From: Bacteroidota bacterium
Lineage (GTDB): Bacteria; Bacteroidota; Bacteroidia; Cytophagales; UBA9547
DNA length: 64,000 nucleotides
Assembly: GCA_004293915.1 (NCBI GenBank)
Contig: RDZG01000081.1
Coordinates: forward strand, 1-64,000
Direction: 5' to 3'
Below, one piece after another: positions 1 through 64,000 of the stretch. Every line of letters starts with the position of its first letter. Within the stretch, counting starts at the first letter, position 1. Position numbers and translations under genes: made by a program. The notes beneath the pieces are model-generated. The model worked only from the letters and a program-made list of their open reading frames with translations. It was not told the DNA's origin and did not search any database.

Positions 1-229
1 CAGTGCAGCCCAATTGGGATTTGCAAAATCAGCATTAGGCTTGTTTAATTCGCCAAGCATATTGCTCGAATGGCAAGCCACCGAACAATTCAAAATTGGT
101 TATGCCTTTGATTATAACACAGGTGTACAGAATTTTTCTGGCTTCAGTAATGTAATGAGCCATGAAATCATGTTGCGTTACGAGATGGGATTCAATAAAG
201 CCAAAGTTTTGACGCCTAGGTATTTTTAA
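1..229 (+). CDS. PorP/SprF family type IX secretion membrane protein, C-terminal part
   Basis: The reading frame is open from the window edge, so only about the last 75 residues are present. The tail has alternating hydrophobic strands and ends in MLRYEMGFNKAKVLTPRYF. A terminal phenylalanine after a strand rich in aromatic residues is typical of Bacteroidota outer-membrane barrels, and the VLTPRYF-type ending is typical of PorP/SprF proteins. Family members act in the outer membrane as partners of the type IX secretion and gliding machinery. The next gene is a PorE-like OmpA protein, the usual neighbour of porP/sprF genes. The ATG/TTG-type start seen at 14 is internal, not the real start. 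Confidence 0.75.
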   Translation, partial: SAAQLGFAKSALGLFNSPSILLEWQATEQFKIGYAFDYNTGVQNFSGFSNVMSHEIMLRYEMGFNKAKVLTPRYF

Positions 230-264
230 AAATCATATAGCATAAAAATAAAAAAATTTATACA

Positions 265-3200
265 ATGAAAACAGTTCGCATATCTCTATTTAACTTATTT
301 TTTCTTTTTTTAACTGTAAATATATTTGCTCAAAAGGTAAATATGAGCCGTAAATTAGCTGATAATGAATATACAAAATTACATTTTGCTGATGCAGCAG
401 AATTGTACGAAGAATCACTCATAAAAGACAGCCTCAATACCGAATCTATGAAAAGATTAGGAGATTGTTATAGCAAAATAAGAGAATCTGCTAAAGCAGA
501 AAGAGTTTATAAAAAACTTTTTAGTTTAGGTTATCAAGACACAGAAGCATCTTTGGCTTATGCCGAAGTTTTGGCTCGTAATGGAAAATATGATGATGCA
601 AAATATTGGTATGCAAAATACGATGAAATGTTGCCTGGAGATAATAGAGGAAAAATTTTTGCATCTAAGTATGAAAATTTAACAAAATTTTATAGCGATT
701 CGGCTCGTTATACAATATATTTTGTAAACTTTAATACTGAACAAGCCGATTTTTCGCCTATTCCGTATGATTCTGGTTTGGTTTTTGCCTCTGCACGTGT
801 GCAGGGAACAGGTGTTCGCAGGGTATATGGTTGGAACAATACTTCGTATCTCGATATGTATTACGTTGATACCAATAGAGTTAAAAAAAATGTATTCTAT
901 ACCCCAATTGTAAAAGATGATGATGACACAACTACCTATACAAGCTTCAAAGAAAAAAACCCTTTGATGCCTGACGAAACTCGCAGAACTAGTAATGATA
1001 CCAAAACATTAGGTTTTAATGGACATTATTATAAAAAACAAAATATAAAAGGAGATACAAGCATAGTTTTTGCATCTAAATTTAGCAGTAAACTCAATAC
1101 AAAATACCACGATGGTCCTTGTGCATTTGACGGAGATTCAATCATATATTTTACAAGAAACAATTACAACAAACTAAAATCTGGAAAAAGTAAAGAAAAA
1201 GTAAATAAACTTAAATTGTATTTTTCTAAAAAAGTAAATGGAAGTTGGACAACTGCAAAAGAAATGCCATTTAATAGTAACGAATATTCTGTTGGTCATC
1301 CTGCATTAAGCAATGATAAAAAAACCATTTATTTTGCTTCTGATATGCCTGGCACAAAAGGAGGAACAGATATTTTTAAATCTACTAAAAACGAAAAGGG
1401 AGAATGGAGTACACCCGAAAATATAGGCGATGAAATAAATACTGCTGGTAACGAAATGTTCCCTTTTGTTGATGTAAATGATAACTTATATTTTGCTTCA
1501 AACGGAATGGCAGGTTTAGGCGGTTTGGATATTTTTAAAACAAAGCTTTCGGGAGGTACACCCAAAAATTTGGGATATCCAATAAATTCCAAAAAAGATG
1601 ATTTTGGTTTAATTGCGAGTGCAAATATGAAACAAGGCTATTTTAGTTCGAACCGCAAACGTGGTGGACCTGATGATGATATTTATATGTTTGATTTTAA
1701 ACCAGGTATAAAACTCGAAGGCATAATAGTTTATGTGAAAGACGAATCGCCAATTGATAAAGCACAAATAAGACTTGACGAAAAAGGTGGTAATGTTGTT
1801 CCAGAAAAAGAAAATGATTTTGATGGTAAATTTATTTTTGATGGATTAGAACCTGATAAAAAATATTATATCCCAATACGGAGAGAAGGTTTTGCCGATC
1901 AATTAGCCGAAATCAATACATTTGGTGTTAAATCAGGCGAAACAATACAAGTAAAAATTTATATGGACAAAGCCATTACTTTAGCACTTGAAGGAACTCT
2001 AACGGATAGGGAAGTAGACCCAACGGCTTATGAGCCAATTACTTTAGTAAATAAAACAACAGGCGAAACCATCAAATCAAAAACAGACGAAAATGGACGT
2101 TTTTATTTTCCATTAAACCCAGAAAACGACTATGAAGTTTTTGGCACAAAAGGTGAAATCAAATCAAATATTGAAGCTCGTTCTACCAAAGGTTTAACTG
2201 AATCGAAAGTGATAACAGCTTTTTTAAATATCCAACCGCCAAACGAATGTGATATGAATAAACGCAAATATTTTATTGAAAACACGTATTATGATTTGGA
2301 TAAAGCTGATGTTAGAGCAGATGCAAAACCTGTTCTAGATAAATTAATAAGTTTATTGAAAGCCGAATCTGATTTAACCGTTGAGTTTGCATCACATACC
2401 GATTCGAGAGCTTCGGGTTCTTATAATCAACGTTTGGCTTTGAGAAGAAGTAATGCAGTGATGAAATATCTATTGGCAGAAGGTATTACAATGAATCGCA
2501 TGTCGATTAGTGTGGCAAAAGATCCTATGCAAGGTTGTATGAATAGCAGTTATTGCGATGAAGCTAAACAACAAAGCGGCAGAAGAACCTCGTATTGCAT
2601 AATCAAAAACGGAATCTGTACCGAAAAAATCAGATGTAAAGATGGAGCAATTGCCCTTACTGGAAAAGCATTTAGCTCGGAAACAAAATTACCAATGTCT
2701 GGCGTAAAAGTGGTGTTGAAAGATAAAACCGATGGAAGTGTTTTAGCATCTACAACAACAGCCGACAATGGTATGTATGCATTTGATGTAAAACCAAATA
2801 AAGAATATGTTGTAGAAGCCACAAAAGATAGTTGTGCAGATAATATTCAGTTTGTAATTACTAAAAATATAAAAGCAAAAACAATCAATATCGATAGTCC
2901 ATTGTTGTGCGAAGGTGATAAAATTAGATTAGAAAAAATATTCTTCGATCTTGGTAAATATAACATCAGACCTGATGCAGGAAAAGAATTAGATAAAGTG
3001 ATTCGCACAATGAATAAATATCCGAAATTGAGAATCAAATTAGGTTCGCACACAGATAGTCGAGGAAGCGAAGAATCAAATAGAACATTATCTTCAAACC
3101 GTGCAAAATCTTCGGCTGAATATATTATCAAAAAAGGTAAATTTGATCCAAGTCGTATCGAGTTTGAAGGCTATGGCGAGTCTAGACCAGTAAACCGTTG

Positions 3201-3279
3201 TGTCGATGGTGTAAAATGCTCAAATGACGAATATCAATTGAATAGAAGAACAGAAATGGAAATTCTATCGGTTCATTAA
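265..3279 (+). CDS. OmpA-family protein with TPR, PD40 and two OmpA domains (PorE-like)
   Basis: A 1004-residue exported protein. Residues 1-22 form a signal peptide ending in FAQ. Residues 30-130 look like TPR helices. Residues 150-510 hold WD40-like PD40 blades with repeats such as YFASDMPGTKGGTDIFKS and YFASNGMAGLGGLDIFKT. Carboxypeptidase-regulatory-like beta domains follow at about 530-700 and 815-880. There are two OmpA-like peptidoglycan-binding domains, near 710-800 and 890-1004, each with an SHTDSR motif. The family anchors the T9SS outer-membrane ring or gliding complex to peptidoglycan. It lies 35 bp after the PorP-like gene and is probably co-transcribed with it. Having two OmpA domains in one chain is less common than one. 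Family assignment is secure; the exact role is inferred. Confidence 0.85.
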   Translation: MKTVRISLFNLFFLFLTVNIFAQKVNMSRKLADNEYTKLHFADAAELYEESLIKDSLNTESMKRLGDCYSKIRESAKAERVYKKLFSLGYQDTEASLAYAEVLARNGKYDDAKYWYAKYDEMLPGDNRGKIFASKYENLTKFYSDSARYTIYFVNFNTEQADFSPIPYDSGLVFASARVQGTGVRRVYGWNNTSYLDMYYVDTNRVKKNVFYTPIVKDDDDTTTYTSFKEKNPLMPDETRRTSNDTKTLGFNGHYYKKQNIKGDTSIVFASKFSSKLNTKYHDGPCAFDGDSIIYFTRNNYNKLKSGKSKEKVNKLKLYFSKKVNGSWTTAKEMPFNSNEYSVGHPALSNDKKTIYFASDMPGTKGGTDIFKSTKNEKGEWSTPENIGDEINTAGNEMFPFVDVNDNLYFASNGMAGLGGLDIFKTKLSGGTPKNLGYPINSKKDDFGLIASANMKQGYFSSNRKRGGPDDDIYMFDFKPGIKLEGIIVYVKDESPIDKAQIRLDEKGGNVVPEKENDFDGKFIFDGLEPDKKYYIPIRREGFADQLAEINTFGVKSGETIQVKIYMDKAITLALEGTLTDREVDPTAYEPITLVNKTTGETIKSKTDENGRFYFPLNPENDYEVFGTKGEIKSNIEARSTKGLTESKVITAFLNIQPPNECDMNKRKYFIENTYYDLDKADVRADAKPVLDKLISLLKAESDLTVEFASHTDSRASGSYNQRLALRRSNAVMKYLLAEGITMNRMSISVAKDPMQGCMNSSYCDEAKQQSGRRTSYCIIKNGICTEKIRCKDGAIALTGKAFSSETKLPMSGVKVVLKDKTDGSVLASTTTADNGMYAFDVKPNKEYVVEATKDSCADNIQFVITKNIKAKTINIDSPLLCEGDKIRLEKIFFDLGKYNIRPDAGKELDKVIRTMNKYPKLRIKLGSHTDSRGSEESNRTLSSNRAKSSAEYIIKKGKFDPSRIEFEGYGESRPVNRCVDGVKCSNDEYQLNRRTEMEILSVH

Positions 3280-3366
3280 TATTTTCAAAAATCAATATTT
3301 GAGAATGTTATAAAATCGATTTAGAATTGTTTTCAATTTTCAAAAATTTAGTCAAAATATAGATAT

Positions 3367-4059
3367 ATGATTGATTCAATTATTCCATTAGTTTCTCTTA
3401 TTGCATTAGAGGTAATTCTTGGTATAGATAATATTATTTTTATTTCCATTTTAGCTGACAAACTACCTGATAATCAAAAAGATAAACTAAGATTTTGGGG
3501 TATTGGTTTGGCAATGATAATGAGGCTTATTTTATTAGCTTTTATATCTTGGATTTTACAATTAGATAAAACTTTATTCAGCCTATTTCAAATTGATTTT
3601 TCTGGCAAAGGACTTATTTTGATTATTGGTGGACTGTTTCTTATTTATAAAAGCACAAAAGAAATATATCATAAATCTGAAATGGCTTCTGATGAAAATC
3701 CAAAAGCTCCAACAATTATAAGTTTTAATCGGCTACTTTTAGAAGTAATTATTTTAGATTTGGTTTTTTCAATCGATTCAATTATTACTGCAGTTGGTAT
3801 GGTTAAAAAACTTTGGGTAATGTATGCTGCAGTAATTATTACTGTTGTAATTATGATATTTGCATCTAAACCAATTAGTATGTTTATTAGAAATCACCCA
3901 TCTTTTAAAATTTTAGCTTTGTGTTTTTTAATGATGATTGGTGTAACGCTAATTGCCGAAGGTTTTCATTTTAACATTCCCAAAGGATATATCTATTTTT
4001 CTATGGCATTTGCATTTTTGGTAGATGTAATTCAATTAAAAACAACAAAACAAAGTTGA
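3367..4059 (+). CDS. TerC family integral membrane protein
   Basis: A 230-residue protein with about seven membrane segments. It shows two internally repeated acidic motifs typical of TerC: EVILGIDNIIFISI near the N-terminus and DLVFSIDSIITAVGM near residue 140. TerC-family proteins sit in the inner membrane and are linked to tellurite resistance and to manganese export and protein metalation. The gene stands alone, about 90 bp after the OmpA gene. It is far from the TerD/TerB cluster at 26-28 kb, so a joint function with that cluster is possible but not shown by position. Confidence 0.88.
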   Translation: MIDSIIPLVSLIALEVILGIDNIIFISILADKLPDNQKDKLRFWGIGLAMIMRLILLAFISWILQLDKTLFSLFQIDFSGKGLILIIGGLFLIYKSTKEIYHKSEMASDENPKAPTIISFNRLLLEVIILDLVFSIDSIITAVGMVKKLWVMYAAVIITVVIMIFASKPISMFIRNHPSFKILALCFLMMIGVTLIAEGFHFNIPKGYIYFSMAFAFLVDVIQLKTTKQS

Positions 4060-4153
4060 AGTTTCTTGTTTAATTAGTATTTTGCTAATAAAACAGCACA
4101 AACTCCACCTTTGCAACTATCCAGAATTACAATGTTTTTAGATATGTATTTTT

Positions 4154-4507
4154 CTAATTGTTGATTTTCGTATACCTATCGTTTGAAATTAATTTTTCCT
4201 TTAAAAAATTATATATTGACAAATAGACTTTATGTTTAAAAAAATAATTTACAAGTTCTAGTGCTATAAAACCAATAAGTACAGAAAGGGTAAATTGTAG
4301 CCATTCGGGGGTAGTATTTACAATTATTTTTTTTCTTTTTACAAGTCCAAACAAATTATTGATACCTTTTTTTTCATATACAGTTTTAGTAAACCAAGAG
4401 CTAGTCCACATGCCAACTAAAAAACCAATAAATCTGCCTAATGCTTCATTGATTATAAATTCCGAAATTTTCTCTTTCGTAAAAATGGAAGAAATTACTG
4501 CTTTCAT
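4154..4507 (-). CDS. small membrane protein of unknown function
   Basis: A 117-residue protein that I do not recognise. It has an amphipathic N-terminus, a hydrophobic segment at about residues 25-40 (RFIGFLVGMWTSSW) and a second one at about 70-90 (FTLSVLIGFIALELVNYFF), followed by a lysine-rich tail. It lies 16 bp downstream of the secreted protein at 4524-5798 on the same strand, so the two may be co-transcribed. The start ATG at 4507 gives a compact protein beginning MKAVISS. No catalytic motif is visible. Confidence 0.55.
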   Translation of the reverse strand: MKAVISSIFTKEKISEFIINEALGRFIGFLVGMWTSSWFTKTVYEKKGINNLFGLVKRKKIIVNTTPEWLQFTLSVLIGFIALELVNYFFKHKVYLSIYNFLKEKLISNDRYTKINN

Positions 4508-4523
4508 AATTATTGGTTATCGC

Positions 4524-5798
4524 TTAAGTTTTTTGTTTCTTTTTCTTGGCTGCTGGAAAAAGTATGTTATTTAAAATTAATCGATAACCAGGCGAGTTTG
4601 GATGCAAATTCAAATCGGTTGGTTCTTCGCCTACAGAATGTTGGTAATCTTCTGGGTCGTGTCCTCCATAAAATGTCCAAAAACCTTTTCCAAAATTACC
4701 ATGAATATAGCGAACTTCGTTCATCGATTTGGTTTCTGCCATAGAAATCACATCAGATTTTACAAGCGATTTGCGAAATGCTGTAGTTTGTCCCATAAAA
4801 CCTTTTATTAAATTTTCGTGACTTTGGGTAAGCATTGTTGGCACAGGATCCCATTTTGCCGAAAACTGAAAAAGTTGAAAATAATCGTTTTTTTCTTCCA
4901 AAGTTAAAGGTTGATTGTTTGGACGGCTGTCGATATTAGAATACTCATAAGCCAATGGATTGGGTTCGAGCTGAAAGTTTTTGAATGCTAATGTGTTTTC
5001 AAAACTTAATTTTCGGTTTGCATTTGGGTCTGCTGCATCGCCATCGTACATATATTCGCAAATGTCTGTACCATCTGCTGACATGGCAATATCATAGGTA
5101 TCAGTGGCAGCACACATGGCAAACAAAAATCCTCCGCCAGCCATAAAATCCCTAATTTTTTTAACCACACCCAATTTGAGTTGCGAGACTTTATTAAATC
5201 CAAATTTTTGAGCCACAGCAGTAGCCTCTTTTACTTCGTTTTGATACCAAGGTTGATGATGATACGAAGCATAAAATTTTCCATATTGACCTGTAAAATC
5301 TTCGTGATGCAAATGCAACCAATCGAATTTTGGAAGTTCGCCAGTAATAATTTCATCATCAAAAATCACAGTATATGGAATCTCGGCATACGTTAGAACC
5401 ATGGTAACGGCATCGTCCCAAGGTTGTTTGGTTTTTGGCGAATACACAGCAATTTTTGGTACTTTTTCGAGTTTCATTGCATCCATATTGGCATCTGGAG
5501 CTGCAATTTCGGCAAGTATATTATTTGATACTGCATCAGAGATTACTTCGTATCTTATGCCTCTTATAATCAATTCATTTTCAAAGGCTTGTGCATACTT
5601 AAACATAAAACTTCCGCCTCTATAATTCAATAACCAATAGGCTTCTACATCTTTTTGTAACACCCAATAAGTAAATCCATACGATTTCAAGTGATTGGTT
5701 TGTTCGCTATCCATTGGCAAAAGCAAATACGAGCCTAAACTTTGATAAATAGCAACAATAAAAATGATGGAACTATATTTTATTTTTCTAAAAAGCAT
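4524..5798 (-). CDS. conserved secreted Bacteroidota protein (database name often asparagine synthetase B)
   Basis: A 424-residue protein with an N-terminal signal peptide or anchor. It contains highly conserved stretches such as SYLLLPMDSEQTNHLKSYG, WLLNYRGGSF, FDWLHLHHEDFTGQYG and GGGFLFAMCAATD. As far as I recall, closely related Bacteroidota proteins are labelled asparagine synthetase B. No glutaminase Cys2 N-terminus and no PP-loop synthetase domain is visible, so that name looks wrong. The GGGFLFAMC motif with a cysteine in a glycine-rich turn resembles class I amidotransferase-like or ThuA-like folds. This is inference. The protein is probably periplasmic and its substrate is unknown. 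Confidence 0.7.
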   Translation of the reverse strand: MLFRKIKYSSIIFIVAIYQSLGSYLLLPMDSEQTNHLKSYGFTYWVLQKDVEAYWLLNYRGGSFMFKYAQAFENELIIRGIRYEVISDAVSNNILAEIAAPDANMDAMKLEKVPKIAVYSPKTKQPWDDAVTMVLTYAEIPYTVIFDDEIITGELPKFDWLHLHHEDFTGQYGKFYASYHHQPWYQNEVKEATAVAQKFGFNKVSQLKLGVVKKIRDFMAGGGFLFAMCAATDTYDIAMSADGTDICEYMYDGDAADPNANRKLSFENTLAFKNFQLEPNPLAYEYSNIDSRPNNQPLTLEEKNDYFQLFQFSAKWDPVPTMLTQSHENLIKGFMGQTTAFRKSLVKSDVISMAETKSMNEVRYIHGNFGKGFWTFYGGHDPEDYQHSVGEEPTDLNLHPNSPGYRLILNNILFPAAKKKKQKT

Positions 5799-5819
5799 GA
5801 TAATTGAATCTTACAGATT

Positions 5820-7487
5820 CTAATTTGAATGATGTGGTAAAGTTACAACAAATTCGGTTCCAACGCCAAGTTTTGAATTCAATTCGATTTTACCACTCAA
5901 TTTTTCTACCGCTGATTTAACAATATACAAGCCCAAACCAGTTCCAGAAGATTCTTTGGTAGCCCTAAAAAACATATCAAAAAGTTTGGGTTGATGTATT
6001 TCTTCAATTCCAGAGCCATTGTCCTCAAAACTGAGTTTTAAATCTTGTTTGGTATTTTCAATATCTACTTTTATAAACGGAATATTGTCTTTTATTCGGT
6101 GGTATTTTATAGCATTACCAATTAAATTATTGACAATCATATTGATACGAACCAAATCAGTAGCAATATATTCTTCTCCAATGCATTCAACTTTGAATTT
6201 TATCATATCGCCATTTTTCAAAAATCGAAGCTCATTTATAGTGCCTTGAATGAGATTTTTTATATTTATTTTTTCGATGCGTAGTTCAGCTTTCGTTACG
6301 CGTGTATGATCAATCAAATCGTCTGTAACTTTTATAACCTTATGCACACTTTGTTCCATCAATTCGATATAAGGCTTTGATGCTTCTTCAAGCCCTAGGT
6401 CTTTCACTAATGTTATTAAAGCCAATATTGCTCCAAGTGGCGAACGCAAATCGTGCGAAGCTTTATATACAAACGAATCTAATTCTTCGTTTACTTTTTT
6501 AAGCTCATCAAAGGCATTATGCAATTTTTTTTCTTTTTCTTTTTTAGAATTTACATCGCGTGTAAGTCCCAATATTTGTATAATATTACCATTTTCATCT
6601 TTCAAAAACGGAATTTCTCTGCTCGATAGCCAAGTTGTTTTACCATTGTTTTGTAACCTAAACTCAAATTCTAAAATATTTTTTTCATTTAATAAAGCTA
6701 ATTTTTCAGGTAAATAAAAAAAGTTTTTTGCATCTTCATCAGGTACTATTCCATTAAACATATCTTGACTTGACGCCAAAATTTCTTGTTTTGAAAACTT
6801 CACAATATCATCAATACCCCTATTTACATATACATATTTTTGTAGTCTTAGATCATAAATATGAATTATAAATGGGGTTACATCGTTTATTTTCTCTATA
6901 AAAGTATTTTTTTCTATAACTAATTTTTCGTTTTTTTTGATTTGAGTAATATTTAAAATATTAATAGCTATGTTATTTATGTCCTTATTTTTTTGAACTA
7001 ATAATGGAGTATATTCAATCTCGACCCAAATTTCGTTTCCTCGAATTGGATTTTTGACTTGCCTATTAAAACTTACTGTTTTTCCTTCAAAAGCTTCGTT
7101 TGTTCTGCTTTTAAAAAGGTCGTAATCATCGATTAGCATTTTATTTGCATAAAAATCGCCAACTTTTACATCTAAATCTAATTCTTTTTTGACTGTATCC
7201 GAAAATGCTTTATTAAAAAACACAATTCGTAAATCTCTCGAAAGCACAACTTTTAAGATTTTACCATTTTCAAATAAATTTTTGAAAATGGCTTCACTTT
7301 CGGTAGGATTTATAGTTGATTCTGATTTTGAACTAAAAAACAGAACTAAACTAAAAGTCAAAAACAATATAACATTAAAAAAAAGTAACCCGTTGGTAAA
7401 AGTTGATACAAAAAAATAGGCGTAAAAGTGAACCGCTAATCCAATAAATGATAAAAAAAGCAAAGATAAAACATATCTTTTTCTCAA
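5820..7487 (-). CDS. membrane-bound PAS sensor histidine kinase
   Basis: A 555-residue hybrid-free histidine kinase. Two hydrophobic segments occupy residues 5-55. Two PAS domains follow at about 80-190 and 195-320, the second ending in a PAC-like stretch (NIIQILGLTRDV). HisKA has the phosphoacceptor in FVYKASHDLRSPLGAI. The HATPase domain has the N box NMIVNNLIGNAIKYH, the G1 box DNGSGI and GTGLGLYIVKSAVEK. The start is a TTG at 7487, five bases after the stop of the upstream phosphatase gene, so the two form an operon. No response regulator lies beside it. The kinase family is certain; the signal is unknown. Confidence 0.9.
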   Translation of the reverse strand: MRKRYVLSLLFLSFIGLAVHFYAYFFVSTFTNGLLFFNVILFLTFSLVLFFSSKSESTINPTESEAIFKNLFENGKILKVVLSRDLRIVFFNKAFSDTVKKELDLDVKVGDFYANKMLIDDYDLFKSRTNEAFEGKTVSFNRQVKNPIRGNEIWVEIEYTPLLVQKNKDINNIAINILNITQIKKNEKLVIEKNTFIEKINDVTPFIIHIYDLRLQKYVYVNRGIDDIVKFSKQEILASSQDMFNGIVPDEDAKNFFYLPEKLALLNEKNILEFEFRLQNNGKTTWLSSREIPFLKDENGNIIQILGLTRDVNSKKEKEKKLHNAFDELKKVNEELDSFVYKASHDLRSPLGAILALITLVKDLGLEEASKPYIELMEQSVHKVIKVTDDLIDHTRVTKAELRIEKINIKNLIQGTINELRFLKNGDMIKFKVECIGEEYIATDLVRINMIVNNLIGNAIKYHRIKDNIPFIKVDIENTKQDLKLSFEDNGSGIEEIHQPKLFDMFFRATKESSGTGLGLYIVKSAVEKLSGKIELNSKLGVGTEFVVTLPHHSN

Positions 7488-7492
7488 TTTTT

Positions 7493-8011
7493 TTAGTTTA
7501 AAATATACCTATCCACAGCATCGAGTAGGTTTTTGGCTTCTCGCTCAGGATAGTTTTCGTGATACTCATTATCTACCAATATTCCTTTGATTCCCAGTTT
7601 GTTAGCAGGCTCTAAATCTCGCAATCTGTCGCCAACCATCCATGAATTTGCTATATCAATATTGTATTTTGCAATTGCTTTTTCAAATAACAATGAACCT
7701 GGTTTTGTAGCCAAAGACTTTGTTATGGTGCGATGAAAAATACTGATATAAAACTCATCAATACATCTGCCTGTGCGACTTTGAATTTCGTCATGCACTT
7801 TGTTTACATCCAATTCGGTAAAAATTCCTTTATCGATTCCCGATTGATTTGTAATCACAATCAATAAATAACCTTCTGCCTTTAGCTTTTTAAGTGCCTC
7901 AGAAACACCATTTTTAACAATCAAATCATCTATTTTGTATACATAATCTACTCTATCGTTGTTCAAAACTCCATCTCTATCTAAAAAAACACACTTATTT
8001 ACTATTTTCAT
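7493..8011 (-). CDS. HAD-IIIA phosphatase, GmhB-like (D-glycero-manno-heptose-1,7-bisphosphate 7-phosphatase family)
   Basis: A 172-residue HAD hydrolase. Motif I is VFLDRDGVLN with the nucleophile and acid aspartates, motif II is VITNQSGI with an additional GIF, and motif IV is SWMVGDRLRDLEPANKLG. The DRDGVLN and NQSGI signatures place it in the GmhB/HisB-N subgroup, which removes the 7-phosphate in ADP-heptose synthesis or the phosphate from histidinol phosphate. No heptose or histidine genes are nearby, so the substrate is uncertain. The four-cysteine zinc loop typical of E. coli GmhB is not obvious. It is the first gene of a short operon with the histidine kinase. Confidence 0.82.
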   Translation of the reverse strand: MKIVNKCVFLDRDGVLNNDRVDYVYKIDDLIVKNGVSEALKKLKAEGYLLIVITNQSGIDKGIFTELDVNKVHDEIQSRTGRCIDEFYISIFHRTITKSLATKPGSLLFEKAIAKYNIDIANSWMVGDRLRDLEPANKLGIKGILVDNEYHENYPEREAKNLLDAVDRYILN

Positions 8012-8316
8012 TCTTATTTTAAATTCAATTTATAAATATAATTAGAAAATATATAGCTTACAATATTGTAGAATAATATTTTTACAAAACTGGAGGTGTA
8101 CACAGCTTATATTATGTTCAAAATACATTTTTTGTATATTTTTACATTTAAAATATGTATTTTTATAAAAAAAATATAGATTTGCAACCGCATGAAAACA
8201 AAAAATATTAGTTAAATCATATTTGAAATGACTTATTATTAATCTAAAACCCGACAATTACGTATAGTTTTAGTATAAATTTACACAAAACACCTTACTT
8301 GTCAAAATACTATAAA
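8012..8316. other. AT-rich intergenic region between divergent genes
   Basis: About 300 bases separate the divergent phosphatase and PLD-like genes. The stretch is very AT-rich. Apart from a 10-bp palindrome (ACAATATTGT) near 8060 I see no structured element, RNA gene or clear TAnnTTTG promoter. It must hold the start signals for both flanking transcription units. Confidence 0.4.
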
Positions 8317-8904
8317 ATGTCTGAAAACAATAACCTTTCTAACTTTTCTAAAGAACTTCTTGCTTACAGAACTGAAGTTATAAATATTGCAGATTCGGAA
8401 ACCGAAAATTCAAGAATATTTTTGAATCATGGTCCAGATCATGCGGCAATTGTGTGTACCGAGATTTTTAAAAGGACAAAAAAAACTGTTAATATTTACT
8501 CACGACAAATGAGTGGTATGTATTCAACAAACCCTGATTATTTATATGCTTTTAAAGAATTGTTAAAAAATGATGTAAAAGTTAATATATTGGTAGATAA
8601 TTCAGACTCTTTGGAAAGTAATAAGTCTGAATTTTTGAAAAAAATTAAAAATATTGAATTGATTGATAAAATTAAATTCAAAAAAGCTACTCCTGATTTC
8701 AGAGAAGATTTATCAAATCTATTCGTAGACAAGAAGTTACATTATTTTACTATTGCGGACAATAAAATGTTTAGGCTAGAAAAACATGATTCACCTTATG
8801 CTGCATTTATTTGTTTTAATAATGAAAATGTTTCGGCTAAAGTATTGTCTATTTATGATAAATATTTTAACCAATTAGAACGAGTAAATCCTTATGTAAA
8901 TTAA
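8317..8904 (+). CDS. unrecognised soluble protein with a PLD-like fold, first gene of a two-gene module
   Basis: 195 residues from the ATG at 8317; a TTG 18 bases upstream is a weaker start. The central part (KTVNIYSRQMSG, then FKELLKNDVKVNILVDN) and the C-terminal part (HYFTIADNKMFRLEK) follow the order of strands seen in phospholipase D-like domains, where HKD-type catalytic motifs would sit. No HxKxxxxD motif is present, so if it is PLD-like it is degenerate. It is followed after six bases by a coiled-coil membrane protein, which suggests one operon. Position between housekeeping genes and the lack of a known family suggest an accessory, possibly defence-related module. That is inference. 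Confidence 0.55.
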   Translation: MSENNNLSNFSKELLAYRTEVINIADSETENSRIFLNHGPDHAAIVCTEIFKRTKKTVNIYSRQMSGMYSTNPDYLYAFKELLKNDVKVNILVDNSDSLESNKSEFLKKIKNIELIDKIKFKKATPDFREDLSNLFVDKKLHYFTIADNKMFRLEKHDSPYAAFICFNNENVSAKVLSIYDKYFNQLERVNPYVN

Positions 8905-8910
8905 TTTTTA

Positions 8911-9696
8911 ATGCTAAGTAATTTTTCGTCAATATTTGAAATAATTGTTGGTTTTTCGTTTGCAGTTGGAATTGATGCAATTAATAAGATTATTTTTGAA
9001 CCCGTTAAGCATAGTGTATCAAATGCTTATAATGATTTAACAGAAATAGCTAATAAATGTAGATATGAAATCAATAAAACATCAAATACACTCAAAGAAA
9101 CAGGAAATCAATTAGAAAACGCCAAAAAATTTGTAGATCTAAATAACTTACAAGAAAAAAACGAGTCTGATGCCAAGAAATTATATGAAATACACAAATC
9201 TAAATTAGACGGCAATTTTTTTGAAAACATATTTTTTGTAAATGGTATATTATTTTTTGTAATCTTAATATTAATTGGTTTTGAAAACAAACATCCTTGC
9301 TTTTGTTTTCAAACAACTCTTATAATCACGATTGCAAATTATCTTTTCTATAGTATTCAGTTTTTTATTTATTATAAACAAATTAAAGTTATTGAAATTA
9401 TTAAAATTCCTTTTTTACGCTTAATTATTTCATACTCAATTTTAATAATTGCATTATCGTGTGTTTGTTTTTCTTGGGATTTTACATCGATTAGATTTGA
9501 TGTTTATACAATATCAGTTAATGAAATAATGATTTTTATGTTAATAATCTCTTCATTTTTCCCTTATTTACTGCTAATATATATATCTAATGAAACAATA
9601 AAAAAGATTAAACAAATCAAACTTGAATATATTACTAAACTACAAAATATTAATTTCATTGACATCGACATAAATCAATCGTCAATTTTAAGTTAA
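8911..9696 (+). CDS. multi-spanning membrane protein with coiled coil, partner of the PLD-like protein
   Basis: A 261-residue protein I do not recognise. Residues 5-25 are hydrophobic. Residues 35-95 are polar and helical with coiled-coil character (KTSNTLKETGNQLENAKK). Four further membrane segments lie at about 105-120, 130-150, 165-190 and 205-230, followed by a short lysine-rich cytoplasmic tail. It begins six bases after the preceding stop, so it is probably translated from the same mRNA. The layout of soluble sensor-like protein followed by a small multi-pass protein resembles effector pairs that act on the membrane in phage defence. No sequence motif proves that. Confidence 0.55.
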   Translation: MLSNFSSIFEIIVGFSFAVGIDAINKIIFEPVKHSVSNAYNDLTEIANKCRYEINKTSNTLKETGNQLENAKKFVDLNNLQEKNESDAKKLYEIHKSKLDGNFFENIFFVNGILFFVILILIGFENKHPCFCFQTTLIITIANYLFYSIQFFIYYKQIKVIEIIKIPFLRLIISYSILIIALSCVCFSWDFTSIRFDVYTISVNEIMIFMLIISSFFPYLLLIYISNETIKKIKQIKLEYITKLQNINFIDIDINQSSILS

Positions 9697-9709
9697 ATAT
9701 ATATCAAAA

Positions 9710-11160
9710 ATGGCACAAGAGCAAAACCCAATCGAACGCAATACATTTTTAAAAATAATTTCTCACGCCAAAGAATATGGCTTTGTGTTTGGCTCAAGCG
9801 AAATTTATGATGGTTTGGCTGCCGTTTATGATTATGGACAATATGGAGTTGAACTTAAAAACAATATAAAATCGCTTTGGTGGAAAACCATGACCCAACT
9901 CAACGAAAATATTGTTGGTGTTGATTCCGCAATTTTTATGCACCCGCTTACTTGGAAAGCTTCTGGGCATATTGATGGTTTTAGCGACCCAATGATTGAC
10001 AATAAAGACAGCAAAAAACGCTATCGTGTAGATCATTTAATAGAATCAAAAGCAGACGAACTTGTTGCCGAAGGCAAAGCTGGCGATGCCGAACGATTGC
10101 TCGAGCGCATGAATAAATATTTGGCAAAAGAAGAGTTTTCTAAACTTAGAGATTTATTGATAGAAAATAAAATCAGTTGTGCGGTTTCTAATACCTTAAA
10201 TTGGACAGAAATTCGCCAGTTTAATTTAATGTTTTCGACCGAAGTGGGAGCTGTGGCCGAAGATTCGAGCAAAATATATTTGAGACCAGAAACGGCTCAA
10301 GGTATTTTTGTGAATTTTTCGAATGTGCAAAAAACGGGTAGAATGAAAATTCCTTTCGGAATTGCTCAAATTGGTAAAGCATTTAGAAATGAGATAGTTG
10401 CACGCCAATTTATATTTCGTATGCGTGAGTTTGAGCAAATGGAAATGCAGTTTTTTATCAAACCTGGTACAGAAATGGATTGGTATGCAAAATGGAAAGA
10501 AACTCGCGCACAAAGCCATTGGTTTGCCAGCCGAAAAATTAAAATACCATGACCACGAAAAACTTGCTCATTATGCCAATGCTGCAGTGGATATAGAATT
10601 TGAATTTCCGTTTGGTTTTAAAGAAATAGAAGGTATACATTCTCGCACCGATTTTGATTTGAGCAATCACCAACAATTATCAGGAAAAAAATTACAATAC
10701 TTTGATAATGAGGAAAATAAAAATTATGTTCCTTATGTAATCGAAACTATTTTTAGCTGTACTTTGCAATGCTTTTACAGAAGAAACCACAGGCGAAGGC
10801 GAAAACAAAAAAGAACGCATTTATTTGAAATTTCATCCTGCTTTGGCTCCAATAAAAGCTGCCATTTTACCATTGACAAAAAAAGATGGATTGCCAGAAA
10901 AAGCAAAAGAAATTATGGAGCTTTTGAAATATGATTTTAATGTTTTTTACGAAGAAAAAGACACAGTTGGTAAAAGATATACACGTCAAGATTTAATCGG
11001 CACGCCATTTTGCATCACAGTAGATTATGATTCGTTGCAAGACAATGCCGTAACGGTTCGATACAGAGACACAACTGAGCAAAAACGTGTTCCAATCAGC
11101 GAATTACATGCACTTATCAGCCACGAAGTTAGTTTTAAACGTGTTTTTGAGAAGTTATAA
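9710..11160 (+). pseudogene. glyS: glycyl-tRNA synthetase interrupted by two frameshifting deletions
   Basis: The translated pieces match one dimeric-type glycyl-tRNA synthetase of about 490 residues. Frame 2 runs from MAQEQNPIERNTF to WKETR near 10510. Frame 3 then continues with [18 protein letters not shown] to NYVPYVIET near 10748. Frame 1 finishes with [12 protein letters not shown] to the stop at 11160. Class II motif 2 is intact (GKAFRNEI). Compared with the family, about eight bases are missing at the first break and about 20 at the second. The second removes the SIGLDRM segment, which contains the motif 3 arginine needed for ATP binding. As written the gene cannot give active enzyme. 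This synthetase is normally essential, so assembly error or a second copy elsewhere must be considered. Confidence 0.85.
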
Positions 11161-11322
11161 TAGGTTTAATTTTAATAATTATTTGTGTTTCGATTTAATA
11201 TTATTTCATTTTAAAATGTTTTGATTTGTAAATAAGTGTTTTGTTATTAGGACAATAAAATCATTTTTTTGCGTTATATAATTGAATAAGTTATTTCTAA
11301 AGTAATTCAAAAAAATCACAAT

Positions 11323-12126
11323 TTGCTTACTCACACAATCTGGCTAAATCTAATTTTCGAAAATAGAAATAAGCAATATGGAGCTTATGAATTGCGAACG
11401 AATTGGCATGCAGCTCAATCGAAAGGATTGATAATCAGTATTGTATTTTTTACTGTTTTTATTTGTGTAATGTACTTTTTTCAACATATTAAATTTGCCG
11501 AAACAATTTCTAAAACTTTTGTGCTTCCAAAAGCAATCAGAGAAAAATATAATATAAAAGATAAAACGGAAGAACCAATACCATTAAAAATGATAGAAGT
11601 GGAATTGCCTTTGATTCAAAATTGGAAATTATATTCTGATAAAGATTTTGAAAAAAAACAACGACAAGATGCACAAAATTTTGAAGAAAAACATGCTGGA
11701 AGGGTTTTGGAAGAAGGAGTGATGAAATTTGCTACCGACCCAAAAACAGGCAAAGATTTTGTGCCTGAAAAAATTGGAACATACAAAGGTGGGTATGGAA
11801 AATTATATACCCATATTTTGAATAAAATAAAATTTAATGCAGACCCAAACGAACTTCATCCGCATGACGATGGATCTGATGAAATAGATTTTGAAGTCAA
11901 TACCATGGTTTGGGTACAATGCGAGTTAAACAAAGATGGTAAATTAGAAAATGCCATAATTTTTAAAGGTGCATCTGATCCAAAATTCAATGATAGAGTA
12001 GTAGAAGCCATCAAAAGTTCTGCGGATTGGTTGCCAGCCGAACATAAAGGAAAAAAAATCAAACAAACTTTAATTATTCCTTTTCACTTTTATTATATGC
12101 AGCCACAGTTTAAATATTATAATTAG
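11323..12126 (+). CDS. TonB-like energy transducer protein
   Basis: 267 residues from a TTG start; the frame is open upstream to 11290 without an ATG. The N-terminus LIFENRNKQYGAYELR is characteristic of Bacteroidota TonB proteins and precedes a single membrane segment at about residues 30-52. The C-terminal part (residues 180-262: MVWVQCELNKDGKLENAIIF, then VVEAIKSSADWLPAEHKGK) is a TonB C-terminal domain. Such proteins link the inner-membrane proton motive force, through ExbB/ExbD, to outer-membrane receptors. There is no proline-rich linker of the E. coli type and no exbB/exbD nearby. It is followed after two bases by a small lipoprotein gene. Confidence 0.78.
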   Translation: MLTHTIWLNLIFENRNKQYGAYELRTNWHAAQSKGLIISIVFFTVFICVMYFFQHIKFAETISKTFVLPKAIREKYNIKDKTEEPIPLKMIEVELPLIQNWKLYSDKDFEKKQRQDAQNFEEKHAGRVLEEGVMKFATDPKTGKDFVPEKIGTYKGGYGKLYTHILNKIKFNADPNELHPHDDGSDEIDFEVNTMVWVQCELNKDGKLENAIIFKGASDPKFNDRVVEAIKSSADWLPAEHKGKKIKQTLIIPFHFYYMQPQFKYYN

Positions 12127-12128
12127 AA

Positions 12129-12557
12129 ATGCAATTTATGAAATACTTGTTTTTGATTGTTTTTTTGATTTCAAGTTGTAAGCAGAAAAAGAGTATCTAT
12201 CAAGTTTCAATAAAAAACGTGCCAATAAATGTAGTAGATATTTTTAGTGATATAAAAATCATTTTTGTTTCGCCTGATTCGATAAAATTAGATTCTTTAA
12301 GCAAACAAATGTCCGAAGAAAAACTATATCAAAATATTCAAACAAATAATTACTATTCTGAAAAGTTTAAAATGTATTTGGCACAAAAAAAATTAGATTA
12401 TGGTGTAAGCAGCAAGCAATACGTTGGTTTTGTATCTAAAAATAGTGATACATTGGTTTTTGATACTAAAAAAGTTGAATTAAACTGGTTTCTATTGGTG
12501 TTTGATGGCTATAATTTTCCGACTTATATTTCAAACATTTCTATTCCTGAAGAATAA
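12129..12557 (+). CDS. small lipoprotein of unknown function
   Basis: 142 residues with an N-terminal lipoprotein signal: hydrophobic LFLIVFLISSC, where the cysteine would be lipidated. The ATG at 12138 is an equally good start. The mature part is polar with no recognised domain. It starts two bases after the TonB-like gene and is followed by a strong hairpin terminator, so the two genes form one transcription unit. This suggests a role linked to the TonB-like protein, but nothing in the sequence proves it. Confidence 0.6.
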   Translation: MQFMKYLFLIVFLISSCKQKKSIYQVSIKNVPINVVDIFSDIKIIFVSPDSIKLDSLSKQMSEEKLYQNIQTNNYYSEKFKMYLAQKKLDYGVSSKQYVGFVSKNSDTLVFDTKKVELNWFLLVFDGYNFPTYISNISIPEE

Positions 12558-12563
12558 AAAAAA

Positions 12564-12590
12564 GGAGCAAAGTTCTTTGCTCCTTTTTTT
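12564..12590. terminator. bidirectional rho-independent terminator
   Basis: Inverted repeat GGAGCAAAG/CTTTGCTCC with an A-run before and a T-run after. It can stop transcription from the lipoprotein gene on the plus strand and from the acyl-CoA dehydrogenase gene on the minus strand. Confidence 0.85.
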
Positions 12591-12609
12591 GTAGTAATAA
12601 ATAAAATTT

Positions 12610-14418
12610 TTAAAACACAAAATCATTGGCAGCTACCAATTGCGAAGCAATTTTTCTGCGGGTTTCTTTGGTATTTATGTTTATATATTTTGCAAATCGT
12701 TTTAAACCCATGTGAAGCATTTTTTGCTCATCGCCTTCGGTCATGCTATTGATGGCATTTTTTCCAGCAATCGAAATTTTATCAACTGTATCGAAAATCA
12801 GGGTTTTTACTATGGCAATTTGGGCTTCCGAAGCAGTTTCGCCTTTGATAGAAACCATTTTTTCGGTTCGCAAAAGGGCAGATTCTGCCATGTATGTATC
12901 AATAATCATATCTGCCAAGTTCATCAAAATCTCTTGTTCTTGCCCTAATTTTTCGCCAAATTTTTGAGCGGCAAATCCTGCTGACATCAACACCGCTTTT
13001 TTAAAATTTTTGATAGCTTTATGCTCCTCGCTAAATATAGTTACTTCGCCAGATTCCATTTCGGGCATTGCCAAAAGCTCTTTTTGAACCGCCATAGCTG
13101 GTCCCATCAAATCAATTTTGCCTTTCATGGCACGTTTAATCAACATATCGATAATCAACATACGATTGATTTCGTTTGTGCCTTCAAAAATACGGTTGAT
13201 ACGAGAATCACGATAGGCTCTGTCCATAGGATAATCTGCCGAAAAACCATAACCACCCAATATTTGTACACCTTCATCTGCTACATAATCCAACATTTCG
13301 GAGCCAGCCACTTTTAAAATAGCACATTCCACAGCAAACTCTTCTGCTGCACCAAGTACGGATTCATTGTAAGTTTTTCCTTTTTCAAGTAATAATTGTT
13401 CAGAATTGTGAATGTCGTGTCCAGCACGATACATGGCAGCCTCAACAGCATAAATGCGAATGGCTTGCTCCGCTAATTTATATTGAATTGCTCCAAAACT
13501 CGAAATCGGAACTTTAAATTGTATGCGTTCGTTGGCATATTTCACCGCTTGTTTTGCCACTCTTTTTGCAGCTCCCAAAGCAGCAGCACCTAATTTTATA
13601 CGACCAATATTTAAAATGTTAAAAGCTATTAAATGTCCTTTTCCAATATCTCCAAGTACGTTTTCTTTCGGAATTTTTACATCTTGAAAAAATACTTGTC
13701 GGGTAGAAGAGCCTTTGATTCCCATTTTATGTTCTTCATTGCCTAGCGAAAGTCCTGCTGTTCCTTTTTCTACAATAAAACCTGTAAATCCGCTTTTTCC
13801 TTCGGGCAAACCATCGCCACTGGCTTGAGCAAACACAATAAATAAATCGGCAAAACCAGCATTTGTAATCCACATTTTTTGTCCGTTCAACACAAAATGA
13901 TTTCCATCAGCAGTCAAAACAGCTTTGGTTTTGGCAGCCAATGCATCAGAACCCGAACCTGGTTCGGTAAGGCAATAAGAAGCTTTCATTTCGCCTGAAC
14001 CAAGTTTTGGTAAATATTTTTGTTTTTGTTCGTCAGTTCCAAAATATAAAATAGGCAAAGTTCCTATACCTGTGTGAGCCGAAAGTGCAACGGCAAAGGA
14101 ATGAGCACCACCAATTTCTTCAGTAACTTTGAGCGTTGTATTAAAATCTTTGCCAAAACCACCGTATTGCTCTGGTAACGAAACCGATAAAAGTCCCAAT
14201 TCTCCTGCTTTATTAAGTAAACTTGGCATCAAACCTTCTTCTAATTTATCAATCCTATCCAAATGAGGAATCACTTCTTTTTCAACAAAATCTTTTGCCA
14301 TTTCGGCAATCATATTTTGCTCTTCGTTGAACTCTTCTGGTGCAAAAATATCTTGTGAGGTAATTTCTTTTGTGATAAAATGACCACCTCTGATGTTGGC
14401 TTTATTTACAGTTTCCAT
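12610..14418 (-). CDS. acyl-CoA dehydrogenase
   Basis: A 602-residue FAD-dependent dehydrogenase that introduces a 2,3-double bond in acyl-CoA during fatty-acid or branched-chain oxidation. Visible signatures are YCLTEPGSGSDA and KMWITNAGFADLFIVFA in the middle domain and QILGGYGFSADYPMDRAYRD and IFEGTNEINRMLI in the C-terminal domain. The usual catalytic glutamate position lies in the YAVEAAMYR/EECAILKVAGSE region or IFEGTNEI. The extra 150-residue C-terminal extension matches the long acyl-CoA dehydrogenases common in Bacteroidota. It is a single-gene unit, preceded by an inverted repeat in its leader that could be an operator. Confidence 0.92.
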   Translation of the reverse strand: METVNKANIRGGHFITKEITSQDIFAPEEFNEEQNMIAEMAKDFVEKEVIPHLDRIDKLEEGLMPSLLNKAGELGLLSVSLPEQYGGFGKDFNTTLKVTEEIGGAHSFAVALSAHTGIGTLPILYFGTDEQKQKYLPKLGSGEMKASYCLTEPGSGSDALAAKTKAVLTADGNHFVLNGQKMWITNAGFADLFIVFAQASGDGLPEGKSGFTGFIVEKGTAGLSLGNEEHKMGIKGSSTRQVFFQDVKIPKENVLGDIGKGHLIAFNILNIGRIKLGAAALGAAKRVAKQAVKYANERIQFKVPISSFGAIQYKLAEQAIRIYAVEAAMYRAGHDIHNSEQLLLEKGKTYNESVLGAAEEFAVECAILKVAGSEMLDYVADEGVQILGGYGFSADYPMDRAYRDSRINRIFEGTNEINRMLIIDMLIKRAMKGKIDLMGPAMAVQKELLAMPEMESGEVTIFSEEHKAIKNFKKAVLMSAGFAAQKFGEKLGQEQEILMNLADMIIDTYMAESALLRTEKMVSIKGETASEAQIAIVKTLIFDTVDKISIAGKNAINSMTEGDEQKMLHMGLKRFAKYININTKETRRKIASQLVAANDFVF

Positions 14419-14420
14419 TT

Positions 14421-14450
14421 GCTATCGTTTTTTTATTTTTGTACGATAGC
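14421..14450 (-). promoter_or_regulatory. inverted repeat in the leader of the acyl-CoA dehydrogenase gene
   Basis: GCTATCGT and ACGATAGC are perfect 8-bp arms separated by 14 bases. The near arm lies two bases before the start codon. It may be a repressor operator or an mRNA hairpin covering the translation start. No regulator gene is adjacent, so this is tentative. Confidence 0.4.
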
Positions 14451-14590
14451 GTGAAATATTTGTTTTAACTAATATAAAAACAGAGTGCCAATAGTTTGAG
14501 TAATTTTTAAAAAAAGAAAAAAATGGTATCGTAGAATATAAAGAACTAAACTAACCAAATATTAGGTTTGAATTTGCGAAATAATATCAA

Positions 14591-14618
14591 AAAAAGCCAG
14601 TTTCACGGCTGGCTTTTT
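14591..14618 (-). terminator. rho-independent terminator of nagB
   Basis: AAAAAGCCAG and CTGGCTTTTT form a 10-bp stem around an 8-base loop just after the nagB stop codon; the minus strand carries a T-run. Confidence 0.8.
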
Positions 14619-14629
14619 AAATTTCCAAA

Positions 14630-16528
14630 TTAAAACAAATACCTCACAAAAGCTTCCATTGCTTCGTATTCTGCTAATCCCAGTTTATTATAGGCTTCGG
14701 CAGTAGCATGGTTTCTGTCTTCGGCACGCACCCAAAACTCACGTTTGTCATTACCTGGAAACAAGGCAGCATCTTTTTGAGATTGGTGTTTAAAAATCGC
14801 TTTACGCTTACGCATCAATTCTTCAGGACTCAATGGTACTGCCATTTCGATTTGATCTACCTCCCACTCTTGCCAAGCTCCTCTGTATAACCAAACATAG
14901 CAGTCTTTCATCCATTTTTCTTCTTTCAATCGATCTACCGCTGCAAAAATAGCAGCTAAACATACTCTGTGCGTACCATGTGGATCGCTCAAATCGCCTG
15001 CTGCATAGATTTGATGAGGTTTTACTTTTTGCAACAAATCTACAATGATTTGAATATCATCTTCTCCAATGGGTTTTTTCTTAACCGTTCCAGTTTCATA
15101 GAATGGCATATCTAAAAAATGAATATTTTTATCTTCCAAACCCACGTATCGTGCCCCTGCTTTGGCTTCTCCTCTACGAATTAGACCTTTGATAGACATT
15201 ACCTCTTTACTATCGACTTGCCCTGGTGCTTTTTCTTTGATAGATTTTACTACTTTTTTGTAAAACTTATCTCCATCTTCTTTGTTGAGACCAAAAGCTT
15301 CGTTGAAGTCCGAAATAAAATCGGCAAAACGAACCGCATCGTCATCGAAAACAGCTATATTTCCCGATGTTTGATAAGCCACATGCACATCGTGACCTTG
15401 GTCTACGAGCCTGATAAAGGTTCCTCCCATCGAGATTACATCATCGTCAGGATGTGGAGAAAATAATACTACACGTTTAGGAAATGGCTTTGCTCTTTCG
15501 GGTCTGTTGCTATCGTCTGCATTGGGTTTTCCTCCGGGCCAACCTGTGATGGTAACTTGTAATTCATTAAAAATCTTAATATTAATTTGATAAGCGGAAC
15601 TAAATTCGGTTACCAAATCGCTCATGCCATGCTCCATATAATCGCCATTAGTCAATTTTAAAATCGGCTTATCTACTTTTTGACACAGCCAAACTACTGC
15701 TTTACGAATCAGTTTTTGATCGTTCCAGTCGCAGCTTTCTACCAACCAAGGTGTTTTTATTCTAGTTAATTCTGAAGAAGCTGCTTCATCTACTACCACC
15801 ATTGTATTGGGGTGTTTTTGCAAAAAGGTAGATGGAATATGTTCTGTAATAGGCCCCTCTACCGCTTTTTTAATAATTTTAGATTTTCCTTCTCCCCAAG
15901 CCATCATGATGATTTTTTTGGCTTTCATAATTGAGCCTACTCCCATGGTGATGGCTTTGCGAGGCACATTTTCTTCACCAAAAAAGTCGCTAGCAGCATC
16001 TATTCTAGTCATTTGATCGAGCGTAATCATTCTAGTTACAGAGCTTTCTCCCGAACCTGGCTCATTGAAACCGATATGTCCCGTACGACCAATACCCAAT
16101 ATTTGTAAATCTAAGCCTCCTAGTTCTTCTATTTTCTTTTCATAGCTTTTGCAAAATTCGGCTACTTTATCCTTTGAAATTGTGCCATCAGGAATATGAA
16201 TTTGCGATTTTGAAATGTCGATATGGTTGAACAAATGCTCGTTCATAAATCGCACATAACTCTGCAAATTATCGGGCAACATCGGATAATATTCATCCAA
16301 ATTGAAAGTATACACATTCTTGAAACTCAACTGACCTGCTTTATGCATACGAACCAGTTCTTCGTATACTTTGATAGGAGTTGAACCCGTAGCCAATCCT
16401 AATACACAGTTTTTGTCTTCAAGTTGTTTTATTTTAATCAAAGCCGCAATTTCATTGGCAACCGAAACCGAAGCGTCTGAAGATGATTTTAGAATTTTTG
16501 TTGTAATTTTTTCAAAGTTTGTATTCAT
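14630..16528 (-). CDS. nagB: glucosamine-6-phosphate deaminase fused to a PIG-L/LmbE deacetylase-like domain
   Basis: A 632-residue two-domain protein. Residues 1-270 are a NagB deaminase, with GLATGSTPIKVYEEL, YTFNLDEYYPM, GIGRTGHIGFNEPGS and VTRMITLDQMTR. It converts glucosamine-6-phosphate to fructose-6-phosphate and ammonia. Residues 345-632 resemble a PIG-L/LmbE domain: SPHPDDDVISMGGTF carries the zinc ligands and AGDLSDPHGTHRVCLAA supplies a later histidine. This domain order is common in Bacteroidota NagB proteins. The second domain may remove an acyl group from an amino sugar, but that activity is inferred. The gene stands alone with its own terminator. Confidence 0.9.
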   Translation of the reverse strand: MNTNFEKITTKILKSSSDASVSVANEIAALIKIKQLEDKNCVLGLATGSTPIKVYEELVRMHKAGQLSFKNVYTFNLDEYYPMLPDNLQSYVRFMNEHLFNHIDISKSQIHIPDGTISKDKVAEFCKSYEKKIEELGGLDLQILGIGRTGHIGFNEPGSGESSVTRMITLDQMTRIDAASDFFGEENVPRKAITMGVGSIMKAKKIIMMAWGEGKSKIIKKAVEGPITEHIPSTFLQKHPNTMVVVDEAASSELTRIKTPWLVESCDWNDQKLIRKAVVWLCQKVDKPILKLTNGDYMEHGMSDLVTEFSSAYQINIKIFNELQVTITGWPGGKPNADDSNRPERAKPFPKRVVLFSPHPDDDVISMGGTFIRLVDQGHDVHVAYQTSGNIAVFDDDAVRFADFISDFNEAFGLNKEDGDKFYKKVVKSIKEKAPGQVDSKEVMSIKGLIRRGEAKAGARYVGLEDKNIHFLDMPFYETGTVKKKPIGEDDIQIIVDLLQKVKPHQIYAAGDLSDPHGTHRVCLAAIFAAVDRLKEEKWMKDCYVWLYRGAWQEWEVDQIEMAVPLSPEELMRKRKAIFKHQSQKDAALFPGNDKREFWVRAEDRNHATAEAYNKLGLAEYEAMEAFVRYLF

Positions 16529-16580
16529 GGCGTTAATTTAAGTTTTAAATTTTTAAATATTTGTGTGTAAGAGCTTAGTT

Positions 16581-16776
16581 ACACAGAGTTCTCAAAGGTT
16601 TCACAGAGTTGCACTAAGGTTTTTTCTTTGTGTTTCTTAGTGACTTCTTCGTGTAATCTTTTTTTGACACAGAGTTCTCAAAGGCTTCTCAGAGTTGCAA
16701 TAAGACTTTGTGTTACTTTGTGACTTCTTTGTGTACTTTGTGTAATCTTTCTCTAACACAGAGTTGCACTAAGGTT
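16581..16776. repeat. degenerate tandem repeat, three copies
   Basis: Copies begin at 16581, 16667 and 16756 with ACACAGAGTT, followed by variants of CTCAAAGGTTTCACAGAG and GTGACTTCTTYGTGTAATCTT. The period is about 86-89 bp and the last copy is partial. Arms such as ACACAGAG and CTTTGTGT are partly self-complementary. The repeat lies directly beside the GxxExxY gene. No spacer structure of a CRISPR array is present. Confidence 0.65.
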
Positions 16777-16780
16777 TAAT

Positions 16781-17152
16781 TTATACGATGATTCTTTTTA
16801 TTCCATTTTTTAATATAGCAACATTAAAGTTTAAGATAAGACCCAGTTTATAATTTCCTAATTTCAAATATGTTAGCATCTGTGCAATATGAACGTCATT
16901 TATTGCTTCCACAGATTTTAATTCGATTACTAATTTATTTTCAACTAATATATCCATTCTATAACCATGATCAAGCTTTACTTCTTTGTAAATTATTGGC
17001 ATTGGGACTTCTCTTTGAATGTTTAATCCTTTACTGATAAGTTCATAAAACAAACATTTTTGATATGCAGATTCTAATAATCCAGTTCCCAAATGTTTAT
17101 GAAACTCAAAAGCGTTTCATATTACTATGTTCGACAATTCATTTTCAACCAT
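16781..17152 (-). pseudogene. GxxExxY family protein gene with an in-frame stop
   Basis: The minus strand encodes MVENELSNIVI, a TGA stop at 17117-17119, then NAFEFHKHLGTGLLESAYQ and a full-length remainder ending KNGIKRIIV. Members of this family begin with the same pattern (a short helix, then HKxLGxGLLES) without the stop, and carry the GxxExxY motif. They have a restriction-endonuclease-like core, here DILVENKLVIELKSVE. A shortened product could only start at the TTG at 17092, which would drop the first conserved helix. The gene is therefore probably inactivated by one base change, or the base is a sequencing error. Function of the family is not established. Confidence 0.7.
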
Positions 17153-17442
17153 AATTCATTCTAAATTTCATGATAAAACTTATGGTCTATTTTCTGACCA
17201 AATAGCATCAAATCTCTGACCTATAAATCCAACTAATTACTCTACTTTTTATTGGCGATTTTTACCAACAAAACCGAAACGCTTAATTTATATAAGCACA
17301 CTTGCAAAAGTTGTAGTCATTCACAGATTTGTACGTAGAATTTCCAAAAAAAACAAAAAAACGAACATTAAAAACTAGAAAAAATGCTTAAAAAATAGTT
17401 TTTTGGGCAAATCCTAAAAAATTACCCAAAAATCCTCTCACT

Positions 17443-18018
17443 TTATTCTTTTTTATCCTTTTTGTTGATTTCAAAAAAAGAAGTTACAGTGATTTTATCG
17501 CCTAAACTATCGCCACCGCCAAGTATACTAAATTCTTTTCTCGAAATTGCTCCAATTACTTTTATTGCTCCATATTTTCCATCATCTTTTCTGCCAAAGT
17601 CTTCTACCAAAAATTCTACATCTTTTGTAATACCTTTTACAGTTAATTTACCGTTTGCTGAATAATTATTTGGGCTAGTAAGTTTTAATCCCGAACAAGA
17701 AAATATAATTTGAGTAAATTTTGCTGCGTCCAGAAACTCATCTCCTTTGAGTTTATCTGCCAAATGATCTGCAATAACATCAATTGAGTTTGAATTTATT
17801 TTTAAAGCAACAGTAGCACCACTTAAATCAGCATCTTTAATAGTCAAGATTTCGCCTCCAAAGGCTTTAAATTCGCCAGTTCTGATGGCAATGTCGTTCC
17901 ATTTTACTGCAAATCCAATGTTTGAATGCCCTCCATTTATTTCATAACGAAATTGAGCTTCTGAAAAAATCGCTATAAATAAAGCAACTGTAAAAATTGT
18001 TTTTTTAATAATTATCAT
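17443..18018 (-). CDS. YceI family periplasmic protein
   Basis: 191 residues with a signal peptide (about residues 1-21) followed by a YceI lipocalin-like barrel. Characteristic features are the opening YEINGGHSNIGFAVKW, the alternating strands of IDVIADHLADKLKGDEFLD and FTQIIFSCSGLKL, and the end EFSILGGGDSLGDKITVT. YceI proteins bind isoprenoid-like lipids in a hydrophobic tunnel and act in the periplasm. The gene is on the same strand as a small upstream peptide gene but is separated from it by a terminator. The 290 bases downstream (17153-17442) contain nothing I can identify. Confidence 0.85.
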   Translation of the reverse strand: MIIIKKTIFTVALFIAIFSEAQFRYEINGGHSNIGFAVKWNDIAIRTGEFKAFGGEILTIKDADLSGATVALKINSNSIDVIADHLADKLKGDEFLDAAKFTQIIFSCSGLKLTSPNNYSANGKLTVKGITKDVEFLVEDFGRKDDGKYGAIKVIGAISRKEFSILGGGDSLGDKITVTSFFEINKKDKKE

Positions 18019-18092
18019 ATTATAAGGTAGTTAAATTGTAGCAAATTTACAATTCAATCACAAATAAATACAAAAAATTTAGAAAATAAAAA

Positions 18093-18122
18093 AGTCGCTA
18101 CTTCTATTATTAAGTAACGACT
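18093..18122 (-). terminator. terminator of the 30-codon peptide gene
   Basis: AGTCGCTACTT and AAGTAACGACT form an 11-bp stem with one mismatch and an 8-base loop, followed on the minus strand by a T-rich run. It separates the small peptide gene from yceI. Confidence 0.75.
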
Positions 18123-18143
18123 AATTTGAAGCTGTTTATTGAT

Positions 18144-18236
18144 TTATAATACAGCAAAAAAAATTCCTATAATCGCAACCCATTGAGAAGCTATTATAAT
18201 CATTACGTTTTTCGGAATTTGAATATGTTTTTTCAT
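18144..18236 (-). CDS. 30-residue single-span membrane peptide
   Basis: The frame begins MKKHIQIPKNVM and continues with a hydrophobic helix IIIASQWVAIIGIFFAVL to the stop. It is a short basic N-terminus followed by one membrane span. The reading frame has its own terminator 20 bases downstream and a 200-bp upstream region with a 16-bp palindrome. This is why I consider it a real transcription unit rather than chance. It could also be the coding part of a small regulatory RNA or a type I toxin. No homologue is known to me. Confidence 0.5.
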   Translation of the reverse strand: MKKHIQIPKNVMIIIASQWVAIIGIFFAVL

Positions 18237-18341
18237 AATTTATAAAGGGTAAATGTTGGAATATTATCTTACGATACGGCTTGCATTGCATGGATGTTGC
18301 AATTATTAAAACGAAATAAATATACTTAAAGGTTGCAAAAA

Positions 18342-18357
18342 AATCAACTAGTTGATT
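18342..18357. promoter_or_regulatory. 16-bp perfect palindrome
   Basis: AATCAACTAGTTGATT is its own reverse complement. It lies about 105 bp before the small peptide gene and 80 bp after the stop of the YwqK-repeat gene. It is flanked by GGTTGCAA and TTGCAAAGCC, which extend a looser symmetry. It could be an operator or part of a hairpin ending the upstream region. Confidence 0.4.
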
Positions 18358-18438
18358 GCAAAGCCTTTATGATTTATAAAAAATATCTACATGTACAAAA
18401 AGGTGTAATAGAAATTATTTTTTCAAAAAAATATAAAA

Positions 18439-20262
18439 TTAAAATGCCCATCCAATATTTACCCCAAACCGAAAAGGGACATACCAACCATTTTTTATAG
18501 AATTATTAAAAGTAGCATCTTTTTCGGGAGTAGATACAAAGTTTGTGTTTAAAAACCGATAACCAGCACCTATGCCTAAATAAACATCAATTGTTGGTCC
18601 GCCTTTTGTATTGCTTTTCATAAACCTATCGCCAAGAATTAATAAAACTTCATGTGCATTCTCGGTTAGCGTTAGAATTTCAGTTTTATTTAACATTGTA
18701 GAATCCTCATAATGGGAATTGTATGCTATTTTTTTGTATCTATACTCACCACCTATATATGGATTTCCAATGAACTCGCTATTGCTAAAATATTTTTTAT
18801 ACCGAATAGAATAACCACTACCCGAAGAAAAAACATCTCGATTTGCTGTTTTTGCTAAACTAGAAAAAAAAGGATTTCTAAAATAAGCATATACCAACTC
18901 CAAACCCCATTTTTTTTGTACATAATATTCTACAGAAATCGGAATTGCCCCAGACAAAAATTGTATTGGGTCTAAACTCAAAATAAATGTTTTATACACA
19001 TTTGGATCTGGTCTGTACAAATGAATTTTATTAAAAAAACTTTTCTTCTTTTTTGTTGAAAACGAATTTTTTATAGCCGTATTTGGAACTGTTTTTGAGA
19101 TTTGAGGCAGTATCAATTCTTCGTCTACATCTGCATTTTTATAATATCCAGCAAGTGTACCATCTGTTTTATAAAGTCTCCAAATGCCAGATTTTACACC
19201 ATTTTTTAGCAAACCTTCAGTTTTCTTTTTTCCATCAGGATAAAAACCAGAATACCAACCTTCCCCATTAGAATAATTACAATTACCTTCTTTAAAAAAA
19301 CTATTCTCTTGATAAAAATCCCACATTCCATCGTATTTACCATCTAACACATTTCCTTTCGCCTTAATTTTTCCATTTGGGTGATATTCGAAGTATTCTC
19401 CACTACCTAAAACATAAAAACCTTCGGCTTTTGGCTTTCCATCTTCGTTATACATGAGCCAGTGACCATCTCTTTTTCCATCTTTTTCCGCACCTTCAGC
19501 CTTTATTTTTCCATTTTCATAATAATATTTCCAGTTACCAATGGTTTGTCCTTTTTTATATTCACCTTCACTAGCCAAACTGCCATTGAAAAAATAAAAT
19601 TTCCAAGCTTTTTCTTTAAATCCATTTATTTCATATCCTGATGATTTTATATTTCCATTTGTGTGATAATACGTCCATAAACTATCACTTTTGCCATTTT
19701 TGATTTTACCCTGCATTTTTATAGTTCCGTCTGGGTAATATTCAGAATAAATTCCTTCACCTTTTGTATATCTAGCACTTGCTTTAATGGTTCCATCTTC
19801 GTGATAATATTTCCAATTGCCATCGTTTTTATCGTTTAAAATATTTCCTTCGCTTTTCAAAGTTGCATCTTCGGTATAAAATCGCCAAAAGCCATTTTTT
19901 TTGCCTTTTTCCATGTTGCCTTCCATGCTTTTTTTGCCACTTTCGTAATAAAAAATCCAATGTCCTTGATTAAAAAAATTATTTATTAACCCTTCCATTT
20001 TAAGGTTTCCATTTTGGTAAAAATATTCCCAATAATCGGTGGCTAGTCCTTTGGTATAAAACCCGACTGTTTTCACCTTTCCATCTTGATAATAGGTTTT
20101 ATAAAGCCCATCGAGAACGGTTGTGTCCGAAATTAAAGTATGATATTGTTCTTTAATTTGCTTGTTTTCACTATCATAATACACCTTATATTGTTTTCGA
20201 TTTTGAGAAAACAATTGCAAAAAAATTAAACTAAAAAAAAGGATGTAAACTCGTATAAACAT
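18439..20262 (-). CDS. YwqK/MORN-like repeat protein with C-terminal outer-membrane-type domain
   Basis: 607 residues from the ATG at 20262; a TTG one codon earlier is less likely. A signal peptide covers about residues 1-20. Residues 40-400 contain about 15 repeats of roughly 23 residues with a core like WKYYHEDGTIKA and EGxxKNGKxxGxW. This is the YwqK (MORN-variant) pattern known from toxin-antitoxin YwqK-family antitoxins and surface proteins. Residues 430-607 look like a small beta-barrel or outer-membrane domain with alternating strands and a terminal phenylalanine (FRFGVNIGWAF). The protein is probably exposed on the cell surface. Joining of the two parts is unusual. Confidence 0.72.
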   Translation of the reverse strand: MFIRVYILFFSLIFLQLFSQNRKQYKVYYDSENKQIKEQYHTLISDTTVLDGLYKTYYQDGKVKTVGFYTKGLATDYWEYFYQNGNLKMEGLINNFFNQGHWIFYYESGKKSMEGNMEKGKKNGFWRFYTEDATLKSEGNILNDKNDGNWKYYHEDGTIKASARYTKGEGIYSEYYPDGTIKMQGKIKNGKSDSLWTYYHTNGNIKSSGYEINGFKEKAWKFYFFNGSLASEGEYKKGQTIGNWKYYYENGKIKAEGAEKDGKRDGHWLMYNEDGKPKAEGFYVLGSGEYFEYHPNGKIKAKGNVLDGKYDGMWDFYQENSFFKEGNCNYSNGEGWYSGFYPDGKKKTEGLLKNGVKSGIWRLYKTDGTLAGYYKNADVDEELILPQISKTVPNTAIKNSFSTKKKKSFFNKIHLYRPDPNVYKTFILSLDPIQFLSGAIPISVEYYVQKKWGLELVYAYFRNPFFSSLAKTANRDVFSSGSGYSIRYKKYFSNSEFIGNPYIGGEYRYKKIAYNSHYEDSTMLNKTEILTLTENAHEVLLILGDRFMKSNTKGGPTIDVYLGIGAGYRFLNTNFVSTPEKDATFNNSIKNGWYVPFRFGVNIGWAF

Positions 20263-20405
20263 CAATTTGAAAATAACTAAAAGTAATATGCGTAAAAATA
20301 GTATTAAATCGTACGTAAATAAAACATTTGAGTCAAATAAATTTACTGTAAGAGATACTTTACCGTAAAATTGAGAAATAAAATCAATAAAAATTGAAAT
20401 AAAAA

Positions 20406-20436
20406 TTTGTGAAATAAAATAATACTTCTACTTTTG
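20406..20436 (+). promoter_or_regulatory. promoter of tRNA-Val
   Basis: A TTTG box at 20406-20409, 19 bases of spacer and a TACTTTTG box at 20429-20436 match the Bacteroidota -33/-7 promoter (TTTG, TAnnTTTG). The tRNA starts 18 bases downstream. Confidence 0.75.
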
Positions 20437-20453
20437 CAATCCCAAAACAAAAA

Positions 20454-20528
20454 GGGAGCATAGCTCAGCTGGTTCAGAGCATCTGCCTTACAAGCAGAGG
20501 GTCCGCGGTTCGAACCCGTGTGCTCCCA
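20454..20528 (+). tRNA. tRNA-Val (anticodon TAC)
   Basis: Seven-base acceptor stem GGGAGCA/TGCTCCC, D-loop with the conserved GG, anticodon stem TCTGC/GCAGA with loop CTTACAA and anticodon TAC at 20489-20491, T-loop TTCGAAC. CCA is not encoded. A terminator follows directly. Confidence 0.95.
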
Positions 20529-20533
20529 CTTTC

Positions 20534-20567
20534 AAAACCTCAAATTTAATCGTTTGAGGTTTTTTTA
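20534..20567 (+). terminator. terminator after tRNA-Val
   Basis: AAAACCTCAAA and TTTGAGGTTTT form an 11-bp stem around an 8-base loop, followed by a T-run. Confidence 0.85.
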
Positions 20568-20601
20568 TTTTTATACTTTTGTTAATAATATTTTCAAACA
20601 C

Positions 20602-21042
20602 ATGCCAATTCCACCAATTGCTACATTTTTACCGCAAACAGTTAAAAAAGTAGATGGCATATATATATATGATGCATCTCGAAAAAAATACTTAAAATTA
20701 AGTCCAGAAGAGTATGTGAGGCAATTTTGTATTTATTTTTTAACTAAAAACTACGATTTTCCGCTCACTTTGATACAAACCGAGCAGTATTTAACGATTA
20801 ATCAAAAGCCAAAACGTGCCGATATTATTGCTTATAAAAATCAAAAACCAATTTTGGTAGTCGAATGCAAAGCCATGGAAATAAAACTTTCGCTAAAAGT
20901 ATTTCAGCAAATTTCGACCTACCAATCGCAGCTCGATGCGTCTTATTTTATGCTTACAAATGGCATCGAACATATTATTTTTGAAAAAAGAGATGAATTA
21001 TGGACTCAAATCGAAGATTTACCAAATTATCATGATATTTAA
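20602..21042 (+). CDS. type I restriction R-subunit N-terminal-like protein (HSDR_N_2, PD-(D/E)XK)
   Basis: 146 residues from the ATG at 20602; an upstream TTG would start inside the tRNA and is rejected. The core RADIIAYKNQKPILVVECKA shows the D...ExK pattern of PD-(D/E)XK nucleases. The length and the opening part (RKKYLKLSPEEYVRQF) match the stand-alone HSDR_N_2 proteins common in Bacteroidota. In spite of the name it is not linked here to hsdM or hsdS genes. Such stand-alone proteins are of unknown role, and DNA binding or cleavage is inferred from the fold only. The gene lies between tRNA-Val and sucC. Confidence 0.78.
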   Translation: MPIPPIATFLPQTVKKVDGIYIYDASRKKYLKLSPEEYVRQFCIYFLTKNYDFPLTLIQTEQYLTINQKPKRADIIAYKNQKPILVVECKAMEIKLSLKVFQQISTYQSQLDASYFMLTNGIEHIIFEKRDELWTQIEDLPNYHDI

Positions 21043-21125
21043 TTTTAATTATTGACAGAATAATTTTAGATTCGCATCGCAAATAGTCTTACACTATTTA
21101 TAGCTTTTAAAATATCTATATATTT

Positions 21126-22340
21126 ATGAATATACACGAGTATCAAGCCAAAGAAGTTTTAAAAAAATATGGCGTAAAAATCGGTGAAGGTATCATGGCC
21201 GAAACACCTGAGCAAGCTGTAGAAGCTGCCAAAAAACTTACCGAGATTACAGGTGCAAAACTTTGGGTTGTAAAAGCTCAAATCCATGCAGGTGGTCGTG
21301 GAAAAGGTAAAATAGTAGGCACCGAATATCGTGGTGTGATGCTTGCCAAATCGCTTGACGAAGTAAAAGAAAAAGCTTCTCAAATCCTTGGAGGCACTTT
21401 GGTTACGATACAAACAGGTCCAGAGGGGAAATTAGTAAATAAAGTTTTGGTGGCTGCCGATGTTTATTACAGCGGTTTGACACAACCAAAAGAATTATAT
21501 ATGTCAATCCTTTTAGATAGATCTTCGGGCAGAAACGCCATTATTGCATCTACCGAAGGCGGAATGGATATAGAAGAAGTTGCACATAGCACACCTGATA
21601 AAATTTTTAAAGAGTGGGTAGATCCTTTGGTTGGTTTGCAACCTTTTCAAGCTCGCAAAATTGCATTTAAACTTGGTTTATCTGGAAATGCTTTTAAAGA
21701 TATGGTAACTTTTGTTACTAAACTTTATAAAGCTTATGAAGCCACAGATGCTTCTATGATGGAAATTAATCCTGTTTTAAAAACATCTGATGATCAAATT
21801 CTTGCAGTTGATGCAAAAGTTTCTTTCGATGATAATGCACTTTTTAAACATCCAGATTTGGCTGCTTATAGAGATATTACAGAAGAAGATCCTTTGGAAG
21901 TTGAAGCAGGCGAAAACAACCTAAACTATGTAAAACTCGATGGAAACGTGGGTTGTATGGTAAATGGAGCAGGTTTGGCAATGGCTACAATGGATATTAT
22001 CAAACTTTCGGGAGGTGATCCTGCAAACTTTTTGGACGTAGGTGGAGGGGCTAATGCAAAAACAGTTGAGGCTGGTTTCCGAATTATTCTTAAAGATCCA
22101 AATGTAAAAGCAATTTTGATAAATATATTTGGTGGAATCGTTCGTTGCGACCGTGTTGCAAATGGTGTGGTTGAAGCTTACAAATCTATCGGAAATATAA
22201 ATATTCCTATAATTGTACGTTTGCAAGGCACAAATGCCGAAGAAGGTGCAAAAGTAATCAACGAATCAGGCTTGAAAGTAAAATCAGCAGTGATTTTGAA
22301 AGATGCAGCTAAATTAGTAAACGAAGTTTTGAGTAAATAA
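21126..22340 (+). CDS. sucC: succinyl-CoA synthetase (ADP-forming) beta subunit
   Basis: A 404-residue protein with an N-terminal ATP-grasp domain starting MNIHEYQAKEVLKKYGV and containing VKAQIHAGGRGKGKIVG. The C-terminal CoA-ligase domain has NFLDVGGGANAKTVEAGFRI and LINIFGGIVRCDRVANGV. It forms the TCA-cycle enzyme that converts succinyl-CoA and ADP to succinate and ATP together with SucD. sucD is not adjacent, which is usual in Bacteroidota. A 35-codon reading frame follows 27 bases later and then a terminator. Confidence 0.95.
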   Translation: MNIHEYQAKEVLKKYGVKIGEGIMAETPEQAVEAAKKLTEITGAKLWVVKAQIHAGGRGKGKIVGTEYRGVMLAKSLDEVKEKASQILGGTLVTIQTGPEGKLVNKVLVAADVYYSGLTQPKELYMSILLDRSSGRNAIIASTEGGMDIEEVAHSTPDKIFKEWVDPLVGLQPFQARKIAFKLGLSGNAFKDMVTFVTKLYKAYEATDASMMEINPVLKTSDDQILAVDAKVSFDDNALFKHPDLAAYRDITEEDPLEVEAGENNLNYVKLDGNVGCMVNGAGLAMATMDIIKLSGGDPANFLDVGGGANAKTVEAGFRIILKDPNVKAILINIFGGIVRCDRVANGVVEAYKSIGNINIPIIVRLQGTNAEEGAKVINESGLKVKSAVILKDAAKLVNEVLSK

Positions 22341-22367
22341 ATTATTAAAAATTAAATTTCAGAAACC

Positions 22368-22475
22368 ATGATTATGTTAGGTTTAATTGTAGGTCTTTTT
22401 TTGTTGGCAATTGCTTCTCCTTGGATTCTTCCAAATAAAATGTGGAGCAAAAATGTGCACGACATAAAAGGATAA
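22368..22475 (+). CDS. 35-residue membrane peptide downstream of sucC
   Basis: The frame begins MIMLGLIVGLFLLAIASPW and ends with a polar tail WSKNVHDIKG. It is one hydrophobic span with a charged C-terminus. It lies 27 bases after sucC and 20 bases before a strong terminator, so it is on the sucC transcript. Its compact composition and position argue for a real small protein. No homologue is known to me. Confidence 0.5.
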   Translation: MIMLGLIVGLFLLAIASPWILPNKMWSKNVHDIKG

Positions 22476-22494
22476 TTTTAAAAATTTTCCTACT

Positions 22495-22524
22495 AAAAAG
22501 GCTATCTAATCAGATAGCCTTTTT
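22495..22524 (+). terminator. terminator of the sucC unit
   Basis: AAAAAGGCTATCT and AGATAGCCTTTTT form a 13-bp perfect stem with a 4-base loop. Confidence 0.9.
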
Positions 22525-22576
22525 GATTTTAAATAAATCTAAATATCTTTGATTGAATTATTTATGTACAAATCGT

Positions 22577-23005
22577 ATGAAAAAATACACGGAGCTATCC
22601 GACCTCGAAAAATATAAAATCAAAAACCACATTGGCAGCCTAGCCAAATTGGTAATGATTGACGGTAAACTGTCGAAGTCTGAAGTAGAAATCATGACTA
22701 CAATTACTGAAAGATATGGGTTTCCGAGAACAGAACTTATCGAAATGATAAGAGAAGGACACGATTCGGAATATTTAGTGCCATCTACCACAGACGAAAA
22801 ACTCGAACAACTTTATGATTTTATTTCTGTAACACTTGCCGACAAAAATATAGATATGAAAGAGCTAGATTTGTGCAAAAATATTGCCCTTTCGTTGCAG
22901 ATAAAACAAGAAAAAATCAATATTATCATCATGCAAATGATAGAATATATTCAAAAAAACATCGAATTTAAGGATGTAGTGAAAGAATTGCACGATTTGT
23001 TATGA
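22577..23005 (+). CDS. TerB-like helical protein
   Basis: 142 residues from the ATG at 22577. The helical pattern LAKLVMIDGKLSKSEVEIM, then LADKNIDMKELDLCKNIA, contains the two acidic DGxLxxxE-type elements of TerB/tellurite-resistance domains, which bind metal ions. It is a paralogue of the TerB protein at 27268-27702: both share the spacing of the acidic motifs. It precedes pheA by 46 bases and may be co-transcribed with it. Its function is unknown; a link to the PspA/TerD cluster 2 kb downstream is likely. Confidence 0.7.
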   Translation: MKKYTELSDLEKYKIKNHIGSLAKLVMIDGKLSKSEVEIMTTITERYGFPRTELIEMIREGHDSEYLVPSTTDEKLEQLYDFISVTLADKNIDMKELDLCKNIALSLQIKQEKINIIIMQMIEYIQKNIEFKDVVKELHDLL

Positions 23006-23051
23006 TGTTTTTTGCATCATGTAAAAAACAGCATATAAAAAATATTAAAAC

Positions 23052-23879
23052 ATGAAAGTTGCTATACAAGGTTTTGCAGGTTCGTATCACGAAATTGCTG
23101 CAAACCAATATTTTGGGTCTGAAATCGAACTAGTAATGTGCGATTCGTTTATTAATTTGTTTAAAAAACTAGACACCAAGCAAGCTGATTGTGCCGTTAT
23201 GGCAATCGAAAATACCATTGCGGGGACTATTTTATTTAACTATTCGCTTTTACGAAATTCAGTTTATAAAATCACTGGCGAAACATTTTTGCGTATCGAA
23301 CATTGTTTGATGGGGCTTGATAATCAGTCGATTAATGATATTACTGAGGTTCATTCTCACCCAATGGCATTGAATCAATGTACACGTTTTTTTGCGGGTT
23401 ATCCAAATATAAAATTGGTTGAGGCAGTGGATACTGGTCTTATGGCAGAACAAATTGCAAACGAAAAAATCAAAGGTAGAGCTGCTATTGCGGGTGTTGG
23501 TGCTGCTTCTAAATTTGGTTTGCATATTTTCAAAAAAAATATTGAAGACAGCGAAAGAAATTTTACTCGATTTTTGGTTTTAGAAAATTACCCAGATTCA
23601 AAATCTACTATTGAAAATTTTAAATTTAATAAAGCCACAATTAGTTTTGGACTTACACACGAAGTTGGCGGTTTGAGCAAAATTTTAAACATATTGGCTA
23701 CCGAAAAAATAAATGTAATGTCTTTACAATCAACTCCTTATGTTGGAAATGCGTGGGAATATCTTTTTCATTTAGACATAGAATTTTCGGATTATTTAGC
23801 CTATCAAAAAGCAATAGAAACGATAAAAAAGCAAACTTTACATTTTTCTATTATGGGAGAATACAAAAAAGGGATTTGA
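23052..23879 (+). CDS. pheA: prephenate dehydratase
   Basis: 275 residues. The PDT domain (about 1-185) opens with VAIQGFAGSYHEIAANQYF and contains MAIENTIAGTILFNYSLL and RAAIAGVGAASKFGL. The regulatory ACT domain (about 195-270) has GLTHEVGGLSKILNILA and NVMSLQSTPY. It decarboxylates and dehydrates prephenate to phenylpyruvate in phenylalanine synthesis, and the ACT domain usually gives feedback inhibition by phenylalanine. An aminotransferase gene follows after 55 bases, as in many Bacteroidota aromatic amino-acid operons. tyrA and the DAHP synthase/chorismate mutase gene that often follow are absent. Confidence 0.93.
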   Translation: MKVAIQGFAGSYHEIAANQYFGSEIELVMCDSFINLFKKLDTKQADCAVMAIENTIAGTILFNYSLLRNSVYKITGETFLRIEHCLMGLDNQSINDITEVHSHPMALNQCTRFFAGYPNIKLVEAVDTGLMAEQIANEKIKGRAAIAGVGAASKFGLHIFKKNIEDSERNFTRFLVLENYPDSKSTIENFKFNKATISFGLTHEVGGLSKILNILATEKINVMSLQSTPYVGNAWEYLFHLDIEFSDYLAYQKAIETIKKQTLHFSIMGEYKKGI

Positions 23880-23934
23880 TAATTTTTTTAGAAGCAATAA
23901 ATCAGAGATATTTGCAAAAAAATATTTATATTAA

Positions 23935-25095
23935 ATGATAATTTCTCCAGCTAAAACACTTGAAGCAACAAAAGAATATTACTTTTCGATAAAGCTCAAA
24001 GAAATCAAAAAAATGCACGAAAACGGCATTGATGTGATTAATGTGGGCATCGGAAGTCCAGATTTGCCGCCATCAGACAATACATTAAATAAATTAATAG
24101 ATGCAGCCCGAAATCCGCATAACCATGGCTACCAAAGTTATGTCGGTATAAAAGAATTTAGAAAAGGTTTTGCAGACAAATATTTGTCGCTTTATGGCGT
24201 AGATTTGAATGTAGATACCGATGTTTTGCCACTTTTGGGTTCAAAAGAAGGTATTATGCATATTTCTTTAACATTTTTAGATCCAGGTGACGAAGTTTTG
24301 GTTCCTAATCCTGGCTATCCTACCTATGCTTCGGCTAGCAGAATAGCAAAAGCAAATATACGCACTTATGATTTATTAGAAAAAAATGGCTATTATCCTG
24401 ATTTTGAGGAAATTGAAAAACAAGATTTAAGTAAAGTAAAACTAATGTGGCTCAATTATCCAAATATGCCAACAGGTGCACCTGCTACCGAAGAGGTTTT
24501 TAAAAAGTATATTGCATTTGCTCACAAACATAAAATTTTGCTTGTACATGATAATCCGTATAGCTCAATATTAAATCACAATCAATTGAGTATTTTGGCA
24601 TATCCAGGAGCAAAAGAAGTGGCTTTAGAACTCAATTCGATGAGCAAATCACACAACATGGCAGGTTGGCGAGTTGGGCTTGTAGTTGGTGCTGCCGACT
24701 ATATTCAATGTATTTTAAAAGTAAAAAGCAATATCGATTCTGGACATTTTATGCCCATACAACTTGCTGCTGCTGAGGCGTGTAACAACACTCCACAATG
24801 GCATGCAGACCAAAATAGATTGTATGGAAAACGCAGAGAAGTAGTACGAAAAATCATGGATTTGATAGGCTCAGCATATGATATGGAACAAGTTGGTATG
24901 TTTATGTGGGGCAAAATTCCAACTCGTTTCAAAACATCTGAGGAGTTTACAGAATTTTATTTGCACAAAGCACATGTTTTTATGACTCCAGGTTTTATTT
25001 TTGGTTCAAATGGCGAAGGATATTTGCGTATTTCGCTTTGTACAAGCGAGGAAAGATTGAACGAAGCTTTGGAAAGGATTAGAAAAATAGGGTAA
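23935..25095 (+). CDS. class I/II PLP-dependent aminotransferase (aromatic amino-acid type)
   Basis: 386 residues of fold type I. Signatures include INVGIGSPDLPPSDNTL near the start, PNPGYPTYASASRIA, and LVHDNPYSSIL, where the aspartate binds the pyridine nitrogen. The Schiff-base lysine lies in LNSMSKSHNMAGWRVG, and the substrate-carboxylate arginine is in LRISLCTSEERL. The gene directly follows pheA, so it probably transaminates phenylpyruvate and 4-hydroxyphenylpyruvate. By sequence it could also be an LL-diaminopimelate- or methionine-type enzyme. The role from context is stronger than the role from sequence. Confidence 0.88.
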   Translation: MIISPAKTLEATKEYYFSIKLKEIKKMHENGIDVINVGIGSPDLPPSDNTLNKLIDAARNPHNHGYQSYVGIKEFRKGFADKYLSLYGVDLNVDTDVLPLLGSKEGIMHISLTFLDPGDEVLVPNPGYPTYASASRIAKANIRTYDLLEKNGYYPDFEEIEKQDLSKVKLMWLNYPNMPTGAPATEEVFKKYIAFAHKHKILLVHDNPYSSILNHNQLSILAYPGAKEVALELNSMSKSHNMAGWRVGLVVGAADYIQCILKVKSNIDSGHFMPIQLAAAEACNNTPQWHADQNRLYGKRREVVRKIMDLIGSAYDMEQVGMFMWGKIPTRFKTSEEFTEFYLHKAHVFMTPGFIFGSNGEGYLRISLCTSEERLNEALERIRKIG

Positions 25096-25166
25096 TTTTT
25101 AACACCAAAAAATATTTTTTTATTCTATATTAACTTTTTAGTACATTTATAGTATATAATATAATT

Positions 25167-26006
25167 ATGTGGAATAGAATTTTACAACGCCTTTTAAATA
25201 TCTTCAAGGCAAAAGCAAACGATGCACTCGATAAAGCCGAAGATCCAGTTCAAATGATGAAACTTGCCATTGCAGAAATGGAGCTTTCGATTCAAAAATC
25301 TACTGAGGCACTTGCAAAAGCAATGGGCAACCATAAGCAACTCAAAAACAAATTAGAGGAACTAAATAAAGAATCGCTCAATTGGTATGGAAAAGCTACG
25401 CAAGCTATAAAAACAAATAACGATGATTTAGGCAAGAAAGCATTAGAAAAAAAATCGCTTATCGACCAGCAAATCGAGCAATACAATGGCATGGTCGAAC
25501 ATTCGGGCAAAACAGTAGACCAATTAAAAGTGCAGTTGGATCGAATGAAAACTAAACTAGATGAAGCAAAATCGAAAGAATCAATTCTTGAAGCTAAAGT
25601 TCAAAATGCAAAGGCTCACAAAGAAATTGGGCAACAACTTGGCGGCATGAATTACACACCTTTAGCAGAATTCAAAAAATACGAAGATAAAATAAACAAA
25701 TTGGAAGCTGAAGCCGAATCATATACCGAATTGGCTGAGCATACAGATAAATTAGATCGTGAATTTGATGTTTTGCTAACCGATAGCAAAGTAACCTCTG
25801 AATTTGATGCTATAAAAAGCGATTTACAAGCTTTGGAAGCCCAAAAAATAGCAGAAGAAAAAGCAAAGAAAGAACAAAAATTGAATCAATATTTTGATGG
25901 AAACAATAAATTGCCACAAGGCAAAAAGCCTTTGGAAATACCTCAAAACCCAGAAAATAAACAAAAATTAATTGATAATTTCTTTAAAGATAATAATTCA
26001 AAATAA
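25167..26006 (+). CDS. PspA/IM30 family protein
   Basis: 279 residues. The N-terminus MWNRILQRLLNIFKAKAND is an amphipathic helix like that of PspA/Vipp1. Residues 25-230 are almost entirely coiled coil, with QMMKLAIAEMELSIQKSTEA typical of the family. The family are ESCRT-III-like proteins that coat and repair the inner membrane under stress. The C-terminal 40 residues are a polar tail rich in proline, lysine and asparagine. Two TerD-family genes follow closely (18 and 20 bases), forming one unit. PspA together with TerD and TerB proteins suggests a membrane and metal stress response. Confidence 0.88.
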   Translation: MWNRILQRLLNIFKAKANDALDKAEDPVQMMKLAIAEMELSIQKSTEALAKAMGNHKQLKNKLEELNKESLNWYGKATQAIKTNNDDLGKKALEKKSLIDQQIEQYNGMVEHSGKTVDQLKVQLDRMKTKLDEAKSKESILEAKVQNAKAHKEIGQQLGGMNYTPLAEFKKYEDKINKLEAEAESYTELAEHTDKLDREFDVLLTDSKVTSEFDAIKSDLQALEAQKIAEEKAKKEQKLNQYFDGNNKLPQGKKPLEIPQNPENKQKLIDNFFKDNNSK

Positions 26007-26024
26007 TACGTTTTAGCATTAAAT

Positions 26025-26582
26025 ATGGCAATAGTTTTAAAAAAAGGAGGCAGCTTTAATCTAACAAAAGAAGAGCCAACCTTAAAAAAAGTAATGATAG
26101 GTTTGGGTTGGGAGCCTGCTTCTGCAAATTTAGATTTAGATGCATCTGTTTTTATGGTTGGTACGAATCTGAAATTGATAAATGATAGTTATTTTATTTT
26201 TTATAATAATTTAAAATCACCTGATGGCTCAACCCAACACACAGGCGACAATCGTACTGGTTTTGGCGATGATGACGATGAAATGGTTTTGGTAAACTTA
26301 GATTTGGTAAACCCAAATGTAATGGAACTTATTGTAGTGGTTTCTATACACGAAGCCGAGCAACGAAGACACACATTTGGCTTATTATCAGACGCTTACA
26401 TTCGTTTATTTGATGTAGAAACTAAACGTGAAGTAGCTCGATTTGATTTAGATGCTTCGTATCCAAACGACACAGTAGTGGTTTTTGGAAAATTGCAAAA
26501 AACAAATAATGAGTGGAAATTCTATGCTTTAGGCGATGGTTCTACAAAAGGTTTGCAAGGTTTAGTAGATATTTATGCCTAA
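26025..26582 (+). CDS. TerD family protein
   Basis: 185 residues with the TerD signatures LKKVMIGLGWEP, LDLDASVFMVG, STQHTGDNRTGFGDDDDE and FDLDASYPNDTVVVFGKLQ. TerD domains bind calcium through acidic loops and belong to the tellurite and phage-resistance stress network. This copy keeps the acidic residues at D-x-D-x-S and at GDDDDE. It lies between pspA and a second TerD-like gene, with very short spacers. A role in stress or phage defence follows from family knowledge; nothing here shows the inducer. Confidence 0.9.
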   Translation: MAIVLKKGGSFNLTKEEPTLKKVMIGLGWEPASANLDLDASVFMVGTNLKLINDSYFIFYNNLKSPDGSTQHTGDNRTGFGDDDDEMVLVNLDLVNPNVMELIVVVSIHEAEQRRHTFGLLSDAYIRLFDVETKREVARFDLDASYPNDTVVVFGKLQKTNNEWKFYALGDGSTKGLQGLVDIYA

Positions 26583-26602
26583 TTTTTAGTTCAGAAAATC
26601 AA

Positions 26603-27238
26603 ATGAATTTAAGCAAAAGTACGGGAATCAGTCTAACAAAAGGAAGTAAAATTTCGTTAGAAAAAAATGGACAGAATTTATCTGAAATCACAATTGGATT
26701 GAATTGGGGAGCAATAAAAACCAAAGGCTTTTTAGGGATTTTTGATAGTACCGAAACAGTAGATTTAGATGGAACAATTGCCACTTTTGATTCACATGGA
26801 AATTGGGTAGATACTGTTTATTATAAAAAATTAGTTTCTAACGACAAATCTATTCGCCATAGCGGAGATGATAGAACTGGAGATACTGGAAACCCCGATG
26901 AGTTTGATAATGAAATTATCTATATTGATTTATCAATGGTTGCACATCGTGTTTCTTCTATATTTATATTTTTAAATTCGTATAAAAACCAAGATTTTGA
27001 TGCCATTCCGTATTCAAAAGTCAGAATTTACGAAGGTAATCCGCAACAAAAAAAGTCTACCTATGCAACTTTTAATTTATCTAAAGAATCGAGTTTTGTT
27101 GGTAAGGTGTCAATGATAATGGGTAAAGTAGTTAGAAAAGGCTCAAATTGGGAATTTAAAACTATTGGCGAAGCCATTGATGCCAAAAATATTGATCAAA
27201 CTATTGATACCATTTTAGAAAAGTATGTTAGCGAATAA
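26603..27238 (+). CDS. TerD/TerX-like stress protein
   Basis: 211 residues from the ATG at 26603; a longer frame upstream runs into the preceding gene and is rejected. It shares the TerD fold, with ITIGLNWGAIK, SIRHSGDDRTGDTGNPDEFDN and FVGKVSMIMGKVVRKGSNWEFK. It differs in lacking the DLDAS loop (here TVDLDGTIATFD), which may alter calcium binding. The gene is 20 bases after the first TerD gene and convergent with terB. The two TerD paralogues may form hetero-oligomers, which is inference. Confidence 0.85.
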   Translation: MNLSKSTGISLTKGSKISLEKNGQNLSEITIGLNWGAIKTKGFLGIFDSTETVDLDGTIATFDSHGNWVDTVYYKKLVSNDKSIRHSGDDRTGDTGNPDEFDNEIIYIDLSMVAHRVSSIFIFLNSYKNQDFDAIPYSKVRIYEGNPQQKKSTYATFNLSKESSFVGKVSMIMGKVVRKGSNWEFKTIGEAIDAKNIDQTIDTILEKYVSE

Positions 27239-27267
27239 TACTTAGAAACAAAATTTCAAAATACTGC

Positions 27268-27702
27268 TTAATCTTTTATTAAATAAGCTAATCGTTTTCG
27301 GGTTTCTTCCACAGAGTTTCCGATTGTAATGTTCTGAATCACACTATCCACGATTTCATCTACATGTTGAACCGCAAAACCGATTTTTTTTGCAAACACT
27401 TTGCACATTTGCATTTCTCTTTTATCGATATGGTTATCAGCCATCATCATTTTTACTAAATCGTAAATTTGATCAAATCTATTTAGGCTTTTCTCTACAT
27501 TATAGCCTGATTGCTTTGCAATTTCAATTTTTAATTTATCAACTTCATTTACAGGGATTTCATATTTTGATGCTATGTTTTTTAAAAAATCGTATTCTGA
27601 ATCATCTAATATACCATCAGCCATTGCCATGTTCATCAGATTGCGTAAATGCTCTTTTCCTTTTTTCTTTTTTGAATTAAATATAAAATCTAGAATCGAC
27701 AT
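27268..27702 (-). CDS. TerB family protein
   Basis: 144 residues, all-helical. The motifs LMNMAMADGILDDSEYDFLKN and VKMMMADNHIDKREMQMCK carry paired acidic residues at DGxLxxxE positions, the presumed metal sites of TerB. It is convergent with the TerD genes, 29 bases apart, with no obvious terminator between them. It closely resembles the TerB-like protein at 22577-23005. A link with PspA and TerD in one stress module is the natural reading. Confidence 0.82.
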   Translation of the reverse strand: MSILDFIFNSKKKKGKEHLRNLMNMAMADGILDDSEYDFLKNIASKYEIPVNEVDKLKIEIAKQSGYNVEKSLNRFDQIYDLVKMMMADNHIDKREMQMCKVFAKKIGFAVQHVDEIVDSVIQNITIGNSVEETRKRLAYLIKD

Positions 27703-27924
27703 GTATGTAATATTTTTTGTATTTGTTTACTTAATAATTAAACAAATATTATCAAAAAATATTAAATATCTAAATAAAAGTTATTTTTTTTAGATTTAAT
27801 TAGGATTTTCGCACCTAAAACAATGACAATTTGATGTACTTTTTAAAAACAAAAAAAACAATACAGAAAATAGTTAAGTTGATTCTGAAAATGGAAAAGC
27901 ATTGGTTTGCCAAAAAATGGACAT

Positions 27925-27953
27925 AAAAAAAGGAGCATAAGCTCCTTTTTTTT
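27925..27953 (-). terminator. terminator of the GldJ-type gene
   Basis: GGAGC and GCTCC with a 4-base loop, extended by a run of seven As on one side and eight Ts on the other, just after the minus-strand stop. The rest of the gap 27703-27924 shows nothing else. Confidence 0.75.
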
Positions 27954-27969
27954 ATAAAAATTTTAAAAA

Positions 27970-29187
27970 TTAGTTGTTTGTACCAGCACGAATCATTGCA
28001 CAACGGAAACCAACTGTAGAAGTACTTGAATCTTGATCCAAAAATCTTCTAGTACCAGGGCTTAACCAATAAGCCACATCTTTCCATGAACCACCTTTAT
28101 AAACTCTAACCGAATCATCAATAAGTGATAACCAATCTTTTTTGTTATAATTTTCTTTTTTATCAAACACGCCATCTCTACGATACGAGTTCAAATCATC
28201 AAAATCTTGGAATGATGACGAACGATACAAATCTCCACACCATTCATTTACATTACCTGCCATATTGTATAATCCATAATCATTTGGAGGATAAGCATAA
28301 ATATATTCAGTAATCATAGCACCATCGTTCAATTTACCAGCTATACCAGCATAATCACCACGGCCTCTTTTAAAGTTAGCCAAAAACGAACCCATTTGAT
28401 TTCCATAAGGATTTCTAAGTGCATGTCCATCCCAAGGATATAAACGTGCGTGTGTTTGATTTTCGTCTAACCATTGTGTACCTACAAGAGCTTTAGCAGC
28501 ATATTCCCACTCAGCTTCAGAAGGTAAACGATAATCTGGCAAAACCAAACCAGATTCTAAAGGAATACGACCTCCAGATTTTGCTATTTCAACTAAATCT
28601 TCTCTTTCTCCTCTTTTTGCTAATTGCATATTAACAACAGCTGTACGCCATTTTGTATAGCCATACGCTTGATTCCAAGAAACACCAACTACTGGATAGT
28701 ATCTAAAACCTGGATAGCGGAAATAATGATCTACATAAGCATCGTTATATGATAAGGCTTGTTTCCAAACTGTTGTATCAGGTAAGTTTTTGATATAAGC
28801 TGGAGATGACACTCCACCTGAATCTTTAGCTATATAGTATAAGTATTCTAACCAATGTATATTAGCTATTTCTGTTTCGTCCATAAAAAACGAAGTGATA
28901 GTTACTGTACGCTCAACATTATCTCGCGTGTTCATAATATCTTCCTCGAATGAGCCTAAAATTGTTCTACCACCCTCGATAAAAACTAAATTTGGTCCAT
29001 CAGGCTGACCAGCATATGGTTCAACTTTAAAAGAACTATCTTCGTCATTATAAGGAAGACCTGTAGTTTTACTTACAGCTCCTGGCTCAGAACTATTTGG
29101 GTTTCCACCTTTTGAACATGCAGCCAACATTACGCCTGCTACAAATAGTGATGGGATGTACTTTGCTAGTACTTTACGTTTTAACAT
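27970..29187 (-). CDS. GldJ/GldK-type gliding and T9SS lipoprotein (formylglycine-generating-enzyme fold)
   Basis: 405 residues with a lipoprotein signal (AGVMLAACSKGG, cysteine near residue 24). The rest is an FGE-sulfatase-modifying-like domain: FIEGGRTILGSFEED, ITSFFMDETEIAN, YPVVGVSWNQAYGYTKWR, LPSEAEWEYAAKA, YNMAGNVNEWCGDLY and VGFRCAMIRAG. Lipoproteins of this kind in Bacteroidota are GldJ and GldK/PorK, parts of the gliding motor and the type IX secretion ring. gldL, gldM and gldN, which follow gldK, are absent, and the sequence after the signal fits GldJ better. It is shorter than Flavobacterium GldJ. The catalytic cysteines of true FGE are not conserved. Confidence 0.8.
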   Translation of the reverse strand: MLKRKVLAKYIPSLFVAGVMLAACSKGGNPNSSEPGAVSKTTGLPYNDEDSSFKVEPYAGQPDGPNLVFIEGGRTILGSFEEDIMNTRDNVERTVTITSFFMDETEIANIHWLEYLYYIAKDSGGVSSPAYIKNLPDTTVWKQALSYNDAYVDHYFRYPGFRYYPVVGVSWNQAYGYTKWRTAVVNMQLAKRGEREDLVEIAKSGGRIPLESGLVLPDYRLPSEAEWEYAAKALVGTQWLDENQTHARLYPWDGHALRNPYGNQMGSFLANFKRGRGDYAGIAGKLNDGAMITEYIYAYPPNDYGLYNMAGNVNEWCGDLYRSSSFQDFDDLNSYRRDGVFDKKENYNKKDWLSLIDDSVRVYKGGSWKDVAYWLSPGTRRFLDQDSSTSTVGFRCAMIRAGTNN

Positions 29188-29330
29188 ACTTTTACACCTA
29201 TTAAATATTTTGCTAAAATATGGAAGAAATTAATACAAACAAACTTTATATTCAATTTTTATGATTTTTTATTGAAAATAATGTAAAATAATAACAATAT
29301 TTTGTGTTTATACAAACTCTTTAATAACAA

Positions 29331-29371
29331 AAAGATACACTATCTTACTTTTGATAAGAAAGTGTATCTTT
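29331..29371 (-). terminator. terminator after rpsT
   Basis: AAAGATACACT pairs with AGTGTATCTTT, and inside it TCTTA pairs with TAAGA, leaving a 7-base loop; a T-rich stretch follows on the minus strand. Confidence 0.75.
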
Positions 29372-29393
29372 ATATTTATAATTTTTACTGAAA

Positions 29394-29647
29394 TTAAGCA
29401 GCCAACTTATTAACAAATTTTGTTAACTTAGATTTATGGTTTGCAGCATTTTTCCAATGAATAATATTTTTCTTTGCTAATTTATCAAGTTTAGAAATAA
29501 CTTCGATAAGTAATTTAGAAGCTTCTGCTTTTTTTTCAGATGCTTTCAATCTTTTGATAAACGTACGAGTTGTTTTAACTTGGTATCTGTTTCTCAGTCT
29601 TTTAGCTTCGAACGAATTCTTTTTATTGCCGATTTGTGATTTGCCAT
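29394..29647 (-). pseudogene. rpsT: 30S ribosomal protein S20 with a 4-base deletion
   Basis: The minus strand starts MANHKSAIKRIRS in one frame and continues in another with AKRLRNRYQVKTTRTF and the rest of S20 to KFVNKLAA. Adding four bases at about 29609 restores an 85-residue protein with the expected N-E between IRS and AKRLR. As written, the first frame ends at a stop after 17 codons. S20 binds 16S rRNA in the body of the small subunit and is non-essential in some bacteria but almost never lost. The break lies in TTCGAAG, next to an expected palindromic stretch, so sequence error is a serious alternative. Confidence 0.82.
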
Positions 29648-29691
29648 TTCTTATTTTTAAAAGGACTGCAAAATTATTAAACTTTTTTTAA

Positions 29692-30120
29692 TTAACAAGG
29701 AATTTTTTTAATTCTATTTTCGTGTCGTCCGCCTTCAAATTCGGTATTCATGAATTTTACAATCATAGCCATAGCCAAATCGAGTCCAACAAAACGAGCA
29801 GGGATACCCAAAATATTAGCATTATTGTGTGCACGCACAATGCCAGCAATTTCTTCGTTCCACGCCAAACCTGCACGAATTCCTTTGTGTTTGTTGGCAG
29901 TCATCAACATTCCGTTTGCTGTGCCGCAAATTAAAATTCCAAATTCAGTTTGTCCATTTTCGACCGAGCTAGCCAACGGATGTGCAAAATCTGCATAATC
30001 GCACGATGCTTCGGTATCGGTACCAAAATTTTTTACTTCGTGTCCTTGTTTGGATAAAAACTCAATGATTGCGGTTTTATATTGAACTCCCGCATGGTCG
30101 GATGCTATGGCGATTTTCAT
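29692..30120 (-). CDS. rpiB: ribose-5-phosphate isomerase B
   Basis: 142 residues of the RpiB/LacAB family. It opens with KIAIASDHAGVQYK and has DYADFAHPLA and GILICGTANGMLMTANKHKGIRA, with the catalytic cysteine in CGTANG. It ends with GGRHENRIKKI. It interconverts ribose-5-phosphate and ribulose-5-phosphate in the pentose phosphate pathway. The motif normally reads CGTGxG or CGSGNG; here an alanine stands in place of one glycine. A TAnnTTTG box lies 19 bases upstream. It stands alone next to rpsT. Confidence 0.92.
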   Translation of the reverse strand: MKIAIASDHAGVQYKTAIIEFLSKQGHEVKNFGTDTEASCDYADFAHPLASSVENGQTEFGILICGTANGMLMTANKHKGIRAGLAWNEEIAGIVRAHNNANILGIPARFVGLDLAMAMIVKFMNTEFEGGRHENRIKKIPC

Positions 30121-30138
30121 TTATGTTTGTTTTTGTAA

Positions 30139-30146
30139 CAAAAATA
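30139..30146 (-). promoter_or_regulatory. -7 box of rpiB
   Basis: On the minus strand the sequence reads TATTTTTG, matching TAnnTTTG, with its 3' end 18 bases before the rpiB ATG. Confidence 0.5.
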
Positions 30147-30192
30147 TAGGATAGAAATTAAATAATAAAATGAAAGTCGAATTGAACCTTAT

Positions 30193-30999
30193 TTACCTTT
30201 TCGCCTCAACATCAAACTTGTATTTTTTAAATGCTCTAAAAATTGAAGTAGCTACTTCCTGTTGATTTTTAGGTTCTTTCAAAAATTTCTCTTCTTCTTC
30301 GTTTGTCAAATAGCCTATTTCGATCAAAGCACTTGGCATGGCTGTTTTCCAAAGTACTAAAAAACCAGCTTGTTTCACTCCACGACTTTGTCTGCCCATG
30401 CCTTCTTTAAATTCATCTTCAACTAACGAAGCAAATTTTATGCTTTGTGTGAGATAGGCATTTTGGAAATTTTGCAACATAATATATGCCATTGGCGAAT
30501 TGGGATCGAAACCATCGTATTTGGCTTGGTAATTATCTTCTTTTAAAATCACTTCGTTTTCACGTTTGGCAACTTCCATGTTGCTTTCGGTTTTGTGCAA
30601 TCCCATGGTGTATGTTTCCGAACCACTCACATGCGAGGGTGCAGAGTTGCAATGAACAGAAATAAAAAAATCGGCATTATTTTTGTTTGCGATACCTGCT
30701 CGATCGTGTAATTCGATAAATTCATCTTTATCACGTGTATAAATTACTTTTACATCCGTTAAATTTTCTTCTATTTTTTTACCTAATTCGAGTGCTACAG
30801 CGAGGGCAATATGTGCTTCTTTCGATTTTTTTCCATGGCAACCAATATCTTTTCCACCATGTCCAGCATCAATTACAATCTTTTTTACCTTGATTGAGCG
30901 TTTATTTACTGTATTATAAGAAGATAAAATAAAAATTAAGACAAAAGAAAATATCAATGATATCTTTGCGTTCATATACATACTTCGAATTTTAGCCAT
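30193..30999 (-). CDS. N-acetylmuramoyl-L-alanine amidase (Amidase_3)
   Basis: About 268 residues from the ATG at 30999; ATGs at 30981 and 30975 are also possible and a TTG at 31032 is less likely. A signal peptide or anchor is followed by an Amidase_3 domain. Zinc ligands and catalytic residues are in VIDAGHGGKD, KSKEAHIAL, FFISVHCNSA and ALIEIGYLTNEEEE. The enzyme cleaves the bond between MurNAc and the stem peptide in the periplasm, probably for daughter-cell separation. It is divergent from lptD, with a gap of only about 35 bases, so the two share a compact control region. Confidence 0.9.
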   Translation of the reverse strand: MAKIRSMYMNAKISLIFSFVLIFILSSYNTVNKRSIKVKKIVIDAGHGGKDIGCHGKKSKEAHIALAVALELGKKIEENLTDVKVIYTRDKDEFIELHDRAGIANKNNADFFISVHCNSAPSHVSGSETYTMGLHKTESNMEVAKRENEVILKEDNYQAKYDGFDPNSPMAYIMLQNFQNAYLTQSIKFASLVEDEFKEGMGRQSRGVKQAGFLVLWKTAMPSALIEIGYLTNEEEEKFLKEPKNQQEVATSIFRAFKKYKFDVEAKR

Positions 31000-31033
31000 A
31001 AATTTGCACAAAGTTTCAAAATAATCTGACAAT

Positions 31034-33886
31034 CTGAAAACGAATAAATCAATAACTGTCTATTTTTTCGCACTTTTTTTAATTTTTAATTCCTTTTTAG
31101 GTGTTTATGCTCAGGTTTTGCCTTCTAAAGTTACTACTCTTTCGGGCATTAATACGCAAAAACTGAACAAATATACTAAAGTTGATTCAATAATTACTAA
31201 CATAACGGGAATTGATACAACTTTGGCTGCCAAAAATGCAGATTCTGTGAAAGTTAAAAAAACGCCAAAAAGTGATGTAGAAACCACTATCAAATACGAA
31301 GCAGAAGATTCTTTGGTGATGGATGCCGAACTAAAAACGGCAAAAATGTATAACAAATCGAAGGTTGATTATGGCACAAAAAACATTGTGGCAAATACAA
31401 TCATGATTAGTTATGGCGAAAATTTAATGACGGCAAAGTTTGGCGAAGATTCTTTGGGCAAGAAAATTGGTGTACCAATTTTTAAAGATGGCAAAGACCA
31501 ATACGAAGCCGAGCAAATGAAATATAATTATAAAACTAAAAAGGGGCAAATAAAAGGTGTTCTGACCAAACAAGGCGATGGAATTATACATGGACAAACC
31601 GTAAAAAAAGAACCCGATAATAATATGTTTGTGAAAGGTGCAAAATATTCTACTTGCGATTATCGTGAGCCGCACTTTTGTATTAAAGCTACAAAAATCA
31701 AACTTATTCCAAATAAAAAATTATATACTAAAGCGTTTAATATGCAGTTTGATGATATTCCAACGCCATTGGCTTTTCCGTTTGGGATATTTCCAATTAC
31801 AAAAAAGCGTTCTTCAGGTATTATCATGCCGAGTTATGGCGACAATTCGCAACGTGGTTTTATGCTTTTGGGAGGAGGATTTTATTGGGCTATTAATAAA
31901 TATATTGGTGCAAAAATTACTACCGATTTTTATACCATTGGAGGTAATGTTTGGAACGGACAAGTGGATTATAAAAGCAGATATGCCTTTCAAGGCAATT
32001 TTCAGTTTTCGTACAATGGCTCGTTTCAATCAAAAGATGATCCAAAAAACCAAGGCAAACAACAATCATTTTTATTGCGGTGGACACACTCTACTTTAAG
32101 TAAAGGCTCGGGCAGGTTTACTGCATCGGTTAATTATCAATCTTCAAAGTTTTTTACAAATACTTCTTATGATCCCGCTTTGCGTCAGCAAGGGCAAATT
32201 CAATCGAATATTAGTTATTCAAACGAAATCAAAAAAACACCATTTAATTACTCACTAATGGGCAGAATGAGCCAAAGTGTGAGTACAGGAGTGCAAGATT
32301 ATACATTGCCTTCGGCAAGTTTGAATATGCGACAAATATTTCCACTACGCAATGTGCCTGTGATAAATAAACTTGAGCCTGTAAAAAAGTTTAATTTTAG
32401 GGTAAATACACAATTTGATAATCAAGTTCAGAATATTATTCTTCCATATAATCCTGGATTTAATACGTTAAATGCAAGACCAAATATAAAAAATTATGCT
32501 GGAAATAATGTTTTGTTTGAGCAAGATTCAATTGCATACTTACAGGCTGTTCAAAAAGGAGTTTTTACATCAGTTGGTCCGTATTTCAAAACCGATACAA
32601 TTACCGCAGGAAAAACCTACGATTTTTTTGGCACCATGCTAAATAATGCTAAATGGAATCTTTCGCAAAACATCAATTTTGGAACCACTATTCGTGTGTT
32701 GAAATATTTTAATTTAAGTCCAAACATTTCGGGTACAGTCAAATATTATGGAAAAGAATATGGTTTTTCGGATTACGACCCAAGCACCAACACCGCACCA
32801 CGCTCTACTATTGAAAACAAATTTGGAGCAACCTATTCGTACAGCACGGGTGCAAACATTACAACACGTGTTTATGGCACATTTTATATCAAAAAACTTA
32901 ACATTGAAGCCATAAGACACACTGTAATTCCTTCGCTAGGCTATTCGTATAGCCCAGATTTTAGTGATCAAGAAGTAAAAAGGGTTAGAATAAATGCAAA
33001 TCCAGACAATGTTTTGGCAAATAGATACTACAATATCTACACAGGTGCAATCACAACTGCAAAAACAGGAACTGCACAAAGCAATATTAGTTTTGGATTG
33101 GGCAACCAGCTCGAAATGAAACTGCGAGACAAAAAAGATACTACAAAAATTGCTTACAAAAAACTGATGTTATTAGATAATGTAAACTTTACAGGTAGTT
33201 ATAATACCGTTGCCGATTCGTTTAATTTGTCAAACATTGGTATATCGGCACGTACTCGAATTTATATGTTTGATATTAATTTTACTTCGACATTTGACCC
33301 TTATTTATACCAAAAAGAATCTGATGGTAGATTACGAAGAAGACCCTATTTAATTGGGACTGAAAGCAAAAACAGAGAAGGAATAGATACAGCAAAAACC
33401 ATGTTTAGTTCTGGAGTATTTAGAAATGCAAACTTATCGATAGGAACTAGTTTTAAGCCCAAAGTTAAAGGCAAAAAAGTTAATCATTTGCAAGATGGTG
33501 GCGATGCGTATTTTAACCAACGACTTTTAGGTCCAAACTATGTTGATTGGAGTTTGCCTTGGAGCATAAATATAAATTATGTGATGTCGTTTGATCGATT
33601 TAGCAATAGTTTTGATCGCACACAATATCGTAATAACTTTACTTTAAATGGCGATTTGAGTTTAACACCATTTTGGAAACTTACAGCAAGTACAGCTTAT
33701 GATGTAAATAATAATCAAATGTCTACCACTCGAATTGCTATTGCAAGAGATTTGCATTGCTGGCAAGCATCTATAACTTGGTTTAGTTTGCCGAGTATTG
33801 GTGCGGATGGTTTTTTCGCCACTATTGGCATAAAATCGCCAACTTTACGTGATTTAAAATTTGAGCGAAGAGGACAGCCTTTTTAA
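31034..33886 (+). CDS. lptD: LPS-assembly protein LptD-like outer-membrane protein
   Basis: About 950 residues. The ATG-less frame is open to 31025. The peptide KTNKSITVYFFALFLIF followed by NSFLGVYAQ is a clear signal peptide, so the start is probably the CTG at 31034; a TTG at 31118 would remove the signal. An OstA-like N-terminal domain (IKYEAEDSLVMDAELKTAKM and YGENLMTAKFGEDS) precedes a large barrel with repeated aromatic strands, including TPLAFPFGIFPITKKRSSGI, a hallmark of LptD. It inserts lipopolysaccharide in the outer membrane. The TTG-start version lacks export, so the true start needs checking. Confidence 0.83.
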   Translation: MKTNKSITVYFFALFLIFNSFLGVYAQVLPSKVTTLSGINTQKLNKYTKVDSIITNITGIDTTLAAKNADSVKVKKTPKSDVETTIKYEAEDSLVMDAELKTAKMYNKSKVDYGTKNIVANTIMISYGENLMTAKFGEDSLGKKIGVPIFKDGKDQYEAEQMKYNYKTKKGQIKGVLTKQGDGIIHGQTVKKEPDNNMFVKGAKYSTCDYREPHFCIKATKIKLIPNKKLYTKAFNMQFDDIPTPLAFPFGIFPITKKRSSGIIMPSYGDNSQRGFMLLGGGFYWAINKYIGAKITTDFYTIGGNVWNGQVDYKSRYAFQGNFQFSYNGSFQSKDDPKNQGKQQSFLLRWTHSTLSKGSGRFTASVNYQSSKFFTNTSYDPALRQQGQIQSNISYSNEIKKTPFNYSLMGRMSQSVSTGVQDYTLPSASLNMRQIFPLRNVPVINKLEPVKKFNFRVNTQFDNQVQNIILPYNPGFNTLNARPNIKNYAGNNVLFEQDSIAYLQAVQKGVFTSVGPYFKTDTITAGKTYDFFGTMLNNAKWNLSQNINFGTTIRVLKYFNLSPNISGTVKYYGKEYGFSDYDPSTNTAPRSTIENKFGATYSYSTGANITTRVYGTFYIKKLNIEAIRHTVIPSLGYSYSPDFSDQEVKRVRINANPDNVLANRYYNIYTGAITTAKTGTAQSNISFGLGNQLEMKLRDKKDTTKIAYKKLMLLDNVNFTGSYNTVADSFNLSNIGISARTRIYMFDINFTSTFDPYLYQKESDGRLRRRPYLIGTESKNREGIDTAKTMFSSGVFRNANLSIGTSFKPKVKGKKVNHLQDGGDAYFNQRLLGPNYVDWSLPWSININYVMSFDRFSNSFDRTQYRNNFTLNGDLSLTPFWKLTASTAYDVNNNQMSTTRIAIARDLHCWQASITWFSLPSIGADGFFATIGIKSPTLRDLKFERRGQPF

Positions 33887-33904
33887 TTTTTTTTGCCACG
33901 AATT

Positions 33905-33926
33905 CACTAATTTTTAGTGTTTTTTT
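33905..33926 (+). terminator. terminator of lptD
   Basis: CACTAA and TTAGTG form a 6-bp stem with a 3-base loop followed by seven Ts, 20 bases after the lptD stop. The stem is short. Confidence 0.55.
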
Positions 33927-34036
33927 CGTCCATTCTAGAATGATTTTCATCCTGTCATTATTGCAATATTTTAATGTCATATTTTGTTGTAAATTTCAAA
34001 ATACAGCCATTTTTTTGAGAAAAAGAAGTAATCCAA

Positions 34037-36001
34037 TTAGAGCATCATACTCAAAAACAATATTATTAAAATAAATATTACAAAACTTGCAATCAAATAA
34101 GATTGCACTTTACCAGTTTGCGAATTTTTGATTGTTTGCGAAATATATTGTATGCCACTCATTCCTAAGTTTATACTTCCATCAATTATAAAACCATCGA
34201 ACCAAGCCAAAATATTTGCCAAAACTACTTGCGAAACGGCAAGCATAGAAATCGAATAATCTACCACTTTTTGTTCGGTTTGATTTATAAAATAAGATAT
34301 ACGCAACGTAGGCATTTCAATTACTTTTTTTGCCAACTTATCTAAATAAAAATGATTGTATGATACATAAAATAATGGTTTAAAAAGTGCATTAAATGTT
34401 TTAAAAACAGGTTTTTTGATATAAATATAAAATGATAATGAAACACCAACCAAAATTGCCAAAATTGCCAAAAGTTCGGTTGTAAAATAATTGACCGATT
34501 GGGCTATATTTAGTGTAGAAATATCGGTAGTTAAAAGTCCAAAAACCGGATTAAAACTTATGCTAAATAGTGCCAAAACAACTAAGGCAATCACGATTGG
34601 TTTTCCGTTTTCGTGCAAAATTATTTGATGATTTTCAAGAAGATTTTTGATTTTCAATTGTCCAAAAAAAGTTATAAAAATAGTTTTTGAAACATAAATT
34701 GCTGTTAGAAACGAACTTAAAAACAAGCCAATTGTTATGACAGTTTGTGCATTAAATTGTGAAAATGCTGTTGTTAAAATGGCACCTTTCGACATAAAGC
34801 CACTAAAAAATGGCACTCCAATTAATGCTAAACCGCAGATAATAAAACAGAAAGAAGTAGTTGGAATGATTTTCAACAATCCACCCATATTTCGGATATC
34901 TTGTTTGTCGAAATGATATTTAGAATTTGCTTTTGGCAAGGCATCGTGTGAATGGTGCATGGCGTGGATGACAGAACCAGCACTCAAAAATAAACCTGCT
35001 TTAAAAAATGCGTGTATAATTAAATGAACAAATGCTGCATTAGCATTGCCGAGTCCAATAGCAGCCATCATAAAACCTAATTGCGAAATAGTCGAAAATG
35101 CCAAAACTCGCTTTAAATCAAATTGCGAAAGAGCTGCAATTGAGCCTGTTATGGCTGTTAGTGTGCCAATAATAGCAACAAATTGCAGCACTTCTGGTGG
35201 ACATAAAAAAACCATATTTACCATCAAAAACACGCCTGCCGCCACCATAGTTGCGGCATGTATCAATGCTGAAACGGGTGTTGGTCCTTCCATAGCATCG
35301 GGCAACCAAAGCTGAAATGGAAACTGTGCCGACTTGCCCATGCAACCAATAAATATACAAATCGAACTCCAAAATGCCGTGTTTTCGGGAATATAAATAG
35401 TTTTTAAATCTTCAAATTGCAATGTGCCTGTGTTTGCCCAAAGCAACATAATACCAATTAGGAAAAAAACATCGGCAATACGATTAGTCAAAAAGGCTTT
35501 TTTATTTGCCGATACTGCCTTTGGCTTTTCAAACCAAAAACCAATCAATAAATAAGATGCAAAACCTACTAACTCCCAGAATATGAACGTGATAAGTAAA
35601 TTATTAGATAGCAATAAGCCATTCATTGCAAAAATAAAAATACCTAAATAAGCAAAATAACGATAAAATTGGCTGTCATTTTTTTTGTATTCAACCGAAT
35701 AAATATGCACAAAAAGCGAAATAAACTGAACCACCATGAGCATCCAAATCGAAAAAACCGAAATGGAATATCCAACAAAAAAACGTACCGAATCAGAAAG
35801 CGAAAACCACACAAAAGAATTTGATATTGGTCCAGTATTTTTAAAAATCACATATAAATAAACTGTTAATCCAAGCAAAAATGCTTGACTCAATAGGCTA
35901 AATACAATCCAGTTTTTGTTTTTTGTTTGGTTAAAAAAAATATAACCTAAAAACTGTGCTAAAGGTAAAAATAATAATAAATGGATGAGTTGGGTTTGCA
36001 T
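34037..36001 (-). CDS. nuoL: NADH-quinone oxidoreductase subunit L-like proton pump, solitary
   Basis: 654 residues with about 16 membrane segments. Typical NuoL/MrpA motifs are FIFWELVGFASYLLIGFW, MGKSAQFPFQLWLPDAMEGP and PTPVSALIHAATMVAAGVF, with the key lysines and histidines of the antiporter-like fold present. The length matches NuoL, including the long C-terminal helix region. No other nuo gene is adjacent: lptD lies convergent downstream, and the upstream side is a restriction-modification operon instead of nuoK. It could be a separated complex I subunit or belong to an antiporter-like pump. The family call is firm; membership of complex I is inferred. Confidence 0.85.
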   Translation of the reverse strand: MQTQLIHLLLFLPLAQFLGYIFFNQTKNKNWIVFSLLSQAFLLGLTVYLYVIFKNTGPISNSFVWFSLSDSVRFFVGYSISVFSIWMLMVVQFISLFVHIYSVEYKKNDSQFYRYFAYLGIFIFAMNGLLLSNNLLITFIFWELVGFASYLLIGFWFEKPKAVSANKKAFLTNRIADVFFLIGIMLLWANTGTLQFEDLKTIYIPENTAFWSSICIFIGCMGKSAQFPFQLWLPDAMEGPTPVSALIHAATMVAAGVFLMVNMVFLCPPEVLQFVAIIGTLTAITGSIAALSQFDLKRVLAFSTISQLGFMMAAIGLGNANAAFVHLIIHAFFKAGLFLSAGSVIHAMHHSHDALPKANSKYHFDKQDIRNMGGLLKIIPTTSFCFIICGLALIGVPFFSGFMSKGAILTTAFSQFNAQTVITIGLFLSSFLTAIYVSKTIFITFFGQLKIKNLLENHQIILHENGKPIVIALVVLALFSISFNPVFGLLTTDISTLNIAQSVNYFTTELLAILAILVGVSLSFYIYIKKPVFKTFNALFKPLFYVSYNHFYLDKLAKKVIEMPTLRISYFINQTEQKVVDYSISMLAVSQVVLANILAWFDGFIIDGSINLGMSGIQYISQTIKNSQTGKVQSYLIASFVIFILIILFLSMML

Positions 36002-36029
36002 GGCTATGATTTGGCTCTCTCTTGCTCGC

Positions 36030-37157
36030 TTACAAATTATTATAAATTATTGCAAGTTCTGTTTTGATTTGTCTGAAAGTTAAATCGGCTTTAAGTTCTT
36101 GGTTAAGTCCTGTATTGATACAATAAACAAACGATTCTTTTCGGTAATACAATTCGTTTTTTTTCAATGATTTTTCAATACTGTCTGTTTTGGCAAGTAA
36201 GCAAACAAGCTGATAATCTAAATTTATTGCATCTGTCTTGTTGTTTGGGTGTGCCTTTGTATAATGTTGTGTTGCCGTTAATTTGATTAAATTTTCTAAG
36301 TAGTGCGCAAGTTGAGGAAACTTGCTTTTAGGAAAAATATGATGTATTTGAGTAGCATCACCATTTGACCATTGGTCTTTAATCTCACTTTCGGAATACA
36401 TTTTCCTAATTTGGTTCATAGCTTTTTGAACTAAATAGGAATTAAAAGCTGTATCTGTTAATATATTTTGTTCACTTTCTGTATTTGCTTCTTGACGAGA
36501 AATAGTTTTATCTTTTGATAAATCACGCCAATTTTTTCTATTATACATTAAGTCTGTGTAGTAAAATTCATTGTCCGACATTCTACCCTTAACCGAGCCT
36601 GGCAAGTTGTTTTCACAAGCAAATATGTTTAATAGCTTTGGATAGATACGTCTTACTTCTACATCGCCATTTATTGCAGTATTTCCAATTATGAATTTAA
36701 TAAATCGTTTTTGTAAATCTTCAAAATCATCTTGTGATAAATTGCCTTTTTCATACTTATTTTTGTAATCGTCAAAGAATTTCAATAGTCCACTATCGGA
36801 CATTACTTTTGAAAAGTATTTATACAAAAAAGTATAAGTATTTCTATCTTTCAAAGATATGTACTCTAAAACAGACAAATTAGCAACCTTATATATATTT
36901 TTTATGCCTTTTTTTTCAATATCCAATACTCCTGCATACGCTAAAAGTCGTAATGGCTGTTGGATAAATTTATCATATTCGCTTTTTGTAGTAGAATTTG
37001 TCGCCAATGGCTTATTAAAAATTGCTTTTACGTTTTTGATAAAATATTGTGAGTTCCAAATATCAGCAACTGTAAAGCTCTTATTTTTGTCGTTTCCTAC
37101 GAAATTTATTTTTAATGTAGAACAAATAAAAGTATATTTTGAATAATATTTAAACAT
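36030..37157 (-). CDS. HNH-type endonuclease of a restriction-modification operon
   Basis: 375 residues. Near residues 268-310 lies a clear HNH core: ATQIHHIFPKSKFPQ, then LENLIKLTATQHYTKAHP, with the double histidine, the asparagine and the following histidines. The N-terminal 250 residues are helical without a recognised domain and may recognise the target. Its start codon overlaps the stop of the preceding 86-codon gene, so the operon is methyltransferase, DUF3883 protein, small protein, HNH nuclease. This is consistent with the restriction enzyme of the unit. It lies 28 bases upstream of nuoL. Confidence 0.72.
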   Translation of the reverse strand: MFKYYSKYTFICSTLKINFVGNDKNKSFTVADIWNSQYFIKNVKAIFNKPLATNSTTKSEYDKFIQQPLRLLAYAGVLDIEKKGIKNIYKVANLSVLEYISLKDRNTYTFLYKYFSKVMSDSGLLKFFDDYKNKYEKGNLSQDDFEDLQKRFIKFIIGNTAINGDVEVRRIYPKLLNIFACENNLPGSVKGRMSDNEFYYTDLMYNRKNWRDLSKDKTISRQEANTESEQNILTDTAFNSYLVQKAMNQIRKMYSESEIKDQWSNGDATQIHHIFPKSKFPQLAHYLENLIKLTATQHYTKAHPNNKTDAINLDYQLVCLLAKTDSIEKSLKKNELYYRKESFVYCINTGLNQELKADLTFRQIKTELAIIYNNL

Positions 37158-37410
37158 TGTATTTTATTGTTTTGACTGAACCAAAATCTAGTGCTTTATC
37201 TGTATATGATAGTTTACCACAATCATTTATAAATAATTCATTAGAATTGGCTGAAATTTGTACCATTCTCATAGGATAAATTGTTTCATTCCAATCGTTA
37301 TTCCAAAACCTGTCTGCTTCAGAGAGGGTATCATAAATTTCAAATTCAGATCCTACATTTTGAATTTGAAATTTTATCCCATAAACAATTTTTGTTTCCA
37401 TATTTACCAT
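37150..37410 (-). CDS. 86-residue protein of the restriction-modification operon
   Basis: A small protein of unknown function, rich in beta strands and acidic residues (IQNVGSEFEIYDTLSEADRF). Its start (ATG at 37410) overlaps the stop of the DUF3883 gene and its end overlaps the HNH gene start, so all three are translationally coupled. It could be a specificity or control partner, or a subunit of the nuclease. No helix-turn-helix is visible, so it is not a typical C-protein. Confidence 0.6.
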   Translation of the reverse strand: MVNMETKIVYGIKFQIQNVGSEFEIYDTLSEADRFWNNDWNETIYPMRMVQISANSNELFINDCGKLSYTDKALDFGSVKTIKYNV

Positions 37411-38165
37411 TTAAAAGATTTTGTTGAATATGTTTTTTGTGTTGTAGTTCTTTCAGTTAGTTCAAAATTTAGTTCTTGAAGTGGATTTGAAATTAAAGTC
37501 ATTTTAGGCGATTTTACTAAATTACTAATTACAATAATGTGATAATCAGCCTTAACTTCATTTGCTTTTTTGAATTCATTTTCTGTAATTCTAATTGAAC
37601 CTTGTGCATCTTTTAGACCTTTAACTTCGGCTAGTAAATAAATTGAATTTAGATTTATTTGAAAATCATAACCATCTCCCCAAAGTCTTGCATCTTCAAT
37701 AATTCCACCTTTAAATATTTCTATTTCATTGTAATTACTCATAAAATAGTATTCTGCTTCGTTTCCTGTTTCTTGCATTTGCTTAAACTTTGACTTTGTT
37801 ACAGGCGAAATGGTTTCTATGTTTAAATTTACATCTGAATTGAAATCTTTGATATAAAATTTTACAATGTTGGCAAATTCTTTGGCATTTTCATTTCCAA
37901 ATAGATTATCTATAAATAGTTTTATGTGTTTCCTTTGATTTCTTTGCCACCAACCTTTTCTGACATTATCAAAATATGGGTCAAATGTATCTTGTCTATT
38001 TGAAACTGCTTTAATTGAATTTGCTAAACCAATATCCACAACAAACTGACTAAAAGAAGTTTTAGTTTTATACTCAAATTCATTTGTGAATTGCAAATCA
38101 AATTTTGCTAATCCATACCCAATTAGGTTTAAAATTTCTGATATTTTATCTTCTTTTTCAACCAT
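37404..38165 (-). CDS. DUF3883-type protein with PD-(D/E)XK-like core
   Basis: 253 residues. The C-terminal part LWGDGYDFQI, then YLLAEVKGLKDAQGSIRIT, then EFKKANEVKADYHIIVI, is the DUF3883 (NO VEIN-related) pattern with a D...EVK nuclease-like signature. The N-terminal 130 residues resemble no family I know. DUF3883 domains are often fused to or found with restriction-modification and other anti-phage modules. It lies five bases after the methyltransferase gene. It may help recognise or cut DNA together with the HNH protein. Confidence 0.72.
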   Translation of the reverse strand: MVEKEDKISEILNLIGYGLAKFDLQFTNEFEYKTKTSFSQFVVDIGLANSIKAVSNRQDTFDPYFDNVRKGWWQRNQRKHIKLFIDNLFGNENAKEFANIVKFYIKDFNSDVNLNIETISPVTKSKFKQMQETGNEAEYYFMSNYNEIEIFKGGIIEDARLWGDGYDFQINLNSIYLLAEVKGLKDAQGSIRITENEFKKANEVKADYHIIVISNLVKSPKMTLISNPLQELNFELTERTTTQKTYSTKSFKW

Positions 38166-38170
38166 AAATA

Positions 38171-39385
38171 TTAAGCTACGAGTTTTGCGTTAGGGATTGA
38201 AGTGGAAATCATTTTTAGAGGAACGAAAAAAAGATTGGAACGAAAAGCCCGACCCGATAGGAGAACGCCAAAATTATCTTCGCCCAAACAATGGCGAATA
38301 TTCATTTCTTCTTTTTTTAGAAATAGTTTTTTTTGTTCTAATGTCAGTTTATTTAACTCTTCAATTTGCTTTTCAGTCCATTTAAAACTATTAGGAATAG
38401 ACATCATTAGCATCACTTCACGGATACTGAAAACCCTGTCATCAGTTGGATGTACTGTATTTTGGCTTGATAAAATATCGTTACGAGTATGTATACATGG
38501 TGCAACCTTGTTCCAATATTGTCGTTTATATTTGTCTCCGTTTTTGTTTGTGTTGTAAATTATTACGCCAGTATCAACCTTGTGAGGTATTTTATTATGG
38601 TCTTTATTATCAAATGCCGATTGTCCTTCTTTAATATCAGAAACCCAACTTTGCATTTTTGGTGCATAATTTTTAAAACTATGGTAAATATCTGTTTCTG
38701 ATATTTGTCCCATTGTTTTCAATGGTTCTAAATGCCCAATCGTTTCAAAAAGTGTTTTTTCTTTGATTAAACCTGGCGAAATATTAAAAGGTGTAATTTC
38801 TTTTAAGTCTTTTCGTGTTCCAATTACCAAAGTTCTTGTCCTGCTTGACGGATTTCCGTAATCTTTGAAGTTTAAAACTTGGTAGTTTATATGATATTCT
38901 CCTGCCAAATTTAATTCAATGGCTTCTTTGATTGTTTTATCTTTTCCGTCTGTGTCGGTGCATTGAGTTGTTAAAAATGCTCTTACGTTTTCAAAAATAA
39001 AAAATCTTGGTTTGATTTCTTTCGTCAATAAAATTGATTCAATTACTAATGAATTTCTATTTAATTCATTTCCTTTTTTATGGTTCGCAACTGACATTCC
39101 TTGACAAGGTGGTGTAGCAATTAATGCATCAAGCTCATTTCCTTTTTCTTTGATGTTCCATTTAGTAAGTTCCTTACGAATTTTATTTTTTGCTATGTCT
39201 GTTGTTATGTCATCACTAATATAGGCACTCTCGTAAACACATTTTTCGTTGTGTCGTTGTATATTGAGCCTTTTTTCTAAAATTTCAACTGTCGCAACAC
39301 AATAAAATTGCTCTAACTTAAAGCCATAACAGCCAATGCCTGCACTACTGAATAAACTAATGTATGTTAGAGGCTTTTTTATCAT
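38171..39385 (-). CDS. DNA (cytosine-5-)methyltransferase with an abnormal C-terminus
   Basis: 404 residues. Motif I is SLFSSAGIGCYGFKLEQF, motif IV is ALIATPPCQGMSVAN with the catalytic cysteine in PCQ, motif VI is FFIFENVRAFL and motif VIII is SSRTRTLVIGT. Motif X should follow NIRHCLGE as a GEAVP-type stretch, but the frame instead runs through a repeat-like sequence (DNFGVLLSGRAFRSNLFF) to the stop. The methyltransferase protects DNA from the cognate nuclease. It is first in an operon with DUF3883, small-protein and HNH genes. Loss of motif X could impair AdoMet binding or folding. The family is certain; activity is open. Confidence 0.9.
   Translation of the reverse strand: MIKKPLTYISLFSSAGIGCYGFKLEQFYCVATVEILEKRLNIQRHNEKCVYESAYISDDITTDIAKNKIRKELTKWNIKEKGNELDALIATPPCQGMSVANHKKGNELNRNSLVIESILLTKEIKPRFFIFENVRAFLTTQCTDTDGKDKTIKEAIELNLAGEYHINYQVLNFKDYGNPSSRTRTLVIGTRKDLKEITPFNISPGLIKEKTLFETIGHLEPLKTMGQISETDIYHSFKNYAPKMQSWVSDIKEGQSAFDNKDHNKIPHKVDTGVIIYNTNKNGDKYKRQYWNKVAPCIHTRNDILSSQNTVHPTDDRVFSIREVMLMMSIPNSFKWTEKQIEELNKLTLEQKKLFLKKEEMNIRHCLGEDNFGVLLSGRAFRSNLFFVPLKMISTSIPNAKLVA
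38174..38278. repeat. repeat-like sequence overlapping the methyltransferase 3' end
   Basis: The stretch contains GCGTTAGGGATTGAAGTGG and, further on, GATTGGAACGAAAAGCCCGA. It resembles a palindrome-rich sequence that I recall as dispersed between genes in many Bacteroidota genomes. It forms an imperfect hairpin (AATCATTTTT with AAAAAAAGATT). It supplies the last 35 codons of the methyltransferase reading frame. No second copy occurs in this window, so the repeat nature rests on memory. Confidence 0.45.
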
Positions 39386-39434
39386 TTAATGCATTATCAA
39401 AACAATTAAAATAGGACTTAAAAATATTCCATTC

Positions 39435-40007
39435 TTATATATGCAACAAATTCTTAATATAAACCGATTTGTATTCTTCGGCTAGGATATCCATATAAAC
39501 GATATCGAATTTGAGATTGCCAATAATCTTAGCTTCTCTGCGTCTGCCCAAAATTTTGAAGCCACATTTTTCGTAAATTCGTTTGCTTTTGGTATTAAAA
39601 TCGTAAAAACTCAACCAAATATTGTGCAAATTCAGAACATTAAAACCAAAGTCTAACAAAAGTGTAATCGACTCTGTACCAATTCCTTTGCCCCAATAGT
39701 TTTTATCACCCACAAAAATACCAAGTTCGGCATTTCGGTTTATAAAATCTGGATTCATTAAGGCACAATTGCCAATTAATGTATCGGTTTCTTTGCTAAT
39801 GATACCGAACAAATAATCGTTAGTTTGGTTTTTGGCAAACTTTTCAAGATATTCTTTTTCGATTTCAAACGGAATTTGTTGGCTGTATGTACGCAAATTT
39901 ACAGATACTTCGAGGTCGTTTAACCATTCAAAATATTTGTCTGCATCTTCGGCTCGCACAGGAGCGAGATAAGATTTGTCTCCGATTAGTTTTTTGCTAT
40001 ATTTCAC
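39435..40007 (-). CDS. GNAT family N-acetyltransferase
   Basis: 190 residues starting at a GTG. It has the RimJ/RimL-type layout, with LRTYSQQIPFEIEKEYLEKF in the N-terminal part and the acetyl-CoA loop at GIFVGDKNYWGKGIGTESI (motif A, G-x-G-x-G). The C-terminal NLHNIWLSFYDFNTKSKRIYEKCGFK is typical. The enzyme transfers acetyl from acetyl-CoA to an amine; the substrate (ribosomal protein, small molecule or antibiotic) cannot be told. It lies beside the DinB-like gene on the same strand, 21 bases apart. Confidence 0.85.
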   Translation of the reverse strand: MKYSKKLIGDKSYLAPVRAEDADKYFEWLNDLEVSVNLRTYSQQIPFEIEKEYLEKFAKNQTNDYLFGIISKETDTLIGNCALMNPDFINRNAELGIFVGDKNYWGKGIGTESITLLLDFGFNVLNLHNIWLSFYDFNTKSKRIYEKCGFKILGRRREAKIIGNLKFDIVYMDILAEEYKSVYIKNLLHI

Positions 40008-40028
40008 GTTGCAAATATAGTTAAAAAA

Positions 40029-40499
40029 CTACCAAAAATCAGGAAAAGTTCTGCTATAAATGATGTAATCAATTTTAGGTGGAATTTTGGCTAATTCATT
40101 GATTTTGTGTGTAATCTGACCACGGTGATGTGCCGAATGGTTGGCAATATTTACTAAAATATCAAATAAATTATTAAAATAAACTTCGCCTTCGGTGGTG
40201 GTATATTCCACTTTGTTTATCAAATCTTTTGGTTTGATATTTCCAATATATTCTATAAACAACGAAGCAATTTCGTCATTCATTTCTTTGAGTTTGGCTG
40301 GTTGATGCACATCCCAAAATTTATAATGAAATTTATTTTTTGGGTAAAAACGTGCAAACCAAAGGTACTGTGCATTTAAAATATGACTAATAATGGTATC
40401 AATATATTCGTTTTTTATTTTTTGATTTTCGATTGCTTCTATTAGCATTTCGTTTGCCCAATGATTATAATTGAACAATCGCATTAAATATTCTTTCAT
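40029..40499 (-). CDS. DinB/DfsB family metal-dependent protein
   Basis: 156 residues forming the four-helix bundle of the DinB (damage-inducible) family. The three metal-binding histidines are in FNYNHWANEML, LNAQYLWFAR (positional element) and NHSAHHRGQITH. Members bind Zn or Ni and include thiol-dependent transferases and hydrolases. The gene shares a strand with the acetyltransferase. No promoter or operator can be pointed out. Substrate unknown. Confidence 0.8.
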   Translation of the reverse strand: MKEYLMRLFNYNHWANEMLIEAIENQKIKNEYIDTIISHILNAQYLWFARFYPKNKFHYKFWDVHQPAKLKEMNDEIASLFIEYIGNIKPKDLINKVEYTTTEGEVYFNNLFDILVNIANHSAHHRGQITHKINELAKIPPKIDYIIYSRTFPDFW

Positions 40500-40630
40500 A
40501 AGCCAAGTGTATTTAAGAGTTTGATGGATTCGTTTTTATAGAAATTTAATCAGAAATAGTACACGGTTCGAAAGTAGTACTTTGTTTTGAAACTTCAAAA
40601 AATTAGTTTTTAATTAACATCAATAGCTTG

Positions 40631-40638
40631 TACTTTTG
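40631..40638 (+). promoter_or_regulatory. -7 box of the M16 protease gene
   Basis: TACTTTTG matches TAnnTTTG and ends eight bases before the ATG at 40647. The transcript would start at or just before the start codon, so the mRNA may be nearly leaderless. Confidence 0.5.
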
Positions 40639-40646
40639 TGGCAATT

Positions 40647-41891
40647 ATGATTTCTTATTCTAGTTTTGAATTAGCCAATGGGCTAAAAGTGTTTGTACAC
40701 GAAGACAATACAAGTCCGCTTGCGGTTGTTAATATTTTATACAATGTAGGTTCGCGAGATGAGCATCCTGAAAAAACAGGTTTTGCCCATTTATTCGAGC
40801 ATTTAATGTTTGGCGGTTCGGCAAATGTGCCAGCCTTTGATACACCTTTGCAACGGGTGGGTGGCGAAAACAACGCGTTTACCTCACCTGATATTACAAA
40901 TTATTATGTAACACTGCCTGTTGCAAACCTAGAAACCGCATTTTGGCTCGAGAGCGACCGCATGATGGCACTTTCTTTCGACCCAAAAGTTCTGGAAGTG
41001 CAACGCAAAGTTGTGATTGAAGAATTTAAACAACGTTATTTAAATCAGCCTTATGGCGATGTTTGGCTCAAATTACGACCTTTGGCATATAGCATACATC
41101 CGTATTCTTGGGCAACAATTGGAAAGGAAATTGCACATATCGAAGAGGCTACGATGCAAGATGTAAAAGACTTTTTTTATAAATATTACTTACCAAACAA
41201 TGCCATAATGGTTGTTGGTGGAAATGTAAAAACTGACGAAATTAAAACACTTGCCGAAAAATGGTTTGGTGGCATAAAACCTGGACCTGGCGAAAAATAC
41301 ATCAGAAAACTACCAAAAGAACCTGTACAAACAAAAAAAAGAACGCTAGAAATCAAAGCAAATGTGCCATTGAATGCCATTTATAAAGCCTATCACATGG
41401 ACAAACGCATGGGCAAAGATTTTTATGCTACAGATTTGTTGAGCGATTTATTAGGCAGAGGACAATCTTCTCGTTTGTACCAAAAATTGGTGCGAGATAA
41501 AAAAATATTTAACTCAATATCAGCCTATTGCATGGGTTCGATAGACGAAGGTTTGTTTGTTGTTGATGGAAAATTAAACGATGGAATCACATTTAAAAAA
41601 GCAGAAGATGCCATTAATGAAGTGATTTTGCATTTACAAACTGATATTTTAGAAATAGAATTACAAAAAGTAAAAAACCAAGCCGAAGCCTCTTTAGTAA
41701 TGTCTGAAATTGAGTTGCTCAATCGGTGTATGAATATAGCCTTTGCAGCCAATATGGGAGATGTAGAGATGATCAACAAAGAGGCTGCATTAATTCAAAA
41801 TGTGAGTGAGGCAGACATAAAAAGAGCAGCTAAAACTATTTTTACAGAAGAAAATAGTTCAGTATTATATTATGGAAAATCAGAAAAATAG
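40647..41891 (+). CDS. M16 family zinc metallopeptidase
   Basis: 414 residues from the ATG at 40647; a GTG at 40638 lies inside the promoter box and is rejected. The zinc-binding inverzincin motif HLFEH is in TGFAHLFEHLMFGGS, with the downstream glutamate near VLEVQRKVVIEEFKQRY. Bacteroidota M16 proteins commonly occur as a catalytic and a structural subunit pair; here no partner gene follows, and an AAA-ATPase pair takes the place. It lacks a signal peptide, so it is either cytoplasmic or exported by another route. It probably degrades short peptides. Confidence 0.88.
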   Translation: MISYSSFELANGLKVFVHEDNTSPLAVVNILYNVGSRDEHPEKTGFAHLFEHLMFGGSANVPAFDTPLQRVGGENNAFTSPDITNYYVTLPVANLETAFWLESDRMMALSFDPKVLEVQRKVVIEEFKQRYLNQPYGDVWLKLRPLAYSIHPYSWATIGKEIAHIEEATMQDVKDFFYKYYLPNNAIMVVGGNVKTDEIKTLAEKWFGGIKPGPGEKYIRKLPKEPVQTKKRTLEIKANVPLNAIYKAYHMDKRMGKDFYATDLLSDLLGRGQSSRLYQKLVRDKKIFNSISAYCMGSIDEGLFVVDGKLNDGITFKKAEDAINEVILHLQTDILEIELQKVKNQAEASLVMSEIELLNRCMNIAFAANMGDVEMINKEAALIQNVSEADIKRAAKTIFTEENSSVLYYGKSEK

Positions 41892-41914
41892 TTTATTTTA
41901 GATAAAAATTTGGT

Positions 41915-43243
41915 ATGATAGATTATATAAACATTCAAAATTTCAAGTCATTAAAGGATGTAACTTTTCATTTAAAAGACGTTAATTTATTAATTGGTGC
42001 AAATAATTCTGGTAAGACAAACTTTTTGAAAGCCTTTGAATTTTTGAGTAATTTATCAAACTATAATTTCGATAATGAAAATTTTGAAAGAAATTTTTTC
42101 GATTTTGATGGTAAAAACGAAATGGAATTTACTTTTACAATAAATGAAAAGAATGAAAATCCTATTTTTTTTAAACTATTACTAAAATTTGAAAACAAAA
42201 AAATATCATTTATTGAATGTATCGGTCGTTTAAAAAATGATTCTGATATTGATAAAATAAATTTGAGAGATTTTGATTCTATTATAGGTGAGTTAAAATC
42301 ATTTGACTACCATTGTAATAATGTTTATGATTTAAAAATAAAGAAATATTCTAATTCTAATTTGTCTGCAATTGTTGAAGATATTTATAAGCAAGGCTAT
42401 ATTTATTTTACTTTTCACGGTAATAGCACTGATGACTATTATTTTAAAAAGCATCAAACCTCAAATGTCTTTCCTACTAGAATATTTCAAATACAATCAG
42501 ACATAGTTTCCGACAATTTTGCACACAAAATATTTCTAAGTTATTTCAATAACTGTCTTATTTATAAGCCAAATATTTCTACCTTAACTATTCCATCGGA
42601 AATTGCTAAAGATATTGAAGTAAAATTTGATGCATCAAATTTGGTTTCATTTTTTGATGAAATAAGTAATAATTATGAAGATATACATGATAAAATAAAC
42701 ATAGAACTCAAACATTGCTTAGGAGATATTGTGAGAGTATCAACTCCAACAGCAGAAATTAAAGGCAAAAATGGAGTGATTGGAAAAAAACTTCGTTTTA
42801 CAGATAAAAATAAAAAAATGTATTGGGCAGACGAAGTTTCGGATGGTGTTTTGTATTTTCTTGCTCTCTTAGCAATTGTTTATCAGCCTAATCCACCCAA
42901 AATATTAATTTTGGAAGAACCCGAAATTGGTATTCATCCAAACAGAATTAGAGAAGTAATAGATTATATTTTTGAAATTGCTGAAGAAAAACAAATACAA
43001 GTAATCATCACCACTCATAGTCCGTTTTTAGTTGAACAGTTTAAAGACTTACCCGAAAATATTTTTGTATTTAATAAAACAGAAAATATTACTTCTGTAA
43101 AAAATTTACAATTTGACATCATAGAACCTGAAGATTTAATTCGAAAAAAGAAAGGATTACCCCCAACCGAACACTTAAATAATATTAGTTCACATTGGAC
43201 AGTTGGCTTGCTAGGAGGGGTTCCAAATTATGAAAGTATATAA
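41915..43243 (+). CDS. AAA/ABC-type ATPase of a predicted defence pair
   Basis: 442 residues. Walker A is LLIGANNSGKTNFL and Walker B is ILILEEPEIGIHPN. The H-loop is VIITTHSPFLVEQF and a degenerate signature lies near WADEVSDGVLYFLALL. This is the OLD/RecF-like AAA_15/AAA_21 type. It overlaps by 14 bases the following TOPRIM-like gene. ATPase plus small TOPRIM protein is the layout of PARIS (AriA/AriB) and related anti-phage systems. It is inserted between a housekeeping protease gene and ispF. The defence role is inferred from family and layout, not demonstrated. Confidence 0.75.
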   Translation: MIDYINIQNFKSLKDVTFHLKDVNLLIGANNSGKTNFLKAFEFLSNLSNYNFDNENFERNFFDFDGKNEMEFTFTINEKNENPIFFKLLLKFENKKISFIECIGRLKNDSDIDKINLRDFDSIIGELKSFDYHCNNVYDLKIKKYSNSNLSAIVEDIYKQGYIYFTFHGNSTDDYYFKKHQTSNVFPTRIFQIQSDIVSDNFAHKIFLSYFNNCLIYKPNISTLTIPSEIAKDIEVKFDASNLVSFFDEISNNYEDIHDKINIELKHCLGDIVRVSTPTAEIKGKNGVIGKKLRFTDKNKKMYWADEVSDGVLYFLALLAIVYQPNPPKILILEEPEIGIHPNRIREVIDYIFEIAEEKQIQVIITTHSPFLVEQFKDLPENIFVFNKTENITSVKNLQFDIIEPEDLIRKKKGLPPTEHLNNISSHWTVGLLGGVPNYESI

Positions 43244-43817
43244 ATATGTATTTTTTTGTGAAGATTTTGCACATAGAGCATTTATAAAATCTTTTTTAGA
43301 AAAAGTGCCAACTTATTTTGGTATAAATATCAAATTTGAATTAGAAATTCCATTAGGATTAGAAAACATTGCTTCAGACCACAGTTATACTGAAATTGAA
43401 AAATCTTTCAAAGATTATTATTACAAAACTCAAGGTTTCAACTCGATAGATTTATTTGTTTATGGTCAAGATGCGGATTCCGATTCAATTTTAGAATTTA
43501 ATCGATTAGAAAAACTTTATACTTTAGAAAGTATTGAAAAGCCATTGCATTTATTGTTTTTGCCAGTAAAGTCTGTTGAGCATTGGTTTTTATATTTAAA
43601 ATCAAATGACAATTTACTAATTAAAAATTCTTTTGATAATTTGAATAATAGTACTGCAAAAGTATTGTTTTATGGAAACGGCAGACCGACATTAAAAATT
43701 AGGCAAAAACATATACCTCAAATTTGTAGTCAATTAGATATTGCATTTTTAGCTGAAAAATCAGAAAGTTTTAATGTTTTTGTACAAAAAACAAAATTAA
43801 TTTTAGAAAAATTATAA
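43230..43817 (+). CDS. TOPRIM-like (DUF4276-type) protein partnered with the ATPase
   Basis: 195 residues. The opening YKYVFFCEDFAHRAFIKSF offers the conserved glutamate of TOPRIM folds, and DLFVYGQDADSDS supplies a DxD pair. LPVKSVEHWFLYL matches the region after the DxD in DUF4276/DUF4435-type proteins. TOPRIM proteins of such pairs are nucleases or act as effectors triggered by the ATPase. The stop codon overlaps the ispF start by one base, an oddity for a defence gene. The family label is by motif, so the exact domain is not fixed. Confidence 0.65.
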   Translation: MKVYKYVFFCEDFAHRAFIKSFLEKVPTYFGINIKFELEIPLGLENIASDHSYTEIEKSFKDYYYKTQGFNSIDLFVYGQDADSDSILEFNRLEKLYTLESIEKPLHLLFLPVKSVEHWFLYLKSNDNLLIKNSFDNLNNSTAKVLFYGNGRPTLKIRQKHIPQICSQLDIAFLAEKSESFNVFVQKTKLILEKL

Positions 43818-44296
43818 TGAAAATCCGTGTAGGCTTTGGGTTTGATACCCATCAATTAGTGGTTGGAAGGGAGCTTTGGCTCGGTGGTGTATTGATTCCA
43901 AATTCGGTTGGAGCTTTGGGACATTCGGATGCTGATGTGCTTATTCATGCTATTTGCGATGCCATTTTGGGTGCTGCAAATTTGCGTGATATTGGTTTTC
44001 ATTTCAAAAATACTGATCCACAATGGAAAAATATTGATAGCAAAATTCTATTGAAAGAATCGTGCAGATTAGTAAGAGAAAAAGGTTTTGAAATAGGAAA
44101 TATTGATGCTACTTTGTGCTTGGAAGAGCCAAAAATCAATCCGCATATTACCAAAATGCAAACCGCTTTGAGCGAATGTATGCAAATCGAACTTGATTGT
44201 ATTTCTATAAAAGCAACCACAAACGAAACGATGGGCTATGTAGGCAGAAAAGAAGGTGTAAATGCCTATGCAGTTGCTTTGATTGAAAAAATATAA
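43817..44296 (+). CDS. ispF: 2-C-methyl-D-erythritol 2,4-cyclodiphosphate synthase
   Basis: 159 residues. The metal-binding motif is VGFGFDTHQL, followed by LGHSDADVLIHAICDAILGAA and SIKATTNETMGYVGRKEG. It carries out the cyclisation of CDP-ME-2-phosphate in the MEP isoprenoid pathway. Its ATG overlaps the stop of the TOPRIM-like gene (TAATG), so its translation is coupled to a gene unrelated in function. It is followed, convergently, by the GH3 gene. Confidence 0.93.
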   Translation: MKIRVGFGFDTHQLVVGRELWLGGVLIPNSVGALGHSDADVLIHAICDAILGAANLRDIGFHFKNTDPQWKNIDSKILLKESCRLVREKGFEIGNIDATLCLEEPKINPHITKMQTALSECMQIELDCISIKATTNETMGYVGRKEGVNAYAVALIEKI

Positions 44297-44298
44297 AT

Positions 44299-46613
44299 TT
44301 ATTTTATCATCAAACTTACTGACTTTAAGTTTTGTGACGAATTACCAACTAATAAATTATATTTGCCTTTTTCAGTTTTATAATCTAGGTTTTCGTACCA
44401 ATATCCAAGCATTTCAGGGCTAATTTTGAACGATATTTGCTTCTTTTCGCCAGCTTTTATTTTTATTTTCTGAAAGCCAATTAATTGTTTATATGGTCTT
44501 GTGATTGAGCTAACTTCATCATTTACATAAAGTTGTATGACTTCAGTTCCATCAATTGTTGAAGTATTAGAAACTTCGATCTGTAACAATGTTGATTCAG
44601 ATAACGAAATAGTTGATTTTTCAATTGTTGGTTCAGAAAACGAGAAGTTTGAATAGCTTAAACCATATCCAAACGGAAAAAGTGGTTCGGCAGATGTTTC
44701 AACATAATCTCTGCGTTTTTGTGTTTTGTGGTTATAAAATACTGGGATTTGACCAGCGAATTTTGGTACCGAAAGCGTAAGTTTTCCACTCGGATTTATA
44801 TTTCCTAATACAATATCGGCAACGGCATTGCCACCTTGTTCGCCAGGATACCAAGCTTCAACAATGGCATCGGCATTTTCTGAAAGCCATTCGCTGCTAA
44901 TTGGTCTGCCATTAATTAACACAACTATTTTTGTTTTAATAAATCTTCTTGCACTCCCGAAAAGTTCAAATCAGCTCTGTCGTACCCTTCGCCACAATCC
45001 ATGTCTATATCGTCTTGGCTTGTTACAATGGCTGCACCTGTTTGTTTATTTATATTTTCTGCTTTAAATGGTCTGTCGCTCGAAGTTCCCATCACGGCTA
45101 TAACAATGTCTGAATTTTGTGCTGCTTGCAATGCTTCGGCAAAACCTTGTTTTGATTTACTTTTGATTGCACATCCTTTGGCATAATTTATTTTTATTTT
45201 TGGACTCAATCTGTTTTTAAATCCATCTAAAATTGTAACAATTTGTTTGTTGTTTTGAGGTGATGTATAATCGCCAAGTTGGTTCATTACATGGTCTGCA
45301 TTTGGTCCAATAATGGCGATGCTGGAAATTGTATTTTTCAAAGGAAGTATATTGTCTTTATTTTTGAGTAAAACAATAGATTCTTGAGCCACTTCAAGTG
45401 CTAATTTTTCAGATTCTACTGTTTTAATATTTGTAGAAACGTTTTTAATATCTACATAAGGATTTTCAAAAAGACCTAAATCGAATTTGGCTTTCAAAAT
45501 TCTATAAACAGCCGAGTCGATAGTCGGAATGGTAATTAATTTTTTGACAACTGCGGCTTTCAAACTATCAACAAAAACATCTGCACCCATTTCCATATCC
45601 ACACCTGCGTTCACAGTTAAAGCCGCAGTTTGGCTAAAATTCTCAGTTAAATTATGCTTGTTTTTGATTTCACTAATTGCACCAGCATCAGAAATTACAA
45701 AACCTTTAAAGTTCCATTTTTTTCTCAACGTATTGGTTATTAGGTTTTTATTAGCATGACAAGGTATACCATCAATGTCATTATAAGCAGCCATAACCGA
45801 ACCAGCACCTGCTTTTATACATTTTTCAAAAGGGAAAAAAACTTCTTGTAATTCTCTTTCGCCTATACTTACATTAGCCGCATTGTGTCCACCTTCGGGG
45901 TAAGCATGCACAAAATGTTTAATTGTTGCTAAAACAGAATTTGCTCCCAAATTCATTCCTTGATACCCCAAAACAGCCGCTTTACCAAATTCAGAAGTAA
46001 GAAAATAATCTTCTCCATAACATTCTTCAACTCTGCCCCAGCGTGGGTCTCGTACTATATCCAACACAGGAGAATAAATTGAAGTCATGCCAACGGCACG
46101 AGCTTCTTTTGCAATTTGTGCGTAAGCTTTTTGTACTAAATCTGGATTCCATGTACTTGCTAAAGCTACAGAAACTGGAAAAACGGTTGTTCCCAACATC
46201 ATGTGTCCATGTCCGCCATCACCACCAAACTGAATAGGAATTGCCAATCGAGTGTTTTCTAAATTCCATTTTTGAATCGCATTCGAAGCCTTTGCAGCTT
46301 CTAATGGAGATAAGCCAGTTGAAGCTGTTTTTTCGGTCCAACTATCAGCTCTTGCTATTCCATAAAGCGAACCAATGCCGTTTTTATTTATTATTTTTTT
46401 GTATGCATCAGTAATATTGATTTCAGAGCCTGTTTTTGTCCATGCATTCCAGCCAAAAGGTTGATTCATTTGAGCAATTTTTTCATCTAAATTCATAAGA
46501 GAAAGCAAATTTTTGGCTCTTATTTCAGAAGAAAGCTTTTGGTTTTTATATACCTGTGCGTATATATCAAAATTGAAAATTACAATAAAAAAAGAAAGTG
46601 AAATTAATTTCAT
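44299..46613 (-). pseudogene. GH3 family beta-glucosidase, frameshifted
   Basis: The N-terminal frame (46613 down to 44925) has a signal peptide ending in YAQ, the GH3 barrel with TIKHFVHAYPEGG and FVISDAGAISEIK (nucleophile aspartate in SDAG), and a second domain ending GVQEDLLKQK. A second frame then gives TKIVVLINGRPISSEWL, AWYPGEQGGNAVAD and the fibronectin-type C-terminus. The break at about 44927 needs 3n+1 missing bases and removes part of the normal link before LINGRP. The enzyme would release glucose from beta-linked oligosaccharides in the periplasm. Either a real pseudogene or a local sequence error. Confidence 0.85.
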
Positions 46614-46699
46614 ACTGGTTAATTATGTTAAAAAACGATCAAATATAGGTATCTTTTCAAGTTAAAATGGCTTATTTATCAATAGTCAAATTGTTAGAG

Positions 46700-46870
46700 T
46701 TAAATCATCAATTTTGTATCTGCCTGTGCTTGACTAAGAAGCTTGTCTAAGTAGGCTCTTTCTTGCTCATATGTCATATTCATTATTTCAAGACTAATTT
46801 TGTCTCGTATTTCACGCATAGTTTTAATTGCATCAAACTTTTTTTCTATTTTTTTAGTCTTCATATCCAT
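46700..46870 (-). CDS. small antitoxin-like protein downstream of the PIN toxin
   Basis: 56 residues, MDMKTKKIEKKFDAIKTM and then a charged helix with YEQERAYLDKLLSQA. It overlaps the toxin stop by 17 bases (or 11 bases if the ATG at 46864 is used), so the two genes are translationally coupled. Short, charged proteins of this kind act as antitoxins to PIN toxins. Here it follows the toxin rather than preceding it. Confidence 0.6.
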   Translation of the reverse strand: MDMKTKKIEKKFDAIKTMREIRDKISLEIMNMTYEQERAYLDKLLSQAQADTKLMI

Positions 46871-47321
46871 GTTTTATTATTTCTTTTGGTGTTCTAATTT
46901 CTATCATTTTGTATCCATTTTGATAGTTTATACCGTTGTAGCCTCTTATTCTATCAAGATTTACAATATGTTTAAAGTTCCAACTTACCAAAACATCAGC
47001 ATTGCAAAGAGTTGCAATGGCAATATGTTGGCAGTCGGCTCTACTTGTTTTCCCCACAACTTTTGCTTCTATATATTTGTCGGCTAGGTCGATAGATTCT
47101 GGCGAAAGTCTTACTTTTTCAATTTGTGATTCCGGCATATTTATCAAAAGCTCTTTCACAAACTTTGGTGCTCTCAAAAGTTCTGCTTGGAGAATATCTG
47201 AAAGGATTATTATAATTTCACCATTTTTAACACGGTCAAAAAACAAAATTGTATCCAAAGAAAATTCGTCATCAAAATATCCACCTACTACGGAAGTGTC
47301 TATATAAATTCTTTGCTTCAT
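46854..47321 (-). CDS. PIN-domain ribonuclease (VapC-like toxin)
   Basis: 155 residues. Acidic residues of the PIN active site are in RIYIDTSVVGGYFDDEF (first D), ILQAELLRAP (E) and SRADCQHIAIATLCNADVL (D), and the final part has SWNFKHIVNLDRIRGYN. The last motif is typical of the Bacteroidota and cyanobacterial VapC-type proteins. It would cleave a tRNA or other RNA when the antitoxin is lost. Together with the small downstream gene it forms a plausible type II toxin-antitoxin unit of reversed order. Confidence 0.8.
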   Translation of the reverse strand: MKQRIYIDTSVVGGYFDDEFSLDTILFFDRVKNGEIIIILSDILQAELLRAPKFVKELLINMPESQIEKVRLSPESIDLADKYIEAKVVGKTSRADCQHIAIATLCNADVLVSWNFKHIVNLDRIRGYNGINYQNGYKMIEIRTPKEIIKHGYED

Positions 47322-47482
47322 TTTCCTTTTAAAATATGTTCAAATTTACAAATAAATTTTGGAGGATTTGTCATACAAATCAATTTATAACAGTCGCAAC
47401 TTGTTTTTGAGCTAATTTTCAAATATATAAAACCAAATCTTAATATTATAAACAATAAAACGAGCATGAATAGTAAATTTTC

Positions 47483-47490
47483 TAAATTTG
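47483..47490 (+). promoter_or_regulatory. -7 box of hflX
   Basis: TAAATTTG matches TAnnTTTG and ends 16 bases before the hflX ATG. Confidence 0.5.
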
Positions 47491-47506
47491 GCAAAAAATT
47501 GCTTTC

Positions 47507-48730
47507 ATGAAACCAAAAACATACGATACCGCACCCAAACAAGAAACCGCAGTTTTGGTGGCTGTTATCAATAAAAGCCAGCCCGAACATAAAGCAAAAG
47601 AGTTTTTGGCTGAACTCGAATTTTTGGCTACTACCATCAATATCAAGGTTTTAAAACATTTTACACAACGTTTAGACAATCCAGATCATGCCACTTTTGT
47701 AGGAAAAGGCAAACTCGAAGAAATTAAAAATTATGTAGAAGAACACGATGTAAATTGGATAATTTTTGACGATGATTTATCGGGTTCGCAAGTAAAAAAT
47801 ATTAATAAAGATATAAAACGAAATATCTTTGATCGCAGCTTATTGATATTAGAAATTTTTTATCAACGTGCAAAAACCATACAGGCTCGCACACAAGTTG
47901 ATTTGGCAAAAAACCAATATTTATTACCTCGATTGACTAATATGTGGACACATCTAGAGCGCCAAAGAGGTGGAACTGGCACACGTGGAGGTGCTGGTGA
48001 AAAAGAAATCGAAACGGATAGACGTGTGGTTAAAGCCCAAATTACCTTACTCAAAGAAAAACTCAAAGAGATTGATAAACAGAACGTTACGCAACGAAAA
48101 TCGCGTCAAGGTGTGGTGAGGGTGGCTATTGTTGGCTATACAAATGTGGGCAAATCTACTTTGATGAATTTATTGAGCAAAGCTGATGTTTTTGCCGAAA
48201 ACAAACTTTTTGCAACTGTTGATAGTACAGTTCGAAAATTGGCTTGGGATACTATTCCGTTTTTGCTTTCTGATACCGTTGGATTTATTCGCAAACTGCC
48301 GCATCAATTGATAGAAAGTTTTAAATCTACGTTAGATGAAGTAATTGAAGCCGATATTTTACTGCATGTAGTTGACATTTCGCATTCGGGTTTTGAAGCT
48401 CAAATCGAAGTTGTAAACAAAACTTTAGCCGAGATAAAAGCGAATGACAAACCTATTATTCTGGTTTTCAATAAGATAGATAATTATAAAAATAGAATTA
48501 TCGAAAATCTTGAAATAGAAGAAACCGAAGATTCTATCGAAAACAAGATTTCAGAACTCAAACAAACCTACATGGCAAAGCAAACTGATGTGGTTTTTGT
48601 GTCGGCAACCGAACGAAAAAACATAGAAGAATTACGAAATGTAATTTTGAAAAAAGTGAAAGAACGCCATTTTGAAATTTACCCAAATTATATTCACAAC
48701 CCAGCTAACGATTGGCAAAAGTTGTTATAA
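47507..48730 (+). CDS. hflX: ribosome-associated GTPase HflX
   Basis: 407 residues. The N-terminal HflX domain has HATFVGKGKLEEIKNYVEE and FDDDLSGSQVKNI; the middle coiled-coil has LTNMWTHLERQRGGTGTRGG. The GTPase domain carries VGYTNVGKSTLMNLLS (G1), DTVGFIRKLPHQLIESF (G3) and LVFNKID (G4). HflX splits stalled 70S ribosomes under stress. It begins a single-gene unit; the convergent MFS gene ends two bases from its stop. Confidence 0.95.
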   Translation: MKPKTYDTAPKQETAVLVAVINKSQPEHKAKEFLAELEFLATTINIKVLKHFTQRLDNPDHATFVGKGKLEEIKNYVEEHDVNWIIFDDDLSGSQVKNINKDIKRNIFDRSLLILEIFYQRAKTIQARTQVDLAKNQYLLPRLTNMWTHLERQRGGTGTRGGAGEKEIETDRRVVKAQITLLKEKLKEIDKQNVTQRKSRQGVVRVAIVGYTNVGKSTLMNLLSKADVFAENKLFATVDSTVRKLAWDTIPFLLSDTVGFIRKLPHQLIESFKSTLDEVIEADILLHVVDISHSGFEAQIEVVNKTLAEIKANDKPIILVFNKIDNYKNRIIENLEIEETEDSIENKISELKQTYMAKQTDVVFVSATERKNIEELRNVILKKVKERHFEIYPNYIHNPANDWQKLL

Positions 48731-48732
48731 AA

Positions 48733-49893
48733 TTAAGCGTTTTCTTTCATTCTGATTGTGTAAAAACTTGCAGCAAAGGCAGTTAGTATGCCAGAAAATA
48801 CAAGTGCATATACATAAGATTGAGTTAAATCAAACAATAATCCGCCAATCAAAGGTCCAATTATACCTGCAAATCCATACGACAAAAACACATAAGGATA
48901 AACAACTCCAAGTTTATCTACACCATATATTTGTGCTGATTTATTTACAAAAAGCACAAAAATAGAACTATATCCTAGTCCAACCAAAAGCAAACAGATA
49001 TATAATAATGTGTCGGATGGAGCAATGAAATTTACCATAATGGCAGATATGCAAAGTATGCTATAAGCCACAATCAAGGTTTTGTTTACGCCAACTTTGT
49101 CCATCACAAAGCCCCAAATTACTCTGCCCGACATATTTCCGAACGATAATAATAAAATGCTTGTGGTAGCAATATCATCGGTATAGCCAAGCGAAAGCGA
49201 AATTGGTTTTACATTGCCAATAACCAAAAGCCCAGCAAAAGAACCTGCAAACATGGCTACAAATAGCGTAATAAAATCTCTGTTTGTAAATGAAAAAGCA
49301 AAATCGTTTGTAGTTTGTACAACCGAAGTTCTATCATAATGCAATAAAAAAGAGCAAGTCAAAATTGTAAATCCATTGATATATCCCAAAAATTTAAAAA
49401 TCTCAAGTACCTGAACATCAGGCTGTATGCTGATTAAATATTTGATAAAATAAGTTAAAACCATTGCTCCTGCACCAAAACCACCAACAACTATACCTGT
49501 TACTAAACCTTTTTGTAATGGAAAATTTTTGGCAGCAACTACAATTGTACATACATAGCAAAAACCAGTGCCAATGCCACCCAAAACACCAATTCCTAAA
49601 CATAAAACCGTGAAATTTCCACCCGAAATAGTTGCTAAAAAATAGCCACTATACAAACAAACGCCACCAACAATTGCAGCAAGCATTGGTCCATGTTTTT
49701 TTTCAAATTTACCAGCAAAAATCATGGAAAAGGCAAAAATACCGAGTGTTAAACCCACTATAATTTGGGTTTGTGTGGTTACATAGCCCAATTGTTTTTT
49801 AAGCATTGGCACAAAAATACTCCAGGCATAAACTCCACCTAAACAAATTTGAATGATTGTTGCAGCTATTACAGCCAAAATTTTCTTTGTCAT
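48733..49893 (-). CDS. OFA-type major facilitator transporter
   Basis: 386 residues from the ATG at 49893; the longer frame to 49911 has no better start. Twelve membrane helices. The opening IIQICLGGVYAWSIF is the hallmark of the oxalate/formate antiporter (OFA) group, and GFGAGAMVLTYFIKYL fits helix 5. Members exchange oxalate and formate or transport other monocarboxylates. Substrate cannot be told from sequence. It is convergent with hflX, with a two-base gap, and divergent from ppiB. Confidence 0.85.
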   Translation of the reverse strand: MTKKILAVIAATIIQICLGGVYAWSIFVPMLKKQLGYVTTQTQIIVGLTLGIFAFSMIFAGKFEKKHGPMLAAIVGGVCLYSGYFLATISGGNFTVLCLGIGVLGGIGTGFCYVCTIVVAAKNFPLQKGLVTGIVVGGFGAGAMVLTYFIKYLISIQPDVQVLEIFKFLGYINGFTILTCSFLLHYDRTSVVQTTNDFAFSFTNRDFITLFVAMFAGSFAGLLVIGNVKPISLSLGYTDDIATTSILLLSFGNMSGRVIWGFVMDKVGVNKTLIVAYSILCISAIMVNFIAPSDTLLYICLLLVGLGYSSIFVLFVNKSAQIYGVDKLGVVYPYVFLSYGFAGIIGPLIGGLLFDLTQSYVYALVFSGILTAFAASFYTIRMKENA

Positions 49894-49997
49894 ATTATAT
49901 TTAAAAACCAAATATGAACATTTTAATAAACATAAAGCAAACTATTTTATTAAAATGATTTTAGAAATTATGATTTTTTCTTTGTTCAGTTTTAGTC

Positions 49998-50005
49998 TAT
50001 ATTTG
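49998..50005 (+). promoter_or_regulatory. -7 box of ppiB
   Basis: TATATTTG matches TAnnTTTG and ends 31 bases before the ppiB ATG. No well-spaced TTTG box was found. Confidence 0.5.
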
Positions 50006-50036
50006 CAGTCCTTTTTAGAAAATATAGATTTTAACT

Positions 50037-50474
50037 ATGAAATACGCCAATATACACACTCCAAAAGGAGTAATGAAAGCAGAACTTTACGAAAAAGAAA
50101 CGCCAATTGCAGCAGCAAATTTTATCAAACTAGCACAAGATGGATTTTATGATGGACTTAATTTTCATCGTGTGATACCAAATTTTATGGTTCAAGGTGG
50201 TTGCCCACGCAAAAACGGGACGGGTGGACCAGGTTATACCATTAAATGTGAAACTTTTGGCGAAAAACAACATCACGAAAAAGGTGTACTTTCGATGGCT
50301 CATGCAGGAAAAAACACTGGTGGTTCACAATTTTTTATTTGCCATAATCGCGACAACACCAAACATTTAGATGGAGTACATACAGCTTTTGGCAAATTAG
50401 TTTCTGGCGAAGATGTGTTAGACCAAATTCGTCAAGGCGATGCCATCGACAAAATTGAGATTACAGAAAATTAA
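50037..50474 (+). CDS. ppiB: cyclophilin-type peptidyl-prolyl cis-trans isomerase
   Basis: 145 residues. The cyclophilin signature is [21 protein letters not shown], and the second motif is [36 protein letters not shown] closes the fold. It speeds proline isomerisation in folding proteins and lacks a signal peptide, so it is cytoplasmic. It may be co-transcribed with purK, which starts 31 bases downstream. Confidence 0.93.
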
Positions 50475-50505
50475 TTTTCACACATTTTTATAATGTGAGC
50501 ATATT

Positions 50506-51648
50506 ATGCAAAAAAAGTTTTATCAAGATTTAAAAATTGGTGTTTTAGGCGGAGGTCAGCTTGGCAGGATGCTAATTCAGGAGGCTATAAATTTGAATAT
50601 AAATTTTCAGGTTTTAGATAGCGATGTTGATGCACCATGCAAAAATATTGTATCGAAATTTGTTCAAGGAAGTTTAACCGATTATGATACTGTTTTTAAT
50701 TTTGGTAAAGACCTAGATTTGCTTACAATTGAAATCGAAAATGTAAACTCAGATGCTTTATTAGCCCTTGAATCACAAGGAGTTAAGGTTTTTCCTCAAC
50801 CGCATATTATTAAATTAATTCAAGATAAAAGAGTTCAAAAACAATTTTATATTGACAATAATATTCCAACATCTGAATTTGTCTTAATTAATCATAAAAC
50901 AGAAATTGCCAATCATAAAGCTATGCTTCCCGCATTTTTGAAACTAGGCAAAGCTGGGTATGACGGAAAAGGAGTTTTGGCAATAAAAACAGAAGCAGAT
51001 TTTGCAAAAGCATTTGAAGCACCATCATTGCTAGAAAGAAAAGTTGATTTTGAAAAAGAAATTTCTGTTATAGTGGCTCGAAATAGCAAAGGCGAAGTTT
51101 CGGTATTTCCGGTTATAGAAATGGTTTTTGATCCAATTTATAATTTAGTAGATTATCTTTTTGCTCCTGCAAATATTTCGGAAACTATTGCTAATGAAGC
51201 CATAGAAATTGCAAAAAAAGTAATAAATAAACTCGAAATGGTGGGTTTGTTGGCTGTAGAAATGTTTATCACTAAATCTGGAAAGGTATTGGTAAATGAA
51301 ATTGCTCCTCGTCCGCACAATAGTGGACACCATACCATCGAAGCTAATTTCACATCTCAATATGGACAACATTTGCGAGCTATTTTGGATTTGCCTTTGG
51401 GAAACACGGCAGCACATACTTCGGCTGCAATGGTAAATTTATTAGGCGAAGAAGGTTATAACGGCATTGCTAAATACGAAGGTTTAGAAGATATTATCAA
51501 AATAGAAGGTGTTTATCCGCATTTGTATGGCAAAAAGTTTACAAAGCCATCTCGAAAAATGGGACACATTACTATTGTTGATAAAAACATAGAATCGCTA
51601 AGAAAAAAAGTAGAAACTATTAAAAGTAAAATTAAGGTAGTTGCTTAG
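50506..51648 (+). CDS. purK: N5-carboxyaminoimidazole ribonucleotide synthase
   Basis: 380 residues of the ATP-grasp fold. The opening IGVLGGGQLGRMLIQEA is the PurK N-terminus, with LLAVEMFITKSGKVLVNEIAPRPHNSGHHT near the ATP and metal sites. It carries out ATP-dependent carboxylation of AIR in purine synthesis; purE is not adjacent. The stop overlaps the end of the convergent histidine kinase gene by four bases. Confidence 0.94.
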   Translation: MQKKFYQDLKIGVLGGGQLGRMLIQEAINLNINFQVLDSDVDAPCKNIVSKFVQGSLTDYDTVFNFGKDLDLLTIEIENVNSDALLALESQGVKVFPQPHIIKLIQDKRVQKQFYIDNNIPTSEFVLINHKTEIANHKAMLPAFLKLGKAGYDGKGVLAIKTEADFAKAFEAPSLLERKVDFEKEISVIVARNSKGEVSVFPVIEMVFDPIYNLVDYLFAPANISETIANEAIEIAKKVINKLEMVGLLAVEMFITKSGKVLVNEIAPRPHNSGHHTIEANFTSQYGQHLRAILDLPLGNTAAHTSAAMVNLLGEEGYNGIAKYEGLEDIIKIEGVYPHLYGKKFTKPSRKMGHITIVDKNIESLRKKVETIKSKIKVVA

Positions 51649-53159
51649 TTGTTTTCGACAATTTTTCGTGCTGAAAAGCAAAACGTACTTCCTTGATTTT
51701 CAACACTTTCTGCCCAAATTTTTCCGCCACTTAATTCTATAAATTCTTTACATAGTTTTAAGCCTAAACCTGTGCCTTTTTCTTTGTTAGTACCATTTGT
51801 AGTGTAATCGCCATCAAATATTTTGTTGATTTTATCATTTGAAATTCCAACGCCAGTATCAGAAACTTTAATTACAACTTCATCTTCATAATTTTCGATA
51901 TCAAAAATAATTTCTCCATTAGGTCTAGTGAATTTTAATGCATTACTTAGCAAATTTCTTACAACCAAACGAATACAATTTTCATCAATATAAATATATG
52001 TATTTGGCTTAATGTTGTTTGTGATTTTGATATTTTTCAAATCAGTCATTGGTTTAAAAAGTATCGTTTTGTCATCGATTAGGCTATTAATATCAACAAC
52101 ATCTGCTTTAAACTTAAAACCATTCGACTGAGAATGAGTCCAATTCATTAAATTATTTAAAAAATTAATGATACTATCCAATGAATTAAGTACATTTTTA
52201 GATTGTTCTTTTAATACTGTTACATCAATTGTGTCGCTATTATAAAACTCAATCAACATTTTTAGTTGATGAATAGGGGCACGTACATCATGTGAAACCA
52301 TAGAAAGCAATTTGTCTTTGGTTTCATTAATCTGTTTATATCTATCAACCGAATTTTCGATTTCTTGCAATTGCGATTTTAAGTGCGTTATATCGTTTTC
52401 AATTGCTAAAAAACCTACCAATTCATTATCTTCATAAAACGGAGTCATGTGTATATATAGCCAATATCCTCTACCGCTTTTACTATAGTTATACAATTCA
52501 CATTGAAATGGTTGTAAATTTTTAATCGCATTACTAAAATTTCGAATTGTTTCAATGTCTGTATTCGGACCTTGTAATACTTCTCCAGGTTTTTTTCCAA
52601 TTACCTCTTCAAGTTGGTATTCTGTACAAATAAAAAAAGAATGATTTACCCATGTAATTTTGCCTTCAATATCAGTAATTATTACAGCACTTTGAGTTTT
52701 ATCAGCAACTTTAGAAAGTATTTCTTGAAATTCTATATTTTTCTTTTTGGTAGTAATGTCATTACAAAAAAATGAAACTCCCAAAGTTTTTCCGAAATCA
52801 TCTTTCACTGGATTCATTTCCATTTCATACCAAACTTTATATTTGCCAAAAAGAAAATAAGATGTTTCTTTATGTATTTTTTCGCCATTTAAACACCTAG
52901 AAATAAGATTTTTAAAAACAATAACATTATCTTCGTCAGTGTATTCTAGAAAATTTTTATTTACTGATAATGAAATGTCAAAATTGATTTTAAAATGCTT
53001 TTCAGCTGCAGAATTATACCAAAGCACCCTAAAGTTTTTGCCTATAAAAAAGTGCATTCTTTCGTTACTATCTAGTAATGCTGCATAGGTATTTAATGAA
53101 AGTTCAGTATCATTATATGAAGAAGTTTGTTGCGATATAAACTGATTATTACCAAACAT
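51645..53159 (-). CDS. soluble PAS-domain histidine kinase
   Basis: 504 residues with no membrane span. Two or three PAS domains: about 25-135, then 140-275, the latter with a PAC end LVGFLAIENDITHLKS. HisKA has LLSMVSHDVRAPIHQLKML and HATPase has LVVRNLLSNALKFTRPNG, VSDTGVGISNDK and GTGLGLKLCKEFIELSGG. The WYNSAAEKHF motif in the first PAS is typical of light, redox or chemoreceptor PAS domains. No receiver domain and no response regulator are adjacent. Signal unknown. Confidence 0.9.
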   Translation of the reverse strand: MFGNNQFISQQTSSYNDTELSLNTYAALLDSNERMHFFIGKNFRVLWYNSAAEKHFKINFDISLSVNKNFLEYTDEDNVIVFKNLISRCLNGEKIHKETSYFLFGKYKVWYEMEMNPVKDDFGKTLGVSFFCNDITTKKKNIEFQEILSKVADKTQSAVIITDIEGKITWVNHSFFICTEYQLEEVIGKKPGEVLQGPNTDIETIRNFSNAIKNLQPFQCELYNYSKSGRGYWLYIHMTPFYEDNELVGFLAIENDITHLKSQLQEIENSVDRYKQINETKDKLLSMVSHDVRAPIHQLKMLIEFYNSDTIDVTVLKEQSKNVLNSLDSIINFLNNLMNWTHSQSNGFKFKADVVDINSLIDDKTILFKPMTDLKNIKITNNIKPNTYIYIDENCIRLVVRNLLSNALKFTRPNGEIIFDIENYEDEVVIKVSDTGVGISNDKINKIFDGDYTTNGTNKEKGTGLGLKLCKEFIELSGGKIWAESVENQGSTFCFSARKIVENN

Positions 53160-53305
53160 ATAAGTAGTGTTTTGCCTTATTAATAAGTATATTTACTTAT
53201 CAATAAAATAAAAATAATAATATTTGTTTAATAAAAATAGTAAAATTTAATAAAAAAATTAAACAAAAAATGACATGCTTATATAATATATTGATATTGT
53301 GATAT

Positions 53306-53707
53306 TTACATATCAGACTCGATTTTATCTAAGTTTTGCATGTTTTGATCTTCTGCAGCATAAAAATTGATTAACAAAGCAAAAAATACAATTCCAGTTG
53401 TAAGTAATCCATAAGCATCATATTTTGTTCCCCACATAAAATCCCAGAAATTATAAACCAATTTTGTAAACCACCAGAAAACAAAAAACAAAGATGCATA
53501 GTATATTGTAACCATATCCATCACATGAAAATTTCCATTTTTACTTTCAATAATCCGAATCATGGCGTAAAAACAGGTAATCAAAGCTAAAAAATCAGCA
53601 ATTAAAGTCGAAAAATTAGTATCCATCGACAAGCATTTTTGAAAAATCCAAAAAGAAAGTAAGGCTACCGAAAAAATATTTATACCTATAAAAGCTAGTT
53701 TTTTCAT
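53306..53707 (-). CDS. membrane protein of unknown function
   Basis: 133 residues with four hydrophobic segments at about 5-20, 32-48, 63-85 and 95-115 and a polar C-terminal tail (ENQNMQNLDKIESDM). It resembles no family I can name. It sits between the histidine kinase and tyrS. It starts at an ATG with no clear promoter motif. Confidence 0.55.
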   Translation of the reverse strand: MKKLAFIGINIFSVALLSFWIFQKCLSMDTNFSTLIADFLALITCFYAMIRIIESKNGNFHVMDMVTIYYASLFFVFWWFTKLVYNFWDFMWGTKYDAYGLLTTGIVFFALLINFYAAEDQNMQNLDKIESDM

Positions 53708-54013
53708 TTAATTTTTAGTTTTAATTCATTTGAACATAGTGTTTTGAAATTTGTTGCACAATTTTAGTAAAAAAATTAAATCTTTGACCGAAATCCATAA
53801 AAAATATATGGAATACTCTTTTTAAGTTATTAGTAGGTTAAAAGTTTATTCACTGATTATTTTTAGTTAATGTAATTTATATTCAAAAAAACAAAACATT
53901 CCATATAATTTCATTTGCAATAGGCAGTATTATCAATGCAGTTTATATTGGCAATAATAGTATGCAATAAGTTTAATATATTTGCAAAAAATCAATAATT
54001 CAATCTTTAAAAA
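53708..54013. other. intergenic region upstream of tyrS
   Basis: AT-rich, without RNA gene or repeat. The only clear element is a TATATTTG box at 53977-53984, ending 29 bases before the tyrS start, which probably serves tyrS. A minus-strand frame across this region is a shadow of the tyrS gene. Confidence 0.5.
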
Positions 54014-55291
54014 ATGACTTTTATTGCTGAACTTCGCCAACGCGGAATGGTACACGATGTGATGCCAGGCACAGAACAACTCCTTGAAAAAGAAATGGTT
54101 ACTGCTTATGTTGGTGTAGATCCAACTGCAGATTCGATGCACGTGGGGCATTTGGTATCTGTGATGATGCTCAAACATTTGCAAATGGCTGGACACAAAC
54201 CAATACTAGTAGTTGGAGGTGCAACAGGCATGATAGGTGACCCTTCTGGAAAATCTGCCGAACGAAATTTACTGTCCGAAGAAATATTAAACCACAATGT
54301 CGAAAGTCTAAAAAAACAAATGAAACGTTTGTTGGATTTTGATTGTGGAAAAAACAGTGCCGAACTGCTCAATAATTACGATTGGTTTAAAGATTTTAGT
54401 TTTTTGGATTTTTTGAGAGATGTAGGCAAACACCTCACCGTGAGCTACATGATAGCAAAAGATTCTGTTCAGAAACGACTCGAAACAGGCTTGTCTTTTA
54501 CCGAATTTTCGTATCAACTTTTGCAAGGATATGATTTTTATTGGCTATTTAAAAACAAAAATTGCAAACTTCAACTAGGTGGTTCTGACCAATGGGGAAA
54601 TATTGTAACTGGTACCGAACTGGTACGAAGAAAAGCTGGAGGAGAGGCTTTTGCACTTACTTGTCCGCTCATGACTAAAGCTGATGGTGGTAAATTTGGC
54701 AAAACCGAAAGCGGTGCCGTTTGGCTCGATGCCACAAAAACGAGTCCATATCAATTTTATCAATTTTGGCTCAATGCTTCGGATGAAGATGCCAAAAAAT
54801 GGATTTATATTTTTACATTAAAATCTATATCCGATATCGAAAAACTTATTGCCCAACACAATTCAGAACCTCATTTAAGAATAATCCAAAAAGCTTTGGC
54901 AGAAGAAGTAACAACTAGAGTACACAGCAAAACAGATTTGGAAAATGCGATAGAAGCATCAGAAATTTTGTTTGGAAAAGGTACAACAGAAACTTTGCAA
55001 AAGTTGGATGAAAACACTTTTCTTTCGGTTTTTGAAGGTGTGCCTCAAATCGAAATCTCAAAAAGTGATTTAACAATGCCGCTTTTAGAGTTTATGACTG
55101 TTATAACCCAAAATCAAATTTTTCCATCAAAAGGCGAAGCAAAAAAAATGATTGAACCAGGTGGAGTAAGTATAAATAAAGAAAAAATTACGCTTCAATC
55201 GCAAATAATGGACTTTAAATGCTTGCAAAACAAGTATTTATTAATTCAAAAAGGTAAAAAAAACTATTATATCATAAAAATAAAAGAATAA
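54014..55291 (+). CDS. tyrS: tyrosyl-tRNA synthetase
   Basis: 425 residues of class I. The HIGH-type motif is [18 protein letters not shown] and the KMSKS-type loop is [31 protein letters not shown] lies in between. The C-terminal S4-type RNA-binding domain has [19 protein letters not shown]. It charges tRNA-Tyr with tyrosine. Single-gene unit with a TAnnTTTG box upstream. Confidence 0.96.
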
Positions 55292-55439
55292 AAGCATAAG
55301 TTTATTTTGGTCGAAAACTATAGTGGTGTTCACTGTATTATATCCTAAATTGACCTAAAAACCGTATATCATATTTTAAGTTTCAAAATATAATGTTTAA
55401 TCTTGTAAAATATTAACCAAACCTAATAATTAATAACAA

Positions 55440-56399
55440 ATGAAAAAAATAGTACTTCTTACTGGGATGATTGCAATTTCTGCAATTTCCACTTTTGCTC
55501 AGGTTAAAGATACTACCTATTGGAATAGGAGTTTAGACTTCGGTTTAAATGTCAGTCAAGCATGGTTCAATAAAGATTGGACTGGTGGTGGAGTAAATAA
55601 TATTGCTATTGCTGGGTTTATTTATGGAAACTCATATTGGGTAAAAAAACGCCATAGTATCACTTCTACAATGCAATTAGAACTAGGTGCAATCAAACCA
55701 TCGGATTTTGCTTTTAGAAAAAATTTAGATCGTATTTTTATAGATAATATATACGGTATGGCAATAGAAGGAGCTTGGGGAGCTTGGGCTGGTTTTAACT
55801 TTCAATCGCAGTTTTTGGATGGTTATTCAAAAGGTGGCGACCCTACTTTAGGCAGCAGAATTTCTACATTTTTAGCTCCGGGTTATTTAACTGAGGCTGC
55901 TGGTATAATTTACAAACCAGTTCCTTATTTTGAAGCTCGTTTGGCTCCAATTGCTTTTCGTCAAACATTTTCGATTGATGGTGGTGTAGAAAGAGAACTA
56001 ACGACAGGTGGAAAAAACCATTATGGTGTTTTAGCTGGCAGAAAAATCAAAAACGAAGTCGGTTATTTTTTCTTAGCTAAACTTGATAAAGATATTGTTA
56101 CAAACGTAAACTTAAAAATGCTTTACCAACACTTTGGTGCTTATGATAAATTAGGTCACACAACAAATCGTTTGGATGCAATAATTAGTGCTAAAATCTG
56201 GAAATTTATATTTGTAAATTTTCAAACCGTATTCTTATATAATGAAGATCAACTTTCGCAAGCACCAAGACTAGATGCGGCTGGAAATCCTTTAAAAGAT
56301 GCAGCTGGCAAAGAAATTGCAAAAGGAACTCCAGAAATACAAATTAGTCAAGCTTTAACAATTGGTTTGAAATACACTATAAAAAATAAAGTGAAATAA
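55440..56399 (+). CDS. DUF3078 domain outer-membrane protein
   Basis: 319 residues with a signal peptide ending in FAQ. The opening LDFGLNVSQAWFNKDWTGGG is the DUF3078 hallmark. The protein has many amphipathic beta strands and resembles a small outer-membrane barrel. Family members occur widely in Bacteroidota and their function is unknown. A terminator follows 22 bases after the stop. Confidence 0.85.
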   Translation: MKKIVLLTGMIAISAISTFAQVKDTTYWNRSLDFGLNVSQAWFNKDWTGGGVNNIAIAGFIYGNSYWVKKRHSITSTMQLELGAIKPSDFAFRKNLDRIFIDNIYGMAIEGAWGAWAGFNFQSQFLDGYSKGGDPTLGSRISTFLAPGYLTEAAGIIYKPVPYFEARLAPIAFRQTFSIDGGVERELTTGGKNHYGVLAGRKIKNEVGYFFLAKLDKDIVTNVNLKMLYQHFGAYDKLGHTTNRLDAIISAKIWKFIFVNFQTVFLYNEDQLSQAPRLDAAGNPLKDAAGKEIAKGTPEIQISQALTIGLKYTIKNKVK

Positions 56400-56420
56400 T
56401 AATATTGTTCTGTAAAAAAA

Positions 56421-56452
56421 GCCACTCAAATTTCAAATTGAGTGGCTTTTTT
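56421..56452. terminator. bidirectional terminator between DUF3078 and DUF3332 genes
   Basis: GCCACTCAA and TTGAGTGGC form a 9-bp stem with an 8-base loop, bracketed by A- and T-runs; it serves both convergent genes. Confidence 0.85.
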
Positions 56453-56494
56453 GTTGAAAAATTGTAAAAAAATAGGGTTAGTGTTATATAAAAA

Positions 56495-57016
56495 TTAATT
56501 AGAAGCTATCAAAAAGCCAGTATTGTTACTAGCAAAATTAGTAGTTTCCACTTGATAATCAGCAACTTTAATCATTTTTCCATGATTTAATGCACAAATT
56601 GAATTATCGTTATTGAAATACAAAACCGTTTCATTGTTTTTCTTTTTAGAATTTATTTCAACAATTGTTAATTTACCTTTTGTAGCTGTCATTTGGAAAT
56701 CTCTTCCGTTGTAAGTTACAAATTGTACTTCAGACTGTCCTTCTTTCATTGCAATAGGGTTTGAGCCAGTCCAAAACTCAATTAAGTTCAAAATAAAAAT
56801 ATCAATAAAACTACTTACTGCGTACACTGGAATAATAGTCATAGCCCAAAAAAGCAGAGTTTTTACAAATCGACCACCTAAGCCTTTTCCCCCAATACTA
56901 TCATTAAAACCATAGACTTTTTTCACTAAAGAAAACTTCCCAAAACAGCTTGATAAAAATTGTAAACTAAAAAAAGTTAGAACTACAATTGCAATAGATT
57001 TTGTATACTTTTTCAT
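56495..57016 (-). CDS. DUF3332 family lipoprotein
   Basis: 173 residues with a lipoprotein-type signal; the cysteine is in FLSSCFGK. Two membrane-like segments follow at about residues 50-75 (TLLFWAMTIIPVYAVSSFI and IFILNLIEFWTGSNP). The IEFWTGSNP motif is typical of DUF3332. Function unknown. Shares a strand with the small membrane gene at 57112-57510. Confidence 0.75.
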   Translation of the reverse strand: MKKYTKSIAIVVLTFFSLQFLSSCFGKFSLVKKVYGFNDSIGGKGLGGRFVKTLLFWAMTIIPVYAVSSFIDIFILNLIEFWTGSNPIAMKEGQSEVQFVTYNGRDFQMTATKGKLTIVEINSKKKNNETVLYFNNDNSICALNHGKMIKVADYQVETTNFASNNTGFLIASN

Positions 57017-57111
57017 TTTAATAATGTATTTAAGGTTAGTAAAATTTTATGCTAAGATATAAATAGATTTGAAAATCAAAATAAATTTCAACAAAAATTC
57101 AATGCAAAATT

Positions 57112-57510
57112 TTATCCTTCATTGCTTTTTCTTAAAATAATCCATAATAACACTGAAAAAAGTGCTGTTAAAATAGAAAACATTTTTTCAAAATTTGTTT
57201 TTGCAAATATATTTCCAATAGTATTGAGTACAAAAACACCAAAGAAAATCCACAAAACGATATTTATGGATTTATTAGAAAATTTATACTTTAGAAAATT
57301 ACCTTTCATTAATAAAATTAAACATAAAAATACATTTATTAAAATTGAAATGGTTTCAAAAATGTACATTTCAGAGTCGTTTTGAAGTCTTCCACCCCAA
57401 GTAATACTGTATGGAATTATTTTTAAAATAATACTAAAATGAAATAATATTACAGCTATTAAGATTCCTAAAAATATTTTAATTACATTTTTGTTTATAA
57501 AATCTATCAT
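57112..57510 (-). CDS. four-helix membrane protein of unknown function
   Basis: 132 residues with four hydrophobic segments (about 10-30, 50-68, 82-100 and 112-128) and a charged end. No family recognised. Gap of 95 bases to the DUF3332 gene. It might encode a small transporter or a regulatory membrane protein. Confidence 0.5.
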   Translation of the reverse strand: MIDFINKNVIKIFLGILIAVILFHFSIILKIIPYSITWGGRLQNDSEMYIFETISILINVFLCLILLMKGNFLKYKFSNKSINIVLWIFFGVFVLNTIGNIFAKTNFEKMFSILTALFSVLLWIILRKSNEG

Positions 57511-57543
57511 TTTATCATTTCAAATTTAGTTAAAAATTAGACA

Positions 57544-57648
57544 TCACTTTGCCATTTCCAAGCATTCCAAATTATTGTTATGACTGCCAGTTTTTTCTAG
57601 TTCAGGCTAAAAGTGTTTTGAAATATATTTTACTAATTCGTTATCCAT
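57544..57648 (-). pseudogene. possible remnant of a small gene with an in-frame stop
   Basis: The minus strand reads MDNELVKYISKHF, then a TAG at 57607-57609, then PELEKTGSHNNNLECLEMAK and a TGA. The amino-acid composition is protein-like on both sides of the stop. It may be a decayed gene, or chance. There is no recognisable family. Confidence 0.25.
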
Positions 57649-57667
57649 GATTTAGTTTTTAAAAAAT

Positions 57668-58381
57668 CTACCTCGCATATTGTCCCAATAATTTTACCAA
57701 AACCGCAAAATCTTTTGGATAAGCAGCTTGGATACATTTTTCTTTGCCTGACAAATCTTTAAATGTAAGCGAATAAGCATGCAAAGCAACCCTGCGAATG
57801 ATGGGCAATTCGTCCGAATCTTTTTTGAGATTAAAGTTTTTACGTTTCATTTGCGATAAAAAAACATCCTCACCGCCATACTGCGAATCGGCAACAATTG
57901 GTGCTTTAATACACGACAAATGAATCCGAATTTGATGCATTCTGCCCGTAATCGGAAAACAAGCCACCAAACTCCCATGCGAAAATACTTCTAAGGTATT
58001 AAAAATTGTTGCTGCTGGCTTGCCTTCTTTGTCGATTTTCACAATGCCATCACGGAGTTGTAAAATGGGCAGTTCCACCATTTTATTATCTAATTTTTCT
58101 CTCGAAGTTGTTGCTGCATGATATATTTTTACTACTTCCCTATTTTCGAACTGCATCGACAAATGGCGATAAGCAACAGGGTTTTTGGCAATTGCCAACA
58201 CACCTGAGGTTTCTTTATCGAGCCTATGGCAAACTTGCGGGTCGCTGGTATATTCACGAGCCATTTTCAAAATATTTTGCTTTGTTACATCTCTGTCATC
58301 GAGTGTAGAAACACCATAAGGTTTGTTGATTAATATAAAATCATCATCCTCAAAAAGTATTATGTTTTTAAATTCTAGCAT
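57668..58381 (-). CDS. RluA-family pseudouridine synthase
   Basis: 237 residues. The catalytic aspartate is in QVCHRLDKETSGVLAIAK, and GRMHQIRIHLSCIKAPIV lies further on. It lacks an N-terminal S4 domain. It isomerises uridine to pseudouridine in rRNA or tRNA; the target cannot be set. It is 58 bases downstream of the desaturase gene, separated by a terminator. Confidence 0.9.
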   Translation of the reverse strand: MLEFKNIILFEDDDFILINKPYGVSTLDDRDVTKQNILKMAREYTSDPQVCHRLDKETSGVLAIAKNPVAYRHLSMQFENREVVKIYHAATTSREKLDNKMVELPILQLRDGIVKIDKEGKPAATIFNTLEVFSHGSLVACFPITGRMHQIRIHLSCIKAPIVADSQYGGEDVFLSQMKRKNFNLKKDSDELPIIRRVALHAYSLTFKDLSGKEKCIQAAYPKDFAVLVKLLGQYAR

Positions 58382-58407
58382 TGTAATATTTAAAATTTGA
58401 GATAAAA

Positions 58408-58434
58408 AAAATCCTCTTTTTTGAAGAGGATTTT
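58408..58434 (-). terminator. terminator of the desaturase gene
   Basis: AAAATCCTCTT and AAGAGGATTTT form an 11-bp stem with a 5-base loop, with a minus-strand T-run. Confidence 0.85.
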
Positions 58435-58439
58435 AGTTT

Positions 58440-59318
58440 TTATGCTCCTTTTTCTTGTATACGAAGCAATCGCATCGAATTGGTTTTATATTTTGGGAAA
58501 ATTGCTCCAAAAACATAGGCTCTAAAAATATAGCCCCAAAAACTTTTTTCAATCAAAACTGGGTCAATATTAGCTTTTATTTGCTCATGATATTTAGGCG
58601 ATTCGCTCCAATGCATATTTGCTTTTTCGTGATGTGCAGTGTGGTATCCGTTGTTAAATAGAAACAAATTTACTCCCATAAAATTACGAGAATGATTCCA
58701 TTTCGATTGCTCATCTGCATGCACATGTTGTACGTAATTGAAAATCATAACCATATATCCCGAAACTTGTTGAGGTATTATGATAAACAACAATGCTTTT
58801 TTCCAATCTACAATTAACCAAGCTGCATTCCAAACTACTAAAACCACAATTTGTATAATATATTCCCAAAAAGTTTTTTTATCTTCAATTTTAAGTTTTT
58901 TCATATATGGAATAATCCCTTCAACAATTTGATAATAACTGCTTTTGCTAGGGTAGCTTACCAAAGTGAACAAATGATTTTCTTCCGAATGGCGATATGT
59001 TGCTGTGTTGTCGCCTGGTTTATTATTGAATTTATGATGATTTCTGTTATGTGTAGGAATCCAACAAAAGATTGGAATACCGTAAAAAACAGTTAACCAC
59101 CAGTCTGTCAATACATTTAAGGTTTTGTTTTCCCACATATTCAAATGGTTATGATTATGTGTAATAACTGAAATGGCAACTGCAAAGTGCAAAAACACTA
59201 TATATACTGCCACACTTGTCCACGAAAGCACAAGCCCATTTTGCCATTGCCAATATAGCATAGCCGAAATAATTACTAAATAAAGAATCGATCTTAAGTC
59301 TGCTTTGTATTTTAACAT
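58440..59318 (-). CDS. membrane fatty-acid desaturase
   Basis: 292 residues with four membrane segments. The histidine boxes are VITHNHNHLNMWENK, PTHNRNHHKFNN and NNGYHTAHHEKANMHWSE. These bind the diiron centre. The enzyme introduces a double bond into acyl chains of membrane lipid and needs oxygen, so the organism is probably aerobic. It is divergent from the methyltransferase gene, itself a lipid enzyme, which suggests shared control of membrane fluidity. A TAAATTTG box lies 26 bases upstream on the minus strand. Confidence 0.87.
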   Translation of the reverse strand: MLKYKADLRSILYLVIISAMLYWQWQNGLVLSWTSVAVYIVFLHFAVAISVITHNHNHLNMWENKTLNVLTDWWLTVFYGIPIFCWIPTHNRNHHKFNNKPGDNTATYRHSEENHLFTLVSYPSKSSYYQIVEGIIPYMKKLKIEDKKTFWEYIIQIVVLVVWNAAWLIVDWKKALLFIIIPQQVSGYMVMIFNYVQHVHADEQSKWNHSRNFMGVNLFLFNNGYHTAHHEKANMHWSESPKYHEQIKANIDPVLIEKSFWGYIFRAYVFGAIFPKYKTNSMRLLRIQEKGA

Positions 59319-59343
59319 CTTTTTAAATAACTTAATAATTTTG

Positions 59344-59351
59344 CAAATTTA
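59344..59351 (-). promoter_or_regulatory. -7 box of the desaturase gene
   Basis: Minus strand TAAATTTG matches TAnnTTTG and lies 26 bases before the ATG at 59318. Confidence 0.45.
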
Positions 59352-59439
59352 AACATAAAATATTGAATTAATAAACTAAAATAATTGAAAGTATTTTAGG
59401 TAACATTAATTTAATATAAACAATATTACGTTTATTGAT

Positions 59440-59469
59440 TTTGTTTTTAAATAATTCGTAATACTTTTG
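59440..59469 (+). promoter_or_regulatory. promoter of the cyclopropane-synthase-like gene
   Basis: TTTG at 59440-59443, an 18-base spacer and TACTTTTG at 59462-59469. The ATG follows 38 bases later. Confidence 0.65.
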
Positions 59470-59506
59470 CACCAAGATTTTAAAAAATTAAAAAGACAAT
59501 TATTAA

Positions 59507-60646
59507 ATGGCAGCAAATGCATTAGATTTTATTGTACCGAAGACGGATGCAATGAGAGCAAGATACAAACCGGGTGCAAAACCATCTTTCGGACATTTTG
59601 TAGAAGATTATTGTAATCAGAGAATCGATATCAAAGGCAACTTTGAAGATTTTATGAAAGTTAGAGGAAGTTATTTCGACTATACTTTAACGGGTCATCA
59701 CATTAAGTTTTTCTTCACACGTATGATTCCAGAGGTTTTGATTCACTCAAAATCGCAAGATGAGCGTATCGTTCGTGAACATTACGATAGAGGAAACGAT
59801 TTCTTCGCAGCTTTTATGGGTCCACGTATGGTTTATACATCTGGAATTTGGATGGATACCAAAACCGAAACTTTAGAGCAAGCACAAGATCGCAAAATGC
59901 AAATGGTGTGCCAAAAGCTACACATGAAACCAGGTGACAAACATTTGGATATTGGTTGCGGATGGGGTACATTGATTACTTATGCTGCTAAACATTTTGG
60001 TACAGATTCTACAGGTGTTACTATCGCATCTGAAGGTTACGACTGGGGTATGAAACAAATAGCCGATAATGGTGTTTCTGACCGTGCTCGTGTTTGGAGA
60101 ATGGATTATCGTGATATTCCAAAAGTTAAATTCGACAAAATTACTTGCCTTGAAATGGGAGAACACGTAGGAATTCGTAAATTCCAACGTTTTATCGACC
60201 AAATCTATGATTTATTAAACGATGATGGTATGCTTTATTTACAACAAGCTGGTTTGCGTGCCAATCCAGGATTGTTTGCTAAAGGTCCACATTGGGAAGA
60301 TTTAGTTTGGGGATTGTATATGAACGAATATATTTTCTCTGGTGCTGATGCTTCTACTCCACTTGGATTTTTATCTCAATCGCTTCAAGACGCTAATTTT
60401 GAAGTAAATACAGTTGAAAACATTGGTATTCATTATTCGCATACGATTCACAGATGGTATTACAACTGGGAATCAAACAAAGAATTTGTGTTGAGCAAAT
60501 ATGGCGAATGGTGGTTTAGAATGTGGCAAATATTCTTACGTTGGTCTCTACATGTTGGGCTATTATTGCACATAAAAACTACAACGGCACAAACCGTGAC
60601 AAATATATTGGTCATGGAAATGTATCGGAGCGTATGGTTGATTTAA
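59507..60646 (+). CDS. cyclopropane-fatty-acyl-phospholipid synthase-type methyltransferase, C-terminally frameshifted
   Basis: 379 residues as written. The class I SAM-binding motif is HLDIGCGWGTLITYAAKHFG, then GVTIASEGYDWGMKQIADNG and KITCLEMGEHVG. The last 30 residues (LLLHIKTTTAQTVTN) do not fit the family, while an adjacent frame reads IIAHKNYNGTNRD and IGHGNVSERMVDLK up to a stop at 60666. About 3n+1 bases are missing near 60563, between FLRWSLHVG and IIAHKN. The intact enzyme would be about 390 residues. It would methylate or cyclopropanate unsaturated acyl chains. Partner of the divergent desaturase. Confidence 0.85.
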   Translation: MAANALDFIVPKTDAMRARYKPGAKPSFGHFVEDYCNQRIDIKGNFEDFMKVRGSYFDYTLTGHHIKFFFTRMIPEVLIHSKSQDERIVREHYDRGNDFFAAFMGPRMVYTSGIWMDTKTETLEQAQDRKMQMVCQKLHMKPGDKHLDIGCGWGTLITYAAKHFGTDSTGVTIASEGYDWGMKQIADNGVSDRARVWRMDYRDIPKVKFDKITCLEMGEHVGIRKFQRFIDQIYDLLNDDGMLYLQQAGLRANPGLFAKGPHWEDLVWGLYMNEYIFSGADASTPLGFLSQSLQDANFEVNTVENIGIHYSHTIHRWYYNWESNKEFVLSKYGEWWFRMWQIFLRWSLHVGLLLHIKTTTAQTVTNILVMEMYRSVWLI

Positions 60647-60684
60647 AAACACCTATTACACTTTAGTTAGTCGATATTTCTATT

Positions 60685-60727
60685 AAAAATGCCTACTATA
60701 TATTTTATGGTAGGCATTTTTTTATAA
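60685..60727 (+). terminator. terminator of the methyltransferase gene
   Basis: AAAAATGCCTAC and GTAGGCATTTTT form a 12-bp stem around a 13-base loop, followed by a T-run. Confidence 0.85.
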
Positions 60728-60775
60728 TCTATTTTAATTTCTTTCAAAAATATTTTCCAATAAACATAATTTTTA

Positions 60776-60783
60776 TATCTTTG
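60776..60783 (+). promoter_or_regulatory. -7 box of tRNA-Arg
   Basis: TATCTTTG matches TAnnTTTG and lies 34 bases before the tRNA 5' end. The upstream TTTG box is weak here. Confidence 0.55.
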
Positions 60784-60817
60784 CACTCCCAATTTCAAAA
60801 AATAGGGAAATTAAAAT

Positions 60818-60891
60818 GGTTTCGTAGCTCAACTGAATAGAGCACCTGACTACGGATCAGGAGGTTTGGGGTTTGAATCCCTACGAGATCA
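60818..60891 (+). tRNA. tRNA-Arg (anticodon ACG) with an A19-U56 pair
   Basis: Acceptor stem GGTTTCG/CGAGATC (with GU pairs), D-stem GCTC/GAGC, anticodon stem CCTGA/TCAGG with loop CTACGGA and anticodon ACG at 60852-60854, T-stem TGGGG/CCCTA. The D-loop has GA where GG is universal, and the T-loop is TTTGAAT instead of TTCGAAT. The two changes are compensatory: A19 can pair with U56. CCA is not encoded. Its 3' end and terminator are the left junction of a small cassette. Confidence 0.9.
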
Positions 60892-60926
60892 CTAAAAAGC
60901 TGCCATTTGGCAGCTTTTTTTGTATA
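60889..60926 (+). repeat. left direct repeat (attachment-site-like) with tRNA-Arg terminator
   Basis: A 38-bp stretch starting TCACTAAAAAGCTGCCA and ending GCAGCTTTTTTTGTATA. It covers the last two acceptor bases and the discriminator of tRNA-Arg and its terminator hairpin. A second copy with two loop mismatches lies at 63418-63455. It resembles the att repeat left by site-specific integration at a tRNA. Confidence 0.65.
60894..60919 (+). terminator. terminator of tRNA-Arg
   Basis: AAAAAGCTGCC and GGCAGCTTTTT form an 11-bp perfect stem with a 4-base loop. Confidence 0.85.
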
Positions 60927-60944
60927 TTAAAAACTTATAACATT

Positions 60945-61439
60945 ATGGAAAAAATAGATTTTAAAGATTATGAAGCGTCAGTAATGCGAGAAAAATTACT
61001 TTTACACAAATTTTTATTTGAAATATATGAATACTTTTGGGTTACACGAAATGACAGTTTAGAGGTTTTGCATGCTGAAATAGATAATTTTGGCTATGAT
61101 ATAGTAGTTTGTGCAAACAAGCAAACAAAACATATTCAATTAAAAAGTCTTGTATCAGGCGGAACAACTGCTTCATTTAAAATAAATGATAGACTTGAAT
61201 TAAAAACGGGAGGATGTGTTGTAATTCAAGAATACGAGCAAGTCTTATCTGAAATTAAAGTTAAATATCATTTTTTTGATGCAAAAGATTTGTCAAGTTT
61301 CAACAATGCTAAACATACAAAAGCAAATGCAGATGGCGAAAAAAAAATCAGAGAAGGTATAAAAGAAGTCCCAAAAGGAAAATTTATTTCTTTTAAATCA
61401 AGTAAAGAATTTATTGAATTTTTATTCCCTTTAAATTAG
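60945..61439 (+). CDS. PD-(D/E)XK-like protein, first gene of the tRNA-Arg cassette
   Basis: 164 residues from the ATG at 60945; a longer frame would start inside the tRNA and is rejected. The helix-rich opening (YEASVMREKLLLHKFLFEIY) leads to EIDNFGYDIVVCANKQTKHI and QLKSLVSG. The acidic residue followed by hydrophobic strand and QxK is the pattern of PD-(D/E)XK nucleases of the restriction type. It ends overlapping the convergent regulator gene by four bases. Family unknown; possibly a nuclease effector. Confidence 0.55.
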   Translation: MEKIDFKDYEASVMREKLLLHKFLFEIYEYFWVTRNDSLEVLHAEIDNFGYDIVVCANKQTKHIQLKSLVSGGTTASFKINDRLELKTGGCVVIQEYEQVLSEIKVKYHFFDAKDLSSFNNAKHTKANADGEKKIREGIKEVPKGKFISFKSSKEFIEFLFPLN

Positions 61440-61663
61440 TCTTCGATATTTGATTTAAAAAATTCATCCATTTCAATGTTTAATCCTTTGGCTAGTTCAA
61501 ATAAAAAATATGCGGATGGATTGACTTCTCCTCTTTCTACTCTACTTAAAGAATTATAGTCTTTTTGAGTTTTATCTGATAAATCAAAAAGACTATAATT
61601 GTTCTTTTTTCTCAAAAAACGTATACGCTTTCCCAACTTATTTAAGAACTCGTCCTTATTCAT
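61436..61663 (-). CDS. Xre-type helix-turn-helix regulator of the cassette
   Basis: 75 residues from the ATG at 61663; the longer frame upstream is not needed. The HTH_3 fold is visible: LGKRIRFLRKKNNYSLFDLSD, then LSRVERGEVNPSAYFLFELAKGL. It is divergent from the operon at 61779, and a perfect 30-bp palindrome lies between the two, directly before that operon's first ATG. It probably represses the operon and itself. Confidence 0.85.
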   Translation of the reverse strand: MNKDEFLNKLGKRIRFLRKKNNYSLFDLSDKTQKDYNSLSRVERGEVNPSAYFLFELAKGLNIEMDEFFKSNIED

Positions 61664-61744
61664 TTTTTGGTGACATATAAGCCACCTCAAAATTTTAGTA
61701 TTTTTTTCAAATAAAATACTACGAATATGTTGTATTATTGGTTT

Positions 61745-61774
61745 TATTAAATTTATTTGCAAATAAATTTAATA
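61745..61774. promoter_or_regulatory. 30-bp perfect palindrome, probable Xre operator
   Basis: Each half is TATTAAATTTATTTG or its complement. It ends four bases before the ATG of the 127-codon gene and overlaps sequence resembling the TAnnTTTG box on both strands. A repressor bound here would block both transcription and translation start. Confidence 0.7.
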
Positions 61775-61778
61775 GTAG

Positions 61779-62162
61779 ATGTTTAATACAATTCTCAATA
61801 TCGTAAAAGATAGTTTTAAAGCGGTAGATTTTGAAATTACAAGTGAAATGAATGTAAATGTGCTTCAAAATGAATTCAAAAAAAATTTTGGACTCAGTTT
61901 AAGAATTTATGAAGTAGGTACAGGTTTTGCGCCAGGAACGAAAAAACTATCTGATATAAATCAAGTCCAAACGAATAAAAATGGTTTTTCTATAAAAGCA
62001 ACTTGGAAAATCAAAGATGTTAGTGAAAAATTTTCAAACGTTTATAATTTAAAAGTTAAAGTTGCTGATATTAATGATGAGCACTTAATTCCAAATGATT
62101 TAACACTTGGTGCTGCCGCTAGAGGCGAATATACCAAACCCAAATTAAAATCAGCTAAATGA
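61779..62162 (+). CDS. cassette protein A with LRIY motif (unknown family)
   Basis: 127 residues, unknown. FKKNFGLSLRIYEVG and the ending YNLKVKVADINDEHLIPNDL recur, in the same order and spacing, in the protein at 62745-63071 (FKEVYGGTLRIYDKM; YGIVAKIADSDDKKILDEAL). The two are paralogues. A second long strand-rich insertion is present here. The first ATG lies four bases after the 30-bp palindrome. It is the first gene of the regulated operon. No catalytic motif visible. Confidence 0.6.
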   Translation: MFNTILNIVKDSFKAVDFEITSEMNVNVLQNEFKKNFGLSLRIYEVGTGFAPGTKKLSDINQVQTNKNGFSIKATWKIKDVSEKFSNVYNLKVKVADINDEHLIPNDLTLGAAARGEYTKPKLKSAK

Positions 62163-62273
62163 AAAGGATTTGGAATAATTCTGTTGCTAATAAAAATTAT
62201 AATAATGTTTCAAAAATTTGTAAAAACAAAAGCTTATATCAATAAACAAGATTTTCTTGTAATTTATTAGCGT

Positions 62274-62360
62274 ATGAATTTGAGGAATGATTATCTAAAA
62301 AATGGTATAAAAATCAAAGAGGCTAATAAAGAAAACAAGCATTGTGTAAAAATTATCTAA
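62274..62360 (+). CDS. possible 28-residue peptide
   Basis: A short frame MNLRNDYLKNGIKIKEANKE followed by NKHCVKII. It lies in the 217-base gap between the first two genes of the cassette operon. It is polar and without features; it may be chance. The rest of the gap has no visible element. Confidence 0.2.
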   Translation: MNLRNDYLKNGIKIKEANKENKHCVKII

Positions 62361-62379
62361 AATTTAAAATTAAGTATTT

Positions 62380-62724
62380 ATGTCGGTTTCTAGCTACCTG
62401 AGTTCAATTGCTTCAAAACAAAAAGAAGTAGTAAGTAAAAAAGACCATATTGCAGATTTAAAAATTCAAATTGTTAAAGTTAGAGATGCAAAAACTAAAG
62501 AGTCTGATAATTATACTAAGCTAATTTCAAACGCTAAAGAACAAAAGCAAAAATTTACTCTTCGTGAAAGAAAAGCTAGAGCTATTGCAGCAAGCAATCA
62601 AAAAATAGATGCTTTAAAAATTAAAATTGAGAAATTAAAAGAAGAAATATCTCGCATAAATGATAAAATCATTTTGGACAAGGAATATTTAGCAAAAGCA
62701 AGAAAAATAGAAAAGAAAAAATAA
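62380..62724 (+). CDS. coiled-coil protein of the cassette
   Basis: 114 residues, almost all one long basic coiled coil (IQIVKVRDAKTKESDNYTKL and KIDALKIKIEKLKEEISRI), with no globular domain. It lies between the two LRIY-motif paralogues, 20 bases before the second. Such proteins often hold complexes together. Structural or adaptor role is inferred. Confidence 0.6.
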   Translation: MSVSSYLSSIASKQKEVVSKKDHIADLKIQIVKVRDAKTKESDNYTKLISNAKEQKQKFTLRERKARAIAASNQKIDALKIKIEKLKEEISRINDKIILDKEYLAKARKIEKKK

Positions 62725-62744
62725 TACACTTAAATATAATTAAA

Positions 62745-63071
62745 ATGGCAGCACCAGAATTTTCAATTACACACAACATGAAAGTTGGAACAATTGTAAA
62801 AAACTTTAAAGAAGTGTACGGAGGTACACTCCGTATCTATGATAAAATGAATCATATTGCAGATTCAAATGAACCAATTTCGAAATTTGCAGAAAAAGGA
62901 GTACCTGCTGCGGAAAAGTTTATGGCTGGTCCTGATTTAAAAATTCTGACTTTTAAAAAAAGATTGTTGGATAGCTACGGAATTGTAGCAAAAATTGCAG
63001 ATTCAGATGATAAAAAAATTCTTGATGAGGCATTGACACTTAAAGAAGTGAAATCAAAAAGTGGAAAATAA
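62745..63071 (+). CDS. cassette protein B with LRIY motif (paralogue of 61779-62162)
   Basis: 108 residues starting MAAPEFSITHNMKVGTIVKN. Contains FKEVYGGTLRIYDKMNHIAD and a C-terminal half KILTFKKRLLDSYGIVAKIA. Compared with protein A, both halves align, which suggests two repeated small domains with an LRIY-type strand. I recall similar small proteins in Bacteroides genomes without known function. Its stop overlaps the start of the MazG-like gene by 11 bases, so the two are translationally coupled. Confidence 0.6.
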   Translation: MAAPEFSITHNMKVGTIVKNFKEVYGGTLRIYDKMNHIADSNEPISKFAEKGVPAAEKFMAGPDLKILTFKKRLLDSYGIVAKIADSDDKKILDEALTLKEVKSKSGK

Positions 63072-63393
63072 AGATTCTATAAATAAAATGCTTGAGGCTA
63101 TTGAAGTATTTCATGCTAAAAACGGATTTGATATTCGAACTAAAAACATGAATACTTTACTGTATCGTCAAAACCTATTGATAGAAGAGCTTGGTGAAAT
63201 AAGTCAGTGTATTACAAAAAACACTGGGAATCTAGGTGAAGAGCATGCTGATTTATTTATTTTATTACTAGGCAATTGCATAACTATGGATATTGATATC
63301 TCTGAAGAGGTTTGGAAAAAACTACAAAAAATTGAATCAAGAAGTGGAAAAAATGTATTTGGGTATAATAGAGTATCCGAATGGGGGAAATAA
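63061..63393 (+). CDS. MazG-like nucleotide pyrophosphohydrolase domain protein
   Basis: 110 residues from a GTG that overlaps the preceding stop; an ATG at 63088 is an alternative. The metal-binding signature EELGE (in LLIEELGEISQCI) with the later EEHADLFILLLG matches the EExxE...ExxD pattern of all-alpha NTP pyrophosphatases (MazG/dUTPase-like). Such enzymes lower nucleotide or alarmone pools; some act in phage defence. It is the last gene of the cassette operon, before the right direct repeat. Confidence 0.78.
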   Translation: MENKDSINKMLEAIEVFHAKNGFDIRTKNMNTLLYRQNLLIEELGEISQCITKNTGNLGEEHADLFILLLGNCITMDIDISEEVWKKLQKIESRSGKNVFGYNRVSEWGK

Positions 63394-63417
63394 CTAAAAT
63401 TTTCTTTAAATTGTAAG

Positions 63418-63455
63418 TCACTAAAAAGCTGCCAAATGGCAGCTTTTTTTGTATA
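63418..63455 (+). repeat. right direct repeat with terminator
   Basis: Second copy of the 38-bp repeat at 60889-60926 with two mismatches in the loop. It also forms a terminator hairpin (AAAAAGCTGCC/GGCAGCTTTTT) for the cassette operon. It lies 22 bases before proA. Confidence 0.65.
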
Positions 63456-63476
63456 ATTGCAAAAAAATATAGTAAT

Positions 63477-64000
63477 ATGCAAAACCTTCAACTTTTTAAA
63501 TCGGCACAGAAAGCATCACGCAAACTGAGTATATTATCGGTAGATGTTATAAATAATATATTGCTCGAAGTGGCTCAAAAAACCCTTGCATCTATCCCGT
63601 TTTTAGTAGCCGAAAACCAAAAAGATTTGGCTCGAATGGAAAAATCGAATCCAAAATACGATAGACTTTTGCTTTCAGAATCTCGAATAATAAGTATTGC
63701 CGAAGATATAAAAAATGTTGCAAAATTAGATTATCCTGTAGATAAACTATTGGAATCTAAAACATTAGCTAATGGTTTAAAACTCCGAAAAGTGAGTGTT
63801 CCGCTTGGTGTTGTTGGTATTATTTACGAAGCTAGACCAAATGTTACATTCGATTGTTTTTCGTTATGTCTAAAATCAGGCAATGTGGTGGTGCTAAAAG
63901 GCGGCAGCGATGCCGAATTTTCAAATATTGCAATCGTTAAAATTATCCACGAAGTTTTAGTAGAAAATGGATTGGACAAAAATGTCATAACGCTTTTGCC
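63477..64000 (+). CDS. proA: gamma-glutamyl phosphate reductase, N-terminal part
   Basis: 174 codons to the window edge from the ATG at 63477. The sequence LRKVSVPLGVVGIIYEARPN and KSGNVVVLKGGSDAEFSN is diagnostic for ProA, the aldehyde-dehydrogenase-fold enzyme that reduces gamma-glutamyl phosphate to glutamate semialdehyde in proline synthesis. The catalytic cysteine lies beyond the window. It starts 22 bases after the right repeat of the cassette; before integration it probably lay just after the tRNA-Arg terminator. Confidence 0.93.
   Translation, partial: MQNLQLFKSAQKASRKLSILSVDVINNILLEVAQKTLASIPFLVAENQKDLARMEKSNPKYDRLLLSESRIISIAEDIKNVAKLDYPVDKLLESKTLANGLKLRKVSVPLGVVGIIYEARPNVTFDCFSLCLKSGNVVVLKGGSDAEFSNIAIVKIIHEVLVENGLDKNVITLL

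Follow-up and report, generated by a model that had tools for sequence, protein, structure and literature searches.

A Flavo-1 repeat at the rewritten 3' end of a C5-cytosine DNA methyltransferase gene in a member of the Bacteroidota

Flavo-1 (RF01705) has been listed among the candidate RNAs of the Bacteroidetes (PMC2864571, Table 1), and a transcriptome study describes Flavo-1 matches that lie sense or antisense to transcribed regions indifferently, with many outside such regions (PMC9723704). A narrow literature search on Flavo-1 returned no report of the element inside an enzyme gene. In-frame fusions of palindromic repeats are known from the Rickettsia palindromic elements (RPEs) and other MITEs, and an RPE-bearing guanylate kinase is described as retaining activity (PMC2229807, PMC10969869). 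In C5-cytosine DNA methyltransferases motif X is counted as part of the SAM site; in circularly permuted enzymes of the M.BssHII type it lies before motif I, and a circular permutant of M.MpeI broken inside motif X is reported as inactive (PMC5944983).

Here we describe a methyltransferase gene in a 64,000-nt stretch of DNA from a Bacteroidota bacterium of the order Cytophagales (the window), in which a Flavo-1 element forms most of the 3' end. The window copy resembles the described family in that its full-length match to the model exceeds the curated threshold, but differs in lying antisense within a protein-coding gene, in its eroded hairpin and in being the only copy found in its genome. 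As in the RPE and MITE fusions, a short palindromic repeat lies in frame in a conserved enzyme gene and is apparently tolerated; RPEs, however, are inserted segments in many unrelated genes, whereas in this one case the C-terminus was replaced and a conserved motif lost. As in M.BssHII, the motif-X region is missing from its usual place and the rest of the enzyme is intact, but here motif X is gone instead of moved. The PADLOC cassettes PDLC03370/PDLC03488 contain the same methyltransferase subfamily, and where the loci of relatives extend far enough, most have an HNH gene downstream. In contrast to the window cassette, which lacks motif X and the N-terminal block of the HNH protein, these relatives mostly have a longer methyltransferase ORF and rarely a NOV_C gene.

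The methyltransferase gene and its new C-terminus

The gene occupies 38171..39385 on the minus strand and encodes 404 aa. Its product belongs to PF00145, which it matches over residues 7-340 (E 7.5e-40, 137.8 bits against a cut-off of 22); it is also matched by TIGR00675 and, over residues 4-370, by PADLOC MTase_II (E 1.8e-134). PPCQG and ENV, which we take to be motifs IV and VI of C5-methyltransferases, belong to the invariant columns in the alignment of homologues. The family-like sequence ends at ...NIRHCLGE, where GE (residues 368-369; 38279..38284, minus strand) is the last remnant of GEAVP, G368 being nearly invariant among the aligned homologues. There follow 35 foreign residues (370-404; 38174..38278, minus strand) and a stop at 38171-38173. 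When aligned with 22 loci and placed by coordinates, residues 370-404 bear no resemblance to intact homologues, and full motif X (GEAVP plus helix) is absent. In the intact relative L015 the C-terminus reads GEAVPTIIFHQIAA*, and the NOV_C gene starts 5 nt later, which indicates that the window enzyme has had what remained of motif X, with its short helix, replaced, some 12 residues in all; its own stop is separated from the NOV_C start by the same 5 nt. A G-E/N-x-V word was sought in the methyltransferase, the three cassette genes and the neighbouring GNAT gene, and was found in none. The genome has a second C5-methyltransferase (L011, G000:C106:2683-3630), 35% identical to the first, with a GECIP-like motif X at its C-terminus.

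We surveyed motif X in the 20 homologues of the genome_contigs set (L013-L032). GEAVP was present in 17/20, and L030, a Patescibacteria MAG, has GESVP if TGA is read as glycine, so that 18/20 carry GEAVP or GESVP where the window enzyme has only GE; the loss of part of motif X, proposed in a sequence-only reading of this DNA, is thereby borne out. Outside this set, L067-L069 carry GESVP, and L071 and L072 GEAVP. The two homologues without motif X, L013 and L016, are themselves defective. In L016, a Cytophagales relative (L016:675-1784 and 2937-3125), motif X was lost by a different change beside an intact-looking NOV_C. In 15/20 relatives the methyltransferase lies within a longer ORF of 813-873 codons, and a NOV_C match is nearby only in L013, L015 and L016. 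The 19-row alignments A1 and A2 leave out L004 (which has the same methyltransferase ORF as L016), L005, L019, L029, L030, L067-L070, L072 and L073. With regard to L030 (L030:4001-5200), reading 23 TGA codons as glycine (table 25) restores conserved residues.

The foreign end corresponds to a Flavo-1 element at 38182..38258 on the plus strand, antisense to the methyltransferase. The match covers the full model (1-76) at 52.7 bits, above the gathering score of 42, and with E = 1.1e-10 (501 bases) or 1.4e-8 (whole window) is not a chance match. By coordinates, 25/35 tail residues (377-401) lie wholly within the Flavo-1 model, the remaining 10/35 coming wholly or partly from its flanks. The sequence-only reading had described a methyltransferase overwritten after NIRHCLGE by a GC-richer, hairpin-like, dispersed Bacteroidota repeat encoding 35 unrelated residues. 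The overwriting agrees with the Flavo-1 match, and the G+C of 38171-38278 is indeed 39.8% versus 29.3% for the cassette, a GC-richness equalled by 37/3248 sliding 108-nt windows of the cassette. The hairpin needs correction: the family assignment fits, but the hairpin of the window copy is eroded, folding no better than shuffles (z 0.35, with 127/200 shuffles at least as stable; opposite strand z 0.56), so we file it as a decayed copy of the Flavo-1 family. An Arrc11 match was rejected as chance (16 bits versus a cut-off of 52).

In its own 156-contig genome no further Flavo-1 copy was found by BLASTN with a 151-nt query, and the covariance model found only the window copy (150/789 first-look candidates scored). 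Taken literally, this absence counts against the earlier reading, yet it does not refute it: the repeat is dispersed elsewhere, since Flavobacterium restrictum has 52 Flavo-1 matches, 42 of them over cut-off. Across the order to which the window genome belongs, 12/118 genomes, that genome included, have Flavo-1 over cut-off under stricter filters, indicating a patchy distribution with many copies in some members. Given the 42 copies over cut-off in F. restrictum, a flavobacterial origin of the element is likely.

Thirty of the 52 F. restrictum matches were fetched and 27 read, the short loci L036, L039 and L044 being dropped. The frame on the antisense strand of Flavo-1 is open in 24/27 copies and that on its own strand in 15/27, and 23/27 copies read overlap no ORF of at least 120 aa. 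Among the 26 copies read other than that of the cassette, 3 overlap such an ORF; one of these three ORFs matches Pfam, and the element lies upstream of its domain. By eye, the internal hairpin arms differ between F. restrictum copies yet look complementary (L033-L062), and their ends fall into two or more types, among them GCCC..GGG and GCGTTAGGG..CCCGACCC.

The copy inside the F. restrictum cassette (locus L013) folds well (z -1.94, 6/200 shuffles as stable; other strand z -2.19). Together with the listing of Flavo-1 as a candidate RNA (PMC2864571), this speaks for an element that acts as an RNA or DNA hairpin between the genes, for example by tuning nuclease expression, its coding effect being incidental. 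The tail DNA, which is 81% identical between window and L013 and thus above the fourfold sites of the methyltransferase (43/88 equal), points the same way. We nevertheless regard such a role as unlikely, because neither strand of the window copy folds better than shuffles and because Flavo-1 matches are described as falling sense or antisense indifferently, many of them outside transcribed regions (PMC9723704).

The Flavobacterium restrictum cassette and horizontal transfer

F. restrictum has the same cassette, with 83% and 80% DNA identity over two aligned parts. Its Flavo-1 scores 69.1 bits and has the same junction and orientation as the window copy, and the stop position and neighbouring flank are also common to both. 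Among the loci of six relatives, Flavo-1 is over cut-off only in L013; L014, L015, L016, L004 and L005 are without it. The word GCTACGAG beside the element occurs in the window and in L013/L047. In the alignment with homologues L013 has the same tail; since it carries the same Flavo-1, its tail does not contradict an overwritten end. In F. restrictum a frameshift lies just upstream of NIRHCLG, together with a 15-nt gap; the frameshifted methyltransferase end and an HNH block without a preceding start codon are found at L013:1299-2450 and 3509-4690.

Because the same Flavo-1 sits at the same junction, the insertion is probably older than the split of the two cassettes. Two independent hits at a preferred site would require an attractive target, for which the intergenic space is plausible given that 23/27 F. 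restrictum copies overlap no ORF of at least 120 aa. We consider such a coincidence highly improbable, however, because junction, orientation, stop position and neighbouring flank are all alike and because GCTACGAG does not occur close to any of the other 26 F. restrictum copies that were read.

Flavo-1 probably came to the window genome with the cassette, and the data are most simply explained by a single insertion, in an ancestor of flavobacterial type, followed by horizontal arrival of the cassette, the direction of transfer being inferred. At E <= 1e-20 neither of the two congeners sampled has the methyltransferase, which is matched in 8/390 genomes of the order, its own included (E <= 1e-20), and in 4/397 genomes of the F. 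restrictum family, F. restrictum included (E <= 1e-40). NOV_C matches occur in 9/398 genomes of the F. restrictum genus, again including F. restrictum; identity is 51-55% for the NOV_C proteins of the eight other genomes and for that of a second locus in F. restrictum. In the ~1.5-kb flanks of these nine loci, tblastn detected only a distant methyltransferase (28-29%) at 2/9. The occurrence of NOV_C in several settings (L079-L087) suggests that it may be a portable module. In these Flavobacterium loci the distant methyltransferase lies beside L083 and L087, the remaining short flanks hold other genes, and a small gene before L084 is presumably Vsr-like.

No close cassette without Flavo-1 was found in the genomes searched of the order, the F. 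restrictum family or the F. restrictum genus. Phages gave no match, plasmids gave methyltransferases below 60% identity and two distant NOV_C matches, and viral contigs gave three loci at 60%. In an empty-site test nuoL was found in G020, G065, G036 and G051, but beside it, in these four loci, there was no match to any of four window neighbour proteins (which we take to be LptD-like, GNAT, DinB and M16). The comparison thus did not reveal where the cassette was inserted.

The nuclease genes downstream

The methyltransferase adjoins putative nuclease genes (PADLOC MTase_II and REase_II, and NOV_C), which is the layout of a type II restriction-modification system, and L015, also from the Bacteroidota, shares all four genes and their order. 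The first downstream gene, at 37404..38165 (minus strand, 253 aa), is a NOV_C (DUF3883) nuclease-like gene (PF13020, E 3.9e-13). Its motif GYDFQI...EVKG/EIKG is kept in the four cassettes compared, and the window NOV_C nuclease looks intact as judged from this conservation. It is followed by a small, fast-changing gene (37150..37410, minus strand, 86 aa) whose product is 26% identical to its L013 counterpart, whereas its neighbours are 82-89% identical to theirs, which suggests that the junction was swapped or evolves very fast. Both of these small genes are short (86 aa in the window and 84 aa in L013, versus 134 in L015 and 125 in L016).

The last gene, at 36030..37157 (minus strand, 375 aa), encodes an HNH type II nuclease that, by PADLOC and alignment, keeps the HNH core and is missing its N-terminal block. 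REase_II, a profile of 430 positions, matches it with E 1.5e-80 over positions 42-381; the L013 protein is matched over 11-380 and that of L015 over 16-380. The missing block (DIRKxGNxRWIDQKCTPDV-like) is present in 16/16 other homologues examined. In L013 it lies within an open frame, yet no ATG, GTG or TTG precedes it. From L016, which stands outside the HNH alignment, tblastn recovers only HNH residues 311-373, a 63-residue part. The lesions of the window and L013 could be separate or could go back to one ancestral loss, as both small genes are short. On this evidence the cassette shows signs of decay in its HNH arm. The sequence-only reading had argued that the cognate nucleases would be dangerous unless they too were inactive; this is matched by the HNH gene and not by the intact-looking NOV_C.

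Damage to HNH thus accompanies all three cassettes without motif X (window, L013 and L016, representing two independent motif-X losses), whereas the N-terminal block is missing in 0/15 motif-X cassettes with a readable HNH start; L014, L025 and L031 have motif X and no HNH match in the locus. As the cassettes are related, these counts lack independence, and L019 is an exception. The association fits decay, and an insertion that killed or crippled the methyltransferase, leaving the cassette as a decaying remnant in which loss of HNH was also required, is a possibility that we take seriously without favouring it. It accords with the state of L016, which lost motif X by another route and retains only that 63-residue part of HNH, with the extra methyltransferase frameshift in F. 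restrictum and with the inactivity reported for the M.MpeI permutant with a break in motif X (PMC5944983). Against it, NOV_C looks intact in four cassettes, and the link between methyltransferase and HNH is not strict, as L019 combines a methyltransferase stop at residue 260 with a kept HNH block. L019 (L019:4001-5200) is an uncultured Peptococcaceae MAG in which this stop may be a sequencing error.

Selection on the fused enzyme and its proposed history

The rate of protein change argues against death of the enzyme at insertion. Between the window and L013, dN/dS (NG86 estimates; five pairs gave no valid dS) was 0.075 (dS 1.13) over the 357 codons of the methyltransferase body, 0.076 (dS 0.76) over the 253 codons of NOV_C and 0.076 (dS 1.59) over the 368 codons of HNH. 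As the insertion is present in both cassettes, the enzyme under this constraint was already the fused one, on the assumption of a single insertion event. Simple inactivation of the methyltransferase by the loss of motif X, as the earlier reading implied, is not supported by these values. Furthermore, in 500 simulations of unselected drift to the fourfold divergence, assuming equal substitution rates, the body acquired 16.5 stops on average and never fewer than 6, and none was observed.

In relative-rate tests chi-square reached 2.13 at most, so that the window lineage shows no significant excess. Of the columns that do not vary among the other homologues, the window differs at 2/114 and L013 at 1/114, compared with 3/117 each in L014, L015 and L016, 0-3 in the other complete rows and 7/121 in L071 (L031 being a partial row). 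The lack of excess changes also speaks against a dead enzyme, but L016, which is without motif X, lacks excess departures as well, so this measure is blind to a recent loss. We conclude that, as far as comparison of the genes can tell, the methyltransferase most likely kept its function long after the insertion, and that the chances of its being functional today are roughly even.

The tail behaves differently from the body. Its differences between window and L013 fall at 5, 8 and 6 of 33 sites at the three codon positions, versus 44, 21 and 125 of 356 sites each in the body; as there is no third-position bias, the tail gives no sign of protein-level selection. Coding selection on the tail, considered as a candidate explanation, is not supported by the codon positions. 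Such non-coding-like evolution would be expected if motif X beyond GE were dispensable in this subfamily and the tail were filler whose frame stayed open by chance. Two independent losses beside a conserved body, by Flavo-1 in window and L013 and by another change in L016, can be read in the same way, and an open tail would come cheaply, given that the antisense Flavo-1 frame is open in 24/27 copies. This explanation is doubtful, since GEAVP or GESVP is kept in 18/20 genome_contigs homologues and in L067-L069, L071 and L072, and since the cassettes without motif X also have damaged HNH genes and so do not demonstrate dispensability.

Structural modelling gives a hint that the helix of the new tail occupies the place of the motif-X helix. 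In the window protein as modelled by AlphaFold2 (mean pLDDT 79.6), residues 373-387 form a helix whose blocks have pLDDT values of 79 and 74, and pLDDT is < 50 at residues 390-404; the L015 model has a helix (372-379) at the same place. In VIA-align 2, which gives end points only for its ranges, the window model aligned to M.HhaI (2z6u_A) with Z 25.8, rmsd 3.3 and 299 aligned residues, up to its residue 392, and reached M.HhaI chain range 10..327, 327 being the last residue of that chain. The corresponding values for L015 were Z 24.7, rmsd 3.0 and 287 aligned, with the range 10..316. A working methyltransferase can be envisaged in which antisense Flavo-1, as part of the protein core, supplies the motif-X helix and stands in for a motif regarded as necessary for cofactor binding, the hybrid having been selected and passed between lineages; we offer this reading tentatively.

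Taken together, the history we favour, and hold to be probable, is that Flavo-1 replaced the methyltransferase end in a Flavobacterium-like ancestor, that the fused enzyme was long useful and that the cassette came here horizontally. Flavo-1 would have entered the 3' end of the methyltransferase gene that heads the methyltransferase / NOV_C / small gene / HNH cassette, replacing about 12 codons after the GE of GEAVP with an antisense frame that, as the sequence shows, runs on to the stop 5 nt before NOV_C. The hydrophobic tail probably packs as a substitute for the motif-X helix, to go by the model. If the insertion was one event, the usefulness of the fused enzyme would be reflected in the strong purifying selection on body, NOV_C and HNH since the cassettes separated. 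The cassette would then have moved horizontally to the window genome, where, we infer, the Flavo-1 hairpin decayed. In view of the damaged HNH arm, the system of today may consist of the methyltransferase, the intact-looking NOV_C nuclease and a second nuclease that is crippled.

These results place Flavo-1 inside a coding gene. As three cassettes share HNH damage, the cassette also provides a test case for the survival of restriction-modification after damage to the methyltransferase. Should the fused enzyme be active, it would show that a small palindromic repeat is able to substitute for part of a conserved catalytic fold as well as to interrupt one, and that motif X of C5-methyltransferases is more replaceable than has been assumed.

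Follow-up and report, generated by a model that had tools for sequence, protein, structure and literature searches.

Two kinds of bacterial ubiquitin-fold protein bear comparison with the locus described here. BilA, from the BilABCD system that also includes E1, E2 and JAB enzymes, has two consecutive ubiquitin-like domains and is ISG15-like (PMC11354881). YukD/EsaB, encoded at the ESAT-6 (type VII) export loci, is a small protein with a ubiquitin fold that is reported not to form covalent conjugates; YukD operons also encode a membrane protein and a Ser/Thr kinase (PMC1779556).

The locus is located in a window of 64,000 nucleotides (contig RDZG01000081.1, positions 1 to 64,000, assembly GCA_004293915.1, Bacteroidota bacterium) and encodes two small proteins, A and B, designated here by their shared LRIY motif. 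Like BilA, LRIY proteins are predicted to contain two tandem ubiquitin-like domains resembling those of ISG15, but they lack the di-glycine tail, and E1, E2 and JAB enzymes were not detected in their vicinity. They resemble YukD/EsaB in their likely mode, that of a non-conjugated ubiquitin-fold protein encoded near a kinase and a membrane protein, and differ from it in having two tandem halves, several paralogues per locus and a basic helical hairpin, and in their occurrence in Bacteroidota. The LRIY proteins are most aptly regarded as a new and so far unnamed variant of the ubiquitin-fold proteins of bacteria, in an undescribed genomic setting. According to the explanation that we prefer, to which about an even chance is given as a whole, A and B belong to two old lineages within one unnamed, mainly Bacteroidota family of tandem ubiquitin-fold adaptors, probably non-conjugated, which would work together with a basic helical-hairpin protein and with partners that can be exchanged, the MazG-like gene of this locus being most likely just adjacent.

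Organization of the Locus

The original prediction had placed four open reading frames in this region, and the ORF list agreed with the coordinates of each. Protein A (127 aa; 61779..62162, + strand) is an A-type member of the family with an N-terminal extension of about 14 residues, and protein B (108 aa; 62745..63071, + strand) is a B-type member composed of two homologous halves, a tandem ubiquitin-like fold being probable for both. The coiled-coil protein that they were said to flank is indeed encoded between them (114 aa; 62380..62724, + strand); it is basic, probably a two-helix hairpin, and a conserved partner of the LRIY family. The fourth gene is a MazG-like ORF (63061..63393, + strand; 110 aa from a GTG start, with an alternative ATG at 63088), an adjacent gene unsupported as a member of the system. 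The distances between genes are 217 bp from A to the coiled coil and 20 bp from the coiled coil to B, and the MazG-like ORF, read from its GTG, shares 11 bases with the end of B. Four genes on the same strand make an operon plausible, although unproven.

The block is bordered by a tRNA-Arg (60818-60892) on one side and by a proA-like gene starting at 63477 on the other, and would represent a minimal core of A, helical hairpin and B sited between tRNA-Arg and proA. The interval between tRNA-Arg and A also contains an uncharacterised ORF of 164 aa (60945-61439, + strand), with relatives at 33-39% identity on 37 plasmids, many of them conjugative; the opposite strand carries a gene for an XRE-type HTH protein (61436-61663, - strand). 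This tRNA-adjacent stretch may be an insertion site. A relative of the same genus (L171) carries a different gene upstream of proA, and the comparison with it showed no clean empty site.

Paralogy of Proteins A and B

The LRIY motif reads FKKNFGLSLRIY in A and FKEVYGGTLRIY in B. When B was used as query against its own genome, A was matched at E = 4.7e-5 with 27% identity over B residues 3-100, and no protein besides A was retrieved. The local alignment of A and B scored 92, the maximum among 2000 shuffles being 56, and it continued across the second half of both proteins. The common FKxxxGxxLRIY motif and the matching second half proposed from the ORF translations are therefore real, and A and B are true paralogues.

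In the phylogenetic tree, protein A was placed inside an A-type clade of 19 rows with support of 100/99, and its best match was an A-type protein (L075, E = 1.7e-33). Protein B was placed beside a B-type protein of Cryomorphaceae (L126) with support of 81/82 on a long branch, a weak placement. With A in a well-supported A-type clade and B grouped, weakly, with the B-types, a recent local duplication giving rise to both genes is unlikely.

Distribution and Forms of the LRIY Family

Profile searches across the class retrieved clear relatives, several of them in tandem pairs. A scan of the genomes of 84,980 species, for which three family members were the source of the patterns, yielded 79 further loci, almost all labelled Bacteroidota; three of them (L075, L123, L134) come from short MAG contigs labelled otherwise or not at all and are possibly mis-binned. 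The patterns were taken from the B-type N-terminus, and the sample of loci is therefore biased to B-types. A first genome scan with B alone gave no match, nor did a viral scan with a 3-row alignment. The phage and plasmid searches produced no credible match, and a phage or plasmid origin of the family was discarded. Weak matches of B within proteins of 600-700 aa were not accepted as family members.

At least two family genes were present in 53 of the 81 loci with a profile hit. When genes were assigned to A-type or B-type by a simple sequence rule, both types occurred together at 40 of 83 loci, 22 of which also encoded the coiled coil. The LRIY domain is also part of larger proteins, in which it is joined to PspC, WG-repeat, leucine-rich-repeat or transmembrane-OmpA modules. 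In several relatives at the level of the order (L175-L177, L179-L181), a lone member is found amid housekeeping genes; genomes with a single member by itself indicate that the joint presence of A, B and the coiled coil is not always required. A row of four consecutive LRIY genes (L174, G738:C279, 301-3341), including a divergent type of about 125-131 aa, was observed on a 3.9 kb contig in a genome of the window's own family.

Neither A nor B had a convincing model match in Pfam, NCBIfam, PADLOC or PHROGs. PADLOC did not match A, B or the MazG-like protein and gave only E = 0.28 for the coiled coil, so that the absence of a known system with A, coiled coil and B is borne out at the level of library models. 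No paper on the family was found in a limited literature search, which is weak evidence of absence. Dozens of Bacteroidota loci, often with several copies each, thus carry a family that none of the four model libraries matches.

Internal Duplication and Predicted Fold

Structure prediction had been proposed for these proteins and was carried out for B. The AlphaFold2 model, based on 50 sequences, had a pLDDT of 84.5 and consisted of two beta-alpha-beta halves. The profiles of the N-terminal and C-terminal halves matched each other at 97% (E = 4.5e-11; 0 of 100 shuffles), and the LRIY proteins are internal duplications.

The best 30 matches of the B model against the PDB with Foldseek were ISG15, linear di-ubiquitin and polyubiquitin chains, at weak E-values (0.013 at best) and full-length TM-scores of about 0.33. 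The first matches of the half-domain model (pLDDT 72) were two bacterial complexes, one Ubl-deubiquitinase and one E1-E2-Ubl, and those that followed were mostly ubiquitin-like domains. The N-terminal half matched a small Ub/SUMO profile with a probability of 55%, above all 100 shuffles; this profile was composed after the fold matches had been seen and therefore counts as supporting evidence only. A sequence search of the PDB matched no ubiquitin-like protein, and the fold claim therefore rests on structure and profile comparison. All fold E-values are weak, but three routes agree; a tandem ubiquitin-like (beta-grasp) fold is probable. Its confirmation would extend the ubiquitin-fold proteins of bacteria by a branch that is tandem and apparently not conjugated. 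Among predicted viral structures, the B model matched uncharacterised proteins of 96 aa, one of them from Erwinia phage Ea35-70 (probability 0.98-0.99, TM-score about 0.5, E about 0.01).

The predicted ISG15-like tandem fold, together with the likeness of the half domain to bacterial Ubl proteins, would be compatible with a Bil-related conjugation system that attaches A or B to target proteins. However, the C-termini are ...KSAK in A and ...KSGK in B, and a di-glycine in the last six residues was found in 0 of 165 family members. No JAB motif was detected among the neighbours of the family. The missing tail and JAB motif therefore argue against conjugation. E1, E2 and JAB were also absent from the surroundings of the window cassette and, in a set of 145 neighbours, from the 25 commonest Pfam families, which were followed by 34 rarer ones. 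With no such tail and none of these enzymes detected there, a Bil-type system was rejected and is regarded as highly improbable.

The preferred explanation, that of non-conjugated adaptors, would have A and B act as non-covalent adaptors or scaffolds, probably unattached to targets. The combination of a helical hairpin, a ubiquitin-fold protein and a kinase also recalls type VII-like secretion, which was considered only as an analogy; neither an FtsK-like ATPase nor ESAT-6/WXG100 proteins are among the same 25 Pfam families.

The Coiled-Coil Partner

The coiled-coil protein of the window has a net charge of +15 and a pI of 10. Its family comprises basic proteins of about 80-114 residues with a conserved SSKASYRK-like turn, about which two helices probably form a hairpin. 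Homologues were found in 42 of 83 loci, mostly on the same strand and near an LRIY gene. Across 390 genomes of the class, the coiled coil was present in four, all of them LRIY-positive. In three of these (the window genome, G572 and G595) it is encoded near LRIY genes; in the fourth (G535), a weaker match is on a contig with a divergent family member and a stronger one is on a short contig without one. The cryomorphacean locus L126 is a bare cassette of B, A and coiled coil, the last with the same N-terminus as that of the window, MSVSSYL.

The original prediction had treated the two paralogues and the coiled coil as a set. The 22 loci with all three genes and the restriction of the coiled coil to LRIY-positive genomes indicate that this core is real and recurrent, and the exclusive presence of the coiled coil in LRIY-positive genomes of the class is the best evidence for the trio as a unit. 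A and B, as modelled, may assemble with the basic helical-hairpin protein into one complex, which would recruit or control exchangeable partners; any purpose in stress response or defence would be conjectural.

The MazG-like Gene

MazG-type NTP pyrophosphohydrolases (PF03819) are the described enzymes closest to the ORF that follows B. The ORF resembles them in its EExxE...ExxD motif (EELGE...EEHAD) and in a borderline Pfam match, but it scored 21.4 bits, below the curated cut-off of 22, had no close relative in the 390 genomes of the class, and is of a type unlinked to LRIY genes elsewhere.

In the original prediction, this enzyme could be activated by a sensor made up of A, B and the coiled coil and would then deplete nucleotides, for instance in phage defence. 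The shared strand, the overlap with B and the MazG metal-binding motif are in line with such an arrangement, and the exchangeable partners of islands elsewhere would allow the recruitment of a local effector. The other LRIY loci speak against it: a sequence search found no MazG-like homologue within 5 kb of any of them, and the MazG motif was absent from their neighbours. No homologue was found in the 390 class genomes at E <= 1e-3, and in 21 other LRIY-positive genomes the PF03819 genes are on different contigs or more than 250 kb away. The score under the Pfam cut-off adds to these objections.

The coupling to B therefore stands as a physical overlap and fails as a conserved link, and the role of effector found no backing in any of these searches. 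MazG as a conserved partner of the family was rejected, and the sensor model is considered improbable, somewhat less so than conjugation. Lone family members exist and co-occurrence with MazG is absent, as would be expected were the four genes not one system, but most other loci are multicopy. The MazG-like gene is most likely a chance neighbour and its overlap with B a local arrangement.

Genomic Neighbourhoods and Partners

The gene clusters found near the family comprise the coiled coil at 40 loci, an ion channel and a Ser/Thr kinase at 32 loci each, an uncharacterised protein of roughly 220 aa at 17 and TerB-like proteins at 15. OmpA (12) and TerB (9) were the commonest Pfam families among the 145 neighbours, followed by KAP NTPase, kinase, ion channel and PvuRts1I/SRA nuclease with four each. 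Most PADLOC matches in these neighbourhoods involved broad models for kinases and KAP proteins; a methyl-directed restriction enzyme was matched as well. The list of partners is descriptive, because co-location was set against random loci for the coiled coil alone. The Ion_trans channel genes (L078, 10081-11781, and similar) and the kinase genes, each at 32 loci, are near Bacteroidales LRIY genes.

The islands appear modular, and the LRIY family is what they have in common. Under the preferred explanation of adaptors with exchangeable partners, those recruited at other loci would include the Ser/Thr kinase, the ion channel, the KAP NTPase, the TerB-like protein and single-pass LRIY-OmpA fusions. 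Should the fold be confirmed, the family would provide a way into the study of gene islands in which kinases, ion channels and KAP NTPases are found together with OmpA anchors. A more far-reaching proposal is an undescribed, widespread signalling or immunity system of Bacteroidota, in which paralogous, non-conjugated tandem ubiquitin-fold proteins would be interchangeable docking modules linking kinases, channels, KAP NTPases and envelope anchors to a helical-hairpin scaffold; we hold this as a tentative suggestion, well short of even odds.

The same neighbourhoods could instead reflect an envelope-linked signalling or stress complex, in which LRIY proteins would connect cytoplasmic kinases, NTPases and ion channels with OmpA proteins that bind peptidoglycan. 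In L095, L106 and L109 an LRIY domain is fused to a protein predicted to cross the membrane once and to end in an OmpA-type motif, which points in this direction, as do the rank of OmpA and TerB among the neighbours and the number of loci with the channel cluster. On the other hand, the topology derives from hydropathy only, the window cassette is not accompanied by an OmpA protein, a kinase or a channel, and some loci likewise lack all three. This possibility is rated as doubtful, clearly above the sensor model and below the adaptor explanation that we prefer.

In the three fusions (L106, 6595-7908; L109, 2458-3756; L095, 2203-3531), the LRIY domain is accompanied by a GKAQNRTALG segment, one predicted TM helix and the OmpA-type C-terminus; a GKAMNRTALG segment was also found in proteins without LRIY (L078, L133). 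Small, very basic proteins of the DKRTKE...KAR type (for example, L138, 6838-7092, and L124, 9381-9545) are encoded near the family in 10 loci and represent a further basic component beyond the coiled coil.
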